From assembly GCF_026004055.1 (NCBI RefSeq), contig NZ_BPIJ01000003.1, positions 1-64,000 of the forward strand: DNA of 64,000 bases, written 5' to 3'. This DNA comes from Meiothermus sp. GTDB lineage: Bacteria > Deinococcota > Deinococci > Deinococcales > Thermaceae. A model generated the notes under the pieces. It worked only from the letters and a program-made list of their open reading frames with translations, was not told where the DNA came from and did no database searches. The position numbers and the translations under genes were made by a program. This document shows, one piece after another, positions 1-64,000 of the stretch; position 1 is the stretch's first letter, and the number at the start of each line of letters is the position of its first letter.

Positions 1-2000
1 AGGTCTTGCTCGAGACGGTTAGAGATCAGCGCCAGTGCATAGGTCTTGCGAAGACTGGTTTCCTCGAGGCGCCGTTGCTTATCCGCCCAGTTATTCGTAC
101 GTCCCCAGTATTCGTGAATGCGTTCTGCGGGAATCAGATTGCTCAAGGGATCCTGGTAGTACGGGTCAAACGTAGGGATGAATTTTGAGAGACGGGGATG
201 ATAGCTAGCGACCACACCCGTTAAGGTGTAGTGGTGTGGCTGCGGAACCGCCACGTGGCTCTCCACGGCGTCCGCGACCAGGGTTATTGGCGACCTCCGG
301 GTGGCGTCCTCGGGATGCGCTAATAGTTCGGGTGAAGGGAAGAGCCAAGCCAGGTCACGTAAATTAGGGTTGGCTACGATTGCAGGCAGGTGGCGACCCA
401 CCATGCGGATCAGTTGGCGCAGTTGGGCCTCGTCCCAGAGGTAGATCTGGTAAGAGCTACCCTGCTCGAGGCCGGTGCGGTCTGAAGCAGCTCTTTTATT
501 GTCCAAGGCCCGCACCTCGTCCATGATTGCCTTTAATTGCTCGAGGAAGCGTAGGAACTCCCGGCGCTCGCTGTCCACCGAGCGCTGATCCACCACGTAC
601 ACCAGGCGGTGCGAGGCGTTCCCCCAATACCGCCTGTCCCGCTGAGTCTTTTTCTTCTTCTCCCGGTTAGGTTTGTAGTCGGGCTCCATCCACCGAGCTC
701 GCAATGACATGACCGCTGTGATTGCGCTGCTGGGGTCGAAGTCTAGATTGACCCAGATTTTTAGGTCGGCCCATCGGGGCATCACTGCCGAGGTGCCGCT
801 ATTGGGGATGGTGGTGGCGGCCCTGTTCACCAGGGCCTGAGCGCGGGCGGTGATCACCGCGCCCCGGGCCTTCAGACCTTGGTTCGAGCTTTGGCTGAAG
901 GCGGGGTCTGTGGGGGATAAGGCAGCCAGCGCAGCTACCGTCTTCACCTGCCTCCGCAGTACCGCTGCGCTGCCCTTCGTGAGCCCCGGCACTCGGCTTA
1001 GATGATCATCCTGCTCCGCCACCTGCCAGCAGTGCTGCGGGTGCTCGGTGGGTTGGCCCTTACTGTCCTTCCACGGGTAGCCCAGGAACTCGCAGCCCAG
1101 GCAGCGGTAGTCGACATGCCATTGCAAGTCCTGCCAGGGGGTTTGGAGGACACGGGGCAGGTCTCGAGTGAGCAGGCGACGCAACCTGGGGATGAATACA
1201 CTGTACTCGGCAGTCTCGAGATCCTCCTCGAGCGCCGTCGCTAGGTCAGCATCAGTTATCAAAGCCCCGGCCAGCCGCTCCTTCGCTTTTTGGGCGAGCT
1301 TGGAGGCATCGTGGCTTCCGGGCCAAACCGCACCTGCCGCCACCACCACGAACCGGTCGTCGTAGCCCCGCTCTTTGAGCCAGGCAGCCAGGATCAGCGA
1401 GTAGTGCACTACCTCGGCGAAGTAGTTGGCCCCTGGCTCTGCAGTGAGCTTAAGGTCAATGACCCGCAGGCGGAGGCGCTCGTCGGTTGGGGGCAGGTCG
1501 GTCAGGTTGCCCTGCTCGTCCACAGCCTGCCACACCTTGCCTGATGGGGGGACGAATCTCGGCGGCAGCACCTGTAACAGGTCGGGGATTACCCTACCGT
1601 CGGAGATTAGCGGGTCCCTGAACTCGTCAGTAAGCCCGTCCAGATTGTATGCGGCCCGGAAGGCCGCAGGGACTCCATATTCCGCCTCGACCACGAAGTT
1701 AAAGGGCTGGAGCTTATCCATGACCGATTCCAGCAACGTGGGTTCGGGCCGCAGTTTGCCGGGTTTAGGCGAGTTGACGAAGACCTTCCCTGCACCGAAC
1801 AGGTTCTGCACCTCCGACACCTTAAGATCCTGCCAGGTGTCGCCTGCCATCGAGAGGTAGGTGAGGCCTGCCCTGGCCGTCTGTCTAGGGGGGAGGCTGT
1901 GTTTTTTCAGATCGGCATCGCCGTACATAGACAGCCTGAACCGGCGCTCGCAGTCGGTCTTAAGGTATAGAGATATACTCTTCTTTTTCAGCTCGGGCAT
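1..2000 (-). CDS. Large Cas4/AddB-like Fe-S nuclease with RNase H-like domain (C-terminus beyond window)
   Basis: The minus strand is open from an ATG at 2000 to the window edge, giving about 666 residues without a stop, so this is the N-terminal part of a larger protein. A GGAG ribosome site lies 8 nt before the ATG. The first ~320 residues have the layout of a RecB/Cas4-type PD-(D/E)XK nuclease: an early Cys (LKTDCERRF), an acidic motif (GRVIPDLLQ), the D-x-K motif (RVIDLKLTAEP), a following helix (AEVVHYSLIL) and a late Cys cluster (RCLGCEF ... HCW) that would complete a 4Fe-4S site. A short HhH-like stretch follows, then an RNase H-like segment (WVNLDFDPSS, YQIYLWDEAQ) as in TM0106-type RecB proteins. 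In such proteins a superfamily 1 helicase often follows; that part is not visible here. It lies 113 bp downstream of a DNA methyltransferase gene in the same direction, so a defence or restriction role is inferred. Confidence 0.72.
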   Translation of the reverse strand, partial: MPELKKKSISLYLKTDCERRFRLSMYGDADLKKHSLPPRQTARAGLTYLSMAGDTWQDLKVSEVQNLFGAGKVFVNSPKPGKLRPEPTLLESVMDKLQPFNFVVEAEYGVPAAFRAAYNLDGLTDEFRDPLISDGRVIPDLLQVLPPRFVPPSGKVWQAVDEQGNLTDLPPTDERLRLRVIDLKLTAEPGANYFAEVVHYSLILAAWLKERGYDDRFVVVAAGAVWPGSHDASKLAQKAKERLAGALITDADLATALEEDLETAEYSVFIPRLRRLLTRDLPRVLQTPWQDLQWHVDYRCLGCEFLGYPWKDSKGQPTEHPQHCWQVAEQDDHLSRVPGLTKGSAAVLRRQVKTVAALAALSPTDPAFSQSSNQGLKARGAVITARAQALVNRAATTIPNSGTSAVMPRWADLKIWVNLDFDPSSAITAVMSLRARWMEPDYKPNREKKKKTQRDRRYWGNASHRLVYVVDQRSVDSERREFLRFLEQLKAIMDEVRALDNKRAASDRTGLEQGSSYQIYLWDEAQLRQLIRMVGRHLPAIVANPNLRDLAWLFPSPELLAHPEDATRRSPITLVADAVESHVAVPQPHHYTLTGVVASYHPRLSKFIPTFDPYYQDPLSNLIPAERIHEYWGRTNNWADKQRRLEETSLRKTYALALISNRLEQD

Positions 2001-2113
2001 AGTTTTTCTCCAAGTGATCATAAGAATATCAAGCCTAACAGCGCATTGAATGCCAAAAGAACCAGTCTGGCAAAACTGCCACACTGACTCTCAATCCGGT
2101 GCAAGAGTGGCTA

Positions 2114-3256
2114 TCAGGTCGTGGAACCAACGCTTTCGTGAGCTGGAGCGCTGTAATCCACCAGGTCTAATCCAATGGCGCGGAAGCCCAATTTCCTCGC
2201 TACCTTCAACGTGGTTCCGCTCCCGGCAAAGGGGTCAAGAATTGTGGCGGGGATGGGTTCGGCGGGGCAGCCGCAAGTCTCCCAACCAGTCTGGGCCTTC
2301 ATCGGAAAAGTGAACTCGCGGAAATAACCTCCCAGCACCGCTTTTGCTTCGTTTGCCAGGCGCAACACCTCTCGGGCATTTTTTTCATCTCCTTGAATTT
2401 TCCTGGCTTTCCCGGCATCCCCTAAGCCCACGGCCCGGATCGCGGCGAGGTGCTCGGTGGTGAGGTTTGATTCCTCGAAGAGTTGCATGGCCCGGATGGC
2501 TTGAGGCCTATCTGGATTTAAACGCGCTGTGCGTTCCACTATGGGCAGGTGCGGCTTGCCGCATTGAGGGCAGACCCTTTCAGGGGCGGCAAATGTGAGC
2601 ACACGTTCTACTAACTCATCTGGGAACGGAGCTAAATGCGGATCCTTCGAACGCTCTGCACGGAGCTTCCAGACGTTGCCCGGGTTAAATCCATTGCCGA
2701 ACTTCGCAGCATAACCGTACAGGTTGGTATAGATTTCCCGCTTCCTTGAAAGGTGGTAAATAAACTCGTATCGGTTAGCCAACCGATACGGCTTTGACTC
2801 GGGAATACCATACGGCTTTACCCAAACGATCCGGTGCTGGATCAGCCAGCCGTGATCCTGCGCGGCCAGCATGAACCGCTCGGGTATCCCAGCCAGGTCG
2901 CGGTTAACATACGTGTCTGCGATGTTTACAAAAGCCGATCCATGCGGCTTGAGTACCCGTTCCCACTGCTTGAGGCAGGCCATAAGGCTGCGTATATAGC
3001 CTTTTGGGGTTGCCTCCTGGCCTATTTGTTTGGGATGTAGATAGTCGATTTTTTTCCAGTAAGGGGGCGAGGTGATGATCAGATCAATGCTGTTTTCCTC
3101 GAGCGCAGAGAGGTCTCGAGCATCTCCAAGCAAGAATGTCGTTTCGCTTTGCCTGAGTGGGTTAAGCGTAGGGGTTGTTTTTCTCAAGCCTGCTCCCATC
3201 GAATCAGAGTTTATCTCTATCCCGTCCTCTCGTCGAGAGGGGCGGCGGCAGAGCAA
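2114..3256 (-). CDS. Beta-class DNA methyltransferase (N4-cytosine or N6-adenine type)
   Basis: The protein transfers a methyl group from S-adenosylmethionine to a DNA base. The catalytic motif TSPPYW comes early (about residue 60) and the SAM-binding motif DPFAGSGTT comes near the C-terminus (about residue 340), the order of beta-class amino-methyltransferases; SPPY is more usual for N4-cytosine enzymes, but base specificity is not certain. Between them sits a long insert with a probable zinc knuckle (CPQCGKPH paired with CGC), often seen in solitary or defence-linked enzymes and perhaps part of target recognition. The first start is TTG at 3256; ATG at 3199 (MGAGLRKT) is an alternative, and neither has a strong ribosome site. 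It heads a two-gene minus-strand operon with the Fe-S nuclease, which suggests it protects host DNA from that nuclease. Confidence 0.85.
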   Translation of the reverse strand: MLCRRPSRREDGIEINSDSMGAGLRKTTPTLNPLRQSETTFLLGDARDLSALEENSIDLIITSPPYWKKIDYLHPKQIGQEATPKGYIRSLMACLKQWERVLKPHGSAFVNIADTYVNRDLAGIPERFMLAAQDHGWLIQHRIVWVKPYGIPESKPYRLANRYEFIYHLSRKREIYTNLYGYAAKFGNGFNPGNVWKLRAERSKDPHLAPFPDELVERVLTFAAPERVCPQCGKPHLPIVERTARLNPDRPQAIRAMQLFEESNLTTEHLAAIRAVGLGDAGKARKIQGDEKNAREVLRLANEAKAVLGGYFREFTFPMKAQTGWETCGCPAEPIPATILDPFAGSGTTLKVARKLGFRAIGLDLVDYSAPAHESVGSTT

Positions 3257-3363
3257 AAACTCAAATGGCTCGGATGAGGGCTTCAGGGCTTCGAGCGGTA
3301 TTTACTGAGGGCTTGTGCGAACTCTTGCCCCCACCCTCCCTCTTCTCTCGACAAACGGGGGCA

Positions 3364-3420
3364 AGGGGACGATCCCCTATCGGGGCGGGCAGAGACCATG
3401 CACCCGGGGGACGATCCCCT
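3364..3420. promoter_or_regulatory. Two identical GC-rich palindromes, possible operator pair
   Basis: The palindrome GGGGACGATCCCCT occurs at 3365-3378 and again at 3407-3420, 42 bp apart (about four DNA turns). It lies in the 416-bp spacer between the methyltransferase gene and the divergent membrane/winged-helix gene at 3673. A dimeric repressor could use it; the neighbouring winged-helix protein is the obvious but unproven candidate. Confidence 0.35.
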
Positions 3421-3491
3421 GGCGGGACCGGCTACGCCGGTACACCCGGATGGACCGCACTGCCCGGTAGTTTTCCTCGGAGGAAGGAAGT

Positions 3492-3604
3492 GTTGGGAAT
3501 GTTGGGAATTGGATTTGACAAAAGACAAAAATTCCCAACACAAGGAGTACTGTCCAGGACTCGGTTTTCATGGCCTTGTTGGGAATGTTGGGAGTGTTGG
3601 GAGT
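3492..3604. repeat. Clustered GTTGGGAAT 9-mers
   Basis: Tandem copies of GTTGGGAAT or GTTGGGAGT occur at 3492-3509 (two) and 3578-3604 (three), with one inverted copy at 3531-3539. They sit 70-180 bp before the start of the 3673 gene. They look like iterons or a protein-binding array. No coding frame in this spacer is convincing. Confidence 0.5.
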
Positions 3605-3672
3605 TTTAGCAAGGGGGGCGTCAAAATTTTCGAGCATCGGGATGATATTCCAAGTATCGGTAACATATTCCT

Positions 3673-4728
3673 ATGCACTGGAACGCGATTGCTCTTTCGG
3701 TCATCGCAGCCCTGGCGCTGCCGGTGGTAGGTCTCATCACGGGGCGGGTAGTGGGAGACTTCTTCCTCCGTGGGGATTTGATCGGGGCCACCGGCGCGGC
3801 TTTCGGGGTGCTGGTCTACGCCCTGGCCCTGGCCTCCTCCTACTCGCACCTACGGCACTACTACAAGGGCTACGAGGCCCAGGGGGTGCGGGCCTCGTGG
3901 GCGCTGGCGCTGGCGGTGGAGGTCGCGACCTTCTACATGAGCTTCTCCTACGTGGTGATCCACTCCGCCTGGGCCTTCTGGGGCAGCCTCATCGGGGCCT
4001 TCGTGGTCTTCTGGGGCAACCTCTCCAGCATGTACGAGGCCCGTCTGGAACGGGCACGGGCTGTTCAAGCCGCGCCCGATGGCCGTGCTCTAGTCGGTGA
4101 AGCCCCTGCGCCAGCGGTGAGGGCCCCTGCTGGAGGTGAGGAGCCTATAGCCCAGACACAACCCCTCCGCGCCACCCGTGGCGCGGCCCAGGCACGTCCC
4201 CAGTACGAGGCCATTTTCCTCGCTGCGGAGGCGGTGGAGACCGAGGTCAGCCGGGTGAGGCAGTCGGTGCAGACGGTCAAAGCCGCAGTCCCGCCCGAGC
4301 AGGCCTGGGCGCACGTTGCGACGACCCCTCGCCCGGAGGCCGGGAGCGAACCCCTGCCGGAGGTCCCGGCCCGCGCGAAGGACAATCCCCTTGCGGGAGG
4401 GCCGGCGACCCTGCGCCTACGAGAACCCTGTAGCCGGCCGCCGCAGGCCACCGACCGGGAACCCACCCCCACCCCTTCCCTCTCCGAGGGCGACCGGGAA
4501 GTGCTCCGCCTGGCGGCAGAGGGGCCCGTCGGCCCCTCCGGCCTCAGCCGGGCGCTGGGGATTGCCAAGAGTTCCGCCGGGGACCGGCTCAAGCGGCTGG
4601 AGCGCATGGGGCTTCTGGAAAAGCGCGGCTCGAGCTACACGCCCACGGAGGAGGGACGGGTGCTGTACCAGGGGGCGCAGGCGTCGGGCGGCGCCAGGGT
4701 TTTGGCGTCGCGCACACGCGCCAGGTAA
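3673..4728 (+). CDS. Membrane protein with C-terminal winged-helix domain
   Basis: This 351-residue protein starts with four hydrophobic segments (about residues 5-22, 38-55, 75-97 and 100-115), so the N-terminal third is membrane-bound. A long Ala/Pro-rich low-complexity linker with an amphipathic stretch (EAVETEVSRVRQSVQTVKA) follows. The last ~75 residues read as a MarR/Lrp-like winged helix (REVLRLAAEGPVGPSGLSRA, SAGDRLKRLERMGLLEKRG). A membrane-anchored transcription factor or DNA-tethering protein is the natural reading, but the family is not recognised. The start ATG has no clear ribosome site; TAACAT lies 6 nt upstream, so the mRNA may be leaderless. It is divergent from the methyltransferase operon and could regulate it through the palindromes in the spacer. 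Confidence 0.7.
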   Translation: MHWNAIALSVIAALALPVVGLITGRVVGDFFLRGDLIGATGAAFGVLVYALALASSYSHLRHYYKGYEAQGVRASWALALAVEVATFYMSFSYVVIHSAWAFWGSLIGAFVVFWGNLSSMYEARLERARAVQAAPDGRALVGEAPAPAVRAPAGGEEPIAQTQPLRATRGAAQARPQYEAIFLAAEAVETEVSRVRQSVQTVKAAVPPEQAWAHVATTPRPEAGSEPLPEVPARAKDNPLAGGPATLRLREPCSRPPQATDREPTPTPSLSEGDREVLRLAAEGPVGPSGLSRALGIAKSSAGDRLKRLERMGLLEKRGSSYTPTEEGRVLYQGAQASGGARVLASRTRAR

Positions 4729-4778
4729 GCCTCGATCTCCTGCTTTAAGTCGTGAACGTCGTCGGGGAGGTTGTCCAT
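4635..4778 (-). CDS. Possible small ORF, 47 residues, antisense to the end of the 3673 gene
   Basis: An ATG-started frame encodes 47 residues with an amphipathic N-terminal helix (MDNLPDDVHDLKQEIEAYLA). It starts in the intergenic gap and overlaps the 3' end of the upstream plus-strand gene. No clear ribosome site is visible. The acidic/basic helical composition is more protein-like than most shadow frames here, but the call is weak. Confidence 0.25.
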   Translation of the reverse strand: MDNLPDDVHDLKQEIEAYLARVRDAKTLAPPDACAPWYSTRPSSVGV

Positions 4779-4934
4779 AGTCAAGACGAGCGAATGAGCC
4801 TGGGTTCTGGACGTGGGCGGGCGCGTTCGCCCTCAGCCCGTGAGAAGGACTCGAGTGCCGCCGGACAGCCCGGCGCGGTGGCGCCCCGGTTGGGGCAAAC
4901 GAGAACACAACCATTTTAGTGACATGCTAGTGGC

Positions 4935-5585
4935 ATGTTGCGACTTTTGACCTGCTTCTTGATTGCCCTGAGCCTGGCCTTAGCCCAGAATACCGTGGTG
5001 GGGCGGGCCAGTGTGGTGGACGGCGATACCCTGGAGATCCAGGGAGTTCGCGTCCGCCTGTGGGGGGTAGACGCCGTAGAGAGCAACCAGACCTGCCTGG
5101 ACGCCCAGGGGAAGGTTTACCCGTGTGGCCGCCGCGCCGCCTTCGCCCTGGCCGACTTCCTGGGCCAGCGCACGGTGAGCTGCACCCGACGGGACACCGA
5201 CCGCTACGGGCGGATGGTCGCGGTGTGCAGCGTGGCAGACGTCGAGGTCAACCGCTGGCTGGTGGAGCAGGGCTGGGCCCTGGCCTATGTCCAGTACGGC
5301 GGGGGGGTCTACCTCGACAGCCAGAACCGGGCCAGGGCCGGCAAGCGGGGCATCTGGCAGGGGAGCTTCCAGGCCCCGTGGGAGTACCGCAGGAACCCGG
5401 CCAACCCGCCCACGGCGGGCAGCCCCCGTCCCCAGAGCCCCTCCCCTGCCCCCTCGCCCTCGAGCGTCTACTACCGCAACTGCGCCGAGGCTCGGGCGGC
5501 GGGAGCCGCGCCCATCTACCGGGGGCAGCCGGGCTATCGGCCGGGACTGGACCGCGATGGGGACGGGATAGCCTGTGAGCGCTGA
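4935..5585 (+). CDS. Secreted staphylococcal-nuclease-like protein with Excalibur domain
   Basis: The 216-residue protein begins with a signal peptide (LLTCFLIALSLALAQ). Residues ~20-150 form an SNase (OB-fold) domain: VVDGDTLEIQGVRVRLWGVD carries the start of the active-site region, and RYGRMVAVC and VNRWLVEQGWALAYV are the usual later blocks. A Pro/Ser linker then leads to a C-terminal Excalibur calcium-binding motif (YYRNCAEARAAG ... [10 protein letters not shown]). Such proteins are exported Ca-dependent nucleases that degrade environmental DNA or RNA. The four Cys in the nuclease part may form disulfides. The next gene overlaps its end by 11 bp, so the two are probably co-transcribed. 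Confidence 0.9.
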   Translation: MLRLLTCFLIALSLALAQNTVVGRASVVDGDTLEIQGVRVRLWGVDAVESNQTCLDAQGKVYPCGRRAAFALADFLGQRTVSCTRRDTDRYGRMVAVCSVADVEVNRWLVEQGWALAYVQYGGGVYLDSQNRARAGKRGIWQGSFQAPWEYRRNPANPPTAGSPRPQSPSPAPSPSSVYYRNCAEARAAGAAPIYRGQPGYRPGLDRDGDGIACER

Positions 5586-5850
5586 ACGGCTCCTCGACCC
5601 ACGGGAGCGGCAGCGGCTCGAGGAGGCCATAGGGGAAGCGCTGCTCAGCGTAGAGGGGCTGAAACGGGCCCTGCTCAAGGCCCTGGAGGCGCTGGCCGCG
5701 CTGGAGGCGGAGGACCGCGCCCTGGGGGCGCTGTATGCCAGCTTACCCCGGGAGGGCCATCGCCTCCTGGGGGAGATCCTGCAGGAGATCAGGCCGCGGC
5801 TGGAGGCGCTCTGTGGTCCCCTGCGGGAGGTGCTGCACGAGGGTGAATAG
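5575..5850 (+). CDS. Small helical protein of unknown function
   Basis: A GTG-started frame overlaps the nuclease gene by 11 bp and encodes 91 residues, mostly Leu, Ala, Glu and Arg in heptad-like order ([20 protein letters not shown]), so a coiled coil or helical bundle is likely. No membrane segment or known motif is seen. Its downstream side is cut close by an IS fragment that begins within a few bases of its stop codon, so the natural C-terminus could have been altered by that insertion. Co-expression with the secreted nuclease is likely from the overlap; the function is unknown. Confidence 0.5.
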
Positions 5851-6342
5851 GGCTTATGGGCCGTCCAGTAATCGCTCCACCTCCGCCCACACCCCCCGGC
5901 GCACCCAGTCGCGGTAGTGCTCGCCCACCGTCCTCCCCGGCGGGTAGCCGGGCGGGAGGTCCTCCCAGAAGCGCCCTTCCCGCAGCACCAGGAAGATGGC
6001 TTCCACGATGGAGCGCTTCGCGTAGCGGGCTGGGGCTCCTTTCCCCTTCGGGCGGAGCAGGGGCTCCAGGCGTTGCCACAGCGCATCCGGGAGGGGATAG
6101 GGATAGCGGGGGTTGGGCCCCCGGCGGGGCCGGGAGGGCTTCCCGTACACCCACTTCCACGCCGTCCCGCTGCTCACCCCGTACTGACGGGCTAGCCGGC
6201 TGGGGCGCTGAGCTCCCGTCCGCCGGTGTTCCGCCACCAAAGCCTCCCGCAGCGCGACCTTGCCCGGCGGCCCCGGCTTTCGTCGGGGGAGAATGTGGTT
6301 CACATTACCGGAAATACCCCGATTGCCCTGCACACGCCTGCC
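5851..6342 (-). mobile_element. Truncated IS5-like element
   Basis: The outer end (6315-6342) is shared with a second site: 28 bp ending in GCCCTGCACACGCCTG recur exactly at 12239-12266, and the bases beyond differ, which marks the element boundary at about 6342. The inner side stops near 5851 without the catalytic ORF or a matching terminal repeat. Confidence 0.65.
5854..6333 (-). CDS. IS5-family transposase, first ORF only (orfA-like fragment)
   Basis: The 159-residue product has a helix-turn-helix start ([17 protein letters not shown]) followed by the DUF4096-type N-terminal block of IS5-group transposases ([53 protein letters not shown]). The DDE catalytic half, usually a second ORF reached by frameshifting, is missing, since unrelated DNA follows directly at 5850. 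The element is therefore a dead remnant carrying one terminus and orfA. The other side abuts a comM fragment. A more decayed relative lies at 12050-12266. Confidence 0.8.
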
Positions 6343-6794
6343 CCTGCGGCTGGTTCGGCGACCCGGAGCGAAGCTGCGCCTGCACCCCCAGCCAGCGCCT
6401 GCGGTACGTAAACCGCATCAGCGGCCCCCTGCTCGACCGCTTTGACCTGGTGGTGGAAGTCCCCCGGCTCACCCCCGCTGAACTCGCCCGCGCCCCCGAG
6501 GGTGAGTCCACTGCCGTGGTACGGGAACGGGTGCTGGCCGCGCGGGAGCGGATGAAGTCCCGCCAGGGCAAACTGAACAGCGAACTCTTGGGCCGCGAAT
6601 TGCGGCGACACACGACGCTTTCTCCCTCTTCCGAGGCCCTCTTGCAGACTGCCACCCAGCGCCTAGCCCTCACCGCAAGGAGCTACGACCGCATCCTGCG
6701 GGTGGCGCGTACCATTGCCGACCTGGCAGGCTCGGAGCGCATTGGGGAAGCCCACCTGGCCGAGGCGCTGACGTATCGCAGGAGCCTGGGGTGA
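6343..6794 (+). pseudogene. comM: 3' remnant of comM (YifB-type Mg-chelatase-like AAA+ helicase)
   Basis: About 150 codons match the C-terminal third of ComM/YifB, which helps incorporate transformed DNA by branch migration. The frame begins at the Cys-rich motif [19 protein letters not shown] and continues through [19 protein letters not shown] and a C-terminal helical domain ([19 protein letters not shown]). The N-terminal LonC-like part and the Walker motifs are missing; the IS5-like fragment joins exactly upstream of the Cys motif. Any in-frame reading further upstream passes through the IS and is not a real N-terminus. A functional copy, if present, must lie elsewhere. Confidence 0.85.
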
Positions 6795-6832
6795 GGATGC
6801 CGTAGAGTTGGTCTGTTATTCCGATTTTCTGC

Positions 6833-6838
6833 TACACT
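6833..6838 (+). promoter_or_regulatory. -10 box of the toxin-antitoxin operon
   Basis: TACACT ends 6 nt before the ATG at 6845, which puts transcription start at or beside the start codon and predicts a leaderless mRNA. Confidence 0.55.
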
Positions 6839-6844
6839 GAATGT

Positions 6845-7090
6845 ATGAAAATCGTCACCCAAGTCTCCCCCAGAGGGCAGATCACCCTGCCCGCTTCGGT
6901 ACGCAAGGCCCTGGGCCTCAAAGCCGGGGATGCCCTGCTGCTGCGGGTGGAGGAAGGCCGGGTGGTGCTGGAACCCGCCCGGGTGCTTCCCCTGGAGGCC
7001 TACACTGAGGAGCGCATCAAGGAGTTCAACCGGGCTGCTGAGGTGAGCGAGGAGGAATTGGCCGCCTTCCGCAAAGCCTGGGGGCTGTAG
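6845..7090 (+). CDS. AbrB/SpoVT-type antitoxin
   Basis: The 81-residue protein opens with a swapped-hairpin AbrB domain (VSPRGQITLPASVRKALGLK, then GDALLLRVEEGRVVLEP), a DNA-binding fold common in VapB-like antitoxins. The acidic C-terminal tail (ERIKEFNRAAEVSEEELAAF) is the usual toxin-binding part. It overlaps the PIN-domain gene by one base (TAGTG), the arrangement of a translationally coupled toxin-antitoxin operon, and by analogy should repress its own promoter. A -10 box sits 6 nt before the ATG. Confidence 0.85.
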   Translation: MKIVTQVSPRGQITLPASVRKALGLKAGDALLLRVEEGRVVLEPARVLPLEAYTEERIKEFNRAAEVSEEELAAFRKAWGL

Positions 7091-7524
7091 TGCGGGTGTT
7101 CCTGGACGCCAACGTGCTCTTCTCGGCGGCGTTGGGGGGCGAGGTGTTTCGGCCGATCTGGCTCTTGGCCGAGCGGGGGCGGCTCGAGCTATGTACCAGC
7201 CCGCGCTGCTGGCTGGAGGCGGAGTTCAACCTCGAGCGCAAACGCCCCCAGGCCGCACCCCGGCTTCCTTTGCTGATGCAGCGGGTACACCTAGTGGCAG
7301 AGCCAGAGGGCACAGACCCGCCCTCCAATGAGCCCTTGAAAACCCTGTTCAATTCGCTACCCGATAAAGACCGCCCGGTACTGCAAGCAGCCCTCCAGGC
7401 ACAAGCCCAAATTCTGCTCACCGGCGATCTGCGGCACTTTGGCCCCCTGATGCAGCAAGAAGACCTCCCCCTACGGGTGCTGAGCCCTGGGGACTTCATC
7501 CGTCAGGTAAGGCCCAGTTCCTAA
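7090..7524 (+). CDS. PIN-domain toxin, VapC-like
   Basis: The 144-residue protein is a PIN-domain ribonuclease. The acidic catalytic residues are visible: Asp in FLDANVLFSAAL, Glu in CWLEAEFNLE, and Asp residues in PDKDRPVLQAA and LLTGDLRHF. PIN toxins cut tRNA or rRNA and are held in check by the partner encoded just upstream. The GTG start overlaps the antitoxin stop codon by one base. The length and motif order fit the putative-toxin PIN_3 group rather than classic VapC. Confidence 0.83.
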   Translation: MRVFLDANVLFSAALGGEVFRPIWLLAERGRLELCTSPRCWLEAEFNLERKRPQAAPRLPLLMQRVHLVAEPEGTDPPSNEPLKTLFNSLPDKDRPVLQAALQAQAQILLTGDLRHFGPLMQQEDLPLRVLSPGDFIRQVRPSS

Positions 7525-7542
7525 TTCCGAACCGGTCTGGGC

Positions 7543-7548
7543 TATACT
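7543..7548 (+). promoter_or_regulatory. -10 box of the TPR/winged-helix regulator gene
   Basis: TATACT ends 6 nt before the ATG at 7555, predicting a leaderless transcript. Confidence 0.55.
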
Positions 7549-7554
7549 CGCCCC

Positions 7555-9159
7555 ATGGACGCCCTGGCCCTCTACCGGCAGGGCCGCTATGGGGAAGCCC
7601 TCTCGCTGGCCCAAGCCCGGGGTGACCCCAAGGCCGCCGCCCTGGCCGCCCTGGCCCTGGGTGAGGTGGCCGAAGCCCAGACCCTGCTGGAGGCTTGGTT
7701 CCCCGCGGATGAGGCCGAACAGGCCGAGCGCCTCTCCCTGCTGGGCTTCGCCGCTTTCCGGAGGGGAGATACCCAAGCGTATCAGCGGCTGGCCCTGGCC
7801 GCGGCCCAGGCCGCCCAGACCCCCCTCACCCTCTACCACCTGGGCCTCTCCCTGCCGCCCAAGGACGGCCTCCTGGCCCTGCAGGAAGCCCTGCACCAGC
7901 TGGAAACCCAAGACGCCGCACCCGAGGAGCAAGCCCGCCTGGCCTTTGCCCTGGCCCGCACCCTAAGGCGGCTGGGGCGCTTTGCGGAGGCCCTTTCCTA
8001 CGCCAGCCTGGCCGCTCTGCAAGCCCCCCAGCCCCACTACCGGCTGGAGGAGCTCACCCTGCTGGCCTATGTGGGCGCGGAGCCCCTGGCCGAGCTGGAG
8101 CGGATCCTACCCCCCCTGCTGGCCCACGAGGCCCCGCCAGTGCGCTACCACGCGCTGTGGCTCTCGCTGCTGCTGCAGGGCATGCAGGGCCAGGTTAGTC
8201 CGGAGCTATTGCAGGATCTTTATGGTCGCCACCCGCACCCCAGCCTGCTGGCCTATGACCTGCCCCTCCTGGTGCTCTTGGGCAGAGATCAGCCCTCCAG
8301 CCAGGCCCTGCTCGCCCGTCGGCTGCGGGCGGCACGGGCTCAGCCTCCCCAGGAGCCCCTGCCCCAGGCCCTTTTGCTGCTGGCCGAGGGGCTCTACCGC
8401 TACCCCCAACCCGAGGCCCGCCCCCTGCTAGAGGAGAGCCTTTCGGTGCTGGAGGCCGGGTGGGCCGAGGAGGCCCTGCGGGCGGTAGCCCATCTCTGTG
8501 CCCTGGATGGGGCCCCCCTTCCCGAACCCTACGGTGGCATGGCCCTATCCCTCCGCCCCGAGGCCAGAGCCCTCTTCCTGCCCGCCGAACTCCCTTCCCC
8601 CAACCCCGCTGGGCCCTACCTGCAGACCCTGGGAAAGGCTCAGCTTCAGGGCTTCCCCAACCTAAGGCCCCGCAGCCTGGAAATCCTCACCCTACTCCTG
8701 GCTGATCCAGAAGGCATTACGGGTGAGGCCTTGGCTAAGGAGCTCTACGGCGAGGCCAACCCCCAAGCGCTCAAGACCGAGCTCTGCCGCCTGCGCCAGG
8801 CCGGGCTCCAGATCCAAAGCCGCCCCTACCGGCTCCTCACCCCCCTGGAGGCCGACTTCCTGAAGCTTCAAGAGGCCCTGGAGCAAAACCGGATCCAAGA
8901 GGCGCTGGCCCTCTACCACGGATCGCTCTTGCCCAAAAGCCAGGCCCCCGGCATTGAGGCGTTGCGCGTCCGGCTGGAGGAGGCCCTGATTGGGGCCGTT
9001 CTGCAAAGCGGTGAGCCCGAGCTGCTCTACCGCCTGGCCGAGCGGCTGCGGGACGACCTGCGGGTCTGGGAGGCCTGCCTGACGGCCCTGCCCCCAAGAG
9101 ACCCCCGTCGCCCGGCCGTGCAAGCCTGGGTCAAGAGGCTTAGCGCCCGCTACCGCTAG
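7555..9159 (+). CDS. TPR-rich regulator with winged-helix and BTAD-like C-terminal region
   Basis: The 534-residue protein has an N-terminal ~330 residues of Ala/Leu-rich helical repeats (LYRQGRYGEALSLAQ, ARTLRRLGRFAEALSYASLA) that read as TPRs. Near residue 370 comes an OmpR-like winged helix (SLEILTLLLADPEGITGEAL, ELYGEANPQALKTELCRLR), then a BTAD-like helical block (LEQNRIQEALALYHGSLLP). This is the domain set of SARP/BTAD-type activators, but with TPRs first and the DNA-binding unit late. No membrane segment is present. It stands alone, upstream of a five-site direct-repeat array at 9303-9395, and is a candidate to bind it; SARP-type proteins bind direct repeats. That link is inference. 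Confidence 0.75.
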   Translation: MDALALYRQGRYGEALSLAQARGDPKAAALAALALGEVAEAQTLLEAWFPADEAEQAERLSLLGFAAFRRGDTQAYQRLALAAAQAAQTPLTLYHLGLSLPPKDGLLALQEALHQLETQDAAPEEQARLAFALARTLRRLGRFAEALSYASLAALQAPQPHYRLEELTLLAYVGAEPLAELERILPPLLAHEAPPVRYHALWLSLLLQGMQGQVSPELLQDLYGRHPHPSLLAYDLPLLVLLGRDQPSSQALLARRLRAARAQPPQEPLPQALLLLAEGLYRYPQPEARPLLEESLSVLEAGWAEEALRAVAHLCALDGAPLPEPYGGMALSLRPEARALFLPAELPSPNPAGPYLQTLGKAQLQGFPNLRPRSLEILTLLLADPEGITGEALAKELYGEANPQALKTELCRLRQAGLQIQSRPYRLLTPLEADFLKLQEALEQNRIQEALALYHGSLLPKSQAPGIEALRVRLEEALIGAVLQSGEPELLYRLAERLRDDLRVWEACLTALPPRDPRRPAVQAWVKRLSARYR

Positions 9160-9280
9160 GCCCCCCGGTGTGCGCCGCCCCCGGCGGGAGGCAGGCGGGG
9201 CGGGTGCAGGCGTAGGCCGTCTCCCTAAAGCCTATAACCAGCAGAGCCAACAGCGCCAGAAATAGAACCAGTCTGCGCAT
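9140..9280 (-). CDS. Small putative exported peptide, 46 residues
   Basis: An ATG preceded by GGTGG encodes 46 residues: a basic N-terminus, a hydrophobic core (LVLFLALLALLVIGF) and a probable signal-peptidase site (TAYAC), then a short Cys/Pro/Gly-rich tail. The 3' end overlaps the end of the plus-strand regulator gene by 20 bp. It is divergent from the Cys-rich peptide operon, with the GGTNACC repeat array between or next to both starts. The function is unknown, and being very short it could be spurious. Confidence 0.4.
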   Translation of the reverse strand: MRRLVLFLALLALLVIGFRETAYACTRPACLPPGAAHTGGPSGSGR

Positions 9281-9300
9281 ATTTCCACCCTACCCAACCC

Positions 9301-9395
9301 TGGGTAACCAAACAGGTCAGAAGGTAACCAAAATGAGAAAAAAGGTTACCAAATGAGTTAAGAAGGTCACCTTTCTGAGTGGGGGTTTGGTTACC
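9301..9395. promoter_or_regulatory. Array of five GGTNACC sites at ~21-bp spacing
   Basis: GGTNACC occurs at 9303, 9323, 9344, 9365 and 9389, spaced 20, 21, 21 and 24 bp, that is about two helical turns. The middle units are imperfect 21-bp tandem repeats of the form AAGGTNACCAAATGAG. The array lies 70-160 bp before the start of the Cys-rich peptide gene and just upstream of the divergent small ORF. Same-face phasing suggests cooperative binding of a regulator. Confidence 0.65.
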
Positions 9396-9462
9396 TGGGG
9401 GGTGCTACGTTGTATGAGGGATTGCAGCCACACCGCAGTTTGCTCCTTGGGAGGTGATCTCG

Positions 9463-9864
9463 ATGGAGTTGAGGAACAAGGGACTTTTGCTTGCTATGCT
9501 GGTGCTTCTTGGCTCGGTGGCCCTAGCAGAACCCGAGTGCTGCTGCCAGCAGCAAACGCCTGGCTTTGCTAAGGATGTGAAGCCTGAAAACGCTGAACTT
9601 GATCCAGGTGGTGGAGGTGGCGGTTCTGGTGGGGGAGGAGGCGGAGGAGGTGGCTCAGTAAACCCCGGTTCTCCCGGTTCTGGAGGCGAGGGCCCTGACT
9701 GTACAACAGTGTGTACTCTTGTTTGCGTGCCCGTGGTTACCGAAGCCTGCCACCAAATCTGCACCCCTCCACACCCTGGAGCAGCAGCTGTTTGCAGAAT
9801 TGTGTGTACAGCAGTGATGAGCTACATCTGCTACGATAGCTGCAGGCGCACATGCAACCCATGA
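9463..9864 (+). CDS. Secreted Cys-rich peptide with duplicated CX3C-X7-CX3C motif
   Basis: ATG at 9463 is chosen because GGGAGGTG ends 6 nt upstream; a GTG at 9454 lies inside that ribosome site. The 133-residue product has a signal peptide (LLLAMLVLLGSVALA), a CCC motif, a Gly-rich linker (~20 residues) and a 55-residue C-terminal domain with ten Cys spaced CX3C-X3-C-X7-CX3C-X10-CX3C-X7-CX3C-X3-C. The unit CX3C-X7-CX3C thus occurs twice, around a Pro-Gly turn, suggesting a disulfide-braced helical hairpin. The pattern recalls halocin-C8-like bacteriocins but no family is recognised. It overlaps a membrane-protein gene by ATGA and precedes an ABC-2 exporter, the layout of a bacteriocin with immunity and export, which is inference. 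Confidence 0.7.
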   Translation: MELRNKGLLLAMLVLLGSVALAEPECCCQQQTPGFAKDVKPENAELDPGGGGGGSGGGGGGGGGSVNPGSPGSGGEGPDCTTVCTLVCVPVVTEACHQICTPPHPGAAAVCRIVCTAVMSYICYDSCRRTCNP

Positions 9865-10226
9865 AAGCCTTGAAACTTCCTCGCTCTATTTGGATGGCCT
9901 GGCTGATTGCTCTGCTGGCCTATCCCCTTCCATGGCTGGTGAGCCTGTGGCTTCCCGGTTTGCCCGTGGGCGAGGTCGGCTTTGCGCTTGCCTTTAGCCT
10001 GGCAAGTGGGGCACTGCTGGGCATCACTCTGCGCTACCGAGGGCGGTGCCACGCGGGGCTTCGGTTTGCCGCACTGGTTTTTGCGCTTGTGCTCGGCTGG
10101 CGGGCGGTAGTAACGATTCTTGACCTACCTTCGCCTAGCCTTCAAACAAGCATTGCCGTTCTGGTATTGCTATTGGTGCTCAGCGGTATGCTCCTCATGC
10201 TTACCGACAAAAGTCTGAACGCCTGA
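9861..10226 (+). CDS. Small four-helix membrane protein coupled to the Cys-rich peptide
   Basis: ATG at 9861 overlaps the previous stop as ATGA, so translation is coupled; an upstream in-frame ATG at 9852 is possible. The ~121-residue protein shows four hydrophobic segments (SIWMAWLIALLAYPLPWLVS, GEVGFALAFSLASGALLGI, GLRFAALVFALVLGWRAVV, TSIAVLVLLLVLSGMLLML) with few charged loop residues. No family is recognised. Position and size fit an immunity or accessory protein for the peptide upstream, but this is only context. Confidence 0.6.
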   Translation: MKALKLPRSIWMAWLIALLAYPLPWLVSLWLPGLPVGEVGFALAFSLASGALLGITLRYRGRCHAGLRFAALVFALVLGWRAVVTILDLPSPSLQTSIAVLVLLLVLSGMLLMLTDKSLNA

Positions 10227-10241
10227 TCCGCAAAACAAGCT

Positions 10242-10280
10242 GGGTTTTTCTGACCCTAGGAAACTCTGTTAGGAAAAACC
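10242..10280 (+). other. Stem-loop over the ribosome site of the ABC ATPase gene
   Basis: GGTTTTTC at 10243-10250 can pair with GAAAAACC at 10273-10280. The second arm includes the AGGAAAA stretch that would serve as ribosome site for the ATG at 10285, so the hairpin could limit its translation or terminate upstream reading. The support is only the complementarity. Confidence 0.3.
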
Positions 10281-10284
10281 GCCC

Positions 10285-11244
10285 ATGAATTCAAGAACAC
10301 AGAGCCCGAACCCCACCAGGCCAGTTTTCCAGGCCCACCACCTGCGCAAGCGCTACCCCAAAGGAAAAGGCTGGCTCGAGGCTCTCAAAGGGATCAGCCT
10401 GGCGCTGTACCCAGGGGAGATCCTGACCCTCCTGGGCCCCAACGGCGCCGGCAAGACCACCACGGTCAAAATCCTGGCCGGTCTGGTGGAGCCCGACGAA
10501 GGAAGGGTAGAGGTGCAGGCAGACGAATCCGGAACCTGGCTGGGCGCGGTGCTGGAGGGTAGCCGCAACCTCTACTGGCGCCTTTCTGCCCTGGAGAACC
10601 TCATCTACTTCGGCGTCCTGCGCGGCCTTAGCCCCAAGGAGGCCCGGCGGCGGGGGCTTGAAGTGCTGGAGGTCGTCGGCCTGCTGGACAAGGCCCACCA
10701 GGCCGTGGGCGGCCTCTCCCGGGGCCAGCAGCAACGAACCGCCCTGGCCGCCGCCCTGGTGCACGACCCCCCGATCCTCTTCTTGGACGAACCCACGCTG
10801 GGGGTGGACCTGGAAGCCCAAGAGACCATCCGCGCCTGGCTGCTCCGGCTCAAGGAGGAGGGCAAGGCCATCCTCCTCACCACCCACCAGCTCGAGCTGG
10901 CCGAGGCGCTGGCGGATCGGGTGGCCATCCTGCTGGAGGGCGAGGTGGCCCTGGAGGGCAGAACCCGGGAGGTGCTGGCTGGATCCCCCAGGGCGGCCTA
11001 CCGTATAGAGCTCAGGGAGCCCTTGGCGGAAGGGGATTCCCGCCTGGCCCGCTTGCAAACCTTGGGGGCCGAGATGGAGGAGAAGGTGGTGCGGACGGTG
11101 GGAGAGGAAGCCCTTTGGGCAGCCCTCAAGATTCTAGACCCCCTGCCCCTCGAGCGGGTAGAGCGCGAGAGTCTGTCCCTGGCGGGCCTCTTCTGGCGCG
11201 TACTCAGGGAAAGGAGGAAACCGTGCTCCGAGTCGTCTATATAG
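10285..11244 (+). CDS. ABC-2 type exporter ATPase
   Basis: The 319-residue protein is an ABC ATPase of the CcmA/NatA class: Walker A LLGPNGAGKTTTVKILAGLV, signature LSRGQQQR, Walker B ILFLDEPTLGVD and switch His TTHQ are intact. The C-terminal ~100 residues are the variable regulatory tail. It should energise the permease encoded next, whose gene overlaps its end by 22 bp. Its place after the Cys-rich peptide and the small membrane protein suggests export of, or resistance to, that peptide. A deleted paralogue lies at 16059-16144. Confidence 0.88.
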   Translation: MNSRTQSPNPTRPVFQAHHLRKRYPKGKGWLEALKGISLALYPGEILTLLGPNGAGKTTTVKILAGLVEPDEGRVEVQADESGTWLGAVLEGSRNLYWRLSALENLIYFGVLRGLSPKEARRRGLEVLEVVGLLDKAHQAVGGLSRGQQQRTALAAALVHDPPILFLDEPTLGVDLEAQETIRAWLLRLKEEGKAILLTTHQLELAEALADRVAILLEGEVALEGRTREVLAGSPRAAYRIELREPLAEGDSRLARLQTLGAEMEEKVVRTVGEEALWAALKILDPLPLERVERESLSLAGLFWRVLRERRKPCSESSI

Positions 11245-11993
11245 AGCTCTGGCGCATCCTGAGGGCCCTTACCCGCTATCCCCTGGAGCTTTTGGGCGGG
11301 GTGCTGGGGGCGGTGGTGGTTTTTGCCCTTTTCTTTTCCGGAGCCCGCTACCTGGCCGGCCCGGCCCTCTTTGGGGAGCGGCTGGAGGCCCTGGTGGTGA
11401 GTCTTATCGCCTGGTCTTTGGCCTTCTCCCTCCTCTCGCAAATCGCCTCCAATATCTCGGAGGAGGCCCTGGCCGGGCTTCTGGAACAACTGGCCCTCAC
11501 CCGCCCCGGGCTTTTGGGCGTGGTGCTGGTGCGGGCCCTCCTCTCCCTCCTGCAGGTGGGCCTCCTGATCATCCCGGTCATCCTGGCCATCCTCCTCTCC
11601 TCCGGAGCCCGGCTAGACTTCCCTCCCCTGGCCCTCCTTCCCCTGGGAACCCTGGCCTTGGGCGGTCTGGGTCTGGGGCTGGTGCTGGGGGGCCTGGCCC
11701 TGATCCACAAGCGGGTGGGCCAGCTCCTAGGCCTCCTCCAGTTCCTCTTCCTGGGCCTATTCCTGGTGCGCTTTGAGGCCCTGGCCTGGCCCTGGAACAG
11801 CCTGGGCTACCTCCTGCCCCTGACCCCCTCGGTGGGGGCCCTGCGTCTCCTTTTGGGTTCGGGCGAAGCCCCCGGATGGGATCTCCTGGTGCTGGCCGGG
11901 GTCAACGCGCTGGTCTACCTGGCCCTGGGGCTTGGGTTCTTCCGGCGGGCCCTTCGCAGGGTGCGGCGGCAAGGTACGCTGGGCACCTACTGA
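11223..11993 (+). CDS. ABC-2 type permease
   Basis: GTG at 11223 is chosen because AAAGGAGG lies just upstream; longer frames reach back into the ATPase gene and lack such a site. The 256-residue protein has about six membrane segments (YPLELLGGVLGAVVVFALFF, SLIAWSLAFSLLSQIA, VLVRALLSLLQVGLLIIPVI, LLPLGTLALGGLGLGLVLGG, LGLLQFLFLGLFLV, LLVLAGVNALVYLALGLGFF) and is the membrane partner of the preceding ATPase. Substrate is unknown. Confidence 0.8.
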   Translation: MLRVVYIELWRILRALTRYPLELLGGVLGAVVVFALFFSGARYLAGPALFGERLEALVVSLIAWSLAFSLLSQIASNISEEALAGLLEQLALTRPGLLGVVLVRALLSLLQVGLLIIPVILAILLSSGARLDFPPLALLPLGTLALGGLGLGLVLGGLALIHKRVGQLLGLLQFLFLGLFLVRFEALAWPWNSLGYLLPLTPSVGALRLLLGSGEAPGWDLLVLAGVNALVYLALGLGFFRRALRRVRRQGTLGTY

Positions 11994-12049
11994 GGGAAGC
12001 CCATCTATGGCCCATCCCCCTGCGGCTGGACTGGCGGGGGCGGAGGTGA

Positions 12050-12266
12050 GTGGTGGGGCCCGGGATCGGTCTTCGCTGGAAGCGCAAGAGAAAATCCTCG
12101 AGGCCCACCCCCGGCTCACCCTGTATTTCCTCGCCAGGCTCAGCGCGAGCCCTCATCCCGCAGTGGGCAGCCCGAGCCTCCGAGTTTCCCGAGGGCCCGG
12201 CTTCTTGGGGGGAAGAAGGTAGCACAGATTACCCTGAATACCCCGATTGCCCTGCACACGCCTGTC
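12050..12266 (-). mobile_element. Decayed remnant of the same IS5-like family
   Basis: The outer 28 bp (12239-12266) match the end of the 5851-6342 element exactly. Reading inward on the minus strand, QGNRGIQGNLCYLLPPKKPG parallels the start of the other ORF, but a stop interrupts it; in shifted frame SLARKYRVSRGWASRIF matches its helix-turn-helix. Frameshifts and truncation leave no functional gene. The region 11994-12340 holds nothing else recognisable apart from this remnant and the leader of the MFS gene. Confidence 0.6.
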
Positions 12267-12340
12267 AGGGGGATCACATACCCTTGGGAATATGCAGGTG
12301 TTGCTATTAGAGAGCCTCACAGAGAATCGAGGTACACAAC

Positions 12341-13585
12341 GTGCGAACAATCGTCACATGGTTGAATCGTCACTACCCGGCCTTGCAGCATCCCCAGTAC
12401 GTGCGCCTGCTCTGGGCTACGGCCTGGTCGAGCCTGGGCAGTCAGTTCACGGTGCTGGCCCTCAGCGTAGCGGTCTTCTCCGCTACCGGTTCGGTGGCCT
12501 CGCTGGCTGGGGTGTGGGCGGTACGGGTGGCCTCGAGGCTCTTGCTCCAACCCTTTACCGGCGCGCTGTCCGACCGCTGGAACCGCCGCCAAACCCTGCT
12601 GGCCGGGTACCTGCTGAGCGCCCTGCTCTCGGTTAGCCTGGTCTTAGTGCTGTATGAGCCGTTGTTGGTGTATCCCCTGGTCTTCTTGATTCAAACTGTG
12701 GAGGGGCTGGTCAGCCCCACCGTGGCCGCCGTGGTGCCTTCCTTGGTTCCCAAAGAGGTGCTGGTCTCGGCCAATGCCCTGCGGGTGGTGCTGACCAAGG
12801 TCACGGCTTCACTGGGCCCGGCCCTGGCCGGTTTCCTGTACAACCTGGTGGGCCCGGCGTGGCTTTTCGTCTTCGATGCCCTGACCTTTGCCGCAGTGGC
12901 CTATGTGGTGCTCGGCTTGCCCAGGAATCTGGGAGGAGCCCCAAGCCGAAGGGGCACCTCAGTCTGGGCCGAAGCCGCCGAAGGTGTGCGCTTTGCCGTG
13001 AGCCGCAAAACGGTTGGGGTGATCCTGTTGCTTTCCATGCTCACCTCGCTGTTCTGGCGGGTGGTGGAGATCGTGATGGTGCCCATCTCGCTGGAGGTAG
13101 CCCACATCGGGCCGACGGGCCTGGGGCTTTTGTACACCAGCCTCACCCTGGGCGGCGTGGTTGGGGTAGCCGCTCTGGGAGCCTTGAAAAGGGGTATCCC
13201 CGGCCTTGCAGGGGTCGTATTGCTCAACACCCTGCTGGCCGTTCCCATGTTGCTAGGCGCAACCTTCCCCACGTGGGCCGTACTCCTGGCCGTGTTTTTT
13301 CTAAGCGGAATCCTGCTCGATATATCCGGCGTTGCCACCCAGTCGCTGCTGCAAGCGGAGGTGCCCAAGGCCTTTCTGGGGCGGGTTTTCAGTCTGGTCA
13401 ACGTCAGTCTGGCCCTGGGGGTGCTACCGGTGCTGGCCCTGATCGATCCGCTGGTGCGCGGGCTTGGCCTTGCCGGGGCGTTGCAGGCGGTCTCGCTGGC
13501 AGTTTGCGGGGTGGGTGCGGGGCTGTACGTTGTTGCGGTGATGGGCGGGGGGCGTGGTGCGGAAAAGGAGGAGCCTACCCGATGA
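12341..13585 (+). CDS. Major facilitator superfamily efflux transporter
   Basis: The 414-residue protein has about twelve membrane segments and the MFS motif A-like loop (GALSDRWNRRQTLLAGYLL). Its layout matches the MFS_3/EntS-like group of drug or siderophore exporters (start HYPALQHPQYVRLLWATAWS, then VAAVVPSLVPKEVLVSANAL). The start is GTG. The stop overlaps the GNAT gene by ATGA, so the pair is translated together. The substrate cannot be told; the pairing with an acetyltransferase hints at handling of a small toxic amine or antibiotic, as inference. Confidence 0.82.
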   Translation: MRTIVTWLNRHYPALQHPQYVRLLWATAWSSLGSQFTVLALSVAVFSATGSVASLAGVWAVRVASRLLLQPFTGALSDRWNRRQTLLAGYLLSALLSVSLVLVLYEPLLVYPLVFLIQTVEGLVSPTVAAVVPSLVPKEVLVSANALRVVLTKVTASLGPALAGFLYNLVGPAWLFVFDALTFAAVAYVVLGLPRNLGGAPSRRGTSVWAEAAEGVRFAVSRKTVGVILLLSMLTSLFWRVVEIVMVPISLEVAHIGPTGLGLLYTSLTLGGVVGVAALGALKRGIPGLAGVVLLNTLLAVPMLLGATFPTWAVLLAVFFLSGILLDISGVATQSLLQAEVPKAFLGRVFSLVNVSLALGVLPVLALIDPLVRGLGLAGALQAVSLAVCGVGAGLYVVAVMGGGRGAEKEEPTR

Positions 13586-14106
13586 GCGCAGAGCAGGAGC
13601 GGGTGCGCTTGCGGCCTGTGGATCATAGCGATGCCGCCGCGATCCAGAGGTGGTACGCCGAGCCGCAGGTGGTAGAATACGCCATCATTCAGCCATTCCT
13701 GGGGTATTCCCTGAGCGAGGTGCAGGATCTCATCAAGAAATGGCTTGGCCGCGACGACCGCAAGCTATACGTGTTGGAGGCAGTACAGCTTGGCTGTGAT
13801 GCGGGCCTATTGTTCCTAGAGCATATCGACTGGAAGAACCGGGCCGCAAAAGTCGCCCTGCTTATTGGAGAACCTGACCTGCGCGGACTGGGCTTGGGCC
13901 AGGCTGCGCTGAAGCACCTGATCCAGCTTGCCTGTGACGACTGGGGGCTTCACCGCTTAGGGGCCAACTGCCTCACGACCAACCAGGTGATGGCCCGATG
14001 CCTCGAGCGGGTTGGCTTTGTTCAAGAGGGGGTAATGCGAGAGGCGGTACTGCGTCATGGTCGATATCAGGACTTGAATATATACGGCTACCTCAATCAT
14101 CAATAA
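13582..14106 (+). CDS. GNAT-family N-acetyltransferase
   Basis: The 174-residue protein is a RimJ/RimL-like GNAT enzyme that moves an acetyl group from acetyl-CoA to an amine. It has the opening VRLRPVDHSDAAAIQRWYAE, the core strand AKVALLIGEPDLRGLGLGQA with the acetyl-CoA loop (RGLGLGQ), and the closing NQVMARCLERVGFVQEGVMR. The start ATG overlaps the MFS stop codon (ATGA). A longer frame reaching back inside the MFS gene is not used. The substrate is unknown; protein N-termini, aminoglycoside-like or polyamine substrates are all possible. Confidence 0.85.
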   Translation: MSAEQERVRLRPVDHSDAAAIQRWYAEPQVVEYAIIQPFLGYSLSEVQDLIKKWLGRDDRKLYVLEAVQLGCDAGLLFLEHIDWKNRAAKVALLIGEPDLRGLGLGQAALKHLIQLACDDWGLHRLGANCLTTNQVMARCLERVGFVQEGVMREAVLRHGRYQDLNIYGYLNHQ

Positions 14107-14109
14107 GCT

Positions 14110-14259
14110 GTGCGTCTGCCTATAAGAGGGAAGACTTACGCGGTGGAGGTAGTTTTTCCGGTTTCGGCTGAAGAATGGGGTTTTATTGTCTCCAACTTCA
14201 TGAACCCCAAGCGCTGGCAAAAGTATCCTGCAGAGCAGGAGGTGGTCACGGCTGGATAG
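14110..14259 (+). CDS. Small ORF, 49 residues, unknown
   Basis: A GTG-started frame 3 bp after the GNAT stop encodes 49 residues (ending NPKRWQKYPAEQEVVTAG) with protein-like composition and no membrane segment. It lies between the GNAT and ABC exporter genes in the same direction. It may be a real small gene or the tail of a lost one. Confidence 0.35.
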   Translation: MRLPIRGKTYAVEVVFPVSAEEWGFIVSNFMNPKRWQKYPAEQEVVTAG

Positions 14260-14281
14260 AAAAAGTCCCCTCTGGCCCCTG

Positions 14282-16033
14282 TTGTTCCCAGCACTGCGGC
14301 ACATCTTCCGCGCGGCCCCCGGGGAGAGCGCCCTCCTGTTGGGGCTATTAGCCCTGGGGGGCTTAGTACCGGTAGCGGTGCTGGGCCTAACCCGCCTCCT
14401 GGTGGACAGCCTGGCGGCCGCCCTGGGGGGCGGCTCCTTTACCCCGGCCCTCCTATGGCCGCTGGCGGGGTTGGCCTTGGCCTTTAGCCTGGATTTTTTA
14501 CTCACGCCCTGGGTAGCCTACCTTCAGGGTTCGGTAAACGAAAAGCTTACGGCCCGGGTGCATGTGCTCCTGATGGAGAAGGTGGGCCGTACACCCGACC
14601 TAACCCCTTTTGAAGACCCTTCCTTCCACGACACGCTCCAAGTGCTGCGCGACCAGGCCCCATACCAGCCCCTCAACCTGCTGGTCTTCCTGGGCAACGC
14701 CTTTCGGGAAGGGCTCACCGTGGCGGGGGTGCTCTTGTTGCTCTTCACCCTGGCCCCCTTTTTCCCTTTGCTCCTGCTTCTGGCCACCCTGCCCCAGGCG
14801 CTCCTGACCTTCCGGCTCCAGAAGGGGGTTTGGGAGGCCCTGCTCTTCGGGGCACCCGAAGCCCGGCGGATGCGCTACTTCGCCGAGGTTCTCCTTACGC
14901 CCGAAGCGGCCAAGGAGGTGCGACTCTTTGGTCTGCTTCCCTTTTTCCGTGGGCGCTACCTCGAGGCTTTCCAAAGCCTCTACCAAACCCTGCGGCGGGC
15001 CCGAACCCGCCAGGCCCTAGGAGCCAGCCTGCTGGTGCTGCTAAGCGCCCTCTTCACCGCCCTCGCCCTCTTCCTGGGGTTACGCCAGGCCCTTCTGGGG
15101 GCAGGCGGGCTCGGCAGCCTGGTTCTCCTCCTTCAGTCGGTGGGCAGCCTGCAACAAAACCTGTATGGGTTGGTTCAGGATGGGGGCATGCTCTACGAGA
15201 GCCTGCTGTACTTTGAGCGGCTGGAGGGTTTTCTGGCCACCCCTTCAGCTGTGGAGGAGAAGGCTTCTGCAAGGCCCGTAGCCTCCTTTACGGAGATCCG
15301 CTTTGAGGGGGTGGGGTTTTGCTACCCCGATGGCCGGCGGGCCCTCGAGGGCCTCTCCTTTACCCTCCGCAATGGGGAGCGTCTGGCCCTGGTGGGCGAA
15401 AACGGCGCGGGAAAGACCACCTTGGTCAAGCTCCTGCTTCGCTTCTACGACCCGACGGAAGGCCGCATCCTGGTGGACGGTGTGGACCTGAGGGAGTTGG
15501 ACCTAAAGGCTTGGCGCGCCCGTATCGCCGCCGTGTTTCAGGACTTTGGCCGCTACGCCCTAACCCTGAAGGAAAACATCCTCCTTTCCGAACCCGCGGG
15601 CCCCCACGACCCCACCCGCTTAGAAGAGGCGGCCCGGGCCGGCGGGGCTTGGGAGCTGGTGGAAACCCTCGGCTGGGAGGCCCTCCTGTCCCGCTCCTTT
15701 GGGGGTACCGAGCTGTCCTTAGGGCAGTGGCAACGGGTAGCCCTCGCTCGGGCCTTTTTTCGCCGGGCAGAGCTTCTGGTGCTGGACGAGCCCACCGCCT
15801 CCCTGGATCCAAAGGAAGAGGCCCATCTCTACGGCCGCTTCGCCGAGCTGACCCGGGGCAAGACAGTGCTCCTCATCACCCACCGCCTGGGCTCGGTGCA
15901 GATGGCAGACCGGATTTTGGTGTTGCATCAAGGCCGTCTGGTGGAGGAAGGAACCCATGCGGCCCTGTTGCAACGGGGTGGAATCTACGCCGAGCTATGG
16001 CAGTCGCAAGCCGGGCTATACCAGCCCGACTGA
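14282..16033 (+). CDS. ABC exporter, fused membrane and ATPase domains (half-transporter)
   Basis: The 583-residue protein has an N-terminal membrane domain of about six helices (residues ~15-310) and a C-terminal ATPase with Walker A LVGENGAGKTTLVKLLLRFY, signature LSLGQWQR (LSLGQ in place of LSGGQ), Walker B LLVLDEPTASLDP and switch ITHRLG. It should work as a dimer and export lipid, drug or peptide. The LSLGQ signature is frequent in lantibiotic-type exporters, weak support for a peptide substrate. The start is uncertain: TTG at 14282 is the first usual start in frame, while a strong AGGAGG lies at 14237-14242 inside the preceding small ORF. Confidence 0.85.
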   Translation: MFPALRHIFRAAPGESALLLGLLALGGLVPVAVLGLTRLLVDSLAAALGGGSFTPALLWPLAGLALAFSLDFLLTPWVAYLQGSVNEKLTARVHVLLMEKVGRTPDLTPFEDPSFHDTLQVLRDQAPYQPLNLLVFLGNAFREGLTVAGVLLLLFTLAPFFPLLLLLATLPQALLTFRLQKGVWEALLFGAPEARRMRYFAEVLLTPEAAKEVRLFGLLPFFRGRYLEAFQSLYQTLRRARTRQALGASLLVLLSALFTALALFLGLRQALLGAGGLGSLVLLLQSVGSLQQNLYGLVQDGGMLYESLLYFERLEGFLATPSAVEEKASARPVASFTEIRFEGVGFCYPDGRRALEGLSFTLRNGERLALVGENGAGKTTLVKLLLRFYDPTEGRILVDGVDLRELDLKAWRARIAAVFQDFGRYALTLKENILLSEPAGPHDPTRLEEAARAGGAWELVETLGWEALLSRSFGGTELSLGQWQRVALARAFFRRAELLVLDEPTASLDPKEEAHLYGRFAELTRGKTVLLITHRLGSVQMADRILVLHQGRLVEEGTHAALLQRGGIYAELWQSQAGLYQPD

Positions 16034-16058
16034 GGGCCATCCGACCTAGAGGCCGCCT

Positions 16059-16144
16059 ATGAACCCCAACCTACAACCCCCCAATCCGCTCCTCCAGGCC
16101 CACCACTCAAAATCCTGGCCGGTCTGGTGGAGCCCGACGAAGGA
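16059..16144 (+). pseudogene. Internally deleted ABC ATPase gene remnant
   Basis: An ATG reads MNPNLQPPNPLLQAHH, parallel to the start of the 10285 ATPase (PVFQAHH), then jumps to a ~37-bp stretch identical to the sequence after the Walker A motif of that gene (10467-10503, coding KILAGLVEPDEG) but out of frame. The Walker A segment between them is gone. This is the scar of a lost or recombined paralogue. Confidence 0.65.
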
Positions 16145-16204
16145 GTGCAGGGTGCGGCAGGGCCCGGGGTTATTTGTCCTACTATTGCACGCCAGGGCCC
16201 TCGG

Positions 16205-16210
16205 TAGAAT
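16205..16210 (+). promoter_or_regulatory. -10 box of mqnC
   Basis: TAGAAT ends exactly 6 nt before the ATG at 16217, predicting a leaderless mRNA. Confidence 0.55.
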
Positions 16211-16216
16211 AAAACC

Positions 16217-17350
<1,134 letters not shown>

Positions 17351-17353
17351 GAG

Positions 17354-17438
17354 CGGTTCTCTCACAAATAGTCCCTACAGCAGTTTTTCCGTAGAAACTC
17401 CAATACGAGCCACCCCGTGGGCCCTTTTGGTGAAACGC
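17354..17438. repeat. Interspersed hairpin repeat, decayed copy
   Basis: The stretch from GGTTCTCTCACAAATAGTCC to CCCTTTTGGTGAAACG matches 28694-28774 in order over ~85 bp (shared core TAGTCCCTACAGC, then GTGGGCCCTTTTGGTG). Its central stem is mutated here. It lies between the convergent mqnC and permease genes. Confidence 0.6.
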
Positions 17439-17452
17439 GACCAGGCAGGCGT

Positions 17453-18628
17453 TCAGTTCCGAAAAATCACGTCTTCGCGGCGTAGGCTCCAGTAGGCCCA
17501 GCCCAGCGCGGCCAGGGTGTAGACCAGTGTACAAAGCCAGGTAAGGGCAAGCTGGCCAGGCTCCGCGCTGCCCTTGACAATCCCGTCCAGGGCAAAAACC
17601 ACCCCCACCCCTGGAAGAGCGAAATGCCAGATCTGGGGCTGGAGATGTTCCGAAAGAAAAAAGATAAGCATGGGCAAAAAGGCCAAAAGCTCGAGCGGTA
17701 TCAGGTAGGTATTGGCCTCGCGGTAGGAACGAGCGAAAATTCCCAGCGATAGCACCACACCCACCAAGAAAGCAGAGAACAGAACAGCGGTTAGGAGAAT
17801 AAGAGTCAGGCTCGAGGCCGGCAGGGCAAAGGTACCTATGGGCACGTGTTCGGCAGACAACGCCCGGATCTGGGGGCTAAAACCGCTGTAAACCATAAAG
17901 CTGCCCAAGGCCAGTCCCACCACAGAGGCAAAGCTGGAGAAAAGCGCCGTCACAAAGACCGCCAACCCCTTGCCCAACAGAAGTTTCCAGGGCTCTAGGG
18001 GGGCTACCAGCAGGGCCTCCAGGGTGCCCATCTGCTTCTCTCCGGCGGTGGCATCTAGCGCCACGCTCTGACCACCCGCCATCACCATGTTAAAAATCAG
18101 CATGGGTATCAGCAGGGCCAAAAGGCCCAGGGCCTGTTCCTGTTCGCTGGCAGCCTTCTTGGTCTCGAGGCCAAAGGGCTCGAGGTCGGCCCAGTCCAGC
18201 CCCCCAGCCCGCAAGCGCTGCTCGACCAGCTTATCCTTGTGTCTCTGCAAGGTATCCTTCACCCTTTGAGCGGCCGCCGAGTCCTGCAGGTTGATGGGGC
18301 TGGTCTTGTCATACACGGTAAAGCGACCCTGGGCAAAAACCAGACCCACCTCAGCCTCGCGGCGCTGCACCGCCCGGCGGGGGTCGTCTGTCTCCAGGGG
18401 CATCAGGCGGTTTTCCTGAAGCGTGGCCACCACCTCCGGGGGCACCCCCTGAACCGCTACGCGCAGCACCCTGGTTTTGCCCTGCTGATCAAGCCAGCCC
18501 AAAAATAGTGAAGGCGCGTACATGAGCAGGGGCATGATCACGATAGGCATTAGGAGCAGCATCCAAAAGCGCTCCTCGCGAATGTAGCTCACCAGTTCTT
18601 TCCAGGTAATCTTCAGGGCCTGCCTCAT
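17453..18628 (-). CDS. ABC-2 permease, NatB-like
   Basis: ATG at 18628 (MRQALKITWKEL) is taken as the start; an alternative ATG lies at 18640, and longer frames read through hairpin DNA. The 391-residue protein has the NatB/YhaP layout: an N-terminal membrane anchor (FWMLLLMPIVIMPLLMYAPS), a ~150-residue external domain, then GEKQMGTLEALLVAPLEPW and five more membrane segments, ending RREDVIFRN. It closely resembles the 19523-20710 protein, including that ending, so the two arose by duplication. There is no ATPase gene beside it; it may pair with the ATPase at 20707-21432. Confidence 0.8.
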   Translation of the reverse strand: MRQALKITWKELVSYIREERFWMLLLMPIVIMPLLMYAPSLFLGWLDQQGKTRVLRVAVQGVPPEVVATLQENRLMPLETDDPRRAVQRREAEVGLVFAQGRFTVYDKTSPINLQDSAAAQRVKDTLQRHKDKLVEQRLRAGGLDWADLEPFGLETKKAASEQEQALGLLALLIPMLIFNMVMAGGQSVALDATAGEKQMGTLEALLVAPLEPWKLLLGKGLAVFVTALFSSFASVVGLALGSFMVYSGFSPQIRALSAEHVPIGTFALPASSLTLILLTAVLFSAFLVGVVLSLGIFARSYREANTYLIPLELLAFLPMLIFFLSEHLQPQIWHFALPGVGVVFALDGIVKGSAEPGQLALTWLCTLVYTLAALGWAYWSLRREDVIFRN

Positions 18629-18970
18629 AGGTAAGCCCATCCTTTTTATCAAAAACAGGGCCCGAAGGAAGGTACATTCAACCATTCCTGAACCGCGCCA
18701 ACCCCTAGCCTTGCGTACTCCACGGCAAGCTTCACGTCCTACAGCGCTCTTCACAGACGTGGCCGCCCACGAAAACGAGAAGGGACAAGCGTGCCTCACC
18801 TCGGTGGGGCACGCTTGTCTGCGTTGCGTCTGGGCCAGGTTAGCCACGTTGTGGCTATGGCATAAGCCATTCCCTGGCAGACGCATGTTACGCACTGGGG
18901 CGTGGGCCACGGGTGCTTGGGTTTCGAGTTTCCCGGCGGCTACTGTTCTGTCCAGGACAAAAGATTCTTA
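18629..18970. other. Non-coding gap with strong hairpin
   Basis: No convincing gene lies here. The only clear structure is the 17-bp inverted repeat at 18784-18819. A 12-bp piece (ACAGCGCTCTTC) at 18739 resembles the arm of the hairpin at 33292-33326. Confidence 0.5.
18784..18819. repeat. 17-bp inverted repeat with 2-nt loop
   Basis: GACAAGCGTGCC plus TCACC pairs with GGTGG plus GGCACGCTTGTC with one mismatch and only two bases between the arms. No T-run follows on either strand, so it is not a standard terminator; a cruciform, REP-like unit or protein site is possible. Confidence 0.6.
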
Positions 18971-19095
18971 TACCAGATTCGGTTAGTTCGTCACCGAATG
19001 GTGACGAACTAACCCGACCGAAGGGAGTGCTCTAGGATTCAAAAAGATAGCCTCTTGGTTTTTGGTTTTGAAGAGTATCTTTTTGAATCCGGTAT
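18971..19095 (+). mobile_element. MITE-like element A, internally deleted copy (125 bp)
   Basis: It is bounded by ATACCAGATTC and GAATCCGGTAT, near-perfect terminal inverted repeats, with subterminal palindromes (GTTAGTTCGTCACC / GGTGACGAACTAAC and GATTCAAAAAGATAGCC / ATCTTTTTGAATC). Fuller copies lie at 33082-33278 and 38389-38584; this one lacks ~70 bp of the middle. Confidence 0.75.
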
Positions 19096-19097
19096 TA

Positions 19098-19437
19098 GTG
19101 CTCTGGTAACAAAATACGCAGTATGGGGTTTAGCCTTCAGAACGCGCCGTGTCTCGTAAACCTGGGCCTTCGGTGCCTTGCCTGTACGGTCATGCAAAAA
19201 GCACCCCACCCCGCTTCGCCCCTTCCCTCCCCTACTGCGTAGGGGAGGCCAGGTGGGGTGGCTGACCTGGCCCTTCACCCAGCGGATTGGGGGCCTTGCC
19301 TGATACCCTCCCCCACCCTCCCTACGCGGTAGGGAGGGCGTTTTTAGGCCATCTCGGGGGCCGAAGTGGGATGGAATCTCTACATCGATGTATTCGGTGT
19401 GCGGTACATAACTTCGGAAATTTAGTTACCATACCAC
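19098..19437 (+). mobile_element. MITE-like element B, copy 1 (~340 bp)
   Basis: It is nearly identical over its whole length to 28988-29325. Ends read CTCTGGTAACAAA and TTTAGTTACCATACCA, inverted repeats built on GGTAAC/GTTACC. Internal direct hairpins (CTCCCCTACTGCGTAGGGGA) are present. Open frames inside are shared only because the DNA is repeated and have no protein-like features. It abuts element A at 19095. Confidence 0.75.
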
Positions 19438-19522
19438 TGGGTTGGCTTAAAACACTATCAAACTTGCTTCCGCATCCAGACAAACACCGCGGGCTGAAGC
19501 CACAGATACGGGTGGAGCACAA

Positions 19523-20710
19523 TTAGTTCCTGAAGACCACATCCTCGCGCTGGAAATTGCGGTAAGCCAGGTAAAGCGCCAGTCCGGCAAAAACCACCGT
19601 GGTGAGCCAGGATAAGCCAAGCTGCGTGGCGGTAGCCGAGCCCTTGACAATTGCGTCCAGGGCCAACACCACGTTCACGAAGGGCAGGGCGAAGAACCAG
19701 TCTTGCAGCTTCAGAAAATCGGAAAACTGAAGGAACAGGATGGGCACCAGCATCACCAGCATCAGGGGGCTCATGTAGCTCTGGGCTTCCTTGTAGCTGC
19801 GGGCGTACAGGCCCAGCGAGATCATGAGGGCGATGATAAGCAGGGCGAACAGCACCGCGGTGACCAGGATGGAAAGGTAGCCCAGCGGCTCCAGGGCCAA
19901 AGCGCCCCCCAACTGGGGTGCGTTTTCTCCTCGCTGAGCGGCCCGAAACTGGGCAGCAAAAAAATTACGTAGCACCCCGCCACTCAGCAAAAGCCCGGTC
20001 ATGGCAGCCAGGGTTGAGAGCAGCGACATCACAAATACCGCCAGTCCCTTGCCCAAGAGGATTTGGATGAGCGGCACGGGGGCCGCCAGGAGGGCCTCGA
20101 GGGTGCCCTTTTCCTTCTCCCCTGCCGTGGCGTCCACCGCCACCGACATCCCCCCCATCTGGATGAACAAGACCAAGAAATAGGGAATGAGGAACGCGAA
20201 CAACCCAGCGGCCCGCTCCTGCTCGCGGGAGGCGTCTTTGGTCTCGAGCCGGAAGGGCTCGAGCACCTCCGGCCCGATGCCCCTAGCCCGCAGGCGCTCG
20301 GCGACAACTTGATCTTTGTACGCCCTGAGCGCACTCTGGACTTTCTCCACCACCAGAGCACTCTGGGTGGCCCCCCCAGAAAGCCGGCCATAGAGGATGT
20401 AGTTGCCATTTTCGTAAACCAGGGCCGCTTGAACCTCGCGGTTCTGTACGGCTTCCTGAGGGTTGGCTATTTCGATAGGCTCTACTTTGGCCTTCTTGAG
20501 TTGCGCCAGCACCTCCGCCGGCACCCCCACCACCCCCACTTTCTGTACGCTCTCCTGGGTTTGTCGTGCGGCATTGCCCAAGAGCAGGATGGGGCCAAAC
20601 ATCAGCAACGGCATGACGAAAATGGGCAGAACCAGGGTGGTGAAGAGCACCCGGCGCTCGCGCACCACGCTCAGAAGCTCCTTTCGGGCGATGATGAAAA
20701 CCTCGTTCAC
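19523..20710 (-). CDS. ABC-2 permease, NatB-like
   Basis: The 395-residue protein has an N-terminal anchor (LFTTLVLPIFVMPLLMFGPI), an extracytoplasmic domain (~residues 45-185) and the permease block AVDATAGEKEKGTLEALLAA followed by about five membrane helices, ending REDVVFRN. In the NatAB family this subunit forms the export channel for Na+ or small amphiphiles. The GTG start overlaps the end of the ATPase gene by 4 bp, so the two are one operon. The external domain parallels that of the 17453 paralogue. Confidence 0.85.
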   Translation of the reverse strand: MNEVFIIARKELLSVVRERRVLFTTLVLPIFVMPLLMFGPILLLGNAARQTQESVQKVGVVGVPAEVLAQLKKAKVEPIEIANPQEAVQNREVQAALVYENGNYILYGRLSGGATQSALVVEKVQSALRAYKDQVVAERLRARGIGPEVLEPFRLETKDASREQERAAGLFAFLIPYFLVLFIQMGGMSVAVDATAGEKEKGTLEALLAAPVPLIQILLGKGLAVFVMSLLSTLAAMTGLLLSGGVLRNFFAAQFRAAQRGENAPQLGGALALEPLGYLSILVTAVLFALLIIALMISLGLYARSYKEAQSYMSPLMLVMLVPILFLQFSDFLKLQDWFFALPFVNVVLALDAIVKGSATATQLGLSWLTTVVFAGLALYLAYRNFQREDVVFRN

Positions 20711-21432
20711 GCCGCCACCTCTTCCAGCCTGCGGATAAAGGCCCGCTCGAGGTTCCCCGACCCCAGCGCCAGCGCTTCTTGGAGGCTGCCCTCATAGACC
20801 AGCAAACCCTTGTCAATGAACCCCACCCGGTCGCAGACCTCCTCGGCCTCGCTCATCACGTGGGTGGAGTAGACCAGGGTTTTGCCCAGGCTGGCGTACT
20901 GTTTGACAAAATCCAGCAAGGCCCGGCGGGCAAACACGTCCAGCCCTGCCGTTGCTTCATCCAGTAAAAGCACCTGCGGCTGGTGCAGGATGGCCCTGGC
21001 AATCACGATCTTCTGCTGCATGCCGCTGGACATGTCCTTCACCTGCTTGTTCAGCACGGCCTGTTCTATGTGTAACAACTCGGCGGCCCAGGCGATGCGC
21101 TCCTTGAGCTTGGCCCCCCACAGGTCGTAAAAACTGCCGAAGAAATCGAGCACCTCGTACCCGGTTAGCTTGTCGTAGACCTTCATGCCGCCATTCACAA
21201 TGCCCAGATTGCGGCGTACTTCCAGCGATTGCCGCACCACGTCAAAACCCGCAACCCTGGCACTTCCCGCTGTGGGCCTGAGCAGGGTGGCCAGCATTCG
21301 CAGGGTGGTGGTTTTGCCGGCGCCGTTGGGCCCCAACAGGCCGTAGACCTCTCCGGGTCGCACCTCGAAGGAAACCCCCCGAACCGCCTGAAACCTGCGG
21401 TAGGTTTTCTGTAGGTTTGAGGCTTCGATCAT
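20707..21432 (-). CDS. ABC ATPase, NatA-like
   Basis: The 241-residue ATPase carries Walker A GLLGPNGAGKTTTLRMLATL, signature DMSSGMQQKIVIARAIL, Walker B QVLLLDEATAGLD and switch His (YSTHVMSEAEEVCDRVGFID). SSGMQQK and DEAT are usual for the NatA group. Its stop overlaps the start of the NatB-like permease by 4 bp. A TATATT box 7 nt before the ATG suggests a leaderless mRNA. It may also serve the second permease gene 2 kb downstream. Confidence 0.88.
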   Translation of the reverse strand: MIEASNLQKTYRRFQAVRGVSFEVRPGEVYGLLGPNGAGKTTTLRMLATLLRPTAGSARVAGFDVVRQSLEVRRNLGIVNGGMKVYDKLTGYEVLDFFGSFYDLWGAKLKERIAWAAELLHIEQAVLNKQVKDMSSGMQQKIVIARAILHQPQVLLLDEATAGLDVFARRALLDFVKQYASLGKTLVYSTHVMSEAEEVCDRVGFIDKGLLVYEGSLQEALALGSGNLERAFIRRLEEVAA

Positions 21433-21439
21433 AGGCTAA

Positions 21440-21445
21440 AATATA
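21440..21445 (-). promoter_or_regulatory. -10 box of the NatA-like operon
   Basis: On the minus strand TATATT ends 7 nt before the ATG at 21432, in an AT-rich stretch, consistent with a leaderless mRNA. Confidence 0.5.
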
Positions 21446-21607
21446 AGCAATATCTGTTAATCGAAACTCTTACATTAAGGTTTTAGTGTACTTAAGTGCT
21501 TTTCACTTGATTTGTGTCCAGACTCCATGAAAAGCAATTGCCCACCCGCTGCTGGGAAAACCACAGGCATCGAGCTGGCCCCGGAGGCTTCGCTTTCGGC
21601 GGGACAC

Positions 21608-22435
21608 TTACCCCGTCCGCTTGAGCTTGCCGGTGCGCTTGGCCCATTGTTCCGCCGTGTGAAATACCAGAAGGCCCAGAGGGATGAGCACCACGCCCAT
21701 CAAGAGGAGAATGCCCAGCTCGGGCAGCACCGAGGAGAGCGGGGCCCCCACCAACTTGTCCGGGGTGGAGTCGGGGTGGTTGATGCCCATCAGCTTGCGG
21801 CAGGCCTCGAGGGCGTAGGTGGCCGGGCTCAGGTAGGCCAGAGGCTGCACCCAGGTGGGCAGCACGGTCACCGGGTAGTAGATGCCCGAGACCAAGAGCA
21901 AGATACCCTGGAAGATGTTGGTGGCCTGGGCCCCGTTTTCCGGCGACATCACCGGCAAGATGGCGGCCATCAGGCCCAGGCCCATAAAGGCCAGGCTGGC
22001 CACCAGCAGAACCACCAGCACCCCCAGCAGGTTGGCTCCGGTCACCGAAACCTGAATAAAGAGCACCAGCCCCACCAGGATCACGATGGTGCGAAACACG
22101 CTAAAGATAATGGCAAACAGCGAAACCCCCGAGAGGTGGACAAGCCTCGAGACCGGGGCCATAAAGGTGTACTCGAGCGTCCCCTCCCAGCGCTCGTAGC
22201 TGATGGAGTTGGCAATCTCGTTGTACATGGCCGACAAAAACGACCACAAGAGCACCCCCAGCAGGAGCGTGAGGGTCAGGCGGAAGTCGTCCTGGGCCTT
22301 ACCGATGAGGGCGATGGTGGCCGAGTTGACGATGGCATAAAACACGAACACCGCCACCCAGCTCATGTAGCGCCGGGTCAGGTGCCAGTCGCGGAAGACA
22401 AAGGCCCACATGGGGCGAAGGTATCGTTCAAGCAT
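21608..22435 (-). CDS. ABC-2 permease of the DrrB/NodJ type
   Basis: The 275-residue protein has six membrane segments and the ABC-2 signature region (GLMAAILPVMSPENGAQATN, VSGIYYPVTVLPTWVQPLAY), with a conserved amphipathic start (FVFRDWHLTRRYMSW). It is the membrane half of an exporter whose ATPase is encoded 57 bp upstream in the same direction. The substrate is not evident; drug or glycoconjugate export is common for the family. Confidence 0.83.
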   Translation of the reverse strand: MLERYLRPMWAFVFRDWHLTRRYMSWVAVFVFYAIVNSATIALIGKAQDDFRLTLTLLLGVLLWSFLSAMYNEIANSISYERWEGTLEYTFMAPVSRLVHLSGVSLFAIIFSVFRTIVILVGLVLFIQVSVTGANLLGVLVVLLVASLAFMGLGLMAAILPVMSPENGAQATNIFQGILLLVSGIYYPVTVLPTWVQPLAYLSPATYALEACRKLMGINHPDSTPDKLVGAPLSSVLPELGILLLMGVVLIPLGLLVFHTAEQWAKRTGKLKRTG

Positions 22436-22492
22436 AGTCGTTCCTTTGCGGGCGATCCGTTGCCGAAAAATGCTTTGGCTATCGGCTGTGGG

Positions 22493-23305
22493 CTATAGAC
22501 TATCGGCCTCTTCGTCCAGGTCTTCGCCGGTGAGGGCAATGAAGGCCTCCTCCAGGTCGGCGGTACCCGCCCGGCGCTTGAGTTCTTCTGCGGTGCCCTC
22601 GGCTACCAGCCGCCCGTGGGCCAGGAAGCCAATGCGGTGGGCCAGCCGCTCGGCCTCGGCCATGTCGTGGGTGGTAAGGAGAATGGTGGTGCCCTCGCGG
22701 GCGCGCAGGTCTTCCAGAAAAGCCTGCACGTCGCGGCGGCTCTTGGGGTCGAGGCCGGTGGTGGGCTCATCCAGGAGCAAAAGCGGGGGGTTGATCAGGA
22801 GGGCTCGGGCGATGGAAATCTTTTGTTGCATGCCCCGGCTCATCTCTTCGATGGGGTCGCCGAAGCGGCGGGACTCCAAGCCTAGTTGCTCCAGAATCTG
22901 CATGGCCCTTTTTTCGGCCTGGCGAGGCTCGAGGCCATAAAGTTGCGCGGCATAGAGCAGGTTCTCGCGGGGCGAGAGCTTCTTGTAGAAAGCCGCATCC
23001 ACACTCACCCGGCCCATCTTGCGGCGCAGCTTGGCCTCATCTTCCGGCAGGCGGTAGCCCAGCATCCGCACCGTGCCGCCATCAGGGGTCAGTAGGGTGG
23101 ACAGGATGCGAATCAGGGTGGATTTACCCGAGCCATTGGGCCCCAGGAGGCCATAGGTCTCGCCTTCTCGAACATGAAAAGAAACCCCCTTGAGGGCCCA
23201 TTCTTCTTTGAGGGGTGCGCGCAGTCCGTCTCGTTTACGAAAGACCTTTTTGAGATCGGAGACCTCGATGGCGAGTTGGGTCTGGCTGGGTTTTAGGGTC
23301 AGCAT
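22493..23305 (-). CDS. ABC exporter ATPase, DrrA-like
   Basis: The 270-residue ATPase has Walker A LLGPNGSGKSTLIRILSTLL, signature EMSRGMQQKISIARALL, Walker B PLLLLDEPTTGLDP and switch TTHDMAEAERLAHRIGFL. The tail (LEEAFIALTGEDLDEEAD) is typical of drug-resistance ATPases. It heads an operon with the permease at 21608. Its leader is unusual: two short ORFs and a UUCG-capped terminator lie between promoter and gene (23327-23554), so expression is probably set by attenuation, as in antibiotic-induced exporters. Confidence 0.88.
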   Translation of the reverse strand: MLTLKPSQTQLAIEVSDLKKVFRKRDGLRAPLKEEWALKGVSFHVREGETYGLLGPNGSGKSTLIRILSTLLTPDGGTVRMLGYRLPEDEAKLRRKMGRVSVDAAFYKKLSPRENLLYAAQLYGLEPRQAEKRAMQILEQLGLESRRFGDPIEEMSRGMQQKISIARALLINPPLLLLDEPTTGLDPKSRRDVQAFLEDLRAREGTTILLTTHDMAEAERLAHRIGFLAHGRLVAEGTAEELKRRAGTADLEEAFIALTGEDLDEEADSL

Positions 23306-23326
23306 AGATGATCCTGTTTGAGTGGG

Positions 23327-23377
23327 TTATTGAGACTTGGGGTCGTATGAGCCGGTCTGGGCTTGGAAGTTTGGCAT
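23327..23377 (-). CDS. Short leader ORF 2, 16 residues
   Basis: ATG preceded by GGAGGGG encodes MPNFQAQTGSYDPKSQ and ends 22 bp before the ATPase start. It lies just past the terminator-like hairpin at 23385-23414. With such a strong ribosome site it is probably translated and may couple translation to the ATPase gene. Confidence 0.45.
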   Translation of the reverse strand: MPNFQAQTGSYDPKSQ

Positions 23378-23384
23378 GGCCCCT

Positions 23385-23414
23385 CCAAACAAATCGGCGG
23401 CCCGAAGGCCGCCG
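23385..23414 (-). terminator. UUCG-capped hairpin, possible attenuator
   Basis: On the minus strand CGGCGGCC-TTCG-GGCCGCCG forms an 8-bp GC stem with a UUCG tetraloop, followed by ATTTGTTTGG. The T-run is broken, so termination may be partial. A 7-bp palindrome (AACGCTA/TAGCGTT) sits just before it and could compete in folding. Confidence 0.5.
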
Positions 23415-23463
23415 AGAAAACGCTACTAGCGTTCTGAATGCGGGTCGGGTGGGGGTCGGCGCC

Positions 23464-23505
23464 TCAGGCGCGGAACCAGGTCATTAGAACAATACGATCC
23501 ATCAT
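23464..23505 (-). CDS. Leader peptide MMDRIVLMTWFRA
   Basis: A 13-codon ORF starts ~13 nt after the predicted transcription start, with AGGTGA upstream; the second ATG (23502) has the better spacing. The stop codon lies in a small GC palindrome (GCGCCTCAGGCGC). Its place before a terminator and an exporter ATPase suggests that ribosome stalling on it controls read-through. Confidence 0.5.
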   Translation of the reverse strand: MMDRIVLMTWFRA

Positions 23506-23524
23506 GGCTCACCTACCAAAGTCA

Positions 23525-23554
23525 AGTGTACGCGCAAGCCGTGCGAGTTGGCAA
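23525..23554 (-). promoter_or_regulatory. Promoter of the attenuated ABC operon
   Basis: On the minus strand TTGCCA (23554-23549) and TACACT (23530-23525) are separated by 18 bp. Transcription would begin near 23518, just upstream of the leader peptide. Confidence 0.5.
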
Positions 23555-23576
23555 GGGCTTGTAGCGCAAAGAACTT

Positions 23577-24713
23577 TCAGACGATGTTTTTCTCCGCCAA
23601 CTTTCGGGTCTGGGCAAAACGCTCGTAGCGGAGTGGATTTATGTCCAGGCTATGCGCCTCTCCATCGGCAATTTCTTCGGCTATCAGTCGGCCTACCATG
23701 GCGGCCTGCTGCACGCCGTGGCCGGAGAAGCCGCAGGCATTGAACCAGCCCCCCACCCCCGGCATCCGGCCTAAAATGGGGTTGTGGTCGGGGGTGACCT
23801 CGTAGTAGCCCCACCAACTGGCCTTCTGGTCAAGCTGAAACCGCTCGAGCCAGGGGAAGCGGGCCAGGCCCACCTCCAGGGTCGGCTCGAGCCAGCTCCA
23901 GTCCATGCCTTCCTGGAAACCCAGATCCGCCGGATTGCTACGGCCAAAAATGAGACGGTCGTGCTCGGGGCGGAACCAGAAGCCGCTCGAGAGGTCGATG
24001 GTCAAGGGATGCCAGGAGGGGTATGGAATGGGAGCTGTACAGAAAACCATACGGCGCGCCGGTTCCACGGGAATAGATAACCCCACCCGGCGCCCCACCT
24101 CACCCGCCCAGGCCCCCGCCGCATTGAGCACAAACCGGGTCTGGAACAACCCCCTAGAGGTCTTGACCCTCCACCCACTCCCCACCTGCTCGGCCGCCCG
24201 GAACTCGGTTTCGGTATGTACCTCAGCACCCAGCTTGCGGGCGCGGCGCAGGTACTCCAGGCAGATTCCGTGCGGGTCAACGATGCCGTCGGCAGGGCCA
24301 AAGGTGGCTCCCCCAATGGGCTCCAGGCTCTCTGCGGTGGGCAGAAAGTCGAACCACTCCTGGGCGGCTTCCAGGTCGCGCACTTCCACCGGCACGCCCA
24401 GGCTTTGTTGAAGCTCCACGCCCTTCAGATGCGAATCCCACTGGCTATCCGGCACCAAAAACAAATAGCCGATGGGCCGGTAGGCAGCCTCGGGCATAGC
24501 CCGGTACTCCAGGATGGAGTGCCAGGAGAGCAGGATGTTGGTGGCCTCGGTAAACTGCACCCGTACTCCCGCCGCACTCTTGCCGGTGGAGCCCATCGCC
24601 GGTGCGGGCGCCTGCTCGAGCACCCCCACCCTCAGGCCCCGCTCGGCCAGGCGGTAGGCGCAGGCCGCCCCGATAATGCCCGCCCCCACCACCAACACGT
24701 CGTAGCGAATCAT
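23577..24713 (-). CDS. FAD-dependent amino-acid oxidase/dehydrogenase family protein
   Basis: ATG at 24713 (MIRYDVLVVGAGIIGAACAY) is chosen because it places the dinucleotide-binding GxGxxG motif at the N-terminus and has AGGCGCG upstream. The 378-residue protein is a DAO-fold enzyme of the glycine oxidase/sarcosine oxidase group: QFTEATNILLSWHSILEY, NAAGAWAGEVGRRVGLSIPV, WWGYYEVTPDHNPILGRMPG and a C-terminal FAD motif GFSGHGVQQAAMVGRLIAEE. It would oxidise an amine or imino acid; the substrate cannot be read from sequence. It is single, with the phosphate transporter gene 44 bp upstream. Confidence 0.83.
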   Translation of the reverse strand: MIRYDVLVVGAGIIGAACAYRLAERGLRVGVLEQAPAPAMGSTGKSAAGVRVQFTEATNILLSWHSILEYRAMPEAAYRPIGYLFLVPDSQWDSHLKGVELQQSLGVPVEVRDLEAAQEWFDFLPTAESLEPIGGATFGPADGIVDPHGICLEYLRRARKLGAEVHTETEFRAAEQVGSGWRVKTSRGLFQTRFVLNAAGAWAGEVGRRVGLSIPVEPARRMVFCTAPIPYPSWHPLTIDLSSGFWFRPEHDRLIFGRSNPADLGFQEGMDWSWLEPTLEVGLARFPWLERFQLDQKASWWGYYEVTPDHNPILGRMPGVGGWFNACGFSGHGVQQAAMVGRLIAEEIADGEAHSLDINPLRYERFAQTRKLAEKNIV

Positions 24714-24757
24714 CGCGCCTACTGTAGCGCACCGGGCCACTTTATGCCAAAAGGCAG

Positions 24758-26395
24758 CTAAGCGCTGGCCAGGGGTCGGTACAGGTCTAGGGAAAGCGAG
24801 GCCAGCCGGGTAATGCTCTGGTCGAGCTCGTCCAGCACGATCAGCAGATCGAGGTGGGCCAGGGTGGTAGCCCTGCTTTCGATGCGACCTTTCTCCAGGC
24901 GGCGCAGATGAGAGCGGCGCAGCTCGAGCAGGTGGCTTTCCAGATGTGTACGTTCGGCTAACACCTGCTCGGCCAGGGCCTCGTTGCGGGTGGCCAGGGC
25001 CGCCAGGGAGAGGCGCAGCCGCTCCAGTACTTTTGCAGCGGCATCGGCCAGCTCGGTGCGGCCCTCCTCGGAGAACTCGAGGTTCTGGGCGTAGAGCTTG
25101 TCTTGCTTGCGCAACATCCGCCGCACCTGATCGCCCATGTGCTCGATCTCGCTGGCCGCCATCATGAGCATCAGGGGGGAATCGCCGGGATGGCGGGCCG
25201 AAAGATCGCTCAGGTAGAGCACAATCGCCCGGGCCAACTGGTCTACCTTCTCCTCGCGCCGGGCCACGTCGGCGGCGTCGCCGTTGCCACGGGCCAGGAT
25301 TTTCACCGTCTCAGTGAGCATTTCTGCGAGCTGGTCGCCGATGCGACCTACCTCGCGCAGGGCCAGGCTGGAGGCCAGCTCGCGCGACTGCAGGGCGTCT
25401 TCGGAGAGGTATTTGGGGCTGATGCGGTGCTCGGAATCGGGCATCAGCCGGCGCATGAGACGCTCGAGGGGGCGCACCAACGGCAAGACCAGGAGCGAGG
25501 CCAGCACGTGATACAACAGGTGCCCCTGAGCCACTGCCGCCGAAGGGCCAAGCCCCACCTGCTGGGCCAGCTCGCTACTGAAGCGGGCAAAGGCCGGCAG
25601 AAACAGCACAAACGGAAGGGAGAGCAGGATTTTCCAGCCCAGGTGGGCCGCGGCTATCCGGCGGGCAGTGGGCGTGCTATTCCAGGTTGTTAGGAGCAGA
25701 ATCATCCCCGACCCGGCGCCGCCCCCCAGGGTCAGCAACAGGGCTGCCGGAAGGCTCAGGGCGCTCGAGGCTGCCAAAGCCAGGGCCAGGGCTGCCACCG
25801 CATTGGCCGAACCCAGCAGCGAGGCTAGGGCAAAACCCAGCAACCACAAGCCTAGTGGTGAAGATTCCAGATTTTCACGAATCAGAGCGAACAGTTCAGA
25901 ATCGGTGAGGGGCAAAAGCCCCTGCACCATCAGGGCAATGCCCAGTAGCAACATCCCGAGCCCTAAAACCGCTTCGCCCCAGACCTGGGTTCGCTTGTAC
26001 AACGCGACCAGAAAGCCTACCCCCATAATGGGCAGGGCCATCGCACTGATGGGGGTCGCGGCCAAAAGCAGGGCCACCGTAGCCCCTCCTTTGGCCGCAA
26101 GTCCCAGCACCAACGCCGAGCCAAAGCTGGCGATGCCCGACTCCGCTAAGCCGATGGCGGTGAGACCCAGGGCTGAACTGTTCAGGGTAAGGGCGCCCAC
26201 CAGGGTTCCGGCCAGCCAGGCCCGCCTCGAGCGTGCCGTAGCCCAGGTCAAGACCCGCCGGGCCGGCCCCCCCACCACCACTGCCAGGGCATGGGAAAGG
26301 AACGACAGGCCCTTCACCAACAACGCCAGACCACCCAGGGCTTCTAACACTTGACCTTCCCCTGCCCTTTCAAGCTGCTGCAAGTATAGGCGCAT
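24758..26395 (-). CDS. Na/Pi-cotransporter family protein with PhoU-like domain
   Basis: The 545-residue protein has about eight membrane segments with the duplicated QSSS-type region of NptA/YjbB proteins, here degenerate: VGALTLNSSALGLTAIGLAE and LGGGAGSGMILLLTTWNSTP. Residues ~330-540 are helical, with two PhoU-like blocks (SLALREVGRIGDQLAEMLTE, AASEIEHMGDQVRRMLRKQD). Family members move phosphate with Na+ or sense it. Loss of the usual Gln before the Ser run is unusual and could alter transport. Confidence 0.78.
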   Translation of the reverse strand: MRLYLQQLERAGEGQVLEALGGLALLVKGLSFLSHALAVVVGGPARRVLTWATARSRRAWLAGTLVGALTLNSSALGLTAIGLAESGIASFGSALVLGLAAKGGATVALLLAATPISAMALPIMGVGFLVALYKRTQVWGEAVLGLGMLLLGIALMVQGLLPLTDSELFALIRENLESSPLGLWLLGFALASLLGSANAVAALALALAASSALSLPAALLLTLGGGAGSGMILLLTTWNSTPTARRIAAAHLGWKILLSLPFVLFLPAFARFSSELAQQVGLGPSAAVAQGHLLYHVLASLLVLPLVRPLERLMRRLMPDSEHRISPKYLSEDALQSRELASSLALREVGRIGDQLAEMLTETVKILARGNGDAADVARREEKVDQLARAIVLYLSDLSARHPGDSPLMLMMAASEIEHMGDQVRRMLRKQDKLYAQNLEFSEEGRTELADAAAKVLERLRLSLAALATRNEALAEQVLAERTHLESHLLELRRSHLRRLEKGRIESRATTLAHLDLLIVLDELDQSITRLASLSLDLYRPLASA

Positions 26396-26577
26396 TAACC
26401 CGCTGAAGTCCAGCGATTTCGACCCCTGGATACGCCAAATCTCGAGCGTGCTGGCTTACCCGCCTCCCATTTCTGCAGCAGTCACCCTTTCGGTATATTG
26501 AGGTGCGGTTTAGAGCCGCTTGCCGAATCGCCGACTATGCAGCCTACGCATCCCACCCCCATGGGTCGTTTTACACC

Positions 26578-27480
26578 ATGACCCCTACCCTGGCCCTGAC
26601 CATGAGCCTTCTGGTAGCGGGGGCCGTGTTTGGTTTGAAGTGGTGGGCCTATGCGCTGACCGGCTCGGTGGCGTTGTACTCCGATGCCCTGGAGTCCATT
26701 GTGAACATAGTGGCTGCGGGAGCCGCTCTAATTGCGGTGCTGGTTTCTCGCCGTCCCGCCGACGCCAACCATCCCTACGGGCACACCAAGGCCGAGTACT
26801 TCTCGGCGGTGCTGGAGGGGGTCTTGATCGTGCTGGCCGCCCTGGCCATTGTGCGTGAGGCCTGGCCCAAGCTAATAAAGCCCGAGCCCATCGCCGAGCT
26901 AGGCCCGGGGATGCTGGTTTCGCTGGGCGCTTCGGGACTCAATGTTCTTTTGGGCTGGTTCTTGATTCAAAGTGGGCGCAAGGCGCGTTCGCCGGCGGTG
27001 GTGGCCGATGGAAAACATATTTTGACCGATGTGTTGACTTCGGTAGGGGTCTTGGTGGGAATCGGGCTGGCCTGGCTAAGCGGTTGGTGGATCCTCGACC
27101 CGCTGCTGGCCATTGCCGTCGCCGTCAACATTGTGTGGGTGGGGTGGCGCTTGGTGCGCGACTCGGTGGGAGGCCTAATGGATGAAGCGGTTCCTGAGCA
27201 CGATCTTGCAACCATCCACCACATCCTCAACCAGGCCCTAAAGGGTCTGGCTTCCGATGGAAGGGTGCTCGAGGTGCACGACCTGCGCACCCGCCGGGCC
27301 GGGCCACGCACTTTTGTGGAGTTCCATCTGGTGGTACCGGGAAACACCTCTGTGGAGCAGGCCCACCAAATCTGCGACCGCCTCGAGAATGCCCTAAGGG
27401 CCAGCCTGGACGGGGTTCATACCACCATTCATGTAGAACCCGACCACAAAGCCAAACACTCTACCTTCAGAATCGGCTAG
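26578..27480 (+). CDS. Cation diffusion facilitator (CDF) metal transporter
   Basis: The frame is open from 26503, but ATG at 26578 (MTPTLALTMSLLVAGAVFGL) gives a normal CDF N-terminus; no clear ribosome site helps the choice. About 300 residues form six membrane helices and a cytoplasmic metal-binding tail (FVEFHLVVPGNTSVEQAHQI). The TM5 site is canonical (ADGKHILTDVLTSVGV: H-x3-D). In TM2 the residues at the usual D-x3-D positions read E-x3-N (SDALESIVN), seen in some CDFs of unclear selectivity. CDF pumps export Zn, Co, Mn or Fe using protons. Confidence 0.87.
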   Translation: MTPTLALTMSLLVAGAVFGLKWWAYALTGSVALYSDALESIVNIVAAGAALIAVLVSRRPADANHPYGHTKAEYFSAVLEGVLIVLAALAIVREAWPKLIKPEPIAELGPGMLVSLGASGLNVLLGWFLIQSGRKARSPAVVADGKHILTDVLTSVGVLVGIGLAWLSGWWILDPLLAIAVAVNIVWVGWRLVRDSVGGLMDEAVPEHDLATIHHILNQALKGLASDGRVLEVHDLRTRRAGPRTFVEFHLVVPGNTSVEQAHQICDRLENALRASLDGVHTTIHVEPDHKAKHSTFRIG

Positions 27481-27495
27481 AAACCACGGCCATTT

Positions 27496-28575
27496 CTACT
27501 TCTCGAGGCCGCTTTTGCCCAAACCTCGCTTAGAGGCTTTGGCCGGTTTTATCTTGCCGTCGTTCAAACCAAAGCCCAGGGTGCCAAACACCTGGCCGGT
27601 GGTCGGCTCGATCAGGTTGCGGTGATCGCGGTAGAGGCGAGGGGTTTTCCAAAGGTAAAACAGGGCTTTCCAGTGGGGCAGCTCGTTGTAGCGCTCGGGC
27701 CAGAGTTCCTTGAGTTTTTGAGCCACCAGATGGGCATATTTAGGCGAAAGGGCCGGAAACACATGGTGCTCGATGTGATAGCCAAACCCCAGGGTAAGCC
27801 ACTCGAGCCACCGGGGGTTGCGCACGGTCAGGCTGTTGAGCAAAGGGTCGTTGGTCTCGGTGATGGGGTTCAGGAGGTGGTTGGTGGCGATAAAGCTCAT
27901 GGCAATGAAGTTGGCCAAGAGCCAGGGCATCACAAACACAAACAAGAAGTTGAAGGGCCCCACCCACAGCAGCACCAAAAGCCAGACCAGAAGCGGTAAA
28001 ACCGCCTGAAACATCACGATGGGGCGCTCGGCAGGCTTGAAGTCGGGCAAAAAACGCCGGAACATCATGTGGGCGTGCAGGGTAAACCAGAAGGTAAAGG
28101 AGAAAAACAGGAAAAAGCTGCGCAGTGCGGGCACCTGGCGAAACATCCACTTTACAAAAGGCTTCTGGATAGCCGACTCCAAGGCCCCCATGGCGTCGGG
28201 GTCGTCTTCGGGGTGTTGGGTGTGGCCGTGGTGTTCGACGTTGTGCCACTTGCGCCATAGCCGAGCCCCCACCATCAGCGGCAAAAACGCGATGGTTCCG
28301 GCCACCGAGCGCAAAACGGGGTTCTTGGTCACGGCGCCATGCAAAATCTCGTGGGCCAGAAACCCCAACCCGATAAACGAGTACCCCACGCCCAACGACA
28401 ACAACAGTTTGAGCCAGGCATAGGGGGTTGCCACAATACCCCATGCACACAAGCCAAATAGGGCCAGAAATGCCGGCAGATAGATCAGCCGGGCCGGAAC
28501 CGGCTCAAAAAAGTGGCGGGGCAGTCGGGCTTTAAGGGCTTTGGTGTACTCACGTAAATGCTGTTCTTCCGTCAT
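27496..28575 (-). CDS. Membrane fatty acid desaturase/hydroxylase family protein
   Basis: ATG at 28575 has GAGGAG upstream; the frame open beyond it is intergenic. The 359-residue protein has the three His boxes of di-iron membrane desaturases: HEILHG, HNVEHHGH and HIEHH, placed between about four membrane segments. It would introduce a double bond or hydroxyl into acyl chains or carotenoid-like substrates at the membrane. A basic C-terminal tail (KIKPAKASKRGLGKS) follows. The gene is convergent with the CDF gene, 15 bp apart. Several repeats lie directly upstream. Confidence 0.88.
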   Translation of the reverse strand: MTEEQHLREYTKALKARLPRHFFEPVPARLIYLPAFLALFGLCAWGIVATPYAWLKLLLSLGVGYSFIGLGFLAHEILHGAVTKNPVLRSVAGTIAFLPLMVGARLWRKWHNVEHHGHTQHPEDDPDAMGALESAIQKPFVKWMFRQVPALRSFFLFFSFTFWFTLHAHMMFRRFLPDFKPAERPIVMFQAVLPLLVWLLVLLWVGPFNFLFVFVMPWLLANFIAMSFIATNHLLNPITETNDPLLNSLTVRNPRWLEWLTLGFGYHIEHHVFPALSPKYAHLVAQKLKELWPERYNELPHWKALFYLWKTPRLYRDHRNLIEPTTGQVFGTLGFGLNDGKIKPAKASKRGLGKSGLEK

Positions 28576-28693
28576 AGGGTACTCCTCGCGGGTCGGGGGT
28601 TTGAATGAGAGCAGTATACGACAAACCCATCCTTGGGTTTTCAAGGTAGTTTCGAAGCGATGTTTTACAAGGCTGCATGCATGGTTTAGAGCA

Positions 28694-28774
28694 GTTCCCA
28701 CGAATAGTCCCTACAGCGGTTTTTGCTGTAGGGACTACAATACAAGCCGCCGCGTGGGCCCTTTTGGTGGGAAC
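28694..28774. repeat. Interspersed hairpin repeat, intact copy
   Basis: The unit is framed by GTTCCCAC and GTGGGAAC and contains a perfect 13-bp stem (TAGTCCCTACAGC / GCTGTAGGGACTA, 28705-28738). A decayed copy lies at 17354-17438. Smaller related hairpins (CTTGTGGGAGTTTTT then CCCTACAAG) occur at 56862-56885 and near 43340. Confidence 0.6.
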
Positions 28775-28838
28775 ACGATAGTGGTCTGGCAATTTGATTT
28801 TCGTCGCTTTGCCCTTACAAATCCAAACGCGAGCGCCT

Positions 28839-28948
28839 CGTCATTGCGAGGAGGCCCCCGCCGACGGAGCAATCCAGATAGGGTTGATTGGACTAGCCCG
28901 GCCAGAGATTCTGGTTTGCTTCGCATCCTGCGGATGCTCGCAATGACG
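28839..28948. repeat. 110-bp palindromic-end repeat
   Basis: CGTCATTGCGAG at the left pairs with CTCGCAATGACG at the right; inside lies GAGCAATCCAG. Elements with these ends are scattered through many bacterial genomes; only one copy is in this window. Confidence 0.55.
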
Positions 28949-28987
28949 GAAACAGTGGGGTCACATACTTTGTTACCAAACCACTAG

Positions 28988-29325
28988 TGGTCTGGTAACA
29001 AAATACGCAGTATGGGGTTTAGCCTTCAGAACGCGCCGTGTCTCGTAAACCTGGGCCTTCGGTGTCTTGCCTGTACGGTCATGCAAAAAGCACCCCACCC
29101 CGCTTCGCCCCTTCCCTCCCCTACTGCGTAGGGGAGGCCAGGTGGGGTGGCTGACCTGGCCCTTCACGCAGCGGATTGGGGGCCTTGCCTGATACCCTCC
29201 CCCACCCTCCCTACGCGGTAGGGAGAGCGTTTTTAGGCCATCTCGGGGGCCGAAGTGGGATGGAATCTCTACAACGATGCATTCGGTGTGCGGTACAAAA
29301 CTTCGGAAATTTAGTTACCAGACCA
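28988..29325 (+). mobile_element. MITE-like element B, copy 2 (338 bp)
   Basis: The ends are TGGTCTGGTAACAAA and TTTAGTTACCAGACCA, a clean terminal inverted repeat. The body differs from 19098-19437 at only a handful of positions. An outward-facing TIR-like piece (TTTGTTACCAAACCA) lies immediately to its left at 28972-28986, perhaps the remains of another copy. Confidence 0.78.
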
Positions 29326-29357
29326 TTTAGCCGTGCTTCAGGCCTACCGGGTTGCGA

Positions 29358-29387
29358 TTGACCCAGACTTTACTTAGGTGGTAGGCT
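29358..29387 (+). promoter_or_regulatory. Promoter of the pheST operon
   Basis: TTGACC (29358-29363) and TAGGCT (29382-29387) are separated by 18 bp. The -10 box ends 7 nt before the leader ORF ATG, so that ORF would be translated from a leaderless mRNA. Confidence 0.55.
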
Positions 29388-29394
29388 CGCAGGT

Positions 29395-29421
29395 ATGAGC
29401 GGGAGGTGGTTTTTTGGCTAG
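29395..29421 (+). CDS. pheST leader peptide MSGRWFFG
   Basis: This 8-codon ORF has two adjacent Phe codons (TTT TTT at 29410-29415) and precedes a terminator-like hairpin at 29449-29470 and pheS. A leader rich in the cognate amino acid is the mark of ribosome-mediated attenuation of phenylalanyl-tRNA synthetase operons, known from enterobacteria. That this works here is inference. Confidence 0.5.
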   Translation: MSGRWFFG

Positions 29422-29448
29422 GCCTGCGGGAGATGTAACACTCTCTCG

Positions 29449-29478
29449 TGGGCGGCCTCTTGGCCGCCCAACGCTTTT
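29449..29478 (+). terminator. Attenuator hairpin upstream of pheS
   Basis: TGGGCGGCC-TCTT-GGCCGCCCA is a 9-bp perfect stem followed by ACGCTTTT. AGGCC at 29420-29424, overlapping the leader stop codon, could instead pair with GGCCT at 29454-29458 and break the stem. Confidence 0.5.
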
Positions 29479-29510
29479 AGGTAGACTGGACACGGTTTGT
29501 TGGAGGCTGA

Positions 29511-30575
<1,065 letters not shown>

Positions 30576-30712
30576 CCATCGCTCGTATCTGAGAGTTGTT
30601 GTGGCCAAATGCTAAAGACCTGCGACATAAGACCAGAGACTCAAGACATCTCGAAAGAATCCAGGCCGACAAAACCAGCATGTAAGCTGCCTTTGCCAAA
30701 AACGAGGTTTCC

Positions 30713-33064
30713 ATGAAAATTGTCTATAGCTGGCTCAAGGAATTTCTGCCCGAGGCGCCCGGCAGCGAGCGGCTGGAAGAGCTGCTGGCCGGGCTGGGCC
30801 TCGAGACCGAGTCCATCACCCAACTGACCCCACCGCACCGCAACGTGGTGTTTGCCCGGGTGCTGGCCGCCGAGAACCTGGAAGGCAAAGAGGTGCGTCG
30901 GCTGGTGCTGGATATAGGGCGGGAGGTGCAGGTGGTCTCGGGAGCGCCCAACGCAAAAGCCGGAATGGGGGTGGCGCTGGCCTTGCCGGGGGCTCTTTTG
31001 CCCGACGGCACCGAGCTGGGCGTGCGGAAAATCGCCGGCCTCGAGTCCTATGGCATGGCCCTTTCGGCCAAGGAACTGGGGCTGGGCGAGTACGCGGGCG
31101 GCCTGCTGGAATTCGCCCCCGAGGCCCTGCCCCCCGGCACCCCCCTGGCCGAGGTCTGGGGCCCCGACGAGGTAATCGAGCTCGAGATTACCCCCAACCG
31201 CCCGGACTGGCTCTCGGTGTACGGGGTGGCCCGCGATCTGGCGGCTTTGGGCCTGACCCTGGTACGGCCCCAGCCCAGGCCCCGCACCACGCCGCTGGCC
31301 CTGCCTTTTGGGGTCTGGATTGAAGATACCGAGGGCTGTGACCGCTTCACCCTGTCCTATGCACGGGGGGTGAAGGTGGGCCCTAGCCCGCTGCTGGTGC
31401 AGCGCCGGCTCTACGCCGCCGGGATGCGCCCCATCTCCAACGTGGTGGACGCCACCAACTACGCCATGCTCGAGCTCGGCAACCCCATGCACGCCTACGA
31501 CGCGGCTTACATCCGCGAAGGGCTGGTGGTACGCCGGGCCCGTCCGGGCGAAAAGCTGACTACGCTGGACGGTGTAGAGCGCACCTTGGACGAGCGCGAT
31601 CTGCTCATTGCGGTCAAGGAGGGCCCCCAAACCCGCCCCGCCGGGCTGGCCGGGGTGATGGGCGGCGCTGATGACGAAATCCGCGATACCACCACCGAGG
31701 TGGCCCTCGAGGTCGCCCACTTCGACCCCGTGCGGGTGCGCCGCACTGCCAAGCGCCAGGGCCTCAAGACCGAGGCTTCCTATCGCTTCGAGCGCGGGGT
31801 CGACCCCGACGCGCTGCTTCTGGCCGCCGACTGCTTTTTGGAGCTTTTGCAGTCCTGGAGTGAGGGCATCGAGGTCGCCCAGGAACGCCTCGACCTGAAC
31901 CACACCCGCCCCCCCAGGCCCATTGCCTACCGCCCCGACTATGCCTCTAAGCTCGTGGGAATGAACTACCCCGAGGCCACCCAAACCCAGGTGCTACAGC
32001 GCCTGGGTTGCACCGTCCGGCCCACCGCCCAACCGGGGGTCTGGGAGGTCGCGCCGCCCAGCCACCGGGTAGACCTGACCATCGAGGAAGACCTGGTCGA
32101 GGAGGTGGCCCGCATTGTGGGCTACGATCAAATTCCCACCACCCTGCCGAGCTTCTTCCCCCACCCCGACAACCTGGGGGTAGACGAACCTTACGAGGCC
32201 ACCGAGCGGCTCAAGCAGGTCTGGGCCGGGCTGGGCTTCCAGGAAGTGCTGAACTACGCCTGGTCGTCGCCGCAGGAGTGCGAGCTGATGCGGGCCCCGG
32301 CCCCCACGGTTTTCATGCAAAACCCCCAGACCCCCGACCGCACCGCCTTGCGCACGGCCCTCTACCCCGGCCTGCTCAAGAACCTGCAAACCGCGCTGGC
32401 CCAGGGGGAGGAAGGGCCTTTCTTGCTCTTCGAGGTAGGCCACGTGTTCAACCAGACCGAAGCCACTCGCCTTGCAGCCCTGCTGTGCGGCGACCCGGTA
32501 CCGGGGCTGTGGCAAAAGGGCCTCGAGGGCAGCTTTTTTGCCCTCAAGGGCTTCCTCGAGACCGCCGCACGCAACCTGGGCAGCCAGGTACGGGTCGAGC
32601 AGGAAGCAGCACCCTTCCTGCACCCCGGCATCAGCGGGGCGGTTTACTGGAACCAGCAGAAAGTGGGCCAGATCGGGGCCTTGCACCCGGCCATCGCCGC
32701 CGCCCTCGAGTTACCGCAGGTGTTCTTGCTCGAGCTGGCCCTGCCCCTGCGCAAAGGCCCCGGTATCTTCACCGATATCGCCAAGTACCCGGCCTCCATG
32801 CGCGACCTGGCCGTTGTTGCGCCGGAGAGCACCCCCTATGCCGAGATCGAGCGAATTATTCGCAGCAGCGCCGGCGAACGCCTAGAGAAGCTGGAAATCT
32901 TCGACGTTTACCGGGGCAAGCCGCTTCCGGAAGGCCAGAAGAGCCTGGCTTTCCACCTCACCTTCCGCCACCCCGAGCGTACCCTGACCGACCTCGAGAC
33001 CGATTCGTTTATGCAAAACATCCTCGCGGCCCTCGAGCAAAAGGGTTTCACCATTCGCAGATAA
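30713..33064 (+). CDS. pheT: Phenylalanyl-tRNA synthetase beta subunit
   Basis: The 783-residue beta subunit carries a tRNA-binding OB domain (~residues 39-150), the B3/B4 editing domain that clears Tyr-tRNA-Phe (~residues 210-370; NVVDATNYAMLELGNPMHAY), a B5 domain, a catalytic-like core that lacks class II catalysis, and a C-terminal FDX-ACB anticodon-binding domain (DIAKYPASMRDLAVVAPEST, LAFHLTFRHPERTLTD). Its length equals that of the T. thermophilus protein. It is the last gene of the pheST operon; a MITE-like element begins 17 bp after its stop. Confidence 0.96.
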   Translation: MKIVYSWLKEFLPEAPGSERLEELLAGLGLETESITQLTPPHRNVVFARVLAAENLEGKEVRRLVLDIGREVQVVSGAPNAKAGMGVALALPGALLPDGTELGVRKIAGLESYGMALSAKELGLGEYAGGLLEFAPEALPPGTPLAEVWGPDEVIELEITPNRPDWLSVYGVARDLAALGLTLVRPQPRPRTTPLALPFGVWIEDTEGCDRFTLSYARGVKVGPSPLLVQRRLYAAGMRPISNVVDATNYAMLELGNPMHAYDAAYIREGLVVRRARPGEKLTTLDGVERTLDERDLLIAVKEGPQTRPAGLAGVMGGADDEIRDTTTEVALEVAHFDPVRVRRTAKRQGLKTEASYRFERGVDPDALLLAADCFLELLQSWSEGIEVAQERLDLNHTRPPRPIAYRPDYASKLVGMNYPEATQTQVLQRLGCTVRPTAQPGVWEVAPPSHRVDLTIEEDLVEEVARIVGYDQIPTTLPSFFPHPDNLGVDEPYEATERLKQVWAGLGFQEVLNYAWSSPQECELMRAPAPTVFMQNPQTPDRTALRTALYPGLLKNLQTALAQGEEGPFLLFEVGHVFNQTEATRLAALLCGDPVPGLWQKGLEGSFFALKGFLETAARNLGSQVRVEQEAAPFLHPGISGAVYWNQQKVGQIGALHPAIAAALELPQVFLLELALPLRKGPGIFTDIAKYPASMRDLAVVAPESTPYAEIERIIRSSAGERLEKLEIFDVYRGKPLPEGQKSLAFHLTFRHPERTLTDLETDSFMQNILAALEQKGFTIRR

Positions 33065-33081
33065 GCGCCCGGTAGCTTTTC

Positions 33082-33278
33082 ATACCAGATTCAGGTAGTT
33101 CGTCACCGAATGGTGGCGAACTACCCCGACCGAAGTTATCCGCGTAGCGGAGGGCGATACCGCCCCTTGGAAGGGAGACGTTTTTTTCGCCGACCGTCAG
33201 GGAGGGGTGTGCTCTAGGATTCAAAAAGATAGCCCCCAGGGTTGTTTGTTTTGAAGAGTATCTTTTTGAATCCGGTAT
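33082..33278 (+). mobile_element. MITE-like element A, full copy (197 bp)
   Basis: It has ATACCAGATTC and GAATCCGGTAT ends, the GTTCGTCACC/GGTGGCGAAC subterminal palindrome, a central GC block (CGCCCCTTGGAAGGGAGACG) and a right-hand stem (GATTCAAAAAGATA / TATCTTTTTGAATC). Same orientation as the 18971 copy and inverse of the 38389 copy. Confidence 0.78.
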
Positions 33279-33291
33279 CAGTTCTGTTTAC

Positions 33292-33326
33292 AGCGCTCTT
33301 CACACTCAATATTTGTGAAGAGCGCT
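33292..33326. repeat. 13-bp perfect hairpin
   Basis: AGCGCTCTTCACA and TGTGAAGAGCGCT flank a 9-nt loop. It lies between pheT and the next gene without a T-run; it may stop pheST transcription weakly. The arm recurs at 18739 and, less well, inside the terminator at 46241. Confidence 0.5.
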
Positions 33327-33379
33327 CTATGGTTGAAATAGCCTGCCCCTGAGCCCCCTGGCGGGTATACTTCGATTTG

Positions 33380-33865
33380 ATGCTAAGCTGGCTCGATTTA
33401 ATGGCCCTCTTTGTGCTTTCGGCGGCCCTGGCGGTGGGTATCCGCCAAGGCGCCCCCTTCGCCCTGGCCGTCATACCTGCGCTGGTAATCTATGTATTGC
33501 TGGCGCCTGTGGTAACGCCGATAGTGCCACACCTGGTTCTGCCCTTGTTGGCCTTGGGGCTGGGCCTGGGTCTGGCCTACGCCACCCACTTCATCCCACT
33601 TCCCCAACTGACCCCCACCCTCGAGGGGATCATCGGCGGCATCGGGGGATTGTTATGGGGTCTGTTCCTGGCCTTCACCATCTGGCTCAGCTTTCCTAGC
33701 GAGTTTGTGGCCTCCACCGGCGCGCTGCGCTACCCTTCCGAACAGATGCCCGCCGGCATCAAAGACGGCATCGTGAGCAGCCCCTTCGCCCGGCCCTTGT
33801 TCGACTGGGCCTCGGGGAACCCCATCCTCAAAGCAGCACTACTGCCGCACGTGAACCAACCGTAA
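33380..33865 (+). CDS. Small membrane protein, CvpA-like
   Basis: The 161-residue protein starts SWLDLMALFVLSAALAVGIR and has three or four hydrophobic segments, with a polar tail. The opening W-x-D and Gly-rich membrane pattern recall CvpA-family proteins, but the match is loose. TATACT lies 8 nt before the ATG (5 nt before a TTG one codon earlier), so the mRNA may be leaderless. The gene is convergent with rnhA, 6 bp apart. The function is unknown. Confidence 0.6.
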   Translation: MLSWLDLMALFVLSAALAVGIRQGAPFALAVIPALVIYVLLAPVVTPIVPHLVLPLLALGLGLGLAYATHFIPLPQLTPTLEGIIGGIGGLLWGLFLAFTIWLSFPSEFVASTGALRYPSEQMPAGIKDGIVSSPFARPLFDWASGNPILKAALLPHVNQP

Positions 33866-33871
33866 CCCCTT

Positions 33872-34501
33872 CTACTTTCGCCCAAAGTCGGCGGGGTTTT
33901 CGCCCCAGCTCTCGGTCTGCCACTTGAGAATGGGGTTGGGGTAGGTGTGAGAGCGCAACCAGGCCTCGGCTCTGGCTACGCGCTCGAACAACTCGGCATT
34001 TTGCTCAGTGCGCACCAGGTTGGTGCGGGCTTTCTTGGCCTTGACCCAGGCAATGGCATTCACCGAGTCGGAGTAGATGGGCCAGGTCAGGCCTTTCTCC
34101 TGGCAAAGCATCAAGGCCTCCACAATAGCCAAAAACTCCCCTACATTGTTGGTGCCCTGGGCGAAGGGGCCCCGGCGAAAAATTTCCTTTCGGGTCTCAG
34201 TATCTACACAACGGTACTCGAGCCGTCCTGGATTCCCGCTGCAAGCCGCATCCACACAGTAGCTAGGGATGATGGGCGGAGGTGCGTGCAAAAGCCTTGT
34301 CTGGCGGGCTTGCTGGCCCTGGTAGTCCTGGTACTTTCCGGCAAAAGCCCGCCGGGCTTCATCCAGGCTTGCAAAGGCCTTGTACTGGGCCCCCACAAAG
34401 CCCTTGACCTGAGCCTCGGCCTCGGGCCAGGAAGAGAAAATACCGGTTTGGCGGCCCTTCCAGACCACGTAATGCTTACTTTTGCTCTTCTCTTGAACCA
34501 T
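33872..34501 (-). CDS. Ribonuclease HI with N-terminal viroplasmin-type domain
   Basis: The 209-residue protein joins an N-terminal hybrid-binding domain of the caulimovirus viroplasmin type (HYVVWKGRQTGIFSSWPEAE, YKAFASLDEARRAFAG) to an RNase HI catalytic domain. The catalytic acids are visible: CVDAACSGNPG (Asp), NNVGEFLAIVEAL (Glu), YSDSVNAIAWV (Asp) and ENPADFGRK (Asp). It cuts RNA in RNA:DNA hybrids. The catalytic half has the form seen in Bacteroidetes and Clostridia-like enzymes rather than E. coli RnhA. Confidence 0.9.
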   Translation of the reverse strand: MVQEKSKSKHYVVWKGRQTGIFSSWPEAEAQVKGFVGAQYKAFASLDEARRAFAGKYQDYQGQQARQTRLLHAPPPIIPSYCVDAACSGNPGRLEYRCVDTETRKEIFRRGPFAQGTNNVGEFLAIVEALMLCQEKGLTWPIYSDSVNAIAWVKAKKARTNLVRTEQNAELFERVARAEAWLRSHTYPNPILKWQTESWGENPADFGRK

Positions 34502-34537
34502 GTCTCAGGGAGTGTACCGCAAAAAATGCACCAAACC

Positions 34538-35089
34538 CTATCCGGCCACCGAGTTCTTTTTGAGCCGATCGAAGTACTGCTTGCGAAACTTGGCCACCTT
34601 AGGGCCGACCACATAAGCGCAGTAGGGCTGGTAGGGGTTCTTCTTGAAGTATTGCTGGTGGTAGTCCTCGGCGGGATAGAAGCGGTCGAAAGGCACCAGC
34701 TCGGTCACGATGGGGTTTTCCCAAACCTCGGCCTGGGCCTTCATGACCTCCTCGGCTACCGCTTTCTGCTCCGGCGAGTGATAAAAAATCACCGAACGAT
34801 ACTGCGGCCCCACATCGTTGCCCTGGCGGTTGGGGGTGGTGGGGTCGTGGATGGTGAAGAAGACTTCCAGGATTTCTTGGTACGAAATCACACTGGGGTC
34901 AAAGGTCACCTGAACCACCTCGGCGTGGCCGGTCTGCTTGCCGCAGACCTGCTCGTAGGTGGGGTTGGGTACGTGCCCCCCCGAGTACCCCGAAACTACC
35001 TTGGTTACGCCCTTCAGTTCGTCGTAGACGGCCTCCAAACACCAAAAACACCCACCCCCTAGGGTGGCAACTTCCAGGGTATGACCCAT
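34538..35089 (-). CDS. msrA: Peptide methionine sulfoxide reductase A
   Basis: MsrA reduces the S form of methionine sulfoxide in proteins. The active-site motif [12 protein letters not shown] is at residue 11; [50 protein letters not shown] and [13 protein letters not shown] are the classic blocks. The 183-residue length is normal for a single-domain MsrA. It stands alone on the minus strand between rnhA and an AT-rich nuclease gene. Confidence 0.96.
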
Positions 35090-35149
35090 ACTTTCCTATT
35101 CTCGCTAAATTTAAACAGTGGGATGTAAGTCGAATGACCTTGTGCAAAA

Positions 35150-35944
35150 TCATCTTTTTGCTCTGAACCGATAGGCTATTGGCTCGATTCGAAACTCCGT
35201 GACCAGTTCAGCAAAACTATAGCTATGGAGTTGCGGAGAATGTGTTAGTGCAGCAGTAACAATACATATTCGAAAACGACTCTCTTTAGAAGCATACTGA
35301 TATTCATTGGCTGTCAAGGTAAAATCCTTTTCGAAACCGCTCAAACCCTTCACTTCAACATGTTCCTCTAGACGACCTTTCCGACATAGCAGGTCAAAGC
35401 CTTTCTTTTCATTCTCAACAGACTTCACTATCCACCCATTTGACTCGTATCTTTTTGATACCAACTCAATAGCTCGTTTCTCGACTAATCTTTTGTCGAG
35501 AGACCCTCCTGAGCCATCTCCAATGACTGGAACTCCAGAAGCGTTGTTCTTCCTGCGCTTTCCTTTTATCAAGCCTTCAAACTTAGGAACAAATTTTGGA
35601 TCGATAACTCTAAGCCCAAAACTGAAATTCGCTTGGGTTCTCAAGAATTCCTTGAACCAAGGTAGACCGTTGAGCTTGATCGGAGGATCAATAATTGCCC
35701 TTAAGGTACGCTCCGATCCATACACGATATACTTGAAATAGTCGTCTTCATTCTCATCAATGCCATCAGCAACAAACCACGAGCACAAGTAGTATTCCCG
35801 AGGTCGACCTATACCAGCAATAGTCCAAACTTTATTTCCTAGAATCTTTTCAACCCTCTTGGAAGTGCCAACAGTGAACTCATCGGCTTCCTTATAGGAG
35901 TAACCCATTCTTTCTTCGTTGTGATAGCACACATAATGTCTCAT
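35150..35944 (-). CDS. DUF3883-like restriction endonuclease-fold protein
   Basis: The C-terminal ~110 residues of this 264-residue protein have the PD-(D/E)XK pattern of DUF3883/Mrr-like nucleases: RYESNGWIVKSVENEKKGFD then LLCRKGRLEEHVEVKGLSG, giving Asp, Glu-x-Lys, and a following TANEYQYA helix. The N-terminal half is unassigned. The coding sequence is clearly richer in A and T than its neighbours and codes many Lys, Asn and Ile. It sits 4 bp after pfkA between housekeeping genes, which suggests recent transfer. A solitary restriction or anti-phage nuclease is plausible; no methyltransferase lies beside it. Confidence 0.7.
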   Translation of the reverse strand: MRHYVCYHNEERMGYSYKEADEFTVGTSKRVEKILGNKVWTIAGIGRPREYYLCSWFVADGIDENEDDYFKYIVYGSERTLRAIIDPPIKLNGLPWFKEFLRTQANFSFGLRVIDPKFVPKFEGLIKGKRRKNNASGVPVIGDGSGGSLDKRLVEKRAIELVSKRYESNGWIVKSVENEKKGFDLLCRKGRLEEHVEVKGLSGFEKDFTLTANEYQYASKESRFRICIVTAALTHSPQLHSYSFAELVTEFRIEPIAYRFRAKR

Positions 35945-35948
35945 ATCG

Positions 35949-36917
35949 CTATAGCGCCAGAACCTTGGCCAGCTCGTACTTCTTGTGGTTGATGTCCTTG
36001 CGCTTCTCGATGGCTTCTTTGAAAGGGGTAAGGCGAATCTCGTCGTTCACTTCGCCAATTGCTACCCCACTGGCTCCACTCAACAGGGCATCCACACAAG
36101 CAGCACCCAAGCGGCTCGCGAGCACCCGGTCTTTGGCGGTAGGGCTGCCCCCGCGCTGGATGTGGCCCAGCACCGTAACCCGGCCCTCGAAGCCCGAGTA
36201 CTGGCGCACATCCTTGGCCAGTTGCTCGGCCCCCCCCTCGTAGCCCCCTTCGGCCACCACCACAATGGAGGAGCGCTTGCCCTTCTCCGCCGATTTGTTA
36301 ATCACCTCGGCACATTCTTGGGCGTTGGTGGGAATCTCGGGAATCACAATCACCTCGGCGCCCCCAGCAATGCCCACCTCGAGGGCAATAAAGCCTGCAT
36401 GGCGGCCCATCACCTCGATAAAGAAGACCCTCGAGTGGCTGGCCGCCGTATCGCGGATGCGGTCAATGGCGTCTAGAGCCGTGTTTACCGCGGTATCGAA
36501 ACCGATGGTGTAGTCGGTTCCGTAGAGGTCGTTATCGATGGTGCCGGGCGCCCCCACCACCGGAATATGGTGCTCGGCAATGAGCTTGGCCGCTCCGGCG
36601 TAGGTTCCGTTGCCCCCGATGGCAATCACCCCATCAATACCGGCTTTTTTCAGGTTTTCGGCGGCTGTAGCCCGGCCCTCGGGGGTCATGAACTCCTTGC
36701 TGCGGGCGGTCAGCAGGATGGTGCCTCCCCGCTGTAGGGTGTTGGCCACATCGCGGGGGCCCAACGGCACAAAGTCGCCTTCGATCATGCCCTGATAACC
36801 GCTTCGAATGCCGATAACCTCCAGGTTTTGGGCCGTACTGGCGCGCACCACCGCTCGAATAGCTGCATTCATGCCGGGTGCGTCACCGCCGCTGGTAAAA
36901 ACCGCGATTCGCTTCAT
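35949..36917 (-). CDS. pfkA: ATP-dependent 6-phosphofructokinase
   Basis: The enzyme phosphorylates fructose 6-phosphate, the committed step of glycolysis. The 322-residue sequence has the ATP site (FTSGGDAPGMNAAIRAVVRA), the catalytic loop APGTIDNDLYGTDYTIGFDT with the general-base Asp, MGRHAGFIALEVGIAGGAEV and the effector-site region near GHIQRGGSPTAKDRVLASRL. A GGAG box lies 10 nt upstream of the ATG. Confidence 0.97.
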   Translation of the reverse strand: MKRIAVFTSGGDAPGMNAAIRAVVRASTAQNLEVIGIRSGYQGMIEGDFVPLGPRDVANTLQRGGTILLTARSKEFMTPEGRATAAENLKKAGIDGVIAIGGNGTYAGAAKLIAEHHIPVVGAPGTIDNDLYGTDYTIGFDTAVNTALDAIDRIRDTAASHSRVFFIEVMGRHAGFIALEVGIAGGAEVIVIPEIPTNAQECAEVINKSAEKGKRSSIVVVAEGGYEGGAEQLAKDVRQYSGFEGRVTVLGHIQRGGSPTAKDRVLASRLGAACVDALLSGASGVAIGEVNDEIRLTPFKEAIEKRKDINHKKYELAKVLAL

Positions 36918-37156
36918 CTAAACTTGCTCCACAAGAAAAAATTGGCCCCACATTGCCAAAAGCCGACTGTTAGTTTACCCAGAAAGGTGTGGTTTGTGTC
37001 ACTTCGACAACGGCCCGGTACCCCCTAAAGCTACCGACGCCAGAGCAAATCAAGAACAAAAACCAAAGAGTAGGTGCTTTTTGGTCAAAATGCAGCGAAT
37101 CCTACGTACCTGGTACCGTCCGAGCAGAAAAAAACCGGCTTCCAAAAAGATATTTT

Positions 37157-37858
37157 CTACCCCCTAAAAGGCCCCCCACGCCACACCACCGGCCCAATGA
37201 TTTTGACCGGGTCGTCGCGGTGGCGCACCACCGGAGGCACACTGCGGCGGGCCGGATAAAACACGATGTGTTCGCCTTCTTCCCGGTAGCGCTTAATCAG
37301 CAGCACCTCGTTGAGGCCGTCCCAGGCCACCACCACCTCCCCGGCCTGGGGCATTCGACCCGTGTCCACCGCCACCCGATCTCCTGGTGCGATGCTCTGG
37401 CTCATGGCCCGCACGCTCTCCGAGACCATGCAATCGCCGTTGACGGCAAAGACCCGCACATTTTCAGGCCGTACCCCCAGGGCTTTCAGATCTTCTATGG
37501 GGATCGAGACCAAGCCCTCGCCGGTGGGGGTGTTCTGGTGGCCTGCCAAAACGGTGGCCTGGACAGGGAAGGTAGCAAAGTGCACCTCGGCTTCCAGCCC
37601 TAAGGCCTGCGGTGATTCTTCGAAGGCCAGCTCGAGGCCCGTCTTTTGTGTAAACTCCCGCAAGCTCCAGCCTAGCACCCTCAGCAAGGCCCGCAGTTTG
37701 GCCGCCCCCAGATCCAGGGTCGGATGAATCAGGCCGCGCTCGAGGCGGCTGACCTCGGTTTGGTTGAGGAGCCTCGAGGCCTGCGCTACCTGGGTCTGCG
37801 ACAGTCCCAGGTGCTGGCGCTGTGCACGGATGGCGGTGGCCCAGTGGGGGGGGTGCAT
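37157..37858 (-). CDS. LexA/CI-like repressor: XRE helix-turn-helix plus S24 peptidase domain with Cys nucleophile
   Basis: An N-terminal XRE domain (LGLSQTQVAQASRLLNQTEV, RLERGLIHPTL) is joined to a C-terminal S24 domain. An Ala-Gly cleavage-type site (TVLAGHQNTP) lies 37 residues before the catalytic motif, as in LexA, but the nucleophile position reads GDCM rather than GDSM, with a ~7-residue insert before PGDRVAVD; the general-base Lys is in VLLIKRY. Start ATG 37858 follows GGAAGAG; GTG at 37876 is an alternative. It may be a prophage-type or stress repressor cleaved on DNA damage. The AT-rich DNA upstream (37877-38010) likely holds its operator. Confidence 0.8.
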   Translation of the reverse strand: MHPPHWATAIRAQRQHLGLSQTQVAQASRLLNQTEVSRLERGLIHPTLDLGAAKLRALLRVLGWSLREFTQKTGLELAFEESPQALGLEAEVHFATFPVQATVLAGHQNTPTGEGLVSIPIEDLKALGVRPENVRVFAVNGDCMVSESVRAMSQSIAPGDRVAVDTGRMPQAGEVVVAWDGLNEVLLIKRYREEGEHIVFYPARRSVPPVVRHRDDPVKIIGPVVWRGGPFRG

Positions 37859-37876
37859 AAGGGGGGTCTCTTCCAC

Positions 37877-38010
37877 GATTGTAAATCATTTTGATTAAGA
37901 AACAAGCTTCCTAAGCATATTGACTAGATATTTTTTATTTGCTAGCATAATACGCACATATTTTATGATATAAACGTAAATCAGTCCAACGCCATACCCC
38001 CTTGCCAAGG
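37877..38010. promoter_or_regulatory. AT-rich divergent promoter region
   Basis: This gap between the repressor and the holin-like gene is strongly AT-rich (for example ATTTTTTATTTGCTAGCATAA), unlike its surroundings, and TACAAT lies just before the repressor GTG. It probably contains both promoters and the repressor's operator. Confidence 0.45.
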
Positions 38011-38017
38011 TAAGCCC

Positions 38018-38389
38018 ATGGAACCCACCCCACCCATCCCCGACCTGCTCTCAGGCCTCGAGCCCTGGCAGTTTATCGGGCTGGTTGCAGCGTTTGCTGC
38101 TACGGGGGCCCTGCTCAAGGTGTTGGTCGAGAGTGTGCGGGGTAAGCGCTGGAAGCTGGCCCTGCGCATCGTGAGCAGCGCCTTCTGGGGCACCCTGGCG
38201 GTCATCCTGGTCTCGGACTGGCTCACCCTCTCCCCTAAAAGCCTCCTGGTGTTGGCTACGCTTTTGGGCTGGGTGGGCTTCGAGACCACCTTAGGTAACT
38301 TGATCCGGGTGATGGGCAAGAAAACCGACTTAAAGCTCGAGGCCCCCAGGTCTTCCCGCAAGAAACCCGGCAAAAGCTCGGGCAAGTAA
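38018..38389 (+). CDS. Holin-like small membrane protein
   Basis: The 123-residue protein has three hydrophobic stretches (PWQFIGLVAAFAATGALLKV, IVSSAFWGTLAVILVSDWLT, LVLATLLGWVGFETTLGNLI) and a highly basic tail (KKPGKSSGK). Size and the G-x-R-x2-W loop resemble phage holins of the LydA/Phage_holin_3 type, which make membrane pores for endolysin. It is divergent from the CI-like repressor, so the two may be the relics of a prophage or a domesticated lysis module. No endolysin is nearby. A MITE-like element begins at its stop codon. Confidence 0.5.
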   Translation: MEPTPPIPDLLSGLEPWQFIGLVAAFAATGALLKVLVESVRGKRWKLALRIVSSAFWGTLAVILVSDWLTLSPKSLLVLATLLGWVGFETTLGNLIRVMGKKTDLKLEAPRSSRKKPGKSSGK

Positions 38390-38584
38390 TACCGGATTCA
38401 AAAAGATACTCTTCAAAACCAAAAACCCAGAGGCTATCTTTTTGAATCCTAGAGCACACCCCTCCCTGACGGTCGGCGAAAAAAACGTCTCCCTTCCAAG
38501 GGGCGGTATCGCCCTCCGCTACGCGGATAACTTCAGTCGGGTTAGTCCGTCACCATTCGGTGACGAACTAACCGAATCTGGTAT
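38389..38584 (-). mobile_element. MITE-like element A, full copy, inverted (196 bp)
   Basis: It reads ATACCGGATTC ... GAATCTGGTAT and matches the reverse complement of 33082-33278 throughout, including the CGTCTCCCTTCCAAGGGGCG block. It begins in the stop codon of the holin-like gene and ends 48 bp before mqnD. Confidence 0.78.
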
Positions 38585-38632
38585 AACGGCCAGAAACCCT
38601 CCTCACCTTGACCTCGAGCCATAGCAGGTAGC

Positions 38633-39451
38633 ATGAGTGCCATGCAGCTTGGCTATTCCTTTTGCCCCAACGACACCTTTATTTTTTACGCTCTGGCCCA
38701 CGGTAAGGTAGCCACCCCCTTCCCCATCAGCGAGCGCCTGGAAGACGTGGAGACCCTCAACCGCTGGGCCCTGGAGGGCCGGCTTCCCCTCACCAAGATT
38801 AGCTATGCCGCCTACGGACGCCTGCGCGAGCAGTATGTGGCGCTCCGCGCCGGAGGGGCCTTGGGACGGGGGGTGGGGCCACTCTTGGTAGCCAAACAAC
38901 CCTTGAGCGAGCTACACGGCAAGACCATTGCCATTCCCGGCCAAAACACCACCGCTTTTCTGCTGCTCTCCTTGCACAGCCAGGGCTTTGAGCCGGTGGA
39001 GCTGCGCTACGACCAGATCATGCCGGCGGTGGCGCGGGGCGAGGTAGACGCTGGGCTCATTATCCACGAGTCGCGCTTTACCTATCACCTATACGGCCTG
39101 CAAAAGGTGCTGGATCTGGGTGAGTGGTGGGAAGGTTTAACGGGCCTGCCCCTGCCTCTGGGGGCCATTCTGGCCCGGCGCGATCTGGGCACACAAACGA
39201 TTCGGGCCATAGACCAAGCGGTGCGGGCCAGCCTCGAGTACGCCCACGCCCACCCTGAGGAGACCGTAGCCTACATCAAGCAACACGCCCAGGAACTGCA
39301 AGACGAGGTGATCTGGGCCCACATTCACACCTATGTCAACGAGTTCTCGCTGGATGTGGGGCCCGAAGGCGAAGCCGCGGTGGCCGAGCTATTTCGGCGT
39401 GGAGAAGCGGCCGGGCTGCTCCCGGCATCGCATCTACCCCACTTTGTCTGA
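38633..39451 (+). CDS. mqnD: 1,4-dihydroxy-6-naphthoate synthase (MqnD)
   Basis: MqnD converts cyclic dehypoxanthinylfutalosine to 1,4-dihydroxy-6-naphthoate in menaquinone synthesis. The 272 residues have a periplasmic-binding-like fold with family blocks LGYSFCPNDTFIFYALAHGK, LPLTKISYAAYGRLREQYVA, GALGRGVGPLLVAK and LIIHESRFTYHLYGLQ. The length and sequence follow the T. thermophilus enzyme closely. AGGTAGC precedes the ATG. It is not adjacent to mqnC. Confidence 0.95.
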   Translation: MSAMQLGYSFCPNDTFIFYALAHGKVATPFPISERLEDVETLNRWALEGRLPLTKISYAAYGRLREQYVALRAGGALGRGVGPLLVAKQPLSELHGKTIAIPGQNTTAFLLLSLHSQGFEPVELRYDQIMPAVARGEVDAGLIIHESRFTYHLYGLQKVLDLGEWWEGLTGLPLPLGAILARRDLGTQTIRAIDQAVRASLEYAHAHPEETVAYIKQHAQELQDEVIWAHIHTYVNEFSLDVGPEGEAAVAELFRRGEAAGLLPASHLPHFV

Positions 39452-39599
39452 ACCCGGTGCAGTGCAGCCCCCATCCAGGGTGCTCGAGTATCGTCAGGGA
39501 CGACATTTAGCCCAGAAGCACCAATCCGAGGGCATTTCCCAATAGGTATGATTATTACAATCTGTATCCTCGGCCAGGAAATTCCCATCGTCAGAACCG

Positions 39600-39605
39600 T
39601 AAATT
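39600..39605 (+). promoter_or_regulatory. -10 box of the Crp/Fnr-type regulator gene
   Basis: TAAATT ends 6 nt before the ATG at 39612, predicting a leaderless mRNA. Confidence 0.5.
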
Positions 39606-39611
39606 AATCTT

Positions 39612-40253
39612 ATGACCCCGGAGTTTTTTGCCACCCTGCCCCCCGAAGCCAGGGCCGAAGCCGAACAGGTGTTCCGCAGCTTTACGGCCCGGCGGGGCAG
39701 CTATGTGTGCTACCCCGAGGACGAGGCCAAGACCCTGTATTTCGTGGTGGACGGCTGGGTACGCTTGTTTCAGCTTGGGCCCCAAGAAGAAGAAATCACC
39801 CTGACGGTAGTAGGGGCCGGGGACATCTTTGGCGAAGGCGCGTTACTGCCCGGGGAGCGCTACGGGTCGTTTGCCGAACCATTGGTGAACTGTGAGCTGC
39901 TTTCGGCCTCGAGGGAAGACCTACTACGCCTCACGAGCCGCTTCCCCGAAGCCCAGGCGGCTTTTGTGCTGCTGCTTTCGCGCAGGCTGCGCAAGGCCGA
40001 GGAACGTCTGCGCGACCTGCGCTTCAAGGAGGTGCTGCCCCGGCTGGCCAAAGCCCTGCTCTCGGCCATGCGCAAGGGCGAGGAGGGGCTGGAAGTGACC
40101 CTCTCGCACCAGGATCTGGCCCACCTGGCCGGTTCCACCCGCGAAACCATTACCAAGGTGCTGGGCGAACTGGCCCTGAAAGATGCTATCGAGCTGGGCT
40201 ATCGGCGCATCCTGATCCTCAAGCCCGAGACGCTGAGGCAGGTATCTTTGTAG
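39612..40253 (+). CDS. Crp/Fnr-family transcriptional regulator
   Basis: The 213-residue protein has an N-terminal cyclic-nucleotide-binding-like barrel (YFVVDGWVRLFQLGPQEEEI, GAGDIFGEGALLPGERYGSF) and a C-terminal winged helix (VTLSHQDLAHLAGSTRETIT, KVLGELALKDAI). The phosphate-binding Arg-Ser/Thr pair of cAMP sensors is not conserved, so it may act without cAMP, like the Thermus regulator SdrP. There is no Fnr-type Cys cluster. It is a single gene next to, but not coupled with, mqnD and bshC. Confidence 0.85.
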   Translation: MTPEFFATLPPEARAEAEQVFRSFTARRGSYVCYPEDEAKTLYFVVDGWVRLFQLGPQEEEITLTVVGAGDIFGEGALLPGERYGSFAEPLVNCELLSASREDLLRLTSRFPEAQAAFVLLLSRRLRKAEERLRDLRFKEVLPRLAKALLSAMRKGEEGLEVTLSHQDLAHLAGSTRETITKVLGELALKDAIELGYRRILILKPETLRQVSL

Positions 40254-40469
40254 AAGTACATACCATCCAGGCGGCAAAATTCCCAGTTCGCAGGTTAGAA
40301 GCATCCACAAGGTCACGGGGTCTGTGGCAGCCTGTTCAGTTTGAATTTCTGCGCTACCGGTCATTGGGCCTTGGGGAATAAACCGCCTTGGCCGATTCGC
40401 GCCCCATCCGCCCCAAAACCGCCACAAGTTACGCTGTAACGGACGTCCAAGCGATAGAATCCCTTAGCC

Positions 40470-41969
40470 ATGCCCGACCCCCTGCACCCGTTCTTGCCGT
40501 ATGGCCTGGATAATCTGCCTGCGCTGCTGCGCACGCCGAGGGACGCTCCGCGAGAGGCGCTGAGCGCCGGACTGGTGGCCTATCTGAAGCGGCTGGGTGC
40601 GCCCCAAGCCAGTCTCGAGGCCGCCGAGCGACTGGCCCACCCCAACAGCCGGGCCATGGTGAGCGGGCAGCAAGCCGGGCTGCTCACCGGGCCGGCCTAC
40701 ACTTTCTACAAGGCCCACAGCGCCCTCCGGCTGGCCCGGGCATATAGCTCCGAGGAACAGCCGGTGGTTCCGGTTTTCTGGGTGGCTTCGCAAGACCACG
40801 ACACCGACGAGATTCGCAGTGTGGAGCTGCTGGACTTCGAGGAGCGCATCCACACCCTGAGGCTGGATCTGCCCCCCGCGCACCCCGCCGGGCGCATTCC
40901 CTTCACACCCTATTTTGCCCAGGTCTGCAACCTGCTCCGGCCCTTTGCCGGGTATCCCGAGGTGCGCGAGCGCATCTGCCGGGCCATGCTGGGCAACTGG
41001 AGCTACAGCGAGGTTTTTGCCCGATTGATGCTGGAATTTTTGGGCCCCCATGGGCTGGTGGTCTTCGACCCCATGGCCAAGGAGCTGGCGCCTTTGTTTG
41101 TGCCGGCCCTGGAGCGGGAAATAGCCGACCCCCTGGCTTCCTCCGAGGCCATCAACCGCACCGCTCTGGAGATGAAAAAAGCGGGCCTCGAGCCCGTCTT
41201 AGGCCGGGGCGAGGCCGCCACCAATCTGTTTTTGGAAGGCCCGGACGGCATTCGCCGCCTTCTGCGCTTCCGCAACGGCCACTTTGAGGATGGTGTTGGC
41301 CACTACACCTCCGCCGACCTGCGGGCCCTGCTGGCCCACGACCCCACCCGCCTCACCCCGGCGGCCGGCCTGAGGCCGGTACTGCAAGACACGGTACTGC
41401 CCACTGTCGGTTTCGTGGTGGGGCCTGGGGAGCTCAAATACGTAGCCGAGCTGGGTGGGGTTTATGCGCTACACGGGCTTCAGCCGCCTGCGGTTATTCG
41501 GCGGATGGGGCTAACCATCCTCGAGCCCCCCGTCGAGCGCATCCTGCAAAAATACGGCCTCGAGGCCTGGGCTTTCCAGGCCGACCCCGAAGGTTCGTTC
41601 AAGGCCGCCCTGGCCCAGCAAGAGGCCCGGGTACAGGCCATCCGGAGCCACCTGAAGCGCATTGCGGCTGAGTTCGAGCAGGTGCAAGCCCTCCTCACCG
41701 ACCCCACCCTCACCCGCCCCCGCCACCGCGCCCAGGTACGCATCCAGCACGAATTAGAGCGCCTCGAGCGCAAAATACTGGACAACGCCCTGCGCCAGGA
41801 AAACACCGTCGGCGCCCAGTTTGCCCGCCTGCAGCGCCACCTGGCCCCCGCCGGCCCCCAGGAGCGGGTCTATCCGTTCCTGATGTACCTGCTCAAACAC
41901 GGTGAACGGGTGCTGGACAAGCTTTTGGAGCTACCCGCAACCGGCAACCACACGCTCAGCCTGGGTTAG
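40470..41969 (+). CDS. bshC: Bacillithiol synthase (BshC), cysteine-adding enzyme
   Basis: BshC joins cysteine to GlcN-malate in the last step of bacillithiol synthesis, the main low-molecular-weight thiol of Deinococcus-Thermus and Firmicutes. The 499-residue protein shows the family motifs VSGQQAGLLTGPAYTFYKAH, PVFWVASQDHDTDEI, VVFDPMAKEL and VGPGELKYVAELGGVY, and a C-terminal coiled coil (AQQEARVQAIRSHLKRI). TAGAAT lies 9 nt before the ATG. No bshA or bshB is in the window. Confidence 0.93.
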   Translation: MPDPLHPFLPYGLDNLPALLRTPRDAPREALSAGLVAYLKRLGAPQASLEAAERLAHPNSRAMVSGQQAGLLTGPAYTFYKAHSALRLARAYSSEEQPVVPVFWVASQDHDTDEIRSVELLDFEERIHTLRLDLPPAHPAGRIPFTPYFAQVCNLLRPFAGYPEVRERICRAMLGNWSYSEVFARLMLEFLGPHGLVVFDPMAKELAPLFVPALEREIADPLASSEAINRTALEMKKAGLEPVLGRGEAATNLFLEGPDGIRRLLRFRNGHFEDGVGHYTSADLRALLAHDPTRLTPAAGLRPVLQDTVLPTVGFVVGPGELKYVAELGGVYALHGLQPPAVIRRMGLTILEPPVERILQKYGLEAWAFQADPEGSFKAALAQQEARVQAIRSHLKRIAAEFEQVQALLTDPTLTRPRHRAQVRIQHELERLERKILDNALRQENTVGAQFARLQRHLAPAGPQERVYPFLMYLLKHGERVLDKLLELPATGNHTLSLG

Positions 41970-42136
41970 CGCTGAACGCTCAAAGCAGAAAGTCAGAGGA
42001 CAATCACCCCAGTAGGTAACCGTGTGCCTCGGTGTGAAGTAGCAACCATTCAACAACCTCGCTCGAGCCTGCGTTACCTCAAGACCAGATGAACAGAGCC
42101 GCCCTGCCCTCAAACGTATACTGGGAAGGGTTGGGC

Positions 42137-43345
42137 ATGGCGCGCGTCTGGATGCTTTTATTCCTATTGCTGGGGGCTGCTCAGGCCCAGCAGGACTTGC
42201 TGCTGCGGGTCTTGCTCACCGAAGCCTCGGCAAGCAGCCTTCAACTAGGGCCGCACCAGCGCAACAGCGCCCTCGGTAGCCAGAATTTTGGCGCAGGCAC
42301 CCTGCGGGTTACGGCTGGATCGGGCGAGGTACTCGTGGACGGCCAGAGCGCCGGGCCGTGGGTAGAGTTTGCCGCCGCAGATGGCTTCACCCTTGGGGGG
42401 CGCAACTACCGGGGCAACCTGCTGGCGGTGTGGCAGGCCGGGCGGGTGCTCTTCATCAACCGGGTCTGGCTCGAGGACTACCTGCTAGGGGTGATTCCCG
42501 GCGAAGTTCCGGCCTCCTTCCCGGACGCGGTGCTGCAAGCCCAGGCCATTCTGGCCCGCACCTTTGCGCTCTATCGCCTGAACCCTCAGGGCCTATACGA
42601 TCTCTGTGCTACCGAGCGTTGCCAGGTATACCTGGGTCGCTCGGTGGAAACCCCCCGCCACACCAGCGCGGTTTACGCCACCCGCAGCCTGATCGTCAGC
42701 TACAACCAAAAACCCATTACCGCCGTCTACCATGCCGATTCGGGTGGTTACACCGCAACCTCGGCCGAGGTTTGGGGCAGCAGCGTGCCCTATCTGATCT
42801 CTCGCCCCGATCCTTACGCCCAGAGTCCCAATAGCACCTGGAGCCGCACCCTCAACCCCGAAGCCGTGGCTCGAGGCCTGGCGGGTCAGGGTATCCAGGT
42901 CGGCACCGTACAGTCCATCACACCTCTTTTCGTCAGCGAAAGTGGCCGCCCTTTGCGCCTTCGTGTGGTGGGCAGTAGCCGCAGCGTGGAGCTCGACGGC
43001 CCCCAGTCCACCCGCCTGCTGCGGGGCCTGGGGCTACCCTCTACCCGGGTGCGCTTCGATGGCTGGGAGGTCTTCGGGCAAGGCAGCGGCCACGGGGTGG
43101 GCCTGAGCCAGTGGGGTGCGCGGGGACTGGCCCTGCAGGGCTGGGATTACCGGCAGATTCTGGGCTATTACTACCCCGGCACTTTCCTCAGCAGCTTCGA
43201 GGTAGTGGCCGGTTTACAGCACCAACTCTATCTGGCCGGATACCCCATTCCCGCTCCCACCGGATTGGGCTTACCCGCCCTTGTAACACAAGTACAAGCA
43301 CGGGCAACCCGGCTCTTCCCTACAACTTTTCGGGGTCGATTGTAG
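42137..43345 (+). CDS. Secreted SpoIID/LytB-domain protein
   Basis: ATG at 42137 is preceded by GGAAGGG and starts a signal peptide (VWMLLFLLLGAAQAQ); the longer frame from 42089 adds a polar stretch before it. The 402-residue protein has a SpoIID domain: VWLEDYLLGVIPGEVPASF with the catalytic-type Glu, AQAILARTFALYRLNPQGLY, YHADSGGYTATSAEVWG and GHGVGLSQWGARGLALQGW. SpoIID proteins are peptidoglycan lytic transglycosylases acting on denuded glycan. This bacterium does not appear to be a sporulator, so a cell-wall remodelling role is more likely. Confidence 0.9.
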   Translation: MARVWMLLFLLLGAAQAQQDLLLRVLLTEASASSLQLGPHQRNSALGSQNFGAGTLRVTAGSGEVLVDGQSAGPWVEFAAADGFTLGGRNYRGNLLAVWQAGRVLFINRVWLEDYLLGVIPGEVPASFPDAVLQAQAILARTFALYRLNPQGLYDLCATERCQVYLGRSVETPRHTSAVYATRSLIVSYNQKPITAVYHADSGGYTATSAEVWGSSVPYLISRPDPYAQSPNSTWSRTLNPEAVARGLAGQGIQVGTVQSITPLFVSESGRPLRLRVVGSSRSVELDGPQSTRLLRGLGLPSTRVRFDGWEVFGQGSGHGVGLSQWGARGLALQGWDYRQILGYYYPGTFLSSFEVVAGLQHQLYLAGYPIPAPTGLGLPALVTQVQARATRLFPTTFRGRL

Positions 43346-43550
43346 GGATTTTTTCTACAAGACTTTCTGCGATCCGACCTCGGCACCCACAAAAAACCAA
43401 GCCGCGAATCGATGGTTGATCGAGCCATCCTATGGCTATAGACCACAGATCATCGACCATTGCCCCCTTGTTTTCGGTCTTCAGTTTTGAGCTGCCCACA
43501 ATCTGGGTCAATCTACCATTCGCTTAACATTTTCTTGCTTATATTGAAGC

Positions 43551-44798
43551 ATGACCCTTCGACAAACGTTACTCAGCGGTCTCGCAGTGCTCGGGGTAGC
43601 CGGTTCGGCACTGGCTTCGCCTGCTCAGGATTTGTTCGACCAGGCTACTTTCCTGATTGGTTTTTACTACAACGGCCCCGCCAAGGTTCCCCCCTTTCGG
43701 GAACTGAGGCGACAGTACCAGCCCCAGCTCGACCAGCTTTGCGCGCCCGAGCGCGACCGGTGCGGCTTCGACAAGGCCAGACAGGTCATCGCCCGCATCG
43801 TGCAGGACATCGCCGACCCCTTTACAGTGCTGGTGACCCGCGACCAGCTCATCGACGACCAACGCTACGGCGCCGGTTTAGGGCCGGCTGCCCCCCGAAT
43901 TGGGGTCTGGGTGCGCGAAACCCCCCGGGGGCTGGTGGTGAGCGAGGCCTTCCCCGGCGAACCCGCCTTCGAGGCGGGCCTGCGGCGCGGCGACCTGATT
44001 ACCCAGATCGGCGGACAGCCCGCCACCCTGGCCCGGCTAAGCGCGGCCGAAACAGCCCGCAACGCCTTTAGCCTGAGCTACAGCCGTCAGGGCACGGCCC
44101 GCACTGTGAACCTTACCCCTCGGGTGGCCGAGGCCACCATGCGACCCCGCCTCGAGATCAACAACAACATCGCCTACCTCCGCATCTACCACCTCTACAG
44201 CTCCGACGAGTACTCCACCGCCGAAGGCATTCACGATGCCGCCCGTCGGGCCGAGCAAGCCGGGGCACGGGGCATGGTAATTGACCTGCGCGATGCCCTC
44301 ACCGGCTACGACTCCGAAGCCTTGCTGGGGGCTGCCGCTTTTATTGGGAAAGGGGGCTTTATCTACGATCGCCGCTTCCAGGGGCAGGACGAAACCCACA
44401 CCGTCGAAAACGGCAAGCTATTCGTACAAACCGAGGGCGGTGACAAAGAGGAGCAAAGCGCGGTAGAGCGGCCTTACCTGGCCCGTATGCCGGTGGTGGT
44501 GCTGGTCAACCGCAACACCTTCAACTCCGCCGAGATGCTGGCCTACTTCTTGCAGGCCGCGGGCCGGGCCAAGGTGGTGGGTGAACCCACCGCCGGGGCT
44601 TTGGGCATGTCGGGCAGCGCCGAAGGCCCTCTGATCAACGGTGAGTTTATTGCGGTTTCTTCGCTACGGATGCGCAACCTGGACGGCTCGCTCTTTCCCC
44701 TCAAGGTAACCCCGGATGTAGCGGTGGTAGACGACCTCGAGGCCCTGGTGGCAGGCCGTGATGTGGTGCTGGAACGCGCCCTGGAAATGCTGCGTTAG
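43551..44798 (+). CDS. Secreted S41-family (CtpA-like) protease, first of a tandem pair
   Basis: The 415-residue protein has a signal peptide (LSGLAVLGVAGSALASPA), an N-terminal helical part, a PDZ domain (~residues 105-190; EAGLRRGDLITQIGGQPAT) and an S41 core: YLRIYHLYSSDEYS, the Ser nucleophile in NTFNSAEMLAYFLQA and the Lys in GRAKVVGEPTAGALG. C-terminal processing proteases of this type trim exported proteins. TATATT lies 5 nt before the ATG. The next gene, a paralogue, starts 9 bp after its stop, so they form an operon. Confidence 0.88.
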   Translation: MTLRQTLLSGLAVLGVAGSALASPAQDLFDQATFLIGFYYNGPAKVPPFRELRRQYQPQLDQLCAPERDRCGFDKARQVIARIVQDIADPFTVLVTRDQLIDDQRYGAGLGPAAPRIGVWVRETPRGLVVSEAFPGEPAFEAGLRRGDLITQIGGQPATLARLSAAETARNAFSLSYSRQGTARTVNLTPRVAEATMRPRLEINNNIAYLRIYHLYSSDEYSTAEGIHDAARRAEQAGARGMVIDLRDALTGYDSEALLGAAAFIGKGGFIYDRRFQGQDETHTVENGKLFVQTEGGDKEEQSAVERPYLARMPVVVLVNRNTFNSAEMLAYFLQAAGRAKVVGEPTAGALGMSGSAEGPLINGEFIAVSSLRMRNLDGSLFPLKVTPDVAVVDDLEALVAGRDVVLERALEMLR

Positions 44799-44807
44799 GT
44801 GAGTGTT

Positions 44808-46088
44808 ATGCGCAAACTGTTTGCAACCCTAGCCCTGGTACTTGGCTCGCTCTCGCTGGCCTCGCCCGCCCAAGACCTCTTCGACCAAGCCAGCTTCTAC
44901 GTGGAGTTTTATTACAACGGCCCGGCTACGCTCAATCTCAAAGAACTCACCGCCCGCTACCAAAGCGAGCTAGAGCGTACCTGCGCCCCCCAAAAAGACA
45001 CCTGCCCTTACGACCAGGCGGTGCCCATCATCCAGCGCATGATTGGGGAACTCGGCGACAACCACACCTACTACCTGAGCCCCGAAGCCCTGCGGGGCAC
45101 CCGTGAAAGCCGCCAGGGCAACGCACCCTCCCGCACCCTGCGCATCGGTGTGACCCATCTGCCCATTCCGGGCTCCCGCGACCGCCTGGTGGTGGATGTG
45201 GTGGAGGGGGGCCCCGCCGATGAAGCGGGTATCGCCTACGGCGACCGCATTATCGCTGTAAATGACCGCCCTCTGAGCGAGCTGCCCGACGACAATCAGG
45301 CGGCTCAGTTCTTGGTGCAGGCTGTGCAGACAGGCCGCCCGGTAAAGCTGACCATCCTGCGCGGGCCTGAGCGCCAGCGCCTCGAGATCACCCTGACGGG
45401 CCGTGAGATCAACCTGGCCCGCTTCCCCTCGCTCAAAATAAGGCCCGATGGGGTGGCGGTGCTCAAAATCCCCGACTTTGACGCCCAAGGCCAGGTGGGC
45501 CGCCGGGTACACGAGCTGGTGCGCGAGGCCCAACAGAAAAACGCCAGGGCGCTCATTCTGGAGTTACGCGGCAACAGCGGCGGCCTGCTCAACGAGATGA
45601 TTTACACAGCGGCGGCCTTCCTGGACGAGCCCTTCGTAGCCCTGGTAGACCGCTACCAGACCGAGCGCACCGAGTTCCGCATCCGCGATGGACGCTTTAT
45701 CGTGATCCGCAACGGCCAGACCGAAACCGCCAACCTGCCCAGCCTGGTTCGCTGGCAGGGCCCCCTGGTGGTCTTGGTAGACGAGAACACCGCCTCTGGC
45801 GGGGAGTATCTGGCCTCGGCCATCCAAAAAGCCAAACGCGCGCCTTTGGTAGGGGTCGCTACCCTGGGCATTGGCAACACCACCACCCGCCCCCTCAACC
45901 TGATTAATGGTGGCGCCCTGAGCATCTCCTACAACCGGGCTTTCTTTGCCGACGGCACTCCTTACCCAGCGCGGGCCACCCCCGACTTTGTGGTGGAAAA
46001 CTCCCTCGAGCAGCTTGCCAACAACGGACGCGACCTGCCGCTCGAGAAAGCCTTGGAAGCCCTGGGCATCAAGTCCACAGGCCGATAA
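44808..46088 (+). CDS. Secreted S41-family (CtpA-like) protease, second of a tandem pair
   Basis: ATG at 44808 is favoured by AGGTGA 5 nt upstream; a GTG at 44799 precedes it. The 426-residue protein repeats its neighbour's plan: signal peptide (LFATLALVLGSLSLASPA), the shared SPAQDLFDQA start, PDZ (EGGPADEAGIAYGDRIIAVN) and S41 core with LRGNSGGLLNEMIYTAAAFL, Ser in NTASGGEYLASAIQKAK and Lys three residues on in the KAKRAPLVG segment. The pair came from duplication and has diverged, perhaps to different substrates. Confidence 0.89.
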   Translation: MRKLFATLALVLGSLSLASPAQDLFDQASFYVEFYYNGPATLNLKELTARYQSELERTCAPQKDTCPYDQAVPIIQRMIGELGDNHTYYLSPEALRGTRESRQGNAPSRTLRIGVTHLPIPGSRDRLVVDVVEGGPADEAGIAYGDRIIAVNDRPLSELPDDNQAAQFLVQAVQTGRPVKLTILRGPERQRLEITLTGREINLARFPSLKIRPDGVAVLKIPDFDAQGQVGRRVHELVREAQQKNARALILELRGNSGGLLNEMIYTAAAFLDEPFVALVDRYQTERTEFRIRDGRFIVIRNGQTETANLPSLVRWQGPLVVLVDENTASGGEYLASAIQKAKRAPLVGVATLGIGNTTTRPLNLINGGALSISYNRAFFADGTPYPARATPDFVVENSLEQLANNGRDLPLEKALEALGIKSTGR

Positions 46089-46240
46089 ACTCTCTACCCC
46101 TGGCCGACAAAACCATCCGGCCGAGGCCACCCCCAGGTACAAAAGCCTGCAGCAACACCCGAAGACCCACCCTGCAGAGCCCCAGCGGCAAATGGTGCTG
46201 CACCAATGTGACGATGAAGGACAGGAGGGCGGTGTTCGTG

Positions 46241-46307
46241 GGAAAGCAAAAGCCCGCCTGCTTTATCGCGCTCTTCTATATTCGCGAAGATCGCTCTGGC
46301 AGGCGGG
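46241..46307 (-). terminator. Terminator of the ribosomal protein cluster
   Basis: On the minus strand CCCGCCTG (46307-46300) pairs with CAGGCGGG (46260-46253), followed by CTTTTGCTTT. The loop contains a further small hairpin. It lies 15 bp after rplQ. Confidence 0.7.
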
Positions 46308-46322
46308 AAAAATCAACAGGGT

Positions 46323-46808
46323 TCAGCTAACCAGTTCTACCAAAGCCAGTTGCGTACCATCGCCCCGGCGACGCTCGGCCAGCTTGAGCACACGGGTGTA
46401 GCCACCCGGACGGTCGGCGTACTTGGGAGCGATCTCCTCAAACAGCTTCTTGACCAGCTTGGGGTCGTGCAGGTCACGCAATACCTGGCGGCGCAGGTGA
46501 TTGCGCAGCGCATAGGCGGCCAGTTCTTCGGGGGTGGCCATGCGCTCACCTTCTTGCAAAGGCAGTTCCTTACCGTTTTTGTCCCTGCGCTTGGTGAAGC
46601 GCACATTCTCAGACACAGTAAGGGTAGGGGCTTTCTTAGCCGTGGTAATCAGGCTGTCTACGTAGCCCGCCAACTCCTTGGCTTTGGGGATGGTGGTGGT
46701 AATCTTACCCTCCTCCGAGAGCAGTAGGCTCTTGGCGAGGTTCCGGAACAACGCCACGCGATGCGAGGAGTTCCGATTGAGTTTTCTTCCGGCTTTCTGG
46801 TGACGCAT
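46323..46808 (-). CDS. rplQ: 50S ribosomal protein L17, with internal insertion
   Basis: The start ([20 protein letters not shown]) and end ([20 protein letters not shown]) are standard L17. Between LITTAKK and [10 protein letters not shown] there are about 43 extra residues (~69-107), including [21 protein letters not shown]. thermophilus L17 has 118 residues; this one has 161. L17 sits near the peptide exit tunnel, so the insert probably lies on the ribosome surface. It is the last gene of the cluster, after rpoA. Confidence 0.95.
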
Positions 46809-46868
46809 CTTTGCTCCTTCGGAACATCGAGATCTAAAACGTCGGGTTCTGACTCTAGACGCTCGACC

Positions 46869-47837
46869 CTAGTCTTTCATGACCAGCCCGTGCTGGGCCA
46901 GGCAGTCCTTGATTTCTTGCAGGCTGCGGTCGCCGATACCTGGAACTCTTTTGAGTTCCTTTTCCGAGAGGGCCAGCAGGCTTTCCACGCTTTCGATGCC
47001 CTCTTCCTTGAGGTTATGTAGCACGCGGGTGGTTAGACCTAGGTCGTCCAGGGTCAACCCCACCCCTTTGGCTACCGGGGCGGCAGGGGCCGGTGCGGCG
47101 TCGGGTGCAGGCGTTGCAGCTACCGGAGTGGGTTTGTGTTCAACCCGCACCACCGGCGACTGGTCAAAGAAGCCCAGTTGTTCCCGCAGGATGGCCACCG
47201 CTTGTTGCAGCGCATCCATGGGCGAAACCGAACCATTGGTCCAGATACGCAAGGTCAGCTTGTCCAGGTCGGTACGCTGGCCCAGACGAGTATCCTCGAC
47301 CTGGTAGGCCACCCGGCGTACAGGAGAGTAGAGGGCATCTACCGGAATGGAAGAGATACGGTCTTTGATGCCGTGTTTTTCTGCCGGCACGTAGCCCACA
47401 CCTTCATCTACCCGTACTTCCATCACCAGCTTGCCCTTGTCCTCCAAGGTTGCGATGTATTGGTCGGGGTTGACGATTTCGGCGTCGGGGGGGCACTCGA
47501 GATCACGGGCATAGACCACTTTGGGGCCGGTAGCCCGCAGGGTCAGGGTTTTGGGGCCGCTACCGGGGTTCGCAAACCGAACTACCAGTTCCTTGAGGTT
47601 GAGGATGAGCTGGATGGCGTCTTCCTTGACCCCAGGAATGGTAGAGAACTCGTGCAGCACATCTTCGACATAGACGCTGGTTACAGCCGTGCCGGGAATC
47701 GAGGAAAGCAGAATCCGGCGCAAGGGGTTGCCCAGGGTCACGCCGAAACCCCGCTCGAGGGGCTCGAGCACAAACTCACCGTAGTTGCCGTCAATACGGG
47801 CGTTAAAAACGGGGGCTTTGGTCTTGGTGGTTTCCAA
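46869..47837 (-). CDS. rpoA: RNA polymerase alpha subunit
   Basis: Alpha dimerises to nucleate RNA polymerase. The N-terminal domain (FVLEPLERGFGVTLGNPLRR, LSSIPGTAVTSVYVEDVLHE) and C-terminal domain (LGLTTRVLHNLKEEGIESVE, VPGIGDRSLQEIKDCLAQHG) are linked by an Ala/Pro-rich tether. The 322 residues start at TTG, with GGAGGTAA placed correctly upstream and no ATG nearby. It lies between rpsD and rplQ, the usual order. Confidence 0.97.
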   Translation of the reverse strand: METTKTKAPVFNARIDGNYGEFVLEPLERGFGVTLGNPLRRILLSSIPGTAVTSVYVEDVLHEFSTIPGVKEDAIQLILNLKELVVRFANPGSGPKTLTLRATGPKVVYARDLECPPDAEIVNPDQYIATLEDKGKLVMEVRVDEGVGYVPAEKHGIKDRISSIPVDALYSPVRRVAYQVEDTRLGQRTDLDKLTLRIWTNGSVSPMDALQQAVAILREQLGFFDQSPVVRVEHKPTPVAATPAPDAAPAPAAPVAKGVGLTLDDLGLTTRVLHNLKEEGIESVESLLALSEKELKRVPGIGDRSLQEIKDCLAQHGLVMKD

Positions 47838-47912
47838 AATTACCTCCTGGGGAGGTGCTGAAGGCGGATAGCAGATGGCTGATAACTTTGGCTATCGGCT
47901 ATCGGCTATCGG

Positions 47913-48530
47913 CTACCTCGAGTAGAACTCGATCACGAGCTGTTCGTTTACCGGCAGCGAGAGCATCTCCCGCTCGGGCAAGCGCAGGAAACGCCCGGTC
48001 ATGGTATCTGCGTTGAACTCGAGCCAGGGGAAGCTCTTGCGGTTCTTGAAACGCTCGACGTTCTGGACGATGAAGTCTATTTTCTTGGCTTTTTCCGAAA
48101 CCTTGATCTCGTCGCCCTGACGCAGCCGATAACCGGGTACCGTCACCCGCCTGCCGTTGACCAGGATATGGCCATGCCGCACGAACTGCCGGGCCTGGCG
48201 GCGGGTAGAGGCGATGCCCATGCGGAACACCACATTGTCCAGGCGGCTTTCCAGGAGTTGCAGAAACACCGTACCGGTCACGCCCTTCTTGCGGCTGGCC
48301 TCCTCGAACAGGTTGCGGAACTGCGTTTCCGAGACATCGTAGATAAAACGCAGTTTTTGCTTCTCTCGCAACCGCACCGCAAAGTCGGAGGGGCGGCCCT
48401 TGCGCTTCTGGCCGTGCTGGCCCGGCGCATAAGGGCGGCGATCCAGATATTTTTGTACTTTTTCGGTCTCGGCTACGTTCACCCCAAGGTGACGCGCCAC
48501 TTTTACGATTGGCCCTCTATAACGACCCAT
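47913..48530 (-). CDS. rpsD: 30S ribosomal protein S4
   Basis: The 205-residue protein is a primary 16S rRNA binder and, in many bacteria, a regulator of this operon. It reads [20 protein letters not shown], then [20 protein letters not shown], and an S4 RNA-binding domain ([40 protein letters not shown]). The zinc-binding Cys residues of Thermus S4 are absent. Upstream and downstream gaps to rpsK and rpoA are 107 and 75 bp. Confidence 0.97.
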
Positions 48531-48637
48531 TCTCTTCTCCTCTATCGGTCAGAACAGCAAACGCACTGCTATTCCGACCGGGTTCCCGGGTATGCAGGGT
48601 GAAGCAGGGAACCAAAGTTTCACCCCGGGCAGCAGGC

Positions 48638-49039
48638 TTAGATGGTCTTACGAAACTTCTTGCGGGGACGGCAACCGTTGTGCGGCAGGGGGGTGTCGTC
48701 CACAATCGAGCGCACCTGGAGGCCGCTGGCCTGCAAAGCCCGGATGGCTTGCTCGCGGCCTGCACCGGTACCCCGTACCACCACTTCCACACTACTCATC
48801 CCATAGCCCTGGGCCTTCTTAGCGGCATCCATCGCTGCCAACTGTGCCGCATAAGGCGTACCCTTGCGGCTACCCTTATAGCCAATTACCCCGCCCGACG
48901 ACCAGGTAACCGGGTGACCGTTGGTATCGGTGATGGTCACGATGGTGTTGTTGTAGGAGGCGTGAATGAAGGCCTTGCCCATCGTAACCTGACGTTTGAT
49001 TTTTTTCTTTCGACTAGCAGAAGACTTTTTCTCGGCCAT
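48638..49039 (-). CDS. rpsK: 30S ribosomal protein S11
   Basis: ATG at 49039 follows GGAG; a longer frame to 49063 has no ribosome site. The 133 residues have a basic N-terminus and the S11 core ([40 protein letters not shown]). It lies in the platform of the 30S subunit near the 3' end of 16S rRNA. Confidence 0.97.
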
Positions 49040-49167
49040 ACTCTCCTCGGCTTTGCTCCACACAAAATTGGGGGTGGAGCCTTATCAGGAGTCTCAACTG
49101 GCGTGTACACGATGCGCCATGGCACATCTACGTTCCAGCTTTGTCGGTTCGGAATAGGTGGGGAAAC

Positions 49168-49548
49168 CTACTTCCTGGGAGCTTTCTTCTTCCCGGCCAC
49201 GGTCTTACGGGGGCCTTTACGGGTACGGGCATTGGTACGGGTACGCTGACCCCGCACCGGCAGTCCGCGGCGGTGCCGCAGTCCGCGGTAGCAACCGATG
49301 TCCATCAGGCGCTTGATGTTTGCCGACACTTCGGCGCGCAGTTCGCCCTCGAGCTTGTAGGTGTTCTCCACAAACTCCCGCAGCCTTACCACCTCGGCCT
49401 CGCTCAGGTCTTTGACCCGGGTAGCCGGATTAACGTTGGTAGCCGCCAGGGCCTCTTTCGCACGGGCTGGGCCCACCCCATACACATAGGTCAGGGCGAT
49501 GTCCACACGCTTGTTGCGGGGGATTTCCACACCAGAAATACGAGCCAT
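49168..49548 (-). CDS. rpsM: 30S ribosomal protein S13
   Basis: The 126-residue protein starts [20 protein letters not shown] and has the helix-two-turn-helix region ([20 protein letters not shown]) and the basic tail ([20 protein letters not shown]) that contacts tRNA at the A and P sites and forms bridges to the 50S subunit. Confidence 0.97.
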
Positions 49549-49574
49549 TGCTTCACCTCCTTTCTAAACTTTCA

Positions 49575-49688
49575 TCAGCCTTGGCGCTGCTTGTGGGTGG
49601 GGTCTTCGCAGATCACATACACACGGCCATGGCGCTTGATGACCTTGCACTTGTCACACATCTTCTTGACTGAGGTACGCACTTTCAT
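49575..49688 (-). CDS. rpmJ: 50S ribosomal protein L36
   Basis: This 37-codon gene reads [20 protein letters not shown] and continues through [10 protein letters not shown] to HKQRQG. The Cys-x2-Cys plus later Cys and His form the zinc ribbon of L36. An AAGGAG site precedes the ATG. It lies between infA and rpsM as expected. Confidence 0.96.
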
Positions 49689-49721
49689 GGTTTCTCCTTG
49701 AGGGACGTGATGGCCCGACGT

Positions 49722-49940
49722 TTACCTTCTGTAGACAATCCTGCCCCGCGTTGGATCGTAGGGGGTAATCTCCACCACCACTCGGTCTCCGGGCAGAATG
49801 CGGATATAGTTCATGCGCATCTTGCCCGAGATGTAGCAGAGAATTTCGGGGCCATTGTCGAGTTGCACCCGGAAGGTGGTATTGGGCAGGGCCTCACTGA
49901 CCACCCCTTCGGCTCGAATTGTGTCCTTTTCTTTGGCCAA
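49722..49940 (-). CDS. infA: Translation initiation factor IF-1
   Basis: The 72-residue S1/OB-fold protein ([40 protein letters not shown]) binds the 30S A site during initiation. It has the standard length and position between map and rpmJ. Confidence 0.97.
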
Positions 49941-49966
49941 GCATCTCCTCCTAGTGCGAATCTCGG

Positions 49967-50758
49967 CTACTGCCCTACCGGCACAGACTTCTGGCTCCCC
50001 GTCAACAGGCGAGGGCCAGACTCGGTTATCAGCACCGTGTTTTCGTAGTGGGCTGCCAGGTTGCCTTTACCAACCGTGGCCGTCCAACCATCCGCCAATA
50101 TTACCATCTTGGCGGGGTACAAAGCAACCATCGGCTCAAAAGCCAGGGTCATGCCGGGGCGCAGCTTGGGGCCTTTGCCGGGTTCGCCGTAGTTGGGTAC
50201 TTGGGGGTCTTCGTGCAGTTCGCGGCCTACGCCGTGCCCCACCATCTCGCGAATACACCACAGGCCATGTTGCCGCTCCACAAAATCCTGCACTGCAGCC
50301 GCCACATCGCCAATGCGCTTGCCCGGCTGCAACAGTTCCAAACCCAGCCAGAAGGCTTCTTCGGTAACCCGCATCAGCTTCTGAGCCTCGAGGGAAACCT
50401 TACCCACCGCATACGTGCGCGCCATATCGGTGGTGTAGCCGTCGTAGGTGAAGAGAAAATCGATCTTCAACAGCTCACCTTCCTGAAGAGGGCGCTTGGA
50501 AGGAAAGCCGTGCACCACCACATCGTCAATGGACATGCAAGTAGCGCTGGGATAGGGCACCTGGCCACCTGCCCGGTAACCAATCTGAGGAGCTTTGCCC
50601 CCCACCCGCTGGATTGCCCGCAGAATCATCTGGTCGAGCTCATAGGTGCTCACCCCGGGCCGGATGTGGGGCTCCACCTCGGCAAAGATGGCAGTATGAA
50701 GCTGACCGGTTTTGGTCATCTTCTCGATTTCCCAGGGTGATTTGATGTGAATGGCCAT
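49967..50758 (-). CDS. map: Methionine aminopeptidase
   Basis: The enzyme removes the initiator Met from new proteins. The 263-residue type I enzyme shows the metal ligands in [17 protein letters not shown] (two Asp), [20 protein letters not shown] (His) and later Glu residues, and the substrate His in [10 protein letters not shown]. It follows adk and precedes infA, the common order. Confidence 0.96.
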
Positions 50759-50790
50759 ATCTATAAATCTGGCGGAGGACGTATCGCAGC

Positions 50791-51366
50791 CTATACTGCC
50801 TTGACGCCCAGGGCCTCCTGAATTGCCCGGTATACCTCGTCCACCTTGCCCAGCCCGTTAATCTCTTTCAGACTACCGGTCTTCTTGTAGTAGTCCACCA
50901 GGGGCTGGGTTTTCTGGCGGTACTCGGCCATGCGGGCCCGGATGGTCTCTTCGTTGTCGTCCGAGCGGCCTTCTTCCAAGGCCCGGCCCAACAAGCGCCG
51001 CACCAGTTCATCTTCGGGGGCTGTAACCAGCAATACCCCCAGCAAGCGAATATGCTGCTCTTGCAAAAGTTTGTCCAGCGCTTCGGCCTGGGCTAGGGTA
51101 CGGGGAAAGCCGTCAAAGATGACCTTGGGGTTTTGCATGGCGGCCAGCTCGGCCCCAATCAAGCCCAGAATAATCTCGTCGGGAACCAGCTTGCCAGCAT
51201 CCATGAGGGGCTTGGCCAGCTTGCCCAGCTCGGTACCACGGGCCACATGGCTACGTAAAATGTCGCCCGTAGAAAGCTGCTTGAATCCCATCTGGGAGGC
51301 CAGGCGCTTGGCCTGGGTACCCTTGCCTGCGCCCGGGGGGCCTAGGAAGATGACAGCCTCTGCCAT
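50791..51366 (-). CDS. adk: Adenylate kinase
   Basis: The 191-residue enzyme interconverts ATP+AMP and 2 ADP. The P-loop is VIFLGPPGAGKGTQAKRLA, the AMP site is near LSTGDILRSHVARGTELGK, and the Asp-Gly-Phe-Pro motif is FDGFPRTLAQAEAL. The lid is of the short type (LGRALEEGRSDDNEETIRAR) with no zinc Cys, as in Thermus. Confidence 0.97.
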   Translation of the reverse strand: MAEAVIFLGPPGAGKGTQAKRLASQMGFKQLSTGDILRSHVARGTELGKLAKPLMDAGKLVPDEIILGLIGAELAAMQNPKVIFDGFPRTLAQAEALDKLLQEQHIRLLGVLLVTAPEDELVRRLLGRALEEGRSDDNEETIRARMAEYRQKTQPLVDYYKKTGSLKEINGLGKVDEVYRAIQEALGVKAV

Positions 51367-51416
51367 ATTTACGGTGTCTCCTTCTCGCAGTTCTTGTGCT
51401 TCTTGCTGTCCACCTT

Positions 51417-52739
51417 CTAGCGGGTACGGCCCCGCAGGCGGCCCTTGGACAAAAAGCCCTCGTAATTGCGCATCTGTAGCTGGGCCTCAATCTGCCGCAG
51501 GGTATCGAGCGCCACCCCCACCACAATCAAGAGGCTGATACCCGAGAAGTGGAAGGCCAAAGTGGTTACCCCGGTCACGTTTTGCATGATGGTAGGGAAG
51601 GCCGCCACGACGCCCAAGAAGATAGCCCCCCAAAGGGTCAGGCGCGAGACGATGTGCTCCAAAAACTTTACCGTCGGGTCGCCGGGGCGAATACCGGGGA
51701 TGAAACCGCCGTACTCGCGCAAGTTCTCCGAAATGCGGCGCGGGTCAAACTGCACCGCGGTGTAGACGTAGGTAAACCCGATGATCAGGAGCACCTCGAT
51801 CAGCAGGCCGGGGAAACGGCTAGGGGTAAAAAAGTTGGCCACCCCCTGGGCCACCGGCGACTCGGGGAATACCCCGGTGATGAAGAGGGGAAGCTGCAAC
51901 AGGGCGGCCGCAAAAATAATGGGAATCACCCCCGCCGCATTGAGCTTGATGGGGATGTAGGTGGCTTGTCCACCAAACATCTTGCGACCTACCTGCTTGC
52001 GGGCATACTGCACTGGAATGCGGCGCTCGGCCTGCTGCACAGCCGCCATCACCCCGAAAGCCAGCACAATAAAAGCCAGAAAGATCAGGAGAGCAATCAG
52101 ATTAACTTCGCCGGTACGCACCAGGCCAAAGGTACGACCCAACTGCGGCAACCAGGAAGCTACGATGCCCGCAAAGATCACCATGCTGGTACCGTTGCCG
52201 ATGCCGTATTCGGTGATGCGCTCGGCCATCCAGAGCAATAGGGCAATACCGGCCACCTGGGTAATCACCACCACAAAGTAGAAGAAGAAGCCGGGCTCCC
52301 AGCCAGGCAGCAGGAAAGCCCCGTTGTTGGAGCCCAAGAAGGCCGTAGCCAGAAACAAGCCCTGTACCGCTCCCAGGGCAATACCGGCGATGCGAGTGTA
52401 CTGGGTGATGATGCGTCGGCCTTCTTCGCCCTCTTTTTGCAGCTTTTCCAGCGCCGGGATGACCGTGACCAGAAGCTGCATGATGATGGCAGCGGTAATG
52501 TAGGGCATGATACCCAAGGCAAAAATCGAGAACTGCTCGAAGTTACCGCCGGAAAACAGGTTGACCAGACCCAGCGCACTCCCCGCCTGGGTACCCAGAA
52601 ACTCACGGATTTTGCTGATGTCCACCCCGGGGGTGGGGATGAAGGTACCCAACCGATACAGCGCCAGCACCAAAAGCGTAAACAGGATGCGTTTACGTAG
52701 TTCGGGAATGGTGATGGCGGAACGGAAGGCCGCAAGCAT
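51417..52739 (-). CDS. secY: Preprotein translocase subunit SecY
   Basis: SecY is the channel of the Sec export machine. ATG at 52739 lies one base after the rplO stop; upstream in-frame codons belong to rplO. The 440 residues hold ten membrane helices with the plug region near SGGNFEQFSIFALGIMPYIT and the C-terminal loops GIRPGDPTVKFLEHIVSRLT and RNYEGFLSKGRLRGR. Confidence 0.97.
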   Translation of the reverse strand: MLAAFRSAITIPELRKRILFTLLVLALYRLGTFIPTPGVDISKIREFLGTQAGSALGLVNLFSGGNFEQFSIFALGIMPYITAAIIMQLLVTVIPALEKLQKEGEEGRRIITQYTRIAGIALGAVQGLFLATAFLGSNNGAFLLPGWEPGFFFYFVVVITQVAGIALLLWMAERITEYGIGNGTSMVIFAGIVASWLPQLGRTFGLVRTGEVNLIALLIFLAFIVLAFGVMAAVQQAERRIPVQYARKQVGRKMFGGQATYIPIKLNAAGVIPIIFAAALLQLPLFITGVFPESPVAQGVANFFTPSRFPGLLIEVLLIIGFTYVYTAVQFDPRRISENLREYGGFIPGIRPGDPTVKFLEHIVSRLTLWGAIFLGVVAAFPTIMQNVTGVTTLAFHFSGISLLIVVGVALDTLRQIEAQLQMRNYEGFLSKGRLRGRTR

Positions 52740-52740
52740 C

Positions 52741-53202
52741 CTAGGCCCCCTCGAGTACAATCGCTTCGCCGCCGGCCGCCTTTAGTTTTTCGATGGCCGC
52801 TTGCGAGAATTTGTGAGCGTGCACCTTGAGGCCCTTGGCATCACCCTGGGCCAGCACCTTCACGGGATAACCGGGGCGTACCAGACCCGCCTTGACCAGG
52901 GCTTCGGGGCCAACCTCGCCGGAAGCGAAGTGTTTGGCAATGGCTCCCAGGTTGACCACCTGGTACTCGACCCGCTTTAGTTCACCGTGAGAGTCGCCCT
53001 TCATACCGCGCTTGGGCAGGCGCATGATCAGGGTAGAACGCCCCCCCTCAAAACGGGCCGGGTTCTTCAGGCCACCCGAACGGGATTTCTGGCCCTTATG
53101 ACCACGCCCGGCGGTTTTACCCTTGCCCGAGCCGGGGCCCCGGCCCACGCGCTTGGCGCGCTTGTTGGCCCCGTCGTTGGGGCGAATATCGGAGAGTTTC
53201 AT
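52741..53202 (-). CDS. rplO: 50S ribosomal protein L15
   Basis: The 153-residue protein starts [20 protein letters not shown] and has the Gly/Arg-rich extended N-terminus ([20 protein letters not shown]) that threads through 23S rRNA. The start overlaps the rpmD stop by 4 bp (ATGA). Confidence 0.97.
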
Positions 53203-53375
53203 TCCAACACCTCCACCAGATGGGATACCTTGCGAATTTGGCCGCGCACAGCGGGGTTATCCTGCACCTCGCGCACGCGGTTCATTTTGGTCAGACCCAG
53301 CACCTTGAGCGCGGCTTTCTGGTCTTTGGGGTAGCCGATGGGGCTTTTGACCAGCCGAACCTTTAGGGTCGCCAT
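53199..53375 (-). CDS. rpmD: 50S ribosomal protein L30
   Basis: The 58-residue protein reads [20 protein letters not shown] then [17 protein letters not shown], a standard bacterial L30. Its start overlaps the rpsE stop by one base and its stop overlaps the rplO start by four, so rpsE-rpmD-rplO are coupled. Confidence 0.97.
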
Positions 53376-53863
53376 TAGGCCACCTCCTCAGACTTTTCCG
53401 GCGACTTGCGCAGGCGCTTGACATCATCCCAGGTCTGGAGTTGGCGCAGGGCTTCCATGGTGGCATAGGCGATGTTGACCGAGTTGCGGGAGCCCAGCTC
53501 CTTGGTCAGGATGTCGGTAATACCGGCGAGCTCGAGGATGGCGCGGGGCACCTGGCCCGCAATTACGCCGGTACCCGGGGCTGCCGGGCGCAGCAGGATG
53601 GTAGAAGAACCCCAGGTCACGCTGATTTCGTGGGGAATGGTGCCGTTGTGCAAGGGCACCTCAATCATGTCGCGCTTGGCGTAGTTGTTGGCCTTTTGTA
53701 CCGCCATGGGCACTTCTTTGGCCTTGCCCAGGCCCAGGCCCACCCGGCCCTGACGGTCGCCTACGGCCACCAAAGCCCCGAAGCGAAAGCGGCGACCCCC
53801 CTGGTAGGTCTTGGAGGTACGGCGCACAAAGATCATCTTTTCTTCAAAGTCGGTTTCAGGCAT
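53375..53863 (-). CDS. rpsE: 30S ribosomal protein S5
   Basis: ATG at 53863 ([20 protein letters not shown]) is chosen by homology. The 162 residues have the double-stranded RNA-binding fold ([20 protein letters not shown]) and the C-terminal S5 domain ([20 protein letters not shown]). S5 acts in decoding accuracy and mRNA unwinding at the entry channel. Confidence 0.97.
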
Positions 53864-53935
53864 ATATAACCTCGCGGAAGGCTGAAAGCTGCAGACCAAG
53901 ACTAGAACCTTGGCTTCAGGCTTTTGGCCTTCGGC

Positions 53936-54274
53936 TCAAAACTCCAGTCCCCCCTCACGGGCGCCATCGGCCAGGGCCTTGACACGCCCGTGGTACTTGA
54001 ACGCACCCCGGTCAAAGACCACCTGGGCGATGCCCTTGGCCTTGGCCGCCTCGGCGATGGCCAGGCCCACTTTTTTGGCAACCTCGGTTTTATTGCCCGA
54101 CAGCTTGAGGGATTTGCTCGAGGCCGCCACCAGGGTGTGTCCTTTGCTGTCGTCAATGATTTGTGCGTAAATGTGCTGCAAGCTGCGGTGAACGCTGAGG
54201 CGCAAACGGCCTGAGGATTTGACCGCGTTGCGCACCCGGAACTTGCGACGGTCTTCGGTGGACAAACGAGCCAC
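53936..54274 (-). CDS. rplR: 50S ribosomal protein L18
   Basis: The 112-residue 5S rRNA-binding protein reads [40 protein letters not shown] and [20 protein letters not shown]. It has standard length and lies between rplF and rpsE. Confidence 0.97.
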
Positions 54275-54315
54275 AGATTCTCCTTCCTACACGAACCCTC
54301 CCCGACGGGGTAGGG

Positions 54316-54855
54316 CTACTTGCCCGCAGTCTTACCGGGCTTGGTCTTGATTACCTCGTCGGCGTAACGAATGCCTTTGGCGTGGTAGGCATCCGGGGGA
54401 CGCACCGCCCGCACATTGGCCGCTACCTGACCGACAAGCTGCTTGTCGATGCCCACTACACGAATCTTGGTGGGTTCGGGCACCTCGAAGGTGATACCGG
54501 CGGGCGGGGTGACGATGTCTTTGTGGCTGTGCCCTACGGTGAGCTCGAGGTTCTTACCCTGCATGGCCGCACGGTAGCCGGTACCGCTGATGAGCATCTC
54601 CTTGGCATAACCTACCGAAACACCCTGAACTGCGTTGGCAATTAGGGTGCGGGTGAGGCCGTGGAGGCTCCGGTGGGTACGGCTATCCGAGGGGCGGCTC
54701 ACGGTAAGAGTGCCGTTCTCGTTTTTGATGGTCAGGTCGGGATGCACCGGTACCGTCAGCTCACCCTTGGAACCCTTGACCTTGACATACCCGTTAGCCA
54801 CTTCCACGGTTACGCCCTTGGGCAAGGTGATGGGTTGTTTTCCAATTCGAGACAT
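54316..54855 (-). CDS. rplF: 50S ribosomal protein L6
   Basis: The 179-residue protein starts [20 protein letters not shown] and has the duplicated L6 fold with the C-terminal motif [20 protein letters not shown]. It lies near the GTPase centre and sarcin-ricin loop. Confidence 0.97.
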
Positions 54856-54956
54856 GTTTTCTTTCTCCTTGATGGCCCCCGATAAAGGTCTTCACTGCTC
54901 TGGGCGAAATGCCTCGAGCGCCAGCGCTCTCGGGGACAGCTCAAATTGGGGTGGGG

Positions 54957-55352
54957 TTACCACACCTCGCAAATCACTTCCCCGCCCACGCCCAGCTTGC
55001 GGGCCTCGCGGTCGGGCAACAGGCCTTTGGAGGTCGAGACGATCGCCAACCCCAACCCACGGCGCACCTTGGGCACGTTCTCGGCGGTCACGTACACCCG
55101 GCGCCCCGGACGGCTTACCCGCCGAATGTGCTGTATCACCTGTTCGCGGCGGGGGCCATACTTGAGGGTCAGGCGGAGGAAGGGCTTGCCTTCCAGCTCA
55201 ATCCGCTCCACCCCCTTGAGAAAACCTTCCTTGACCAGGATGCGGGCGATCTGCTCCTTGAACTTAGAAGCAGGCACGTCCACGCTCTCCTTGTAGACCT
55301 GGATTCCGTTGCGAATCCGGGTCAGCATATCGGCAATCGGATCACTGAGCAT
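54957..55352 (-). CDS. rpsH: 30S ribosomal protein S8
   Basis: ATG at 55352 (MLSDPIADMLTRIRNGIQVY) has GGAG upstream; the longer open frame is intergenic. The 131-residue protein binds helix 21 of 16S rRNA and in E. coli represses the spc operon. Core blocks RRVYVTAENVPKVRRGLGLA and IVSTSKGLLPDREARKLGVG are intact. Confidence 0.97.
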   Translation of the reverse strand: MLSDPIADMLTRIRNGIQVYKESVDVPASKFKEQIARILVKEGFLKGVERIELEGKPFLRLTLKYGPRREQVIQHIRRVSRPGRRVYVTAENVPKVRRGLGLAIVSTSKGLLPDREARKLGVGGEVICEVW

Positions 55353-55515
55353 TGCAGAATCTCCTTCTTCTTGGGGGCCTCTTGTGGGTTTGGAGGTTTG
55401 CGGAGCCCGGTCTTGGCAAAACAAGCCAACCGGTCGGCTCAGAACCTCCGCGAGAGAACACCCCTGGATCGACTTTGCGGTATCGGCGAAAACTCGCCGA
55501 CCTACAAAGCCACCG
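55353..55515 (-). other. Structured spacer between rpsN and rpsH
   Basis: Unlike neighbouring gaps this 163-bp spacer is long and full of complementary pairs on the minus strand: CGGCGA-GTTT-TCGCCG, TTGGC-TTGTTTT-GCCAA, and GCGGAGGTT with AACCTCC further on. It may be a ribosomal-protein binding leader or an mRNA-processing site. Confidence 0.4.
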
Positions 55516-55785
55516 TTACCAGCTCGCCTTCTTGACGCCCGGTAGCTGACCCTTGTGGGCCATCTCGCGGAACTGAAGGCGCGAAAGACCAAAGTACCGC
55601 ATGTAAGCCTTGGAACGGCCCGTCACCGCACAGCGGTTCTTGTGGCGGGTCGGGCTGGCATCGCGGGGCAGCTCGGCCAGGGCAGCGTAATCACCCGCGG
55701 CTTTGAGGGCAGCCCGTTTGGCGGCGTACTTGGCAATGGTCTTGAGCTTGCGCTTCATCTTCTCGACTTGGGACTTTTTAGCCAT
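55516..55785 (-). CDS. rpsN: 30S ribosomal protein S14, zinc-free long form
   Basis: The 89-residue protein reads [40 protein letters not shown] and [17 protein letters not shown]. The CxxC pairs of the 61-residue zinc form (used in T. thermophilus) are missing, so this is the zinc-independent type. A strong AGGAGGTGA precedes the ATG. Confidence 0.96.
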
Positions 55786-55871
55786 AATTTCACCTCCTTT
55801 CTGTCTTTCTAAAGGCTGGGCGGTAGGTTGCGGGCAAGAACCATAGGCTTTGCCTCCCTACCCCCCGTCGT

Positions 55872-56420
55872 CTACTTCCGGAAAGGAAACCCGAGCAGCT
55901 CGAGTAAGGCCTTGGCTTCCTCATCGGTCTTGGCCGTGGTAACTACCGCAATATCCATCCCCCGCACCGCGTCCACCATATCGAAGGTGATCTCGGGGAA
56001 GATGGCTTGCTCGCGTAGACCCAGGTTGTAGTTGCCGCGACCATCGAAGGCGCCGGGGTTCACCCCGCGGAAGTCGCGGATGCGGGGCAGGGCGATATGG
56101 ATGAGCTTTTCGGCAAAAATCCACATCCGGTCGCCACGCAAGGTAACCCGTAGACCAATGGGCATTCCCTGGCGCAGCTTGAAGTTGGAGATGGACTTTT
56201 TGGCGCGGGTGATGGCGGGCTGCTGCCCGGTAATAAAGGCCAGCTCCTTGCCGGCTTTTTCCAGAATTCGGCTGTCTTCCTTGGCCTCACCCAGGCCCTG
56301 GTTGACCACGATTTTGACCAGGCGGGGCACCGCCATGATGTTGTCGTAGCCAAAGCGCTTCATCAGCTCGGGCCGAATCTCCTCGAGGTAGCGTTTTTTG
56401 AGGGCAACTTCCAATGGCAT
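55872..56420 (-). CDS. rplE: 50S ribosomal protein L5
   Basis: The 182-residue protein binds 5S rRNA and forms a bridge to the 30S subunit. Blocks include [40 protein letters not shown] and [20 protein letters not shown]. It follows rplX after 11 bp. Confidence 0.97.
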
Positions 56421-56431
56421 TCACAACCCCC

Positions 56432-56761
56432 TTATTTGGTATCCAGCACGCCATCGCATTTGGCGCAGACCCGCACTTTGGTGCCGTCGGGCAGCACCTT
56501 CTTGCGGATACGGGTGGGCTTTTCGCAGCTCGGGCATATCGGCATGACCTTGGAGGCGTGTATGGGCGCCTCGGTCTCGATAAAGCCTCCCTGGGGATTG
56601 CGGGCGTTGGGCCGCACGGCCCGTTTGACCAGATTAAGCCCCTCCACCACCACCAGCCCCTCCTTGGGCATGACGGCCTTGATTTTGCCGGTTGCACCGC
56701 GCAACCCTTCCTTGCCGGAAAGCACCCGCACGGTGTCCCCTTTTTTTACGTGCACCTTCAT
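56432..56761 (-). CDS. rplX: 50S ribosomal protein L24
   Basis: The 109-residue protein has the KOW motif ([40 protein letters not shown]) and a C-terminal [13 protein letters not shown] ... CAKCDG zinc-ribbon-like pair of CxxC motifs. It is an assembly initiator for the 50S subunit. Confidence 0.96.
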
Positions 56762-57000
56762 TCTTCCTCCGATTTTGCTTCAGGGCCCAGACAGCCTACA
56801 CCCAGACACCAAATAGAGAGTGTAGCAGAAAGCGCCCATAAAAGCATCCTGAACCAAAACACTTGTGGGAGTTTTTCCCTACAAGCCGGGTGCGGGACGA
56901 AAGACCAGAAGCCTCCCGTGCATCGGAGCCACTTGCCTACGGCAAGAACCCGCACATCCAACCCAATTGCTCTAGGCTCGCGCTGCGCAGGCGCCTGGCC
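56762..57000 (-). other. 239-bp spacer between rplN and rplX
   Basis: No gene is seen. It contains a hairpin of the interspersed family (CTTGTGGGAGTTTTT then CCCTACAAG at 56862-56885). The expected tight rplN-rplX linkage is thus broken, perhaps by repeat insertion. Confidence 0.45.
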
Positions 57001-57369
57001 CTAGAGCACCTCAGGAGCGAGCGAAACGATTTTCATGAACCCGCGTTCGCGCAGCTCGCGGGCCACCGGGCCAAACACGCGGGTTCCACGAGGCTCGTTT
57101 TGAGGGTTGATGATGACCGCCGCATTGGTATCGAAGCGGATGGACGAGCCATCCTGCCGACGGATTTCCTTGGCCGTCCGCACCACCACCGCCTTGACCA
57201 CATCCCCTTCCTTGACCATGCCCCGGGGAATGGCCTCCTTGACCGAGGCCACGATCACATCGCCCACGCTGGCGTACTTACGGTAATGCCCGCCCATTAC
57301 CCGGATGCAGGCAATCTTGCGAGCGCCGGTATTGTCGGCGACTTCCAGCACGGTTTCTTGCTGAATCAC
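57001..57369 (-). CDS. rplN: 50S ribosomal protein L14
   Basis: The 122-residue protein starts [20 protein letters not shown] and has [20 protein letters not shown] and [20 protein letters not shown], a canonical L14. It overlaps the end of rpsQ by 4 bp. Confidence 0.97.
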
Positions 57370-57659
57370 GCTTTACCACGCTCCTTACGCAGAAGGTAGC
57401 GCTCGACCAAGTCCATACGACCTTCCTCGAGCCGCCCCACCACCACAAACTTCTTCCTTTTCGAAATCGGGGTCGCCTCTCTAATCTCGACAATATCCCC
57501 CAGCTTGTACTGTTCGTTTTCATCGTGGGCAAGGTATTTTTTGGATTGCTTGATCACCTTGCCATACAGCGGGTGTTGCATCTGGCGCTCGACCAAGACC
57601 GTAACGGTCTTTTGCGCCTTGTCGCTCACCACCACGCCGGTGAGAACTTTTTTAGGCAT
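57366..57659 (-). CDS. rpsQ: 30S ribosomal protein S17
   Basis: ATG at 57659 with GGAAGGAG upstream gives 97 residues; a TTG two codons earlier is possible. The OB fold ([40 protein letters not shown]) is followed by a C-terminal helical extension ([17 protein letters not shown]), as in Thermus S17. It overlaps the end of rpmC by 8 bp. Confidence 0.97.
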
Positions 57660-57882
57660 GCTCAACTCCTTCCTGGGCCCGGTGCTTCTCGGCTTTCTCG
57701 CCCAGAATGGTCATCATACGGGCAATCTCACGCCGGGCCTCGGAAACCCGATGATTTTTTTCAAGCTGGCCGATGCTGGCCTGGAAGCGCAGCTCCATCA
57801 GCTCTTTTTTGGTGTCCCGAATGCGCTTTTGCAGCTCGGCCACCGACAACTTACGCAGCTCACTGGGCTTCGTCGTAGGCAT
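57652..57882 (-). CDS. rpmC: 50S ribosomal protein L29
   Basis: The 76-residue helical hairpin protein ([40 protein letters not shown]) sits at the exit tunnel. It overlaps the end of rplP by 23 bp and the start of rpsQ by 8 bp. Confidence 0.96.
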
Positions 57883-58286
57883 CGCGTCTCACCACCTTGG
57901 TCTGAATGGGCAGTTTGTGGCCGGCCAGACGGAGGGCCTCGCGGGCCTGCTCTTCGGTCACCCCGGAGACCTCAAACATCACCCGGCCCGGCTTCACCAC
58001 CGCCACATACCCCTCTACGTTTCCCTTACCCTTACCCATCCGCACTTCCAGAGGCTTCTTGGTATAGGGTTTATCCGGGAAGATACGAATAAAAATCTTG
58101 CCGCCACGGCGAAAATGACGTACCATGGCCACACGAGCCGCCTCGATCTGCTGGCTGGTAACCCAGGAAGGCTCCATCGCTACCAGACCCCACTCACCAA
58201 AGGCCACATAATCGCCGCCCTTGGCGGTACCCCCGCATACGGCCCCGGTGGGCCTTGCGGTATTTCATGCGCTTGGGCATCAACAT
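57860..58286 (-). CDS. rplP: 50S ribosomal protein L16, with apparent one-base frameshift
   Basis: Two frames together make a full L16. The first, from ATG 58286, reads [18 protein letters not shown] and then runs to an early stop; the second resumes [20 protein letters not shown] and continues to the standard end ([11 protein letters not shown]). Removing one base at 58229 (plus-strand A within GGTACCCCC) restores one 141-residue protein close to Thermus L16. L16 organises the A-site tRNA pocket and is essential, so a sequencing or assembly error beside the C-run is the likeliest cause; a real mutation or recoding is less likely. Confidence 0.9.
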
Positions 58287-58289
58287 GCT

Positions 58290-59048
58290 CTACTCGCCCC
58301 CTTCCTTTCCGGCCCCGGCTTTACGCACCGCTGAGCGGCGACGGGGTTTGCCATCCTGGTCACGCTTAGGCGCTGCCGGACGAGCCGTGGGCGCAGCACC
58401 CGGCACCACCTTCTTGCCGCCGATTACCTCGCCCATAAACACATAGGCCTTGACCCCCAGCGAGCCGTAGGTGGTCTCGGCTCGAGCCGTACCATAGTCG
58501 ATGTTGGCCCGCAGGGTGTGCAGGGGCACCCGGCCCTCGGCGGCCCACTCGACCCGGGCCTGCTCCGCCCCACCAATGCGCCCCGAGACCACAATTTTGG
58601 CCCCCTGAGCACCTGCCTCGCGCACCCGCTGCACGGCCTGCTTGATGCTGCGGCGCACAGCAAAACGACGCTCGATCTGTTCGGCCACCCGCTGGGCTAC
58701 CAGGGGGGCCGACAGGTTGGGGTTGCCCACTTCCTGCACGTTCAAGGCCACGGTCTTGCCGGGGAACTTGTTTTGCAGGTTCTCGCGCAAGCGCTTAATG
58801 GTTTCGCCGCCCCGACCGATCACCACCCCCGGTTTGGCTGCATACACGGTGATGGCAATGTTGTCGGCGGCGCGCTCGATATCAACCCGAGCCAGGCCCG
58901 CCGGACGCAACTCTTTCTCGATGGTCTGACGGATCAGGCGGTCTTCTTGGATGAGTTTGGCATACGACTTCTTGCCCGCGTACCAGCGCGACTCAAACTC
59001 GCGGGTGATACCCAGGCGCAAGCCAACGGGATTGATTTTGTTACCCAT
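58290..59048 (-). CDS. rpsC: 30S ribosomal protein S3
   Basis: The 252-residue protein has the KH domain ([20 protein letters not shown]) and the C-terminal S3 domain ([40 protein letters not shown]), with a basic Pro/Ala-rich tail. It lines the mRNA entry channel. It overlaps the end of rplV by 8 bp and precedes rplP by 3 bp. Confidence 0.97.
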
Positions 59049-59538
59049 TCTTCTCTCCCACGATGATGGTAATGTGGCTGGTACGCTTCTTGATCATGTT
59101 GGCGCTGCCGCGGGCACGGGGCAGGAGCCGCTTGATGGCCGGGCCCTCGTCCACAAAAGCCGCCTTGACGTAGATCTGATCCTCGAGCATGTTCTTGCGG
59201 TCATCGTTCATGCCGTTGGCCGCAGCAGACTCGAGCACCTTAGCCACCACTTCCGAAGCGCGATGCGGGGTGTACTTGAGGATGGCCCGGGCCTCGTCTA
59301 GCTTCTTGCCCCGGATTAGATCCACCACCAGACGCACCTTCTGCGGCGACATGCGCACGTAACGGGCGGTAGCCTTGGCGTAGGTGTAAGGCGCCTCACC
59401 CTTGAGGGCCTCGCTGCGCTTTTGCAGCGGCATCTTGGCGTAGCGCTGCAGGCCTGCCGAGCCGGGGTAGTGCACATCCCGCAGGTCTTTGCGGATATCG
59501 CTACGCTCACCTTTCTTGAGACGTTTTCTGGCTTCCAT
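59041..59538 (-). CDS. rplV: 50S ribosomal protein L22, with N-terminal extension
   Basis: The C-terminal ~113 residues are standard L22 ([60 protein letters not shown]), with the tunnel-wall loop. The first ~52 residues ([20 protein letters not shown] ...) are extra, basic, and have no counterpart in the 113-residue T. thermophilus protein. An internal ATG ([12 protein letters not shown]) at residue 36 is an alternative start, but ATG 59538 is well placed 10 bp after rpsS. Confidence 0.94.
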
Positions 59539-59548
59539 AGTCTACCCC

Positions 59549-59827
59549 TTACTTCTTGGCGGTCTTGGCCTCTTTGCTGTGACCGCGGTAGGTGCGGGTA
59601 GGCGAAAATTCGCCCAGCTTGTGCCCCACCATCTGCTCGGTCACATAGACCGGCACGTGCTGCTTGCCGTTGTAGACCGCCAGGGTATGCCCGATCATCT
59701 CGGGCACGATGGTGCTCCGGCGGCTCCAGGTCTTGATCACCCGCTTTTCGCCTTTGGCGTTCATCGCCTCGACTTTTTCCAGCAGGTGGCTTTCCACAAA
59801 AACTCCTTTTTTCAAGCTGCGTGGCAT
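59549..59827 (-). CDS. rpsS: 30S ribosomal protein S19
   Basis: The 92-residue protein reads [40 protein letters not shown] and [20 protein letters not shown], a canonical S19 in the head of the 30S subunit. Confidence 0.97.
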
Positions 59828-59866
59828 AGTTTCCTCACCTGTGCCGTATGCGGCACGAAAAAGTTC

Positions 59867-60694
59867 TTATTTACGACGAGACACGATGAGCGCGCTCGAG
59901 GGCTTCTTCTTCTTGCGGGTTTTAAGACCCTTGGCCTGCTGGCCCCAAGGCGAAACCGGCGGGCGACCCCGCGGGGCACGACCCTCACCACCACCGTGCG
60001 GGTGGTCTACCGGGTTCATGACCGTACCGCGCACGTGGCCTTTGCGGCCCAGGTGGCGGGTGCGGCCCGCTTTACCCAGCACGATGTTCTTGTGATCCGC
60101 GTTGGAAACCGCCCCGATGGTGGCGTAGCACTCACCGTGAACCTTGCGCAACTCACCCGAAGGCAGCCGCAGAATAACGTAGTCGCCTTCGCGCCCTTGT
60201 ACCTGCACGCTGGTGCCGGCGCTGCGGGCCATCTTGGCGCCCTTACCGGGCTCGAGCTCCACCGCATGAATCACCGTACCGACCGGGATAAAGCGCAGCG
60301 GCAGAGCATTCCCCACCGAGATGGGTGCCTCGGGGCCGCTGTTCACGATGCTATCCACCTTTAGCGCATCGGGCGCCAAAATATAGCGCTTCTCGCCGTC
60401 CCTGTAAAACAACAAAGCAATGCGGGCGGTGCGGTTGGGATCGTACTCGAGGGCTGCTACCCGGGCCGGGATGCCGGCCTTGTCCCGCCGACGGAAGTCG
60501 ATGATGCGGTAGAGCTGCTTGTGGCCGCCGGAAATGAAGCGGCTGGTGGTGCGGCCTTGGTTGTTGCGCCCCCCGGTTTTTTTCTGCGGGGCGGTAAGGC
60601 TTTTCTCCGGGCGCTTTTTGGTCAGGTCGGAGAAGTCTGCCACCGTCATAAAGCGGCGCGATGGGGTGTAGGGTCTGAACTTCTTTACTGCCAT
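59867..60694 (-). CDS. rplB: 50S ribosomal protein L2
   Basis: The 275-residue protein is needed for subunit joining and peptidyl transfer. It has the RNA-binding region ([20 protein letters not shown]) and the C-terminal motif with the conserved His ([20 protein letters not shown]). Confidence 0.98.
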
Positions 60695-60899
60695 TTTTCT
60701 CTTCCTCTCACTTGATACGGACTAACCGAGTCGCCCTGATGCCAAGTGGATTTTGCCCCTTCATCGTGCAGCGCTGCGGCGCTTGTACGCTCGGTCTCGA
60801 GGCGGTTTGGGTGGTGAGCAGTGGGGCAAAAAGCAGCCTGATCTCTTTTACCCACTTCCCACCTCCCGATAAATGCCCCCCAAGCTCGGGGTGTACCGA
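60695..60899 (-). other. 205-bp spacer between rplW and rplB
   Basis: No gene is recognised. The gap is unusually long for this cluster, where most genes overlap or nearly so. It may hold an internal promoter or leader for rplB and downstream genes; no clear promoter boxes or terminator could be assigned by eye. Confidence 0.4.
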
Positions 60900-61190
60900 T
60901 CAGATCAGTCCTTCCAGAGCCTCAATCTTTTGTCCGGGGGCCACCGTCACAATGGCCTTCTTACGATCCGAACGCTTGCCAGCAAAACGGCCCAGGCGCT
61001 TGTGTTTACCCAAGACGTTCTGGGTGTTGACCCGCACCACCTTGACCTTAAACGCAGCCTCCACGGCTTTAGCGATCTCGGTCTTGTTGGCTTTGGGATG
61101 TACCCAAAAGGTGTATACCCCATCGGCAAAGCGGCCATAGGCTTTTTCCGACAAGACGGGCCGAATAATCACATCATGGGGCGTTTTCAT
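60900..61190 (-). CDS. rplW: 50S ribosomal protein L23
   Basis: The 96-residue protein reads PHDVIIRPVLSEKAYGRFAD, YTFWVHPKANKTEIAKAVEA and LGRFAGKRSDRKKAIVTVAP. It forms the docking site for trigger factor and SRP at the exit tunnel. It overlaps the end of rplD by one base. Confidence 0.97.
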   Translation of the reverse strand: MKTPHDVIIRPVLSEKAYGRFADGVYTFWVHPKANKTEIAKAVEAAFKVKVVRVNTQNVLGKHKRLGRFAGKRSDRKKAIVTVAPGQKIEALEGLI

Positions 61191-61813
61191 CAGGCCTCAC
61201 CCCCTTTGTTCTGGGCCAGCCGGGCCTGCACACCCTCCCAGGCCGCAGCCTCCATGACCAGGGCCTCCTGGCGCATAATGTCGTACACGTTGAGCCCTTC
61301 AGGGGCCAGCACCCGCACCTTGGGCAGGTTGCGGGCGGCGCGGGCTACTTTCTCGTCGCTGGTAACCAGCAGGATGGAGGAAGCCTCGAGGCCGTGGGCT
61401 TTGAGCCAGGCCACGAACTCCTTGGTTTTGCCACTCACGCCTTTGAAGTCTTCTACCAGGAAGAACTTGCCTTCCTTGGCGCGGTCGGCCAGGGCCATAC
61501 CCAGGCCCAGCTTGCGCACCTTTTTGGGCAGGGTGTAGCTATAGTCGCGCGGCTGGGGCCCAAAGACCGTACCACCCCCTACGAAGATAGGAGCGCCATA
61601 GTCGCCGTGGCGGGCCCGCCCGGTGTGCTTTTGCCCGTACATCTTCTTGGTGGTGAAGTTCACCATGCCACGGGTCTTGGTGGCAGCGGTACCCCGGCGG
61701 CGCGAGGCCAGTTGCCAGCGCACCACCTCGTAAAGCACGTGGCTGTTCACCTTTTCGGGAAGCGCGGCTTCCACGGTCTTGTTGCTTCCGAGCACCGGAA
61801 GGCTATACATCAC
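61190..61813 (-). CDS. rplD: 50S ribosomal protein L4
   Basis: The 207-residue protein has the tunnel loop ([40 protein letters not shown]) and the C-terminal globular part ([20 protein letters not shown]). In E. coli L4 also represses the S10 operon. It overlaps rplC by 4 bp. Confidence 0.97.
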
Positions 61814-62454
61814 TTACCTCCCTTACTGGCCTTGAGGGCGGGCACCTTGCTGGTCTGGCGCACCACCACCAGGCTGCCGTTGGCCCCCGGCACCGAGCCC
61901 TTGACCAGGATCAGGTTCTCACTCTCGAGCACGTCCACGACCTCGAGGCCCTGGATGGTCACCCGCTCGTTGCCCCAACGCCCGGCCATCTTCTTGCCTT
62001 TGAACACCCGGCCAGGGGTCTTGCGGTTCCCGATGGAACCGGGATGACGGTGTACCTTGTGGGCCCCGTGGGAGTCATTGCCACCGGCAAAGTTCCACTT
62101 CTTCATCACACCGGTAAAGCCGTGGCCTTTGGAGGTGCCGGTCACATCCACCACTTCTCCCGCATTGAAAATGCTCACCGTAACGGTATCGCCGTCGGGG
62201 TTAAAGCCTCGCAGTTCGCGCAAAAACTTCACCGGCTCCACACCGGCCTTGGCAAAATGCCCTTTGGCAGGCTTGTTCACCCGCTGGGGCTTCTGGCTCT
62301 GGAAGCCGAGCTGAACCGCTTCGTAGCCATCTTTCTCGAGGGTCTTGCGTTGCACTACGGGGCAAGGGCCCGCCAGAATCACCGTGACGGGAACTGCTTT
62401 ATCCCCCTTCCAGACCTGGGTCATACCTACTTTGGTTCCGAGGATGCCCTTCAT
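61810..62454 (-). CDS. rplC: 50S ribosomal protein L3
   Basis: The 214-residue protein reads [40 protein letters not shown] and [20 protein letters not shown], the standard L3 with its extended loop near the peptidyl-transferase centre. It overlaps the rpsJ end by one base. Confidence 0.97.
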
Positions 62455-62768
62455 TAGCGGCCTCCTACCATCTTGAGTTCAATCTCGACGCCGGTAGGCA
62501 GATCGAGGTTGCGCAACCCCTCGATGGTCTTGGGGGTGGGATCCGTAATGTCCACCAGGCGGTTGTGGGTGCGCAGCTCGAAGTGCTCGCGGCTGTCCTT
62601 GTGTTTGAAGGGGCCCCGCAACACGGTGAAGCGGCGGATGCGGGTAGGTAGAGGCACCGGCCCCGCCACCTGGGCACCGCTACGGCGGGCTGTTTCCACA
62701 ATTTTGGCCGCCGAAGCGTCCAGGCTCTTGTGGTCGAAGCCCCGAAGTTTGATTCGTATCTTTGGCAT
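62454..62768 (-). CDS. rpsJ: 30S ribosomal protein S10
   Basis: The 104-residue protein reads [20 protein letters not shown] and [20 protein letters not shown]. It is the first ribosomal gene of the S10 set here, 12 bp after tuf, and in other bacteria also pairs with NusB in antitermination. Confidence 0.97.
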
Positions 62769-62780
62769 TCAGGGCCTCCC

Positions 62781-63998
<1,218 letters not shown>

Positions 63999-64000
63999 AT

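Follow-up and report, generated by a model that had tools for sequence, protein, structure and literature searches.

A short leader reading frame conserved upstream of an ABC-2 exporter in Meiothermus and other phyla, probably a family of ribosome-arrest attenuators

Several resistance genes are preceded by short upstream reading frames (uORFs). The yxjB (tlrB) leader of Bacillus subtilis encodes MIIQFIRYR and is linked to tylosin (PMC6851288), while the msrDL leader of mefA/msrD encodes MYLIFM, on which erythromycin arrests the ribosome at the stop codon (PMC10314930). In the whiB7/wblC attenuator of actinobacteria, which answers ribosome drugs, a uORF is combined with an intrinsic terminator and an antiterminator (PMC9618640), and toiL responds to several drug classes (PMC12121999). 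Under macrolides and ketolides, ribosomes stall at R/K-x-R/K motifs, and erythromycin arrest on ErmDL does not always require such a motif (PMC8298421). In the vmlR leader of B. subtilis, a uORF and transcription attenuation are likewise found upstream of a resistance gene of ABC type (PMC9226507).

The window analysed here is a stretch of 64,000 nucleotides of Meiothermus sp. (RefSeq assembly GCF_026004055.1, contig NZ_BPIJ01000003.1, positions 1 to 64,000), whose genome is 3.18 Mb. On its minus strand an ABC-2 exporter is preceded by a leader (Table 1) that an earlier note, made from the letters alone, had read as antibiotic-induced attenuation. Like the yxjB leader, the candidate element has a very short hydrophobic uORF, R-x-R near its end in relatives and a putative terminator between leader and resistance gene. 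The yxjB system differs in that its target is a 23S methyltransferase, no antiterminator has been identified and RNA polymerase pausing has been shown (PMC6851288), whereas the Thermaceae element has an exporter as its putative target, an antiterminator and often an Ala-stop past the motif. With msrDL it would share transcription attenuation and a setting of transport or ABC resistance; however, msrD is an ABC-F gene whose terminator is blocked by the stalled ribosome itself (PMC10314930), and the Thermaceae leaders are longer, R-rich and Ala-terminated. The actinobacterial attenuator would be alike in its three parts and in its response to ribosome drugs, and differs in controlling a transcription factor and in its unrelated sequence. 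ErmDL-type +X+ leaders likewise carry R-x-R (RLR in ErmDL) within a short leader, but have an erm methyltransferase downstream and another RNA fold, while vmlR is an ABC-F gene of Firmicutes with other sequence and RNA structures. A literature search for Meiothermus leader peptides found none.

The exporter pair matches both Pfam ABC_tran and ABC2_membrane. With 244 bits against 312 (drrA) and 45 against 223 (drrB), both proteins score below the NCBIfam cut-offs; the pair is a related ABC-2 exporter rather than a proven DrrAB. Across phyla the unit that travels is uORF, ATPase and permease, the second pair being a neighbour in Meiothermus and Calidithermus. The promoter boxes and the 13-codon reading frame with its stop in a palindrome, all described in the earlier note, were recovered on the minus strand, and the UUCG hairpin that it gave as 8 bp is present and near-invariant in orthologues with a stem of 9 bp. 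In the single sequence the signals exceed chance modestly (three terminator-like sites against 1.4 expected), and no Rfam covariance model reached its gathering score within the window. Despite this modest signal the leader elements are judged to be real because they are conserved across orthologues.

Table 1. Features of the leader and of the genes that it precedes, with positions in the window.
Feature	Positions	Strand	Remark
-35 box TTGCCA	23549-23554	-	TTGCNN 17-18 nt before -10 in most relatives
-10 box TACACT	23525-23530	-	Also in sister genera and Meiothermus orthologues; exceptions L006 TAGGCT, L016 TATACT
uORF Shine-Dalgarno AGGTGA	23509-23514	-	Near predicted transcript 5' end
uORF MMDRIVLMTWFRA	23464-23505	-	13 codons and TGA; proposed sensor, from conservation
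P1 hairpin GCGCC-TGA-GGCGC	23459-23471	-	Spans uORF stop; from folding of relatives
Antiterminator 5' strand CCCGA-C-CCGC (CCCGACCCGC)	23440-23449	-	14 nt past uORF stop; CCCGA near-invariant
P2 hairpin AACGCT-AGT-AGCGTT (23433-23419)	23417-23435	-	Extendable to 8 pairs; nested within antiterminator
Terminator-like hairpin TCGGCGGCC-TTCG-GGCCGCCGA	23394-23415	-	9 bp, UUCG cap; near-invariant in relatives
Antiterminator 3' strand GCGG-CCT-TCGGG	23401-23412	-	Within terminator: 5' arm, loop, start of 3' arm
Imperfect U-tract TTTGTTTGG	23385-23393	-	TTTGG retained in most relatives
ORF2 MPNFQAQTGSYDPKSQ	23327-23377	-	GGAGGGG ribosome site; clade-specific, probably outside the switch
ABC-2 exporter ATPase, DrrA-like	22493-23305	-	Regulated gene 1; ATG at 23305
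ABC-2 exporter permease	21608-22435	-	Regulated gene 2; partner of ATPase
Second ABC ATPase	20707-21432	-	Probably same operon; Meiothermus and Calidithermus
Second ABC-2 permease, NatB-like	19523-20710	-	Probably same operon

A uORF of 6-14 codons with a ribosome site occupies the corresponding place in all 19 exporter orthologues from Meiothermus, Calidithermus, sister genera and one related family of the same order (L001-L019), against a mean of 1.4 and a maximum of 4 in 100 dinucleotide shuffles. It is found in 20 of 30 wider orthologues (shuffle mean 1.9, maximum 6), mostly 59-79% identical and drawn mainly from Acidobacteriota (Pyrinomonadaceae among them) and Rokubacteria, with a few from Deinococcota and other groups, and in just one of 33 distant homologues (about 45-57% identity; 2.7 expected); these sequences are related and the counts hence not independent. 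Conservation of the leader frame, on which the earlier note had staked its reading, thus extends well beyond the genus. The uORF Shine-Dalgarno sequence (AGGTG, GGGTG or CGGTG) is retained in nearly all relatives, other phyla included. Substitutions within the uORF show no strong synonymous bias (the three codon positions have 3, 2 and 5 variable columns), which is a point against the attenuator reading. Since the reading frame stayed while the peptides diverged almost completely between phyla, a function is likely. Taken together, three or more bacterial phyla keep a predicted uORF in front of the same multidrug-type exporter. In Thermus igniterrae (L048) both exporter genes are present (76% and 79% identical) with no recognisable uORF or antiterminator; upstream of 3001 at that locus, TAGGCT, which resembles a promoter box, and a hairpin of CCCCC with GGGGG lie near the gene.

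Competing RNA folds follow the uORF. When the terminator 3' arm is omitted, as during transcription, every Thermaceae homologue adopts an antiterminator fold that the earlier note had missed, in which the partner of CCCGA(A) is (T)TCGGG of the loop and 3' arm; most homologues also join CCGC to GCGG of the 5' arm. This fold excludes the terminator and encloses P2. Its first strand lies 10-14 nt past the uORF stop in 22 elements, and 21 of these have a duplex energy better than 95% of their shuffles. Matching changes are seen in Meiothermus luteus (CCCCAA:TTGGGG, L006), in L015 (G-U) and in an extra copy of Calidithermus chliarophilus (CTGC:GCAG), covariation being limited overall by the near-invariance of the strand. 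For P2, 13 of 19 cases exceed 95% of shuffles in stability, and in other genera stems of unrelated sequence take its place. A P1-like hairpin lies at the uORF end in most, though not all, relatives; as a conserved structure P1 was set aside, being statistically weak (p ≤ 0.05 in 4 of 22). The comparison of relatives therefore supports the predicted uORF, promoter, P2, terminator-like hairpin and antiterminator complementarity.

Judged by standard footprints, the narrow spacing of 10-14 nt would put the antiterminator strand at, or just past, the expected front edge of a ribosome that sits close to the uORF end. The two folds differ by about 0-11 kcal/mol with the terminator equal or favoured, so that the folds alone do not tell which state wins. 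An anti-antiterminator overlapping the uORF is a part of classical attenuators, although not of all (for yxjB not even an antiterminator was identified, PMC6851288). It was sought here in the Shine-Dalgarno region, the uORF body and the post-terminator tail, where complementarity was no better than in shuffles, and the link between ribosome position and switch is consequently one that we infer. The U-tracts are poor in several species, down to AGTGCTTTGG in L016, and, like the computed energies and the lack of an anti-antiterminator, they count against attenuation.

On balance, the element is rather likely to be a ribosome-sensing transcription attenuator of the exporter, with a macrolide-type drug as the most likely inducer. 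RNA polymerase would initiate about 12 nt upstream of the uORF. Under normal translation the uORF would be completed quickly, the UUCG hairpin would form and, acting as a terminator, would stop most transcripts. A drug in the exit tunnel or peptidyl-transferase centre would instead cause arrest close to the C-terminal codons of the uORF; such arrest, and not starvation, is presumed to be the signal. The CCCGA..CCGC strand just past the halted ribosome could then pair with GCGG..TCGGG of the terminator 5' arm and loop, enclosing P2, so that the position of the ribosome would decide the fold; with the terminator blocked, the exporter ATPase and permease would be transcribed, here together with the second pair. 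This kind of control is known; the group probably forms a new family of it, shared between phyla, in which ribosome arrest would relieve the attenuation of an exporter and macrolide-like drugs are the probable inducers.

Among 50 Thermaceae genomes, a covariance model of the element matches 17, with a single match per genome at the exporter apart from two further, weaker ones in C. chliarophilus, and it gives no match in the genomes without a close orthologue; out of some 2,400 candidates in each genome 81 were scored, and 6 in another scan, so these absences are soft. An independent pattern search concurs in placing extra copies in C. chliarophilus alone, most of its other matches looking like chance. 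One extra copy (L180, G022:C3:2207500-2211600, and L128) has the uORF MIDLA and an antiterminator pairing CCCGAAACCTGC with GCAGCCTTCGGG, and is followed, some 0.5 kb further on, by an ABC-F gene (371 bits against a ribosomal-protection-like ABC-F model, cut-off 380), with an intervening 85-residue reading frame that has no Pfam match. The other (L181, G022:C3:1166500-1170100, and L129) has the uORF MIESL directly before another ABC-2 exporter, composed of a 338-aa ATPase and two permeases.

Leaders from beyond the Thermaceae carry different RNA after the uORF, in which a hairpin with a T/C-rich tail can often be seen by eye. Such a hairpin lies just past the uORF in five Acidobacteriota loci (L055, L056, L062, L063, L066), where a GCGG strand could also pair with ACCGC/GCCGC past the stop and a second hairpin is found near the ATPase ribosome site. 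In Rokubacteria (L040, L041, L047, L052, L131) GACCGAGTAAGC or a variant immediately follows the stop codon, with GCTTACTTCGGTC (L131) or CTACCTCGGTC (L052) as its downstream partner; a long-range helix in the shadow of the ribosome is possible. The long-range post-stop helices of Acidobacteriota and Rokubacteria, although visible by eye, are mostly non-significant per sequence, and neither they nor these hairpins are claimed.

The leader peptides range from 5 to 15 codons across the family. Those of Thermaceae include MIDCIVLLTRFRA, MIDPIVLMTRFRA, MNDHIVLMTRFRA, MNDRIVLMTWFRA, MNDPIVMCMIRLRA, MNDLIWIIRFKA, MSNRILIRMSRFFA, MMGSILMIRARF, MNNFIRMARPWA, MNDFIRMTGLWA, MSNILMLRVRF, MSIDLILLVRA and MIRVCA, and those of the related family MIRMQRA and MRTRHA. 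Acidobacteriota have MKVVLFLMIRPRH, MKIIFMQF, MRFRIIRLA, MRFRTIRLA, MISMKLFRLA, MLIRFLLA, MRIIH and MKVVLFLKVWLIDRA, and Rokubacteria MYLFL, MHLFR, MHLFS, MYIHR and MHIPH, of which the first two resemble MsrDL, by sequence alone, as hydrophobic leaders of 5-6 codons. Of the 39 peptides, 13 contain R/K-x-R/K (RFR, RLR, RVR), where shuffled peptides give 7.6 (p 0.011). Ala-stop ends 25 of the 39, with 3.0 expected and none of 2,000 shuffles reaching that number, and spans two phyla with different RNA contexts (L001-L019 and the Acidobacteriota loci L045, L051, L055, L056, L062, L063, L066 and L070). The window peptide itself has WFR, which replaces RFR in two relatives as well, and its Trp stands at the position of the first Arg in most close relatives; pure +X+ arrest would be weakened by this, and the window peptide may respond differently. 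The earlier note could not assign the peptide to a stalling class; mainly through its relatives it can now be placed near the macrolide-arrest leaders.

We know of no nameable arrest class that accounts for Ala directly before a stop. It is conceivable, if doubtful, that a new class of arrest peptide, with a C-terminal Ala-stop after a hydrophobic or arginine stretch, senses an exit-tunnel ligand, perhaps the natural substrate of the exporter, by preventing either termination or formation of the last peptide bond; it would be common to Deinococcota, Acidobacteriota and Rokubacteria, and each lineage would have combined it with a separate RNA switch, which in Thermaceae is an antiterminator with no anti-antiterminator. 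Rather unlikely, though the first among the rival explanations, is a general sensor of translation stress resembling whiB7/wblC, in which any failure to translate the uORF frees the antiterminator and no arrest motif is needed. The absence of a detectable anti-antiterminator would leave the antiterminator free whenever no ribosome is near the uORF end, the peptides are very diverse (MIRVCA, MIDLA and MIESL being without +X+), whiB7 pairs uORF attenuation with an antiterminator (PMC9618640) and toiL has a broad drug response (PMC12121999). However, the non-random Ala-stop and R/K-x-R/K frequencies indicate that the peptide sequence matters.

Control of translation, in which the hairpins would mask the region where ORF2 or the ATPase begins, is unlikely. 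The U-tracts are weak, the ATPase ribosome site lies directly 3' of the hairpin in L018 and L019, and ORF2 overlaps the ATPase start in L002-L004, all of which would suit masking; but in most Meiothermus the hairpin is at least 70 nt upstream of the ATPase start, and a mutually exclusive fold around the same hairpin is a mark of termination control. ORF2 itself, which the earlier note had counted as part of the device, is recognisable in L002-L004 only, differs in L005 and L007 and is absent elsewhere, and a role as a conserved coding or coupling element is ruled out beyond the closest clade. In L002-L004 it forms 26 codons (MPxFQAQT...) across the ATPase start codon, the window version being cut to 16, which suggests translational coupling in that clade.

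Attenuation by amino-acid supply, in which scarce charged Ile/Leu/Val or Arg tRNA would stall the ribosome as in the ilv and leu leaders, is improbable: I, L, V and R are abundant in the peptides, but the uORFs, down to 5 codons long, have no run of regulatory codons, the residues change freely between species and the regulated gene is an exporter. Least credible of all is chance, with a spurious short frame before a common terminator that serves the oxidoreductase gene upstream, which is on the same strand and ends at 23577 in a genome of a type where GC-rich UUCG hairpins are common, as promoter, ribosome site, uORF, spacing and antiterminator are all conserved, the leader persists despite a different upstream gene (L012, L015, L018) and the uORF persists in other phyla.

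The drug-sensing leader attenuators that we located in the literature belong to Firmicutes, actinobacteria and enterobacteria. Ribosome-arrest attenuation as proposed here predicts that thermophilic Deinococcota and soil Acidobacteriota and Rokubacteria control an uncharacterised exporter likewise, and such control would point to ribosome-targeting natural products as its substrates. Furthermore, the roughly 39 natural variants of one leader, those of 5 codons included, could serve as material for tests of arrest among peptide, drug and ribosome, for which Thermus ribosomes are a standard structural system. For the cells that carry it, the conserved leader suggests that their own ribosome may act as the antibiotic sensor that switches the pump on.
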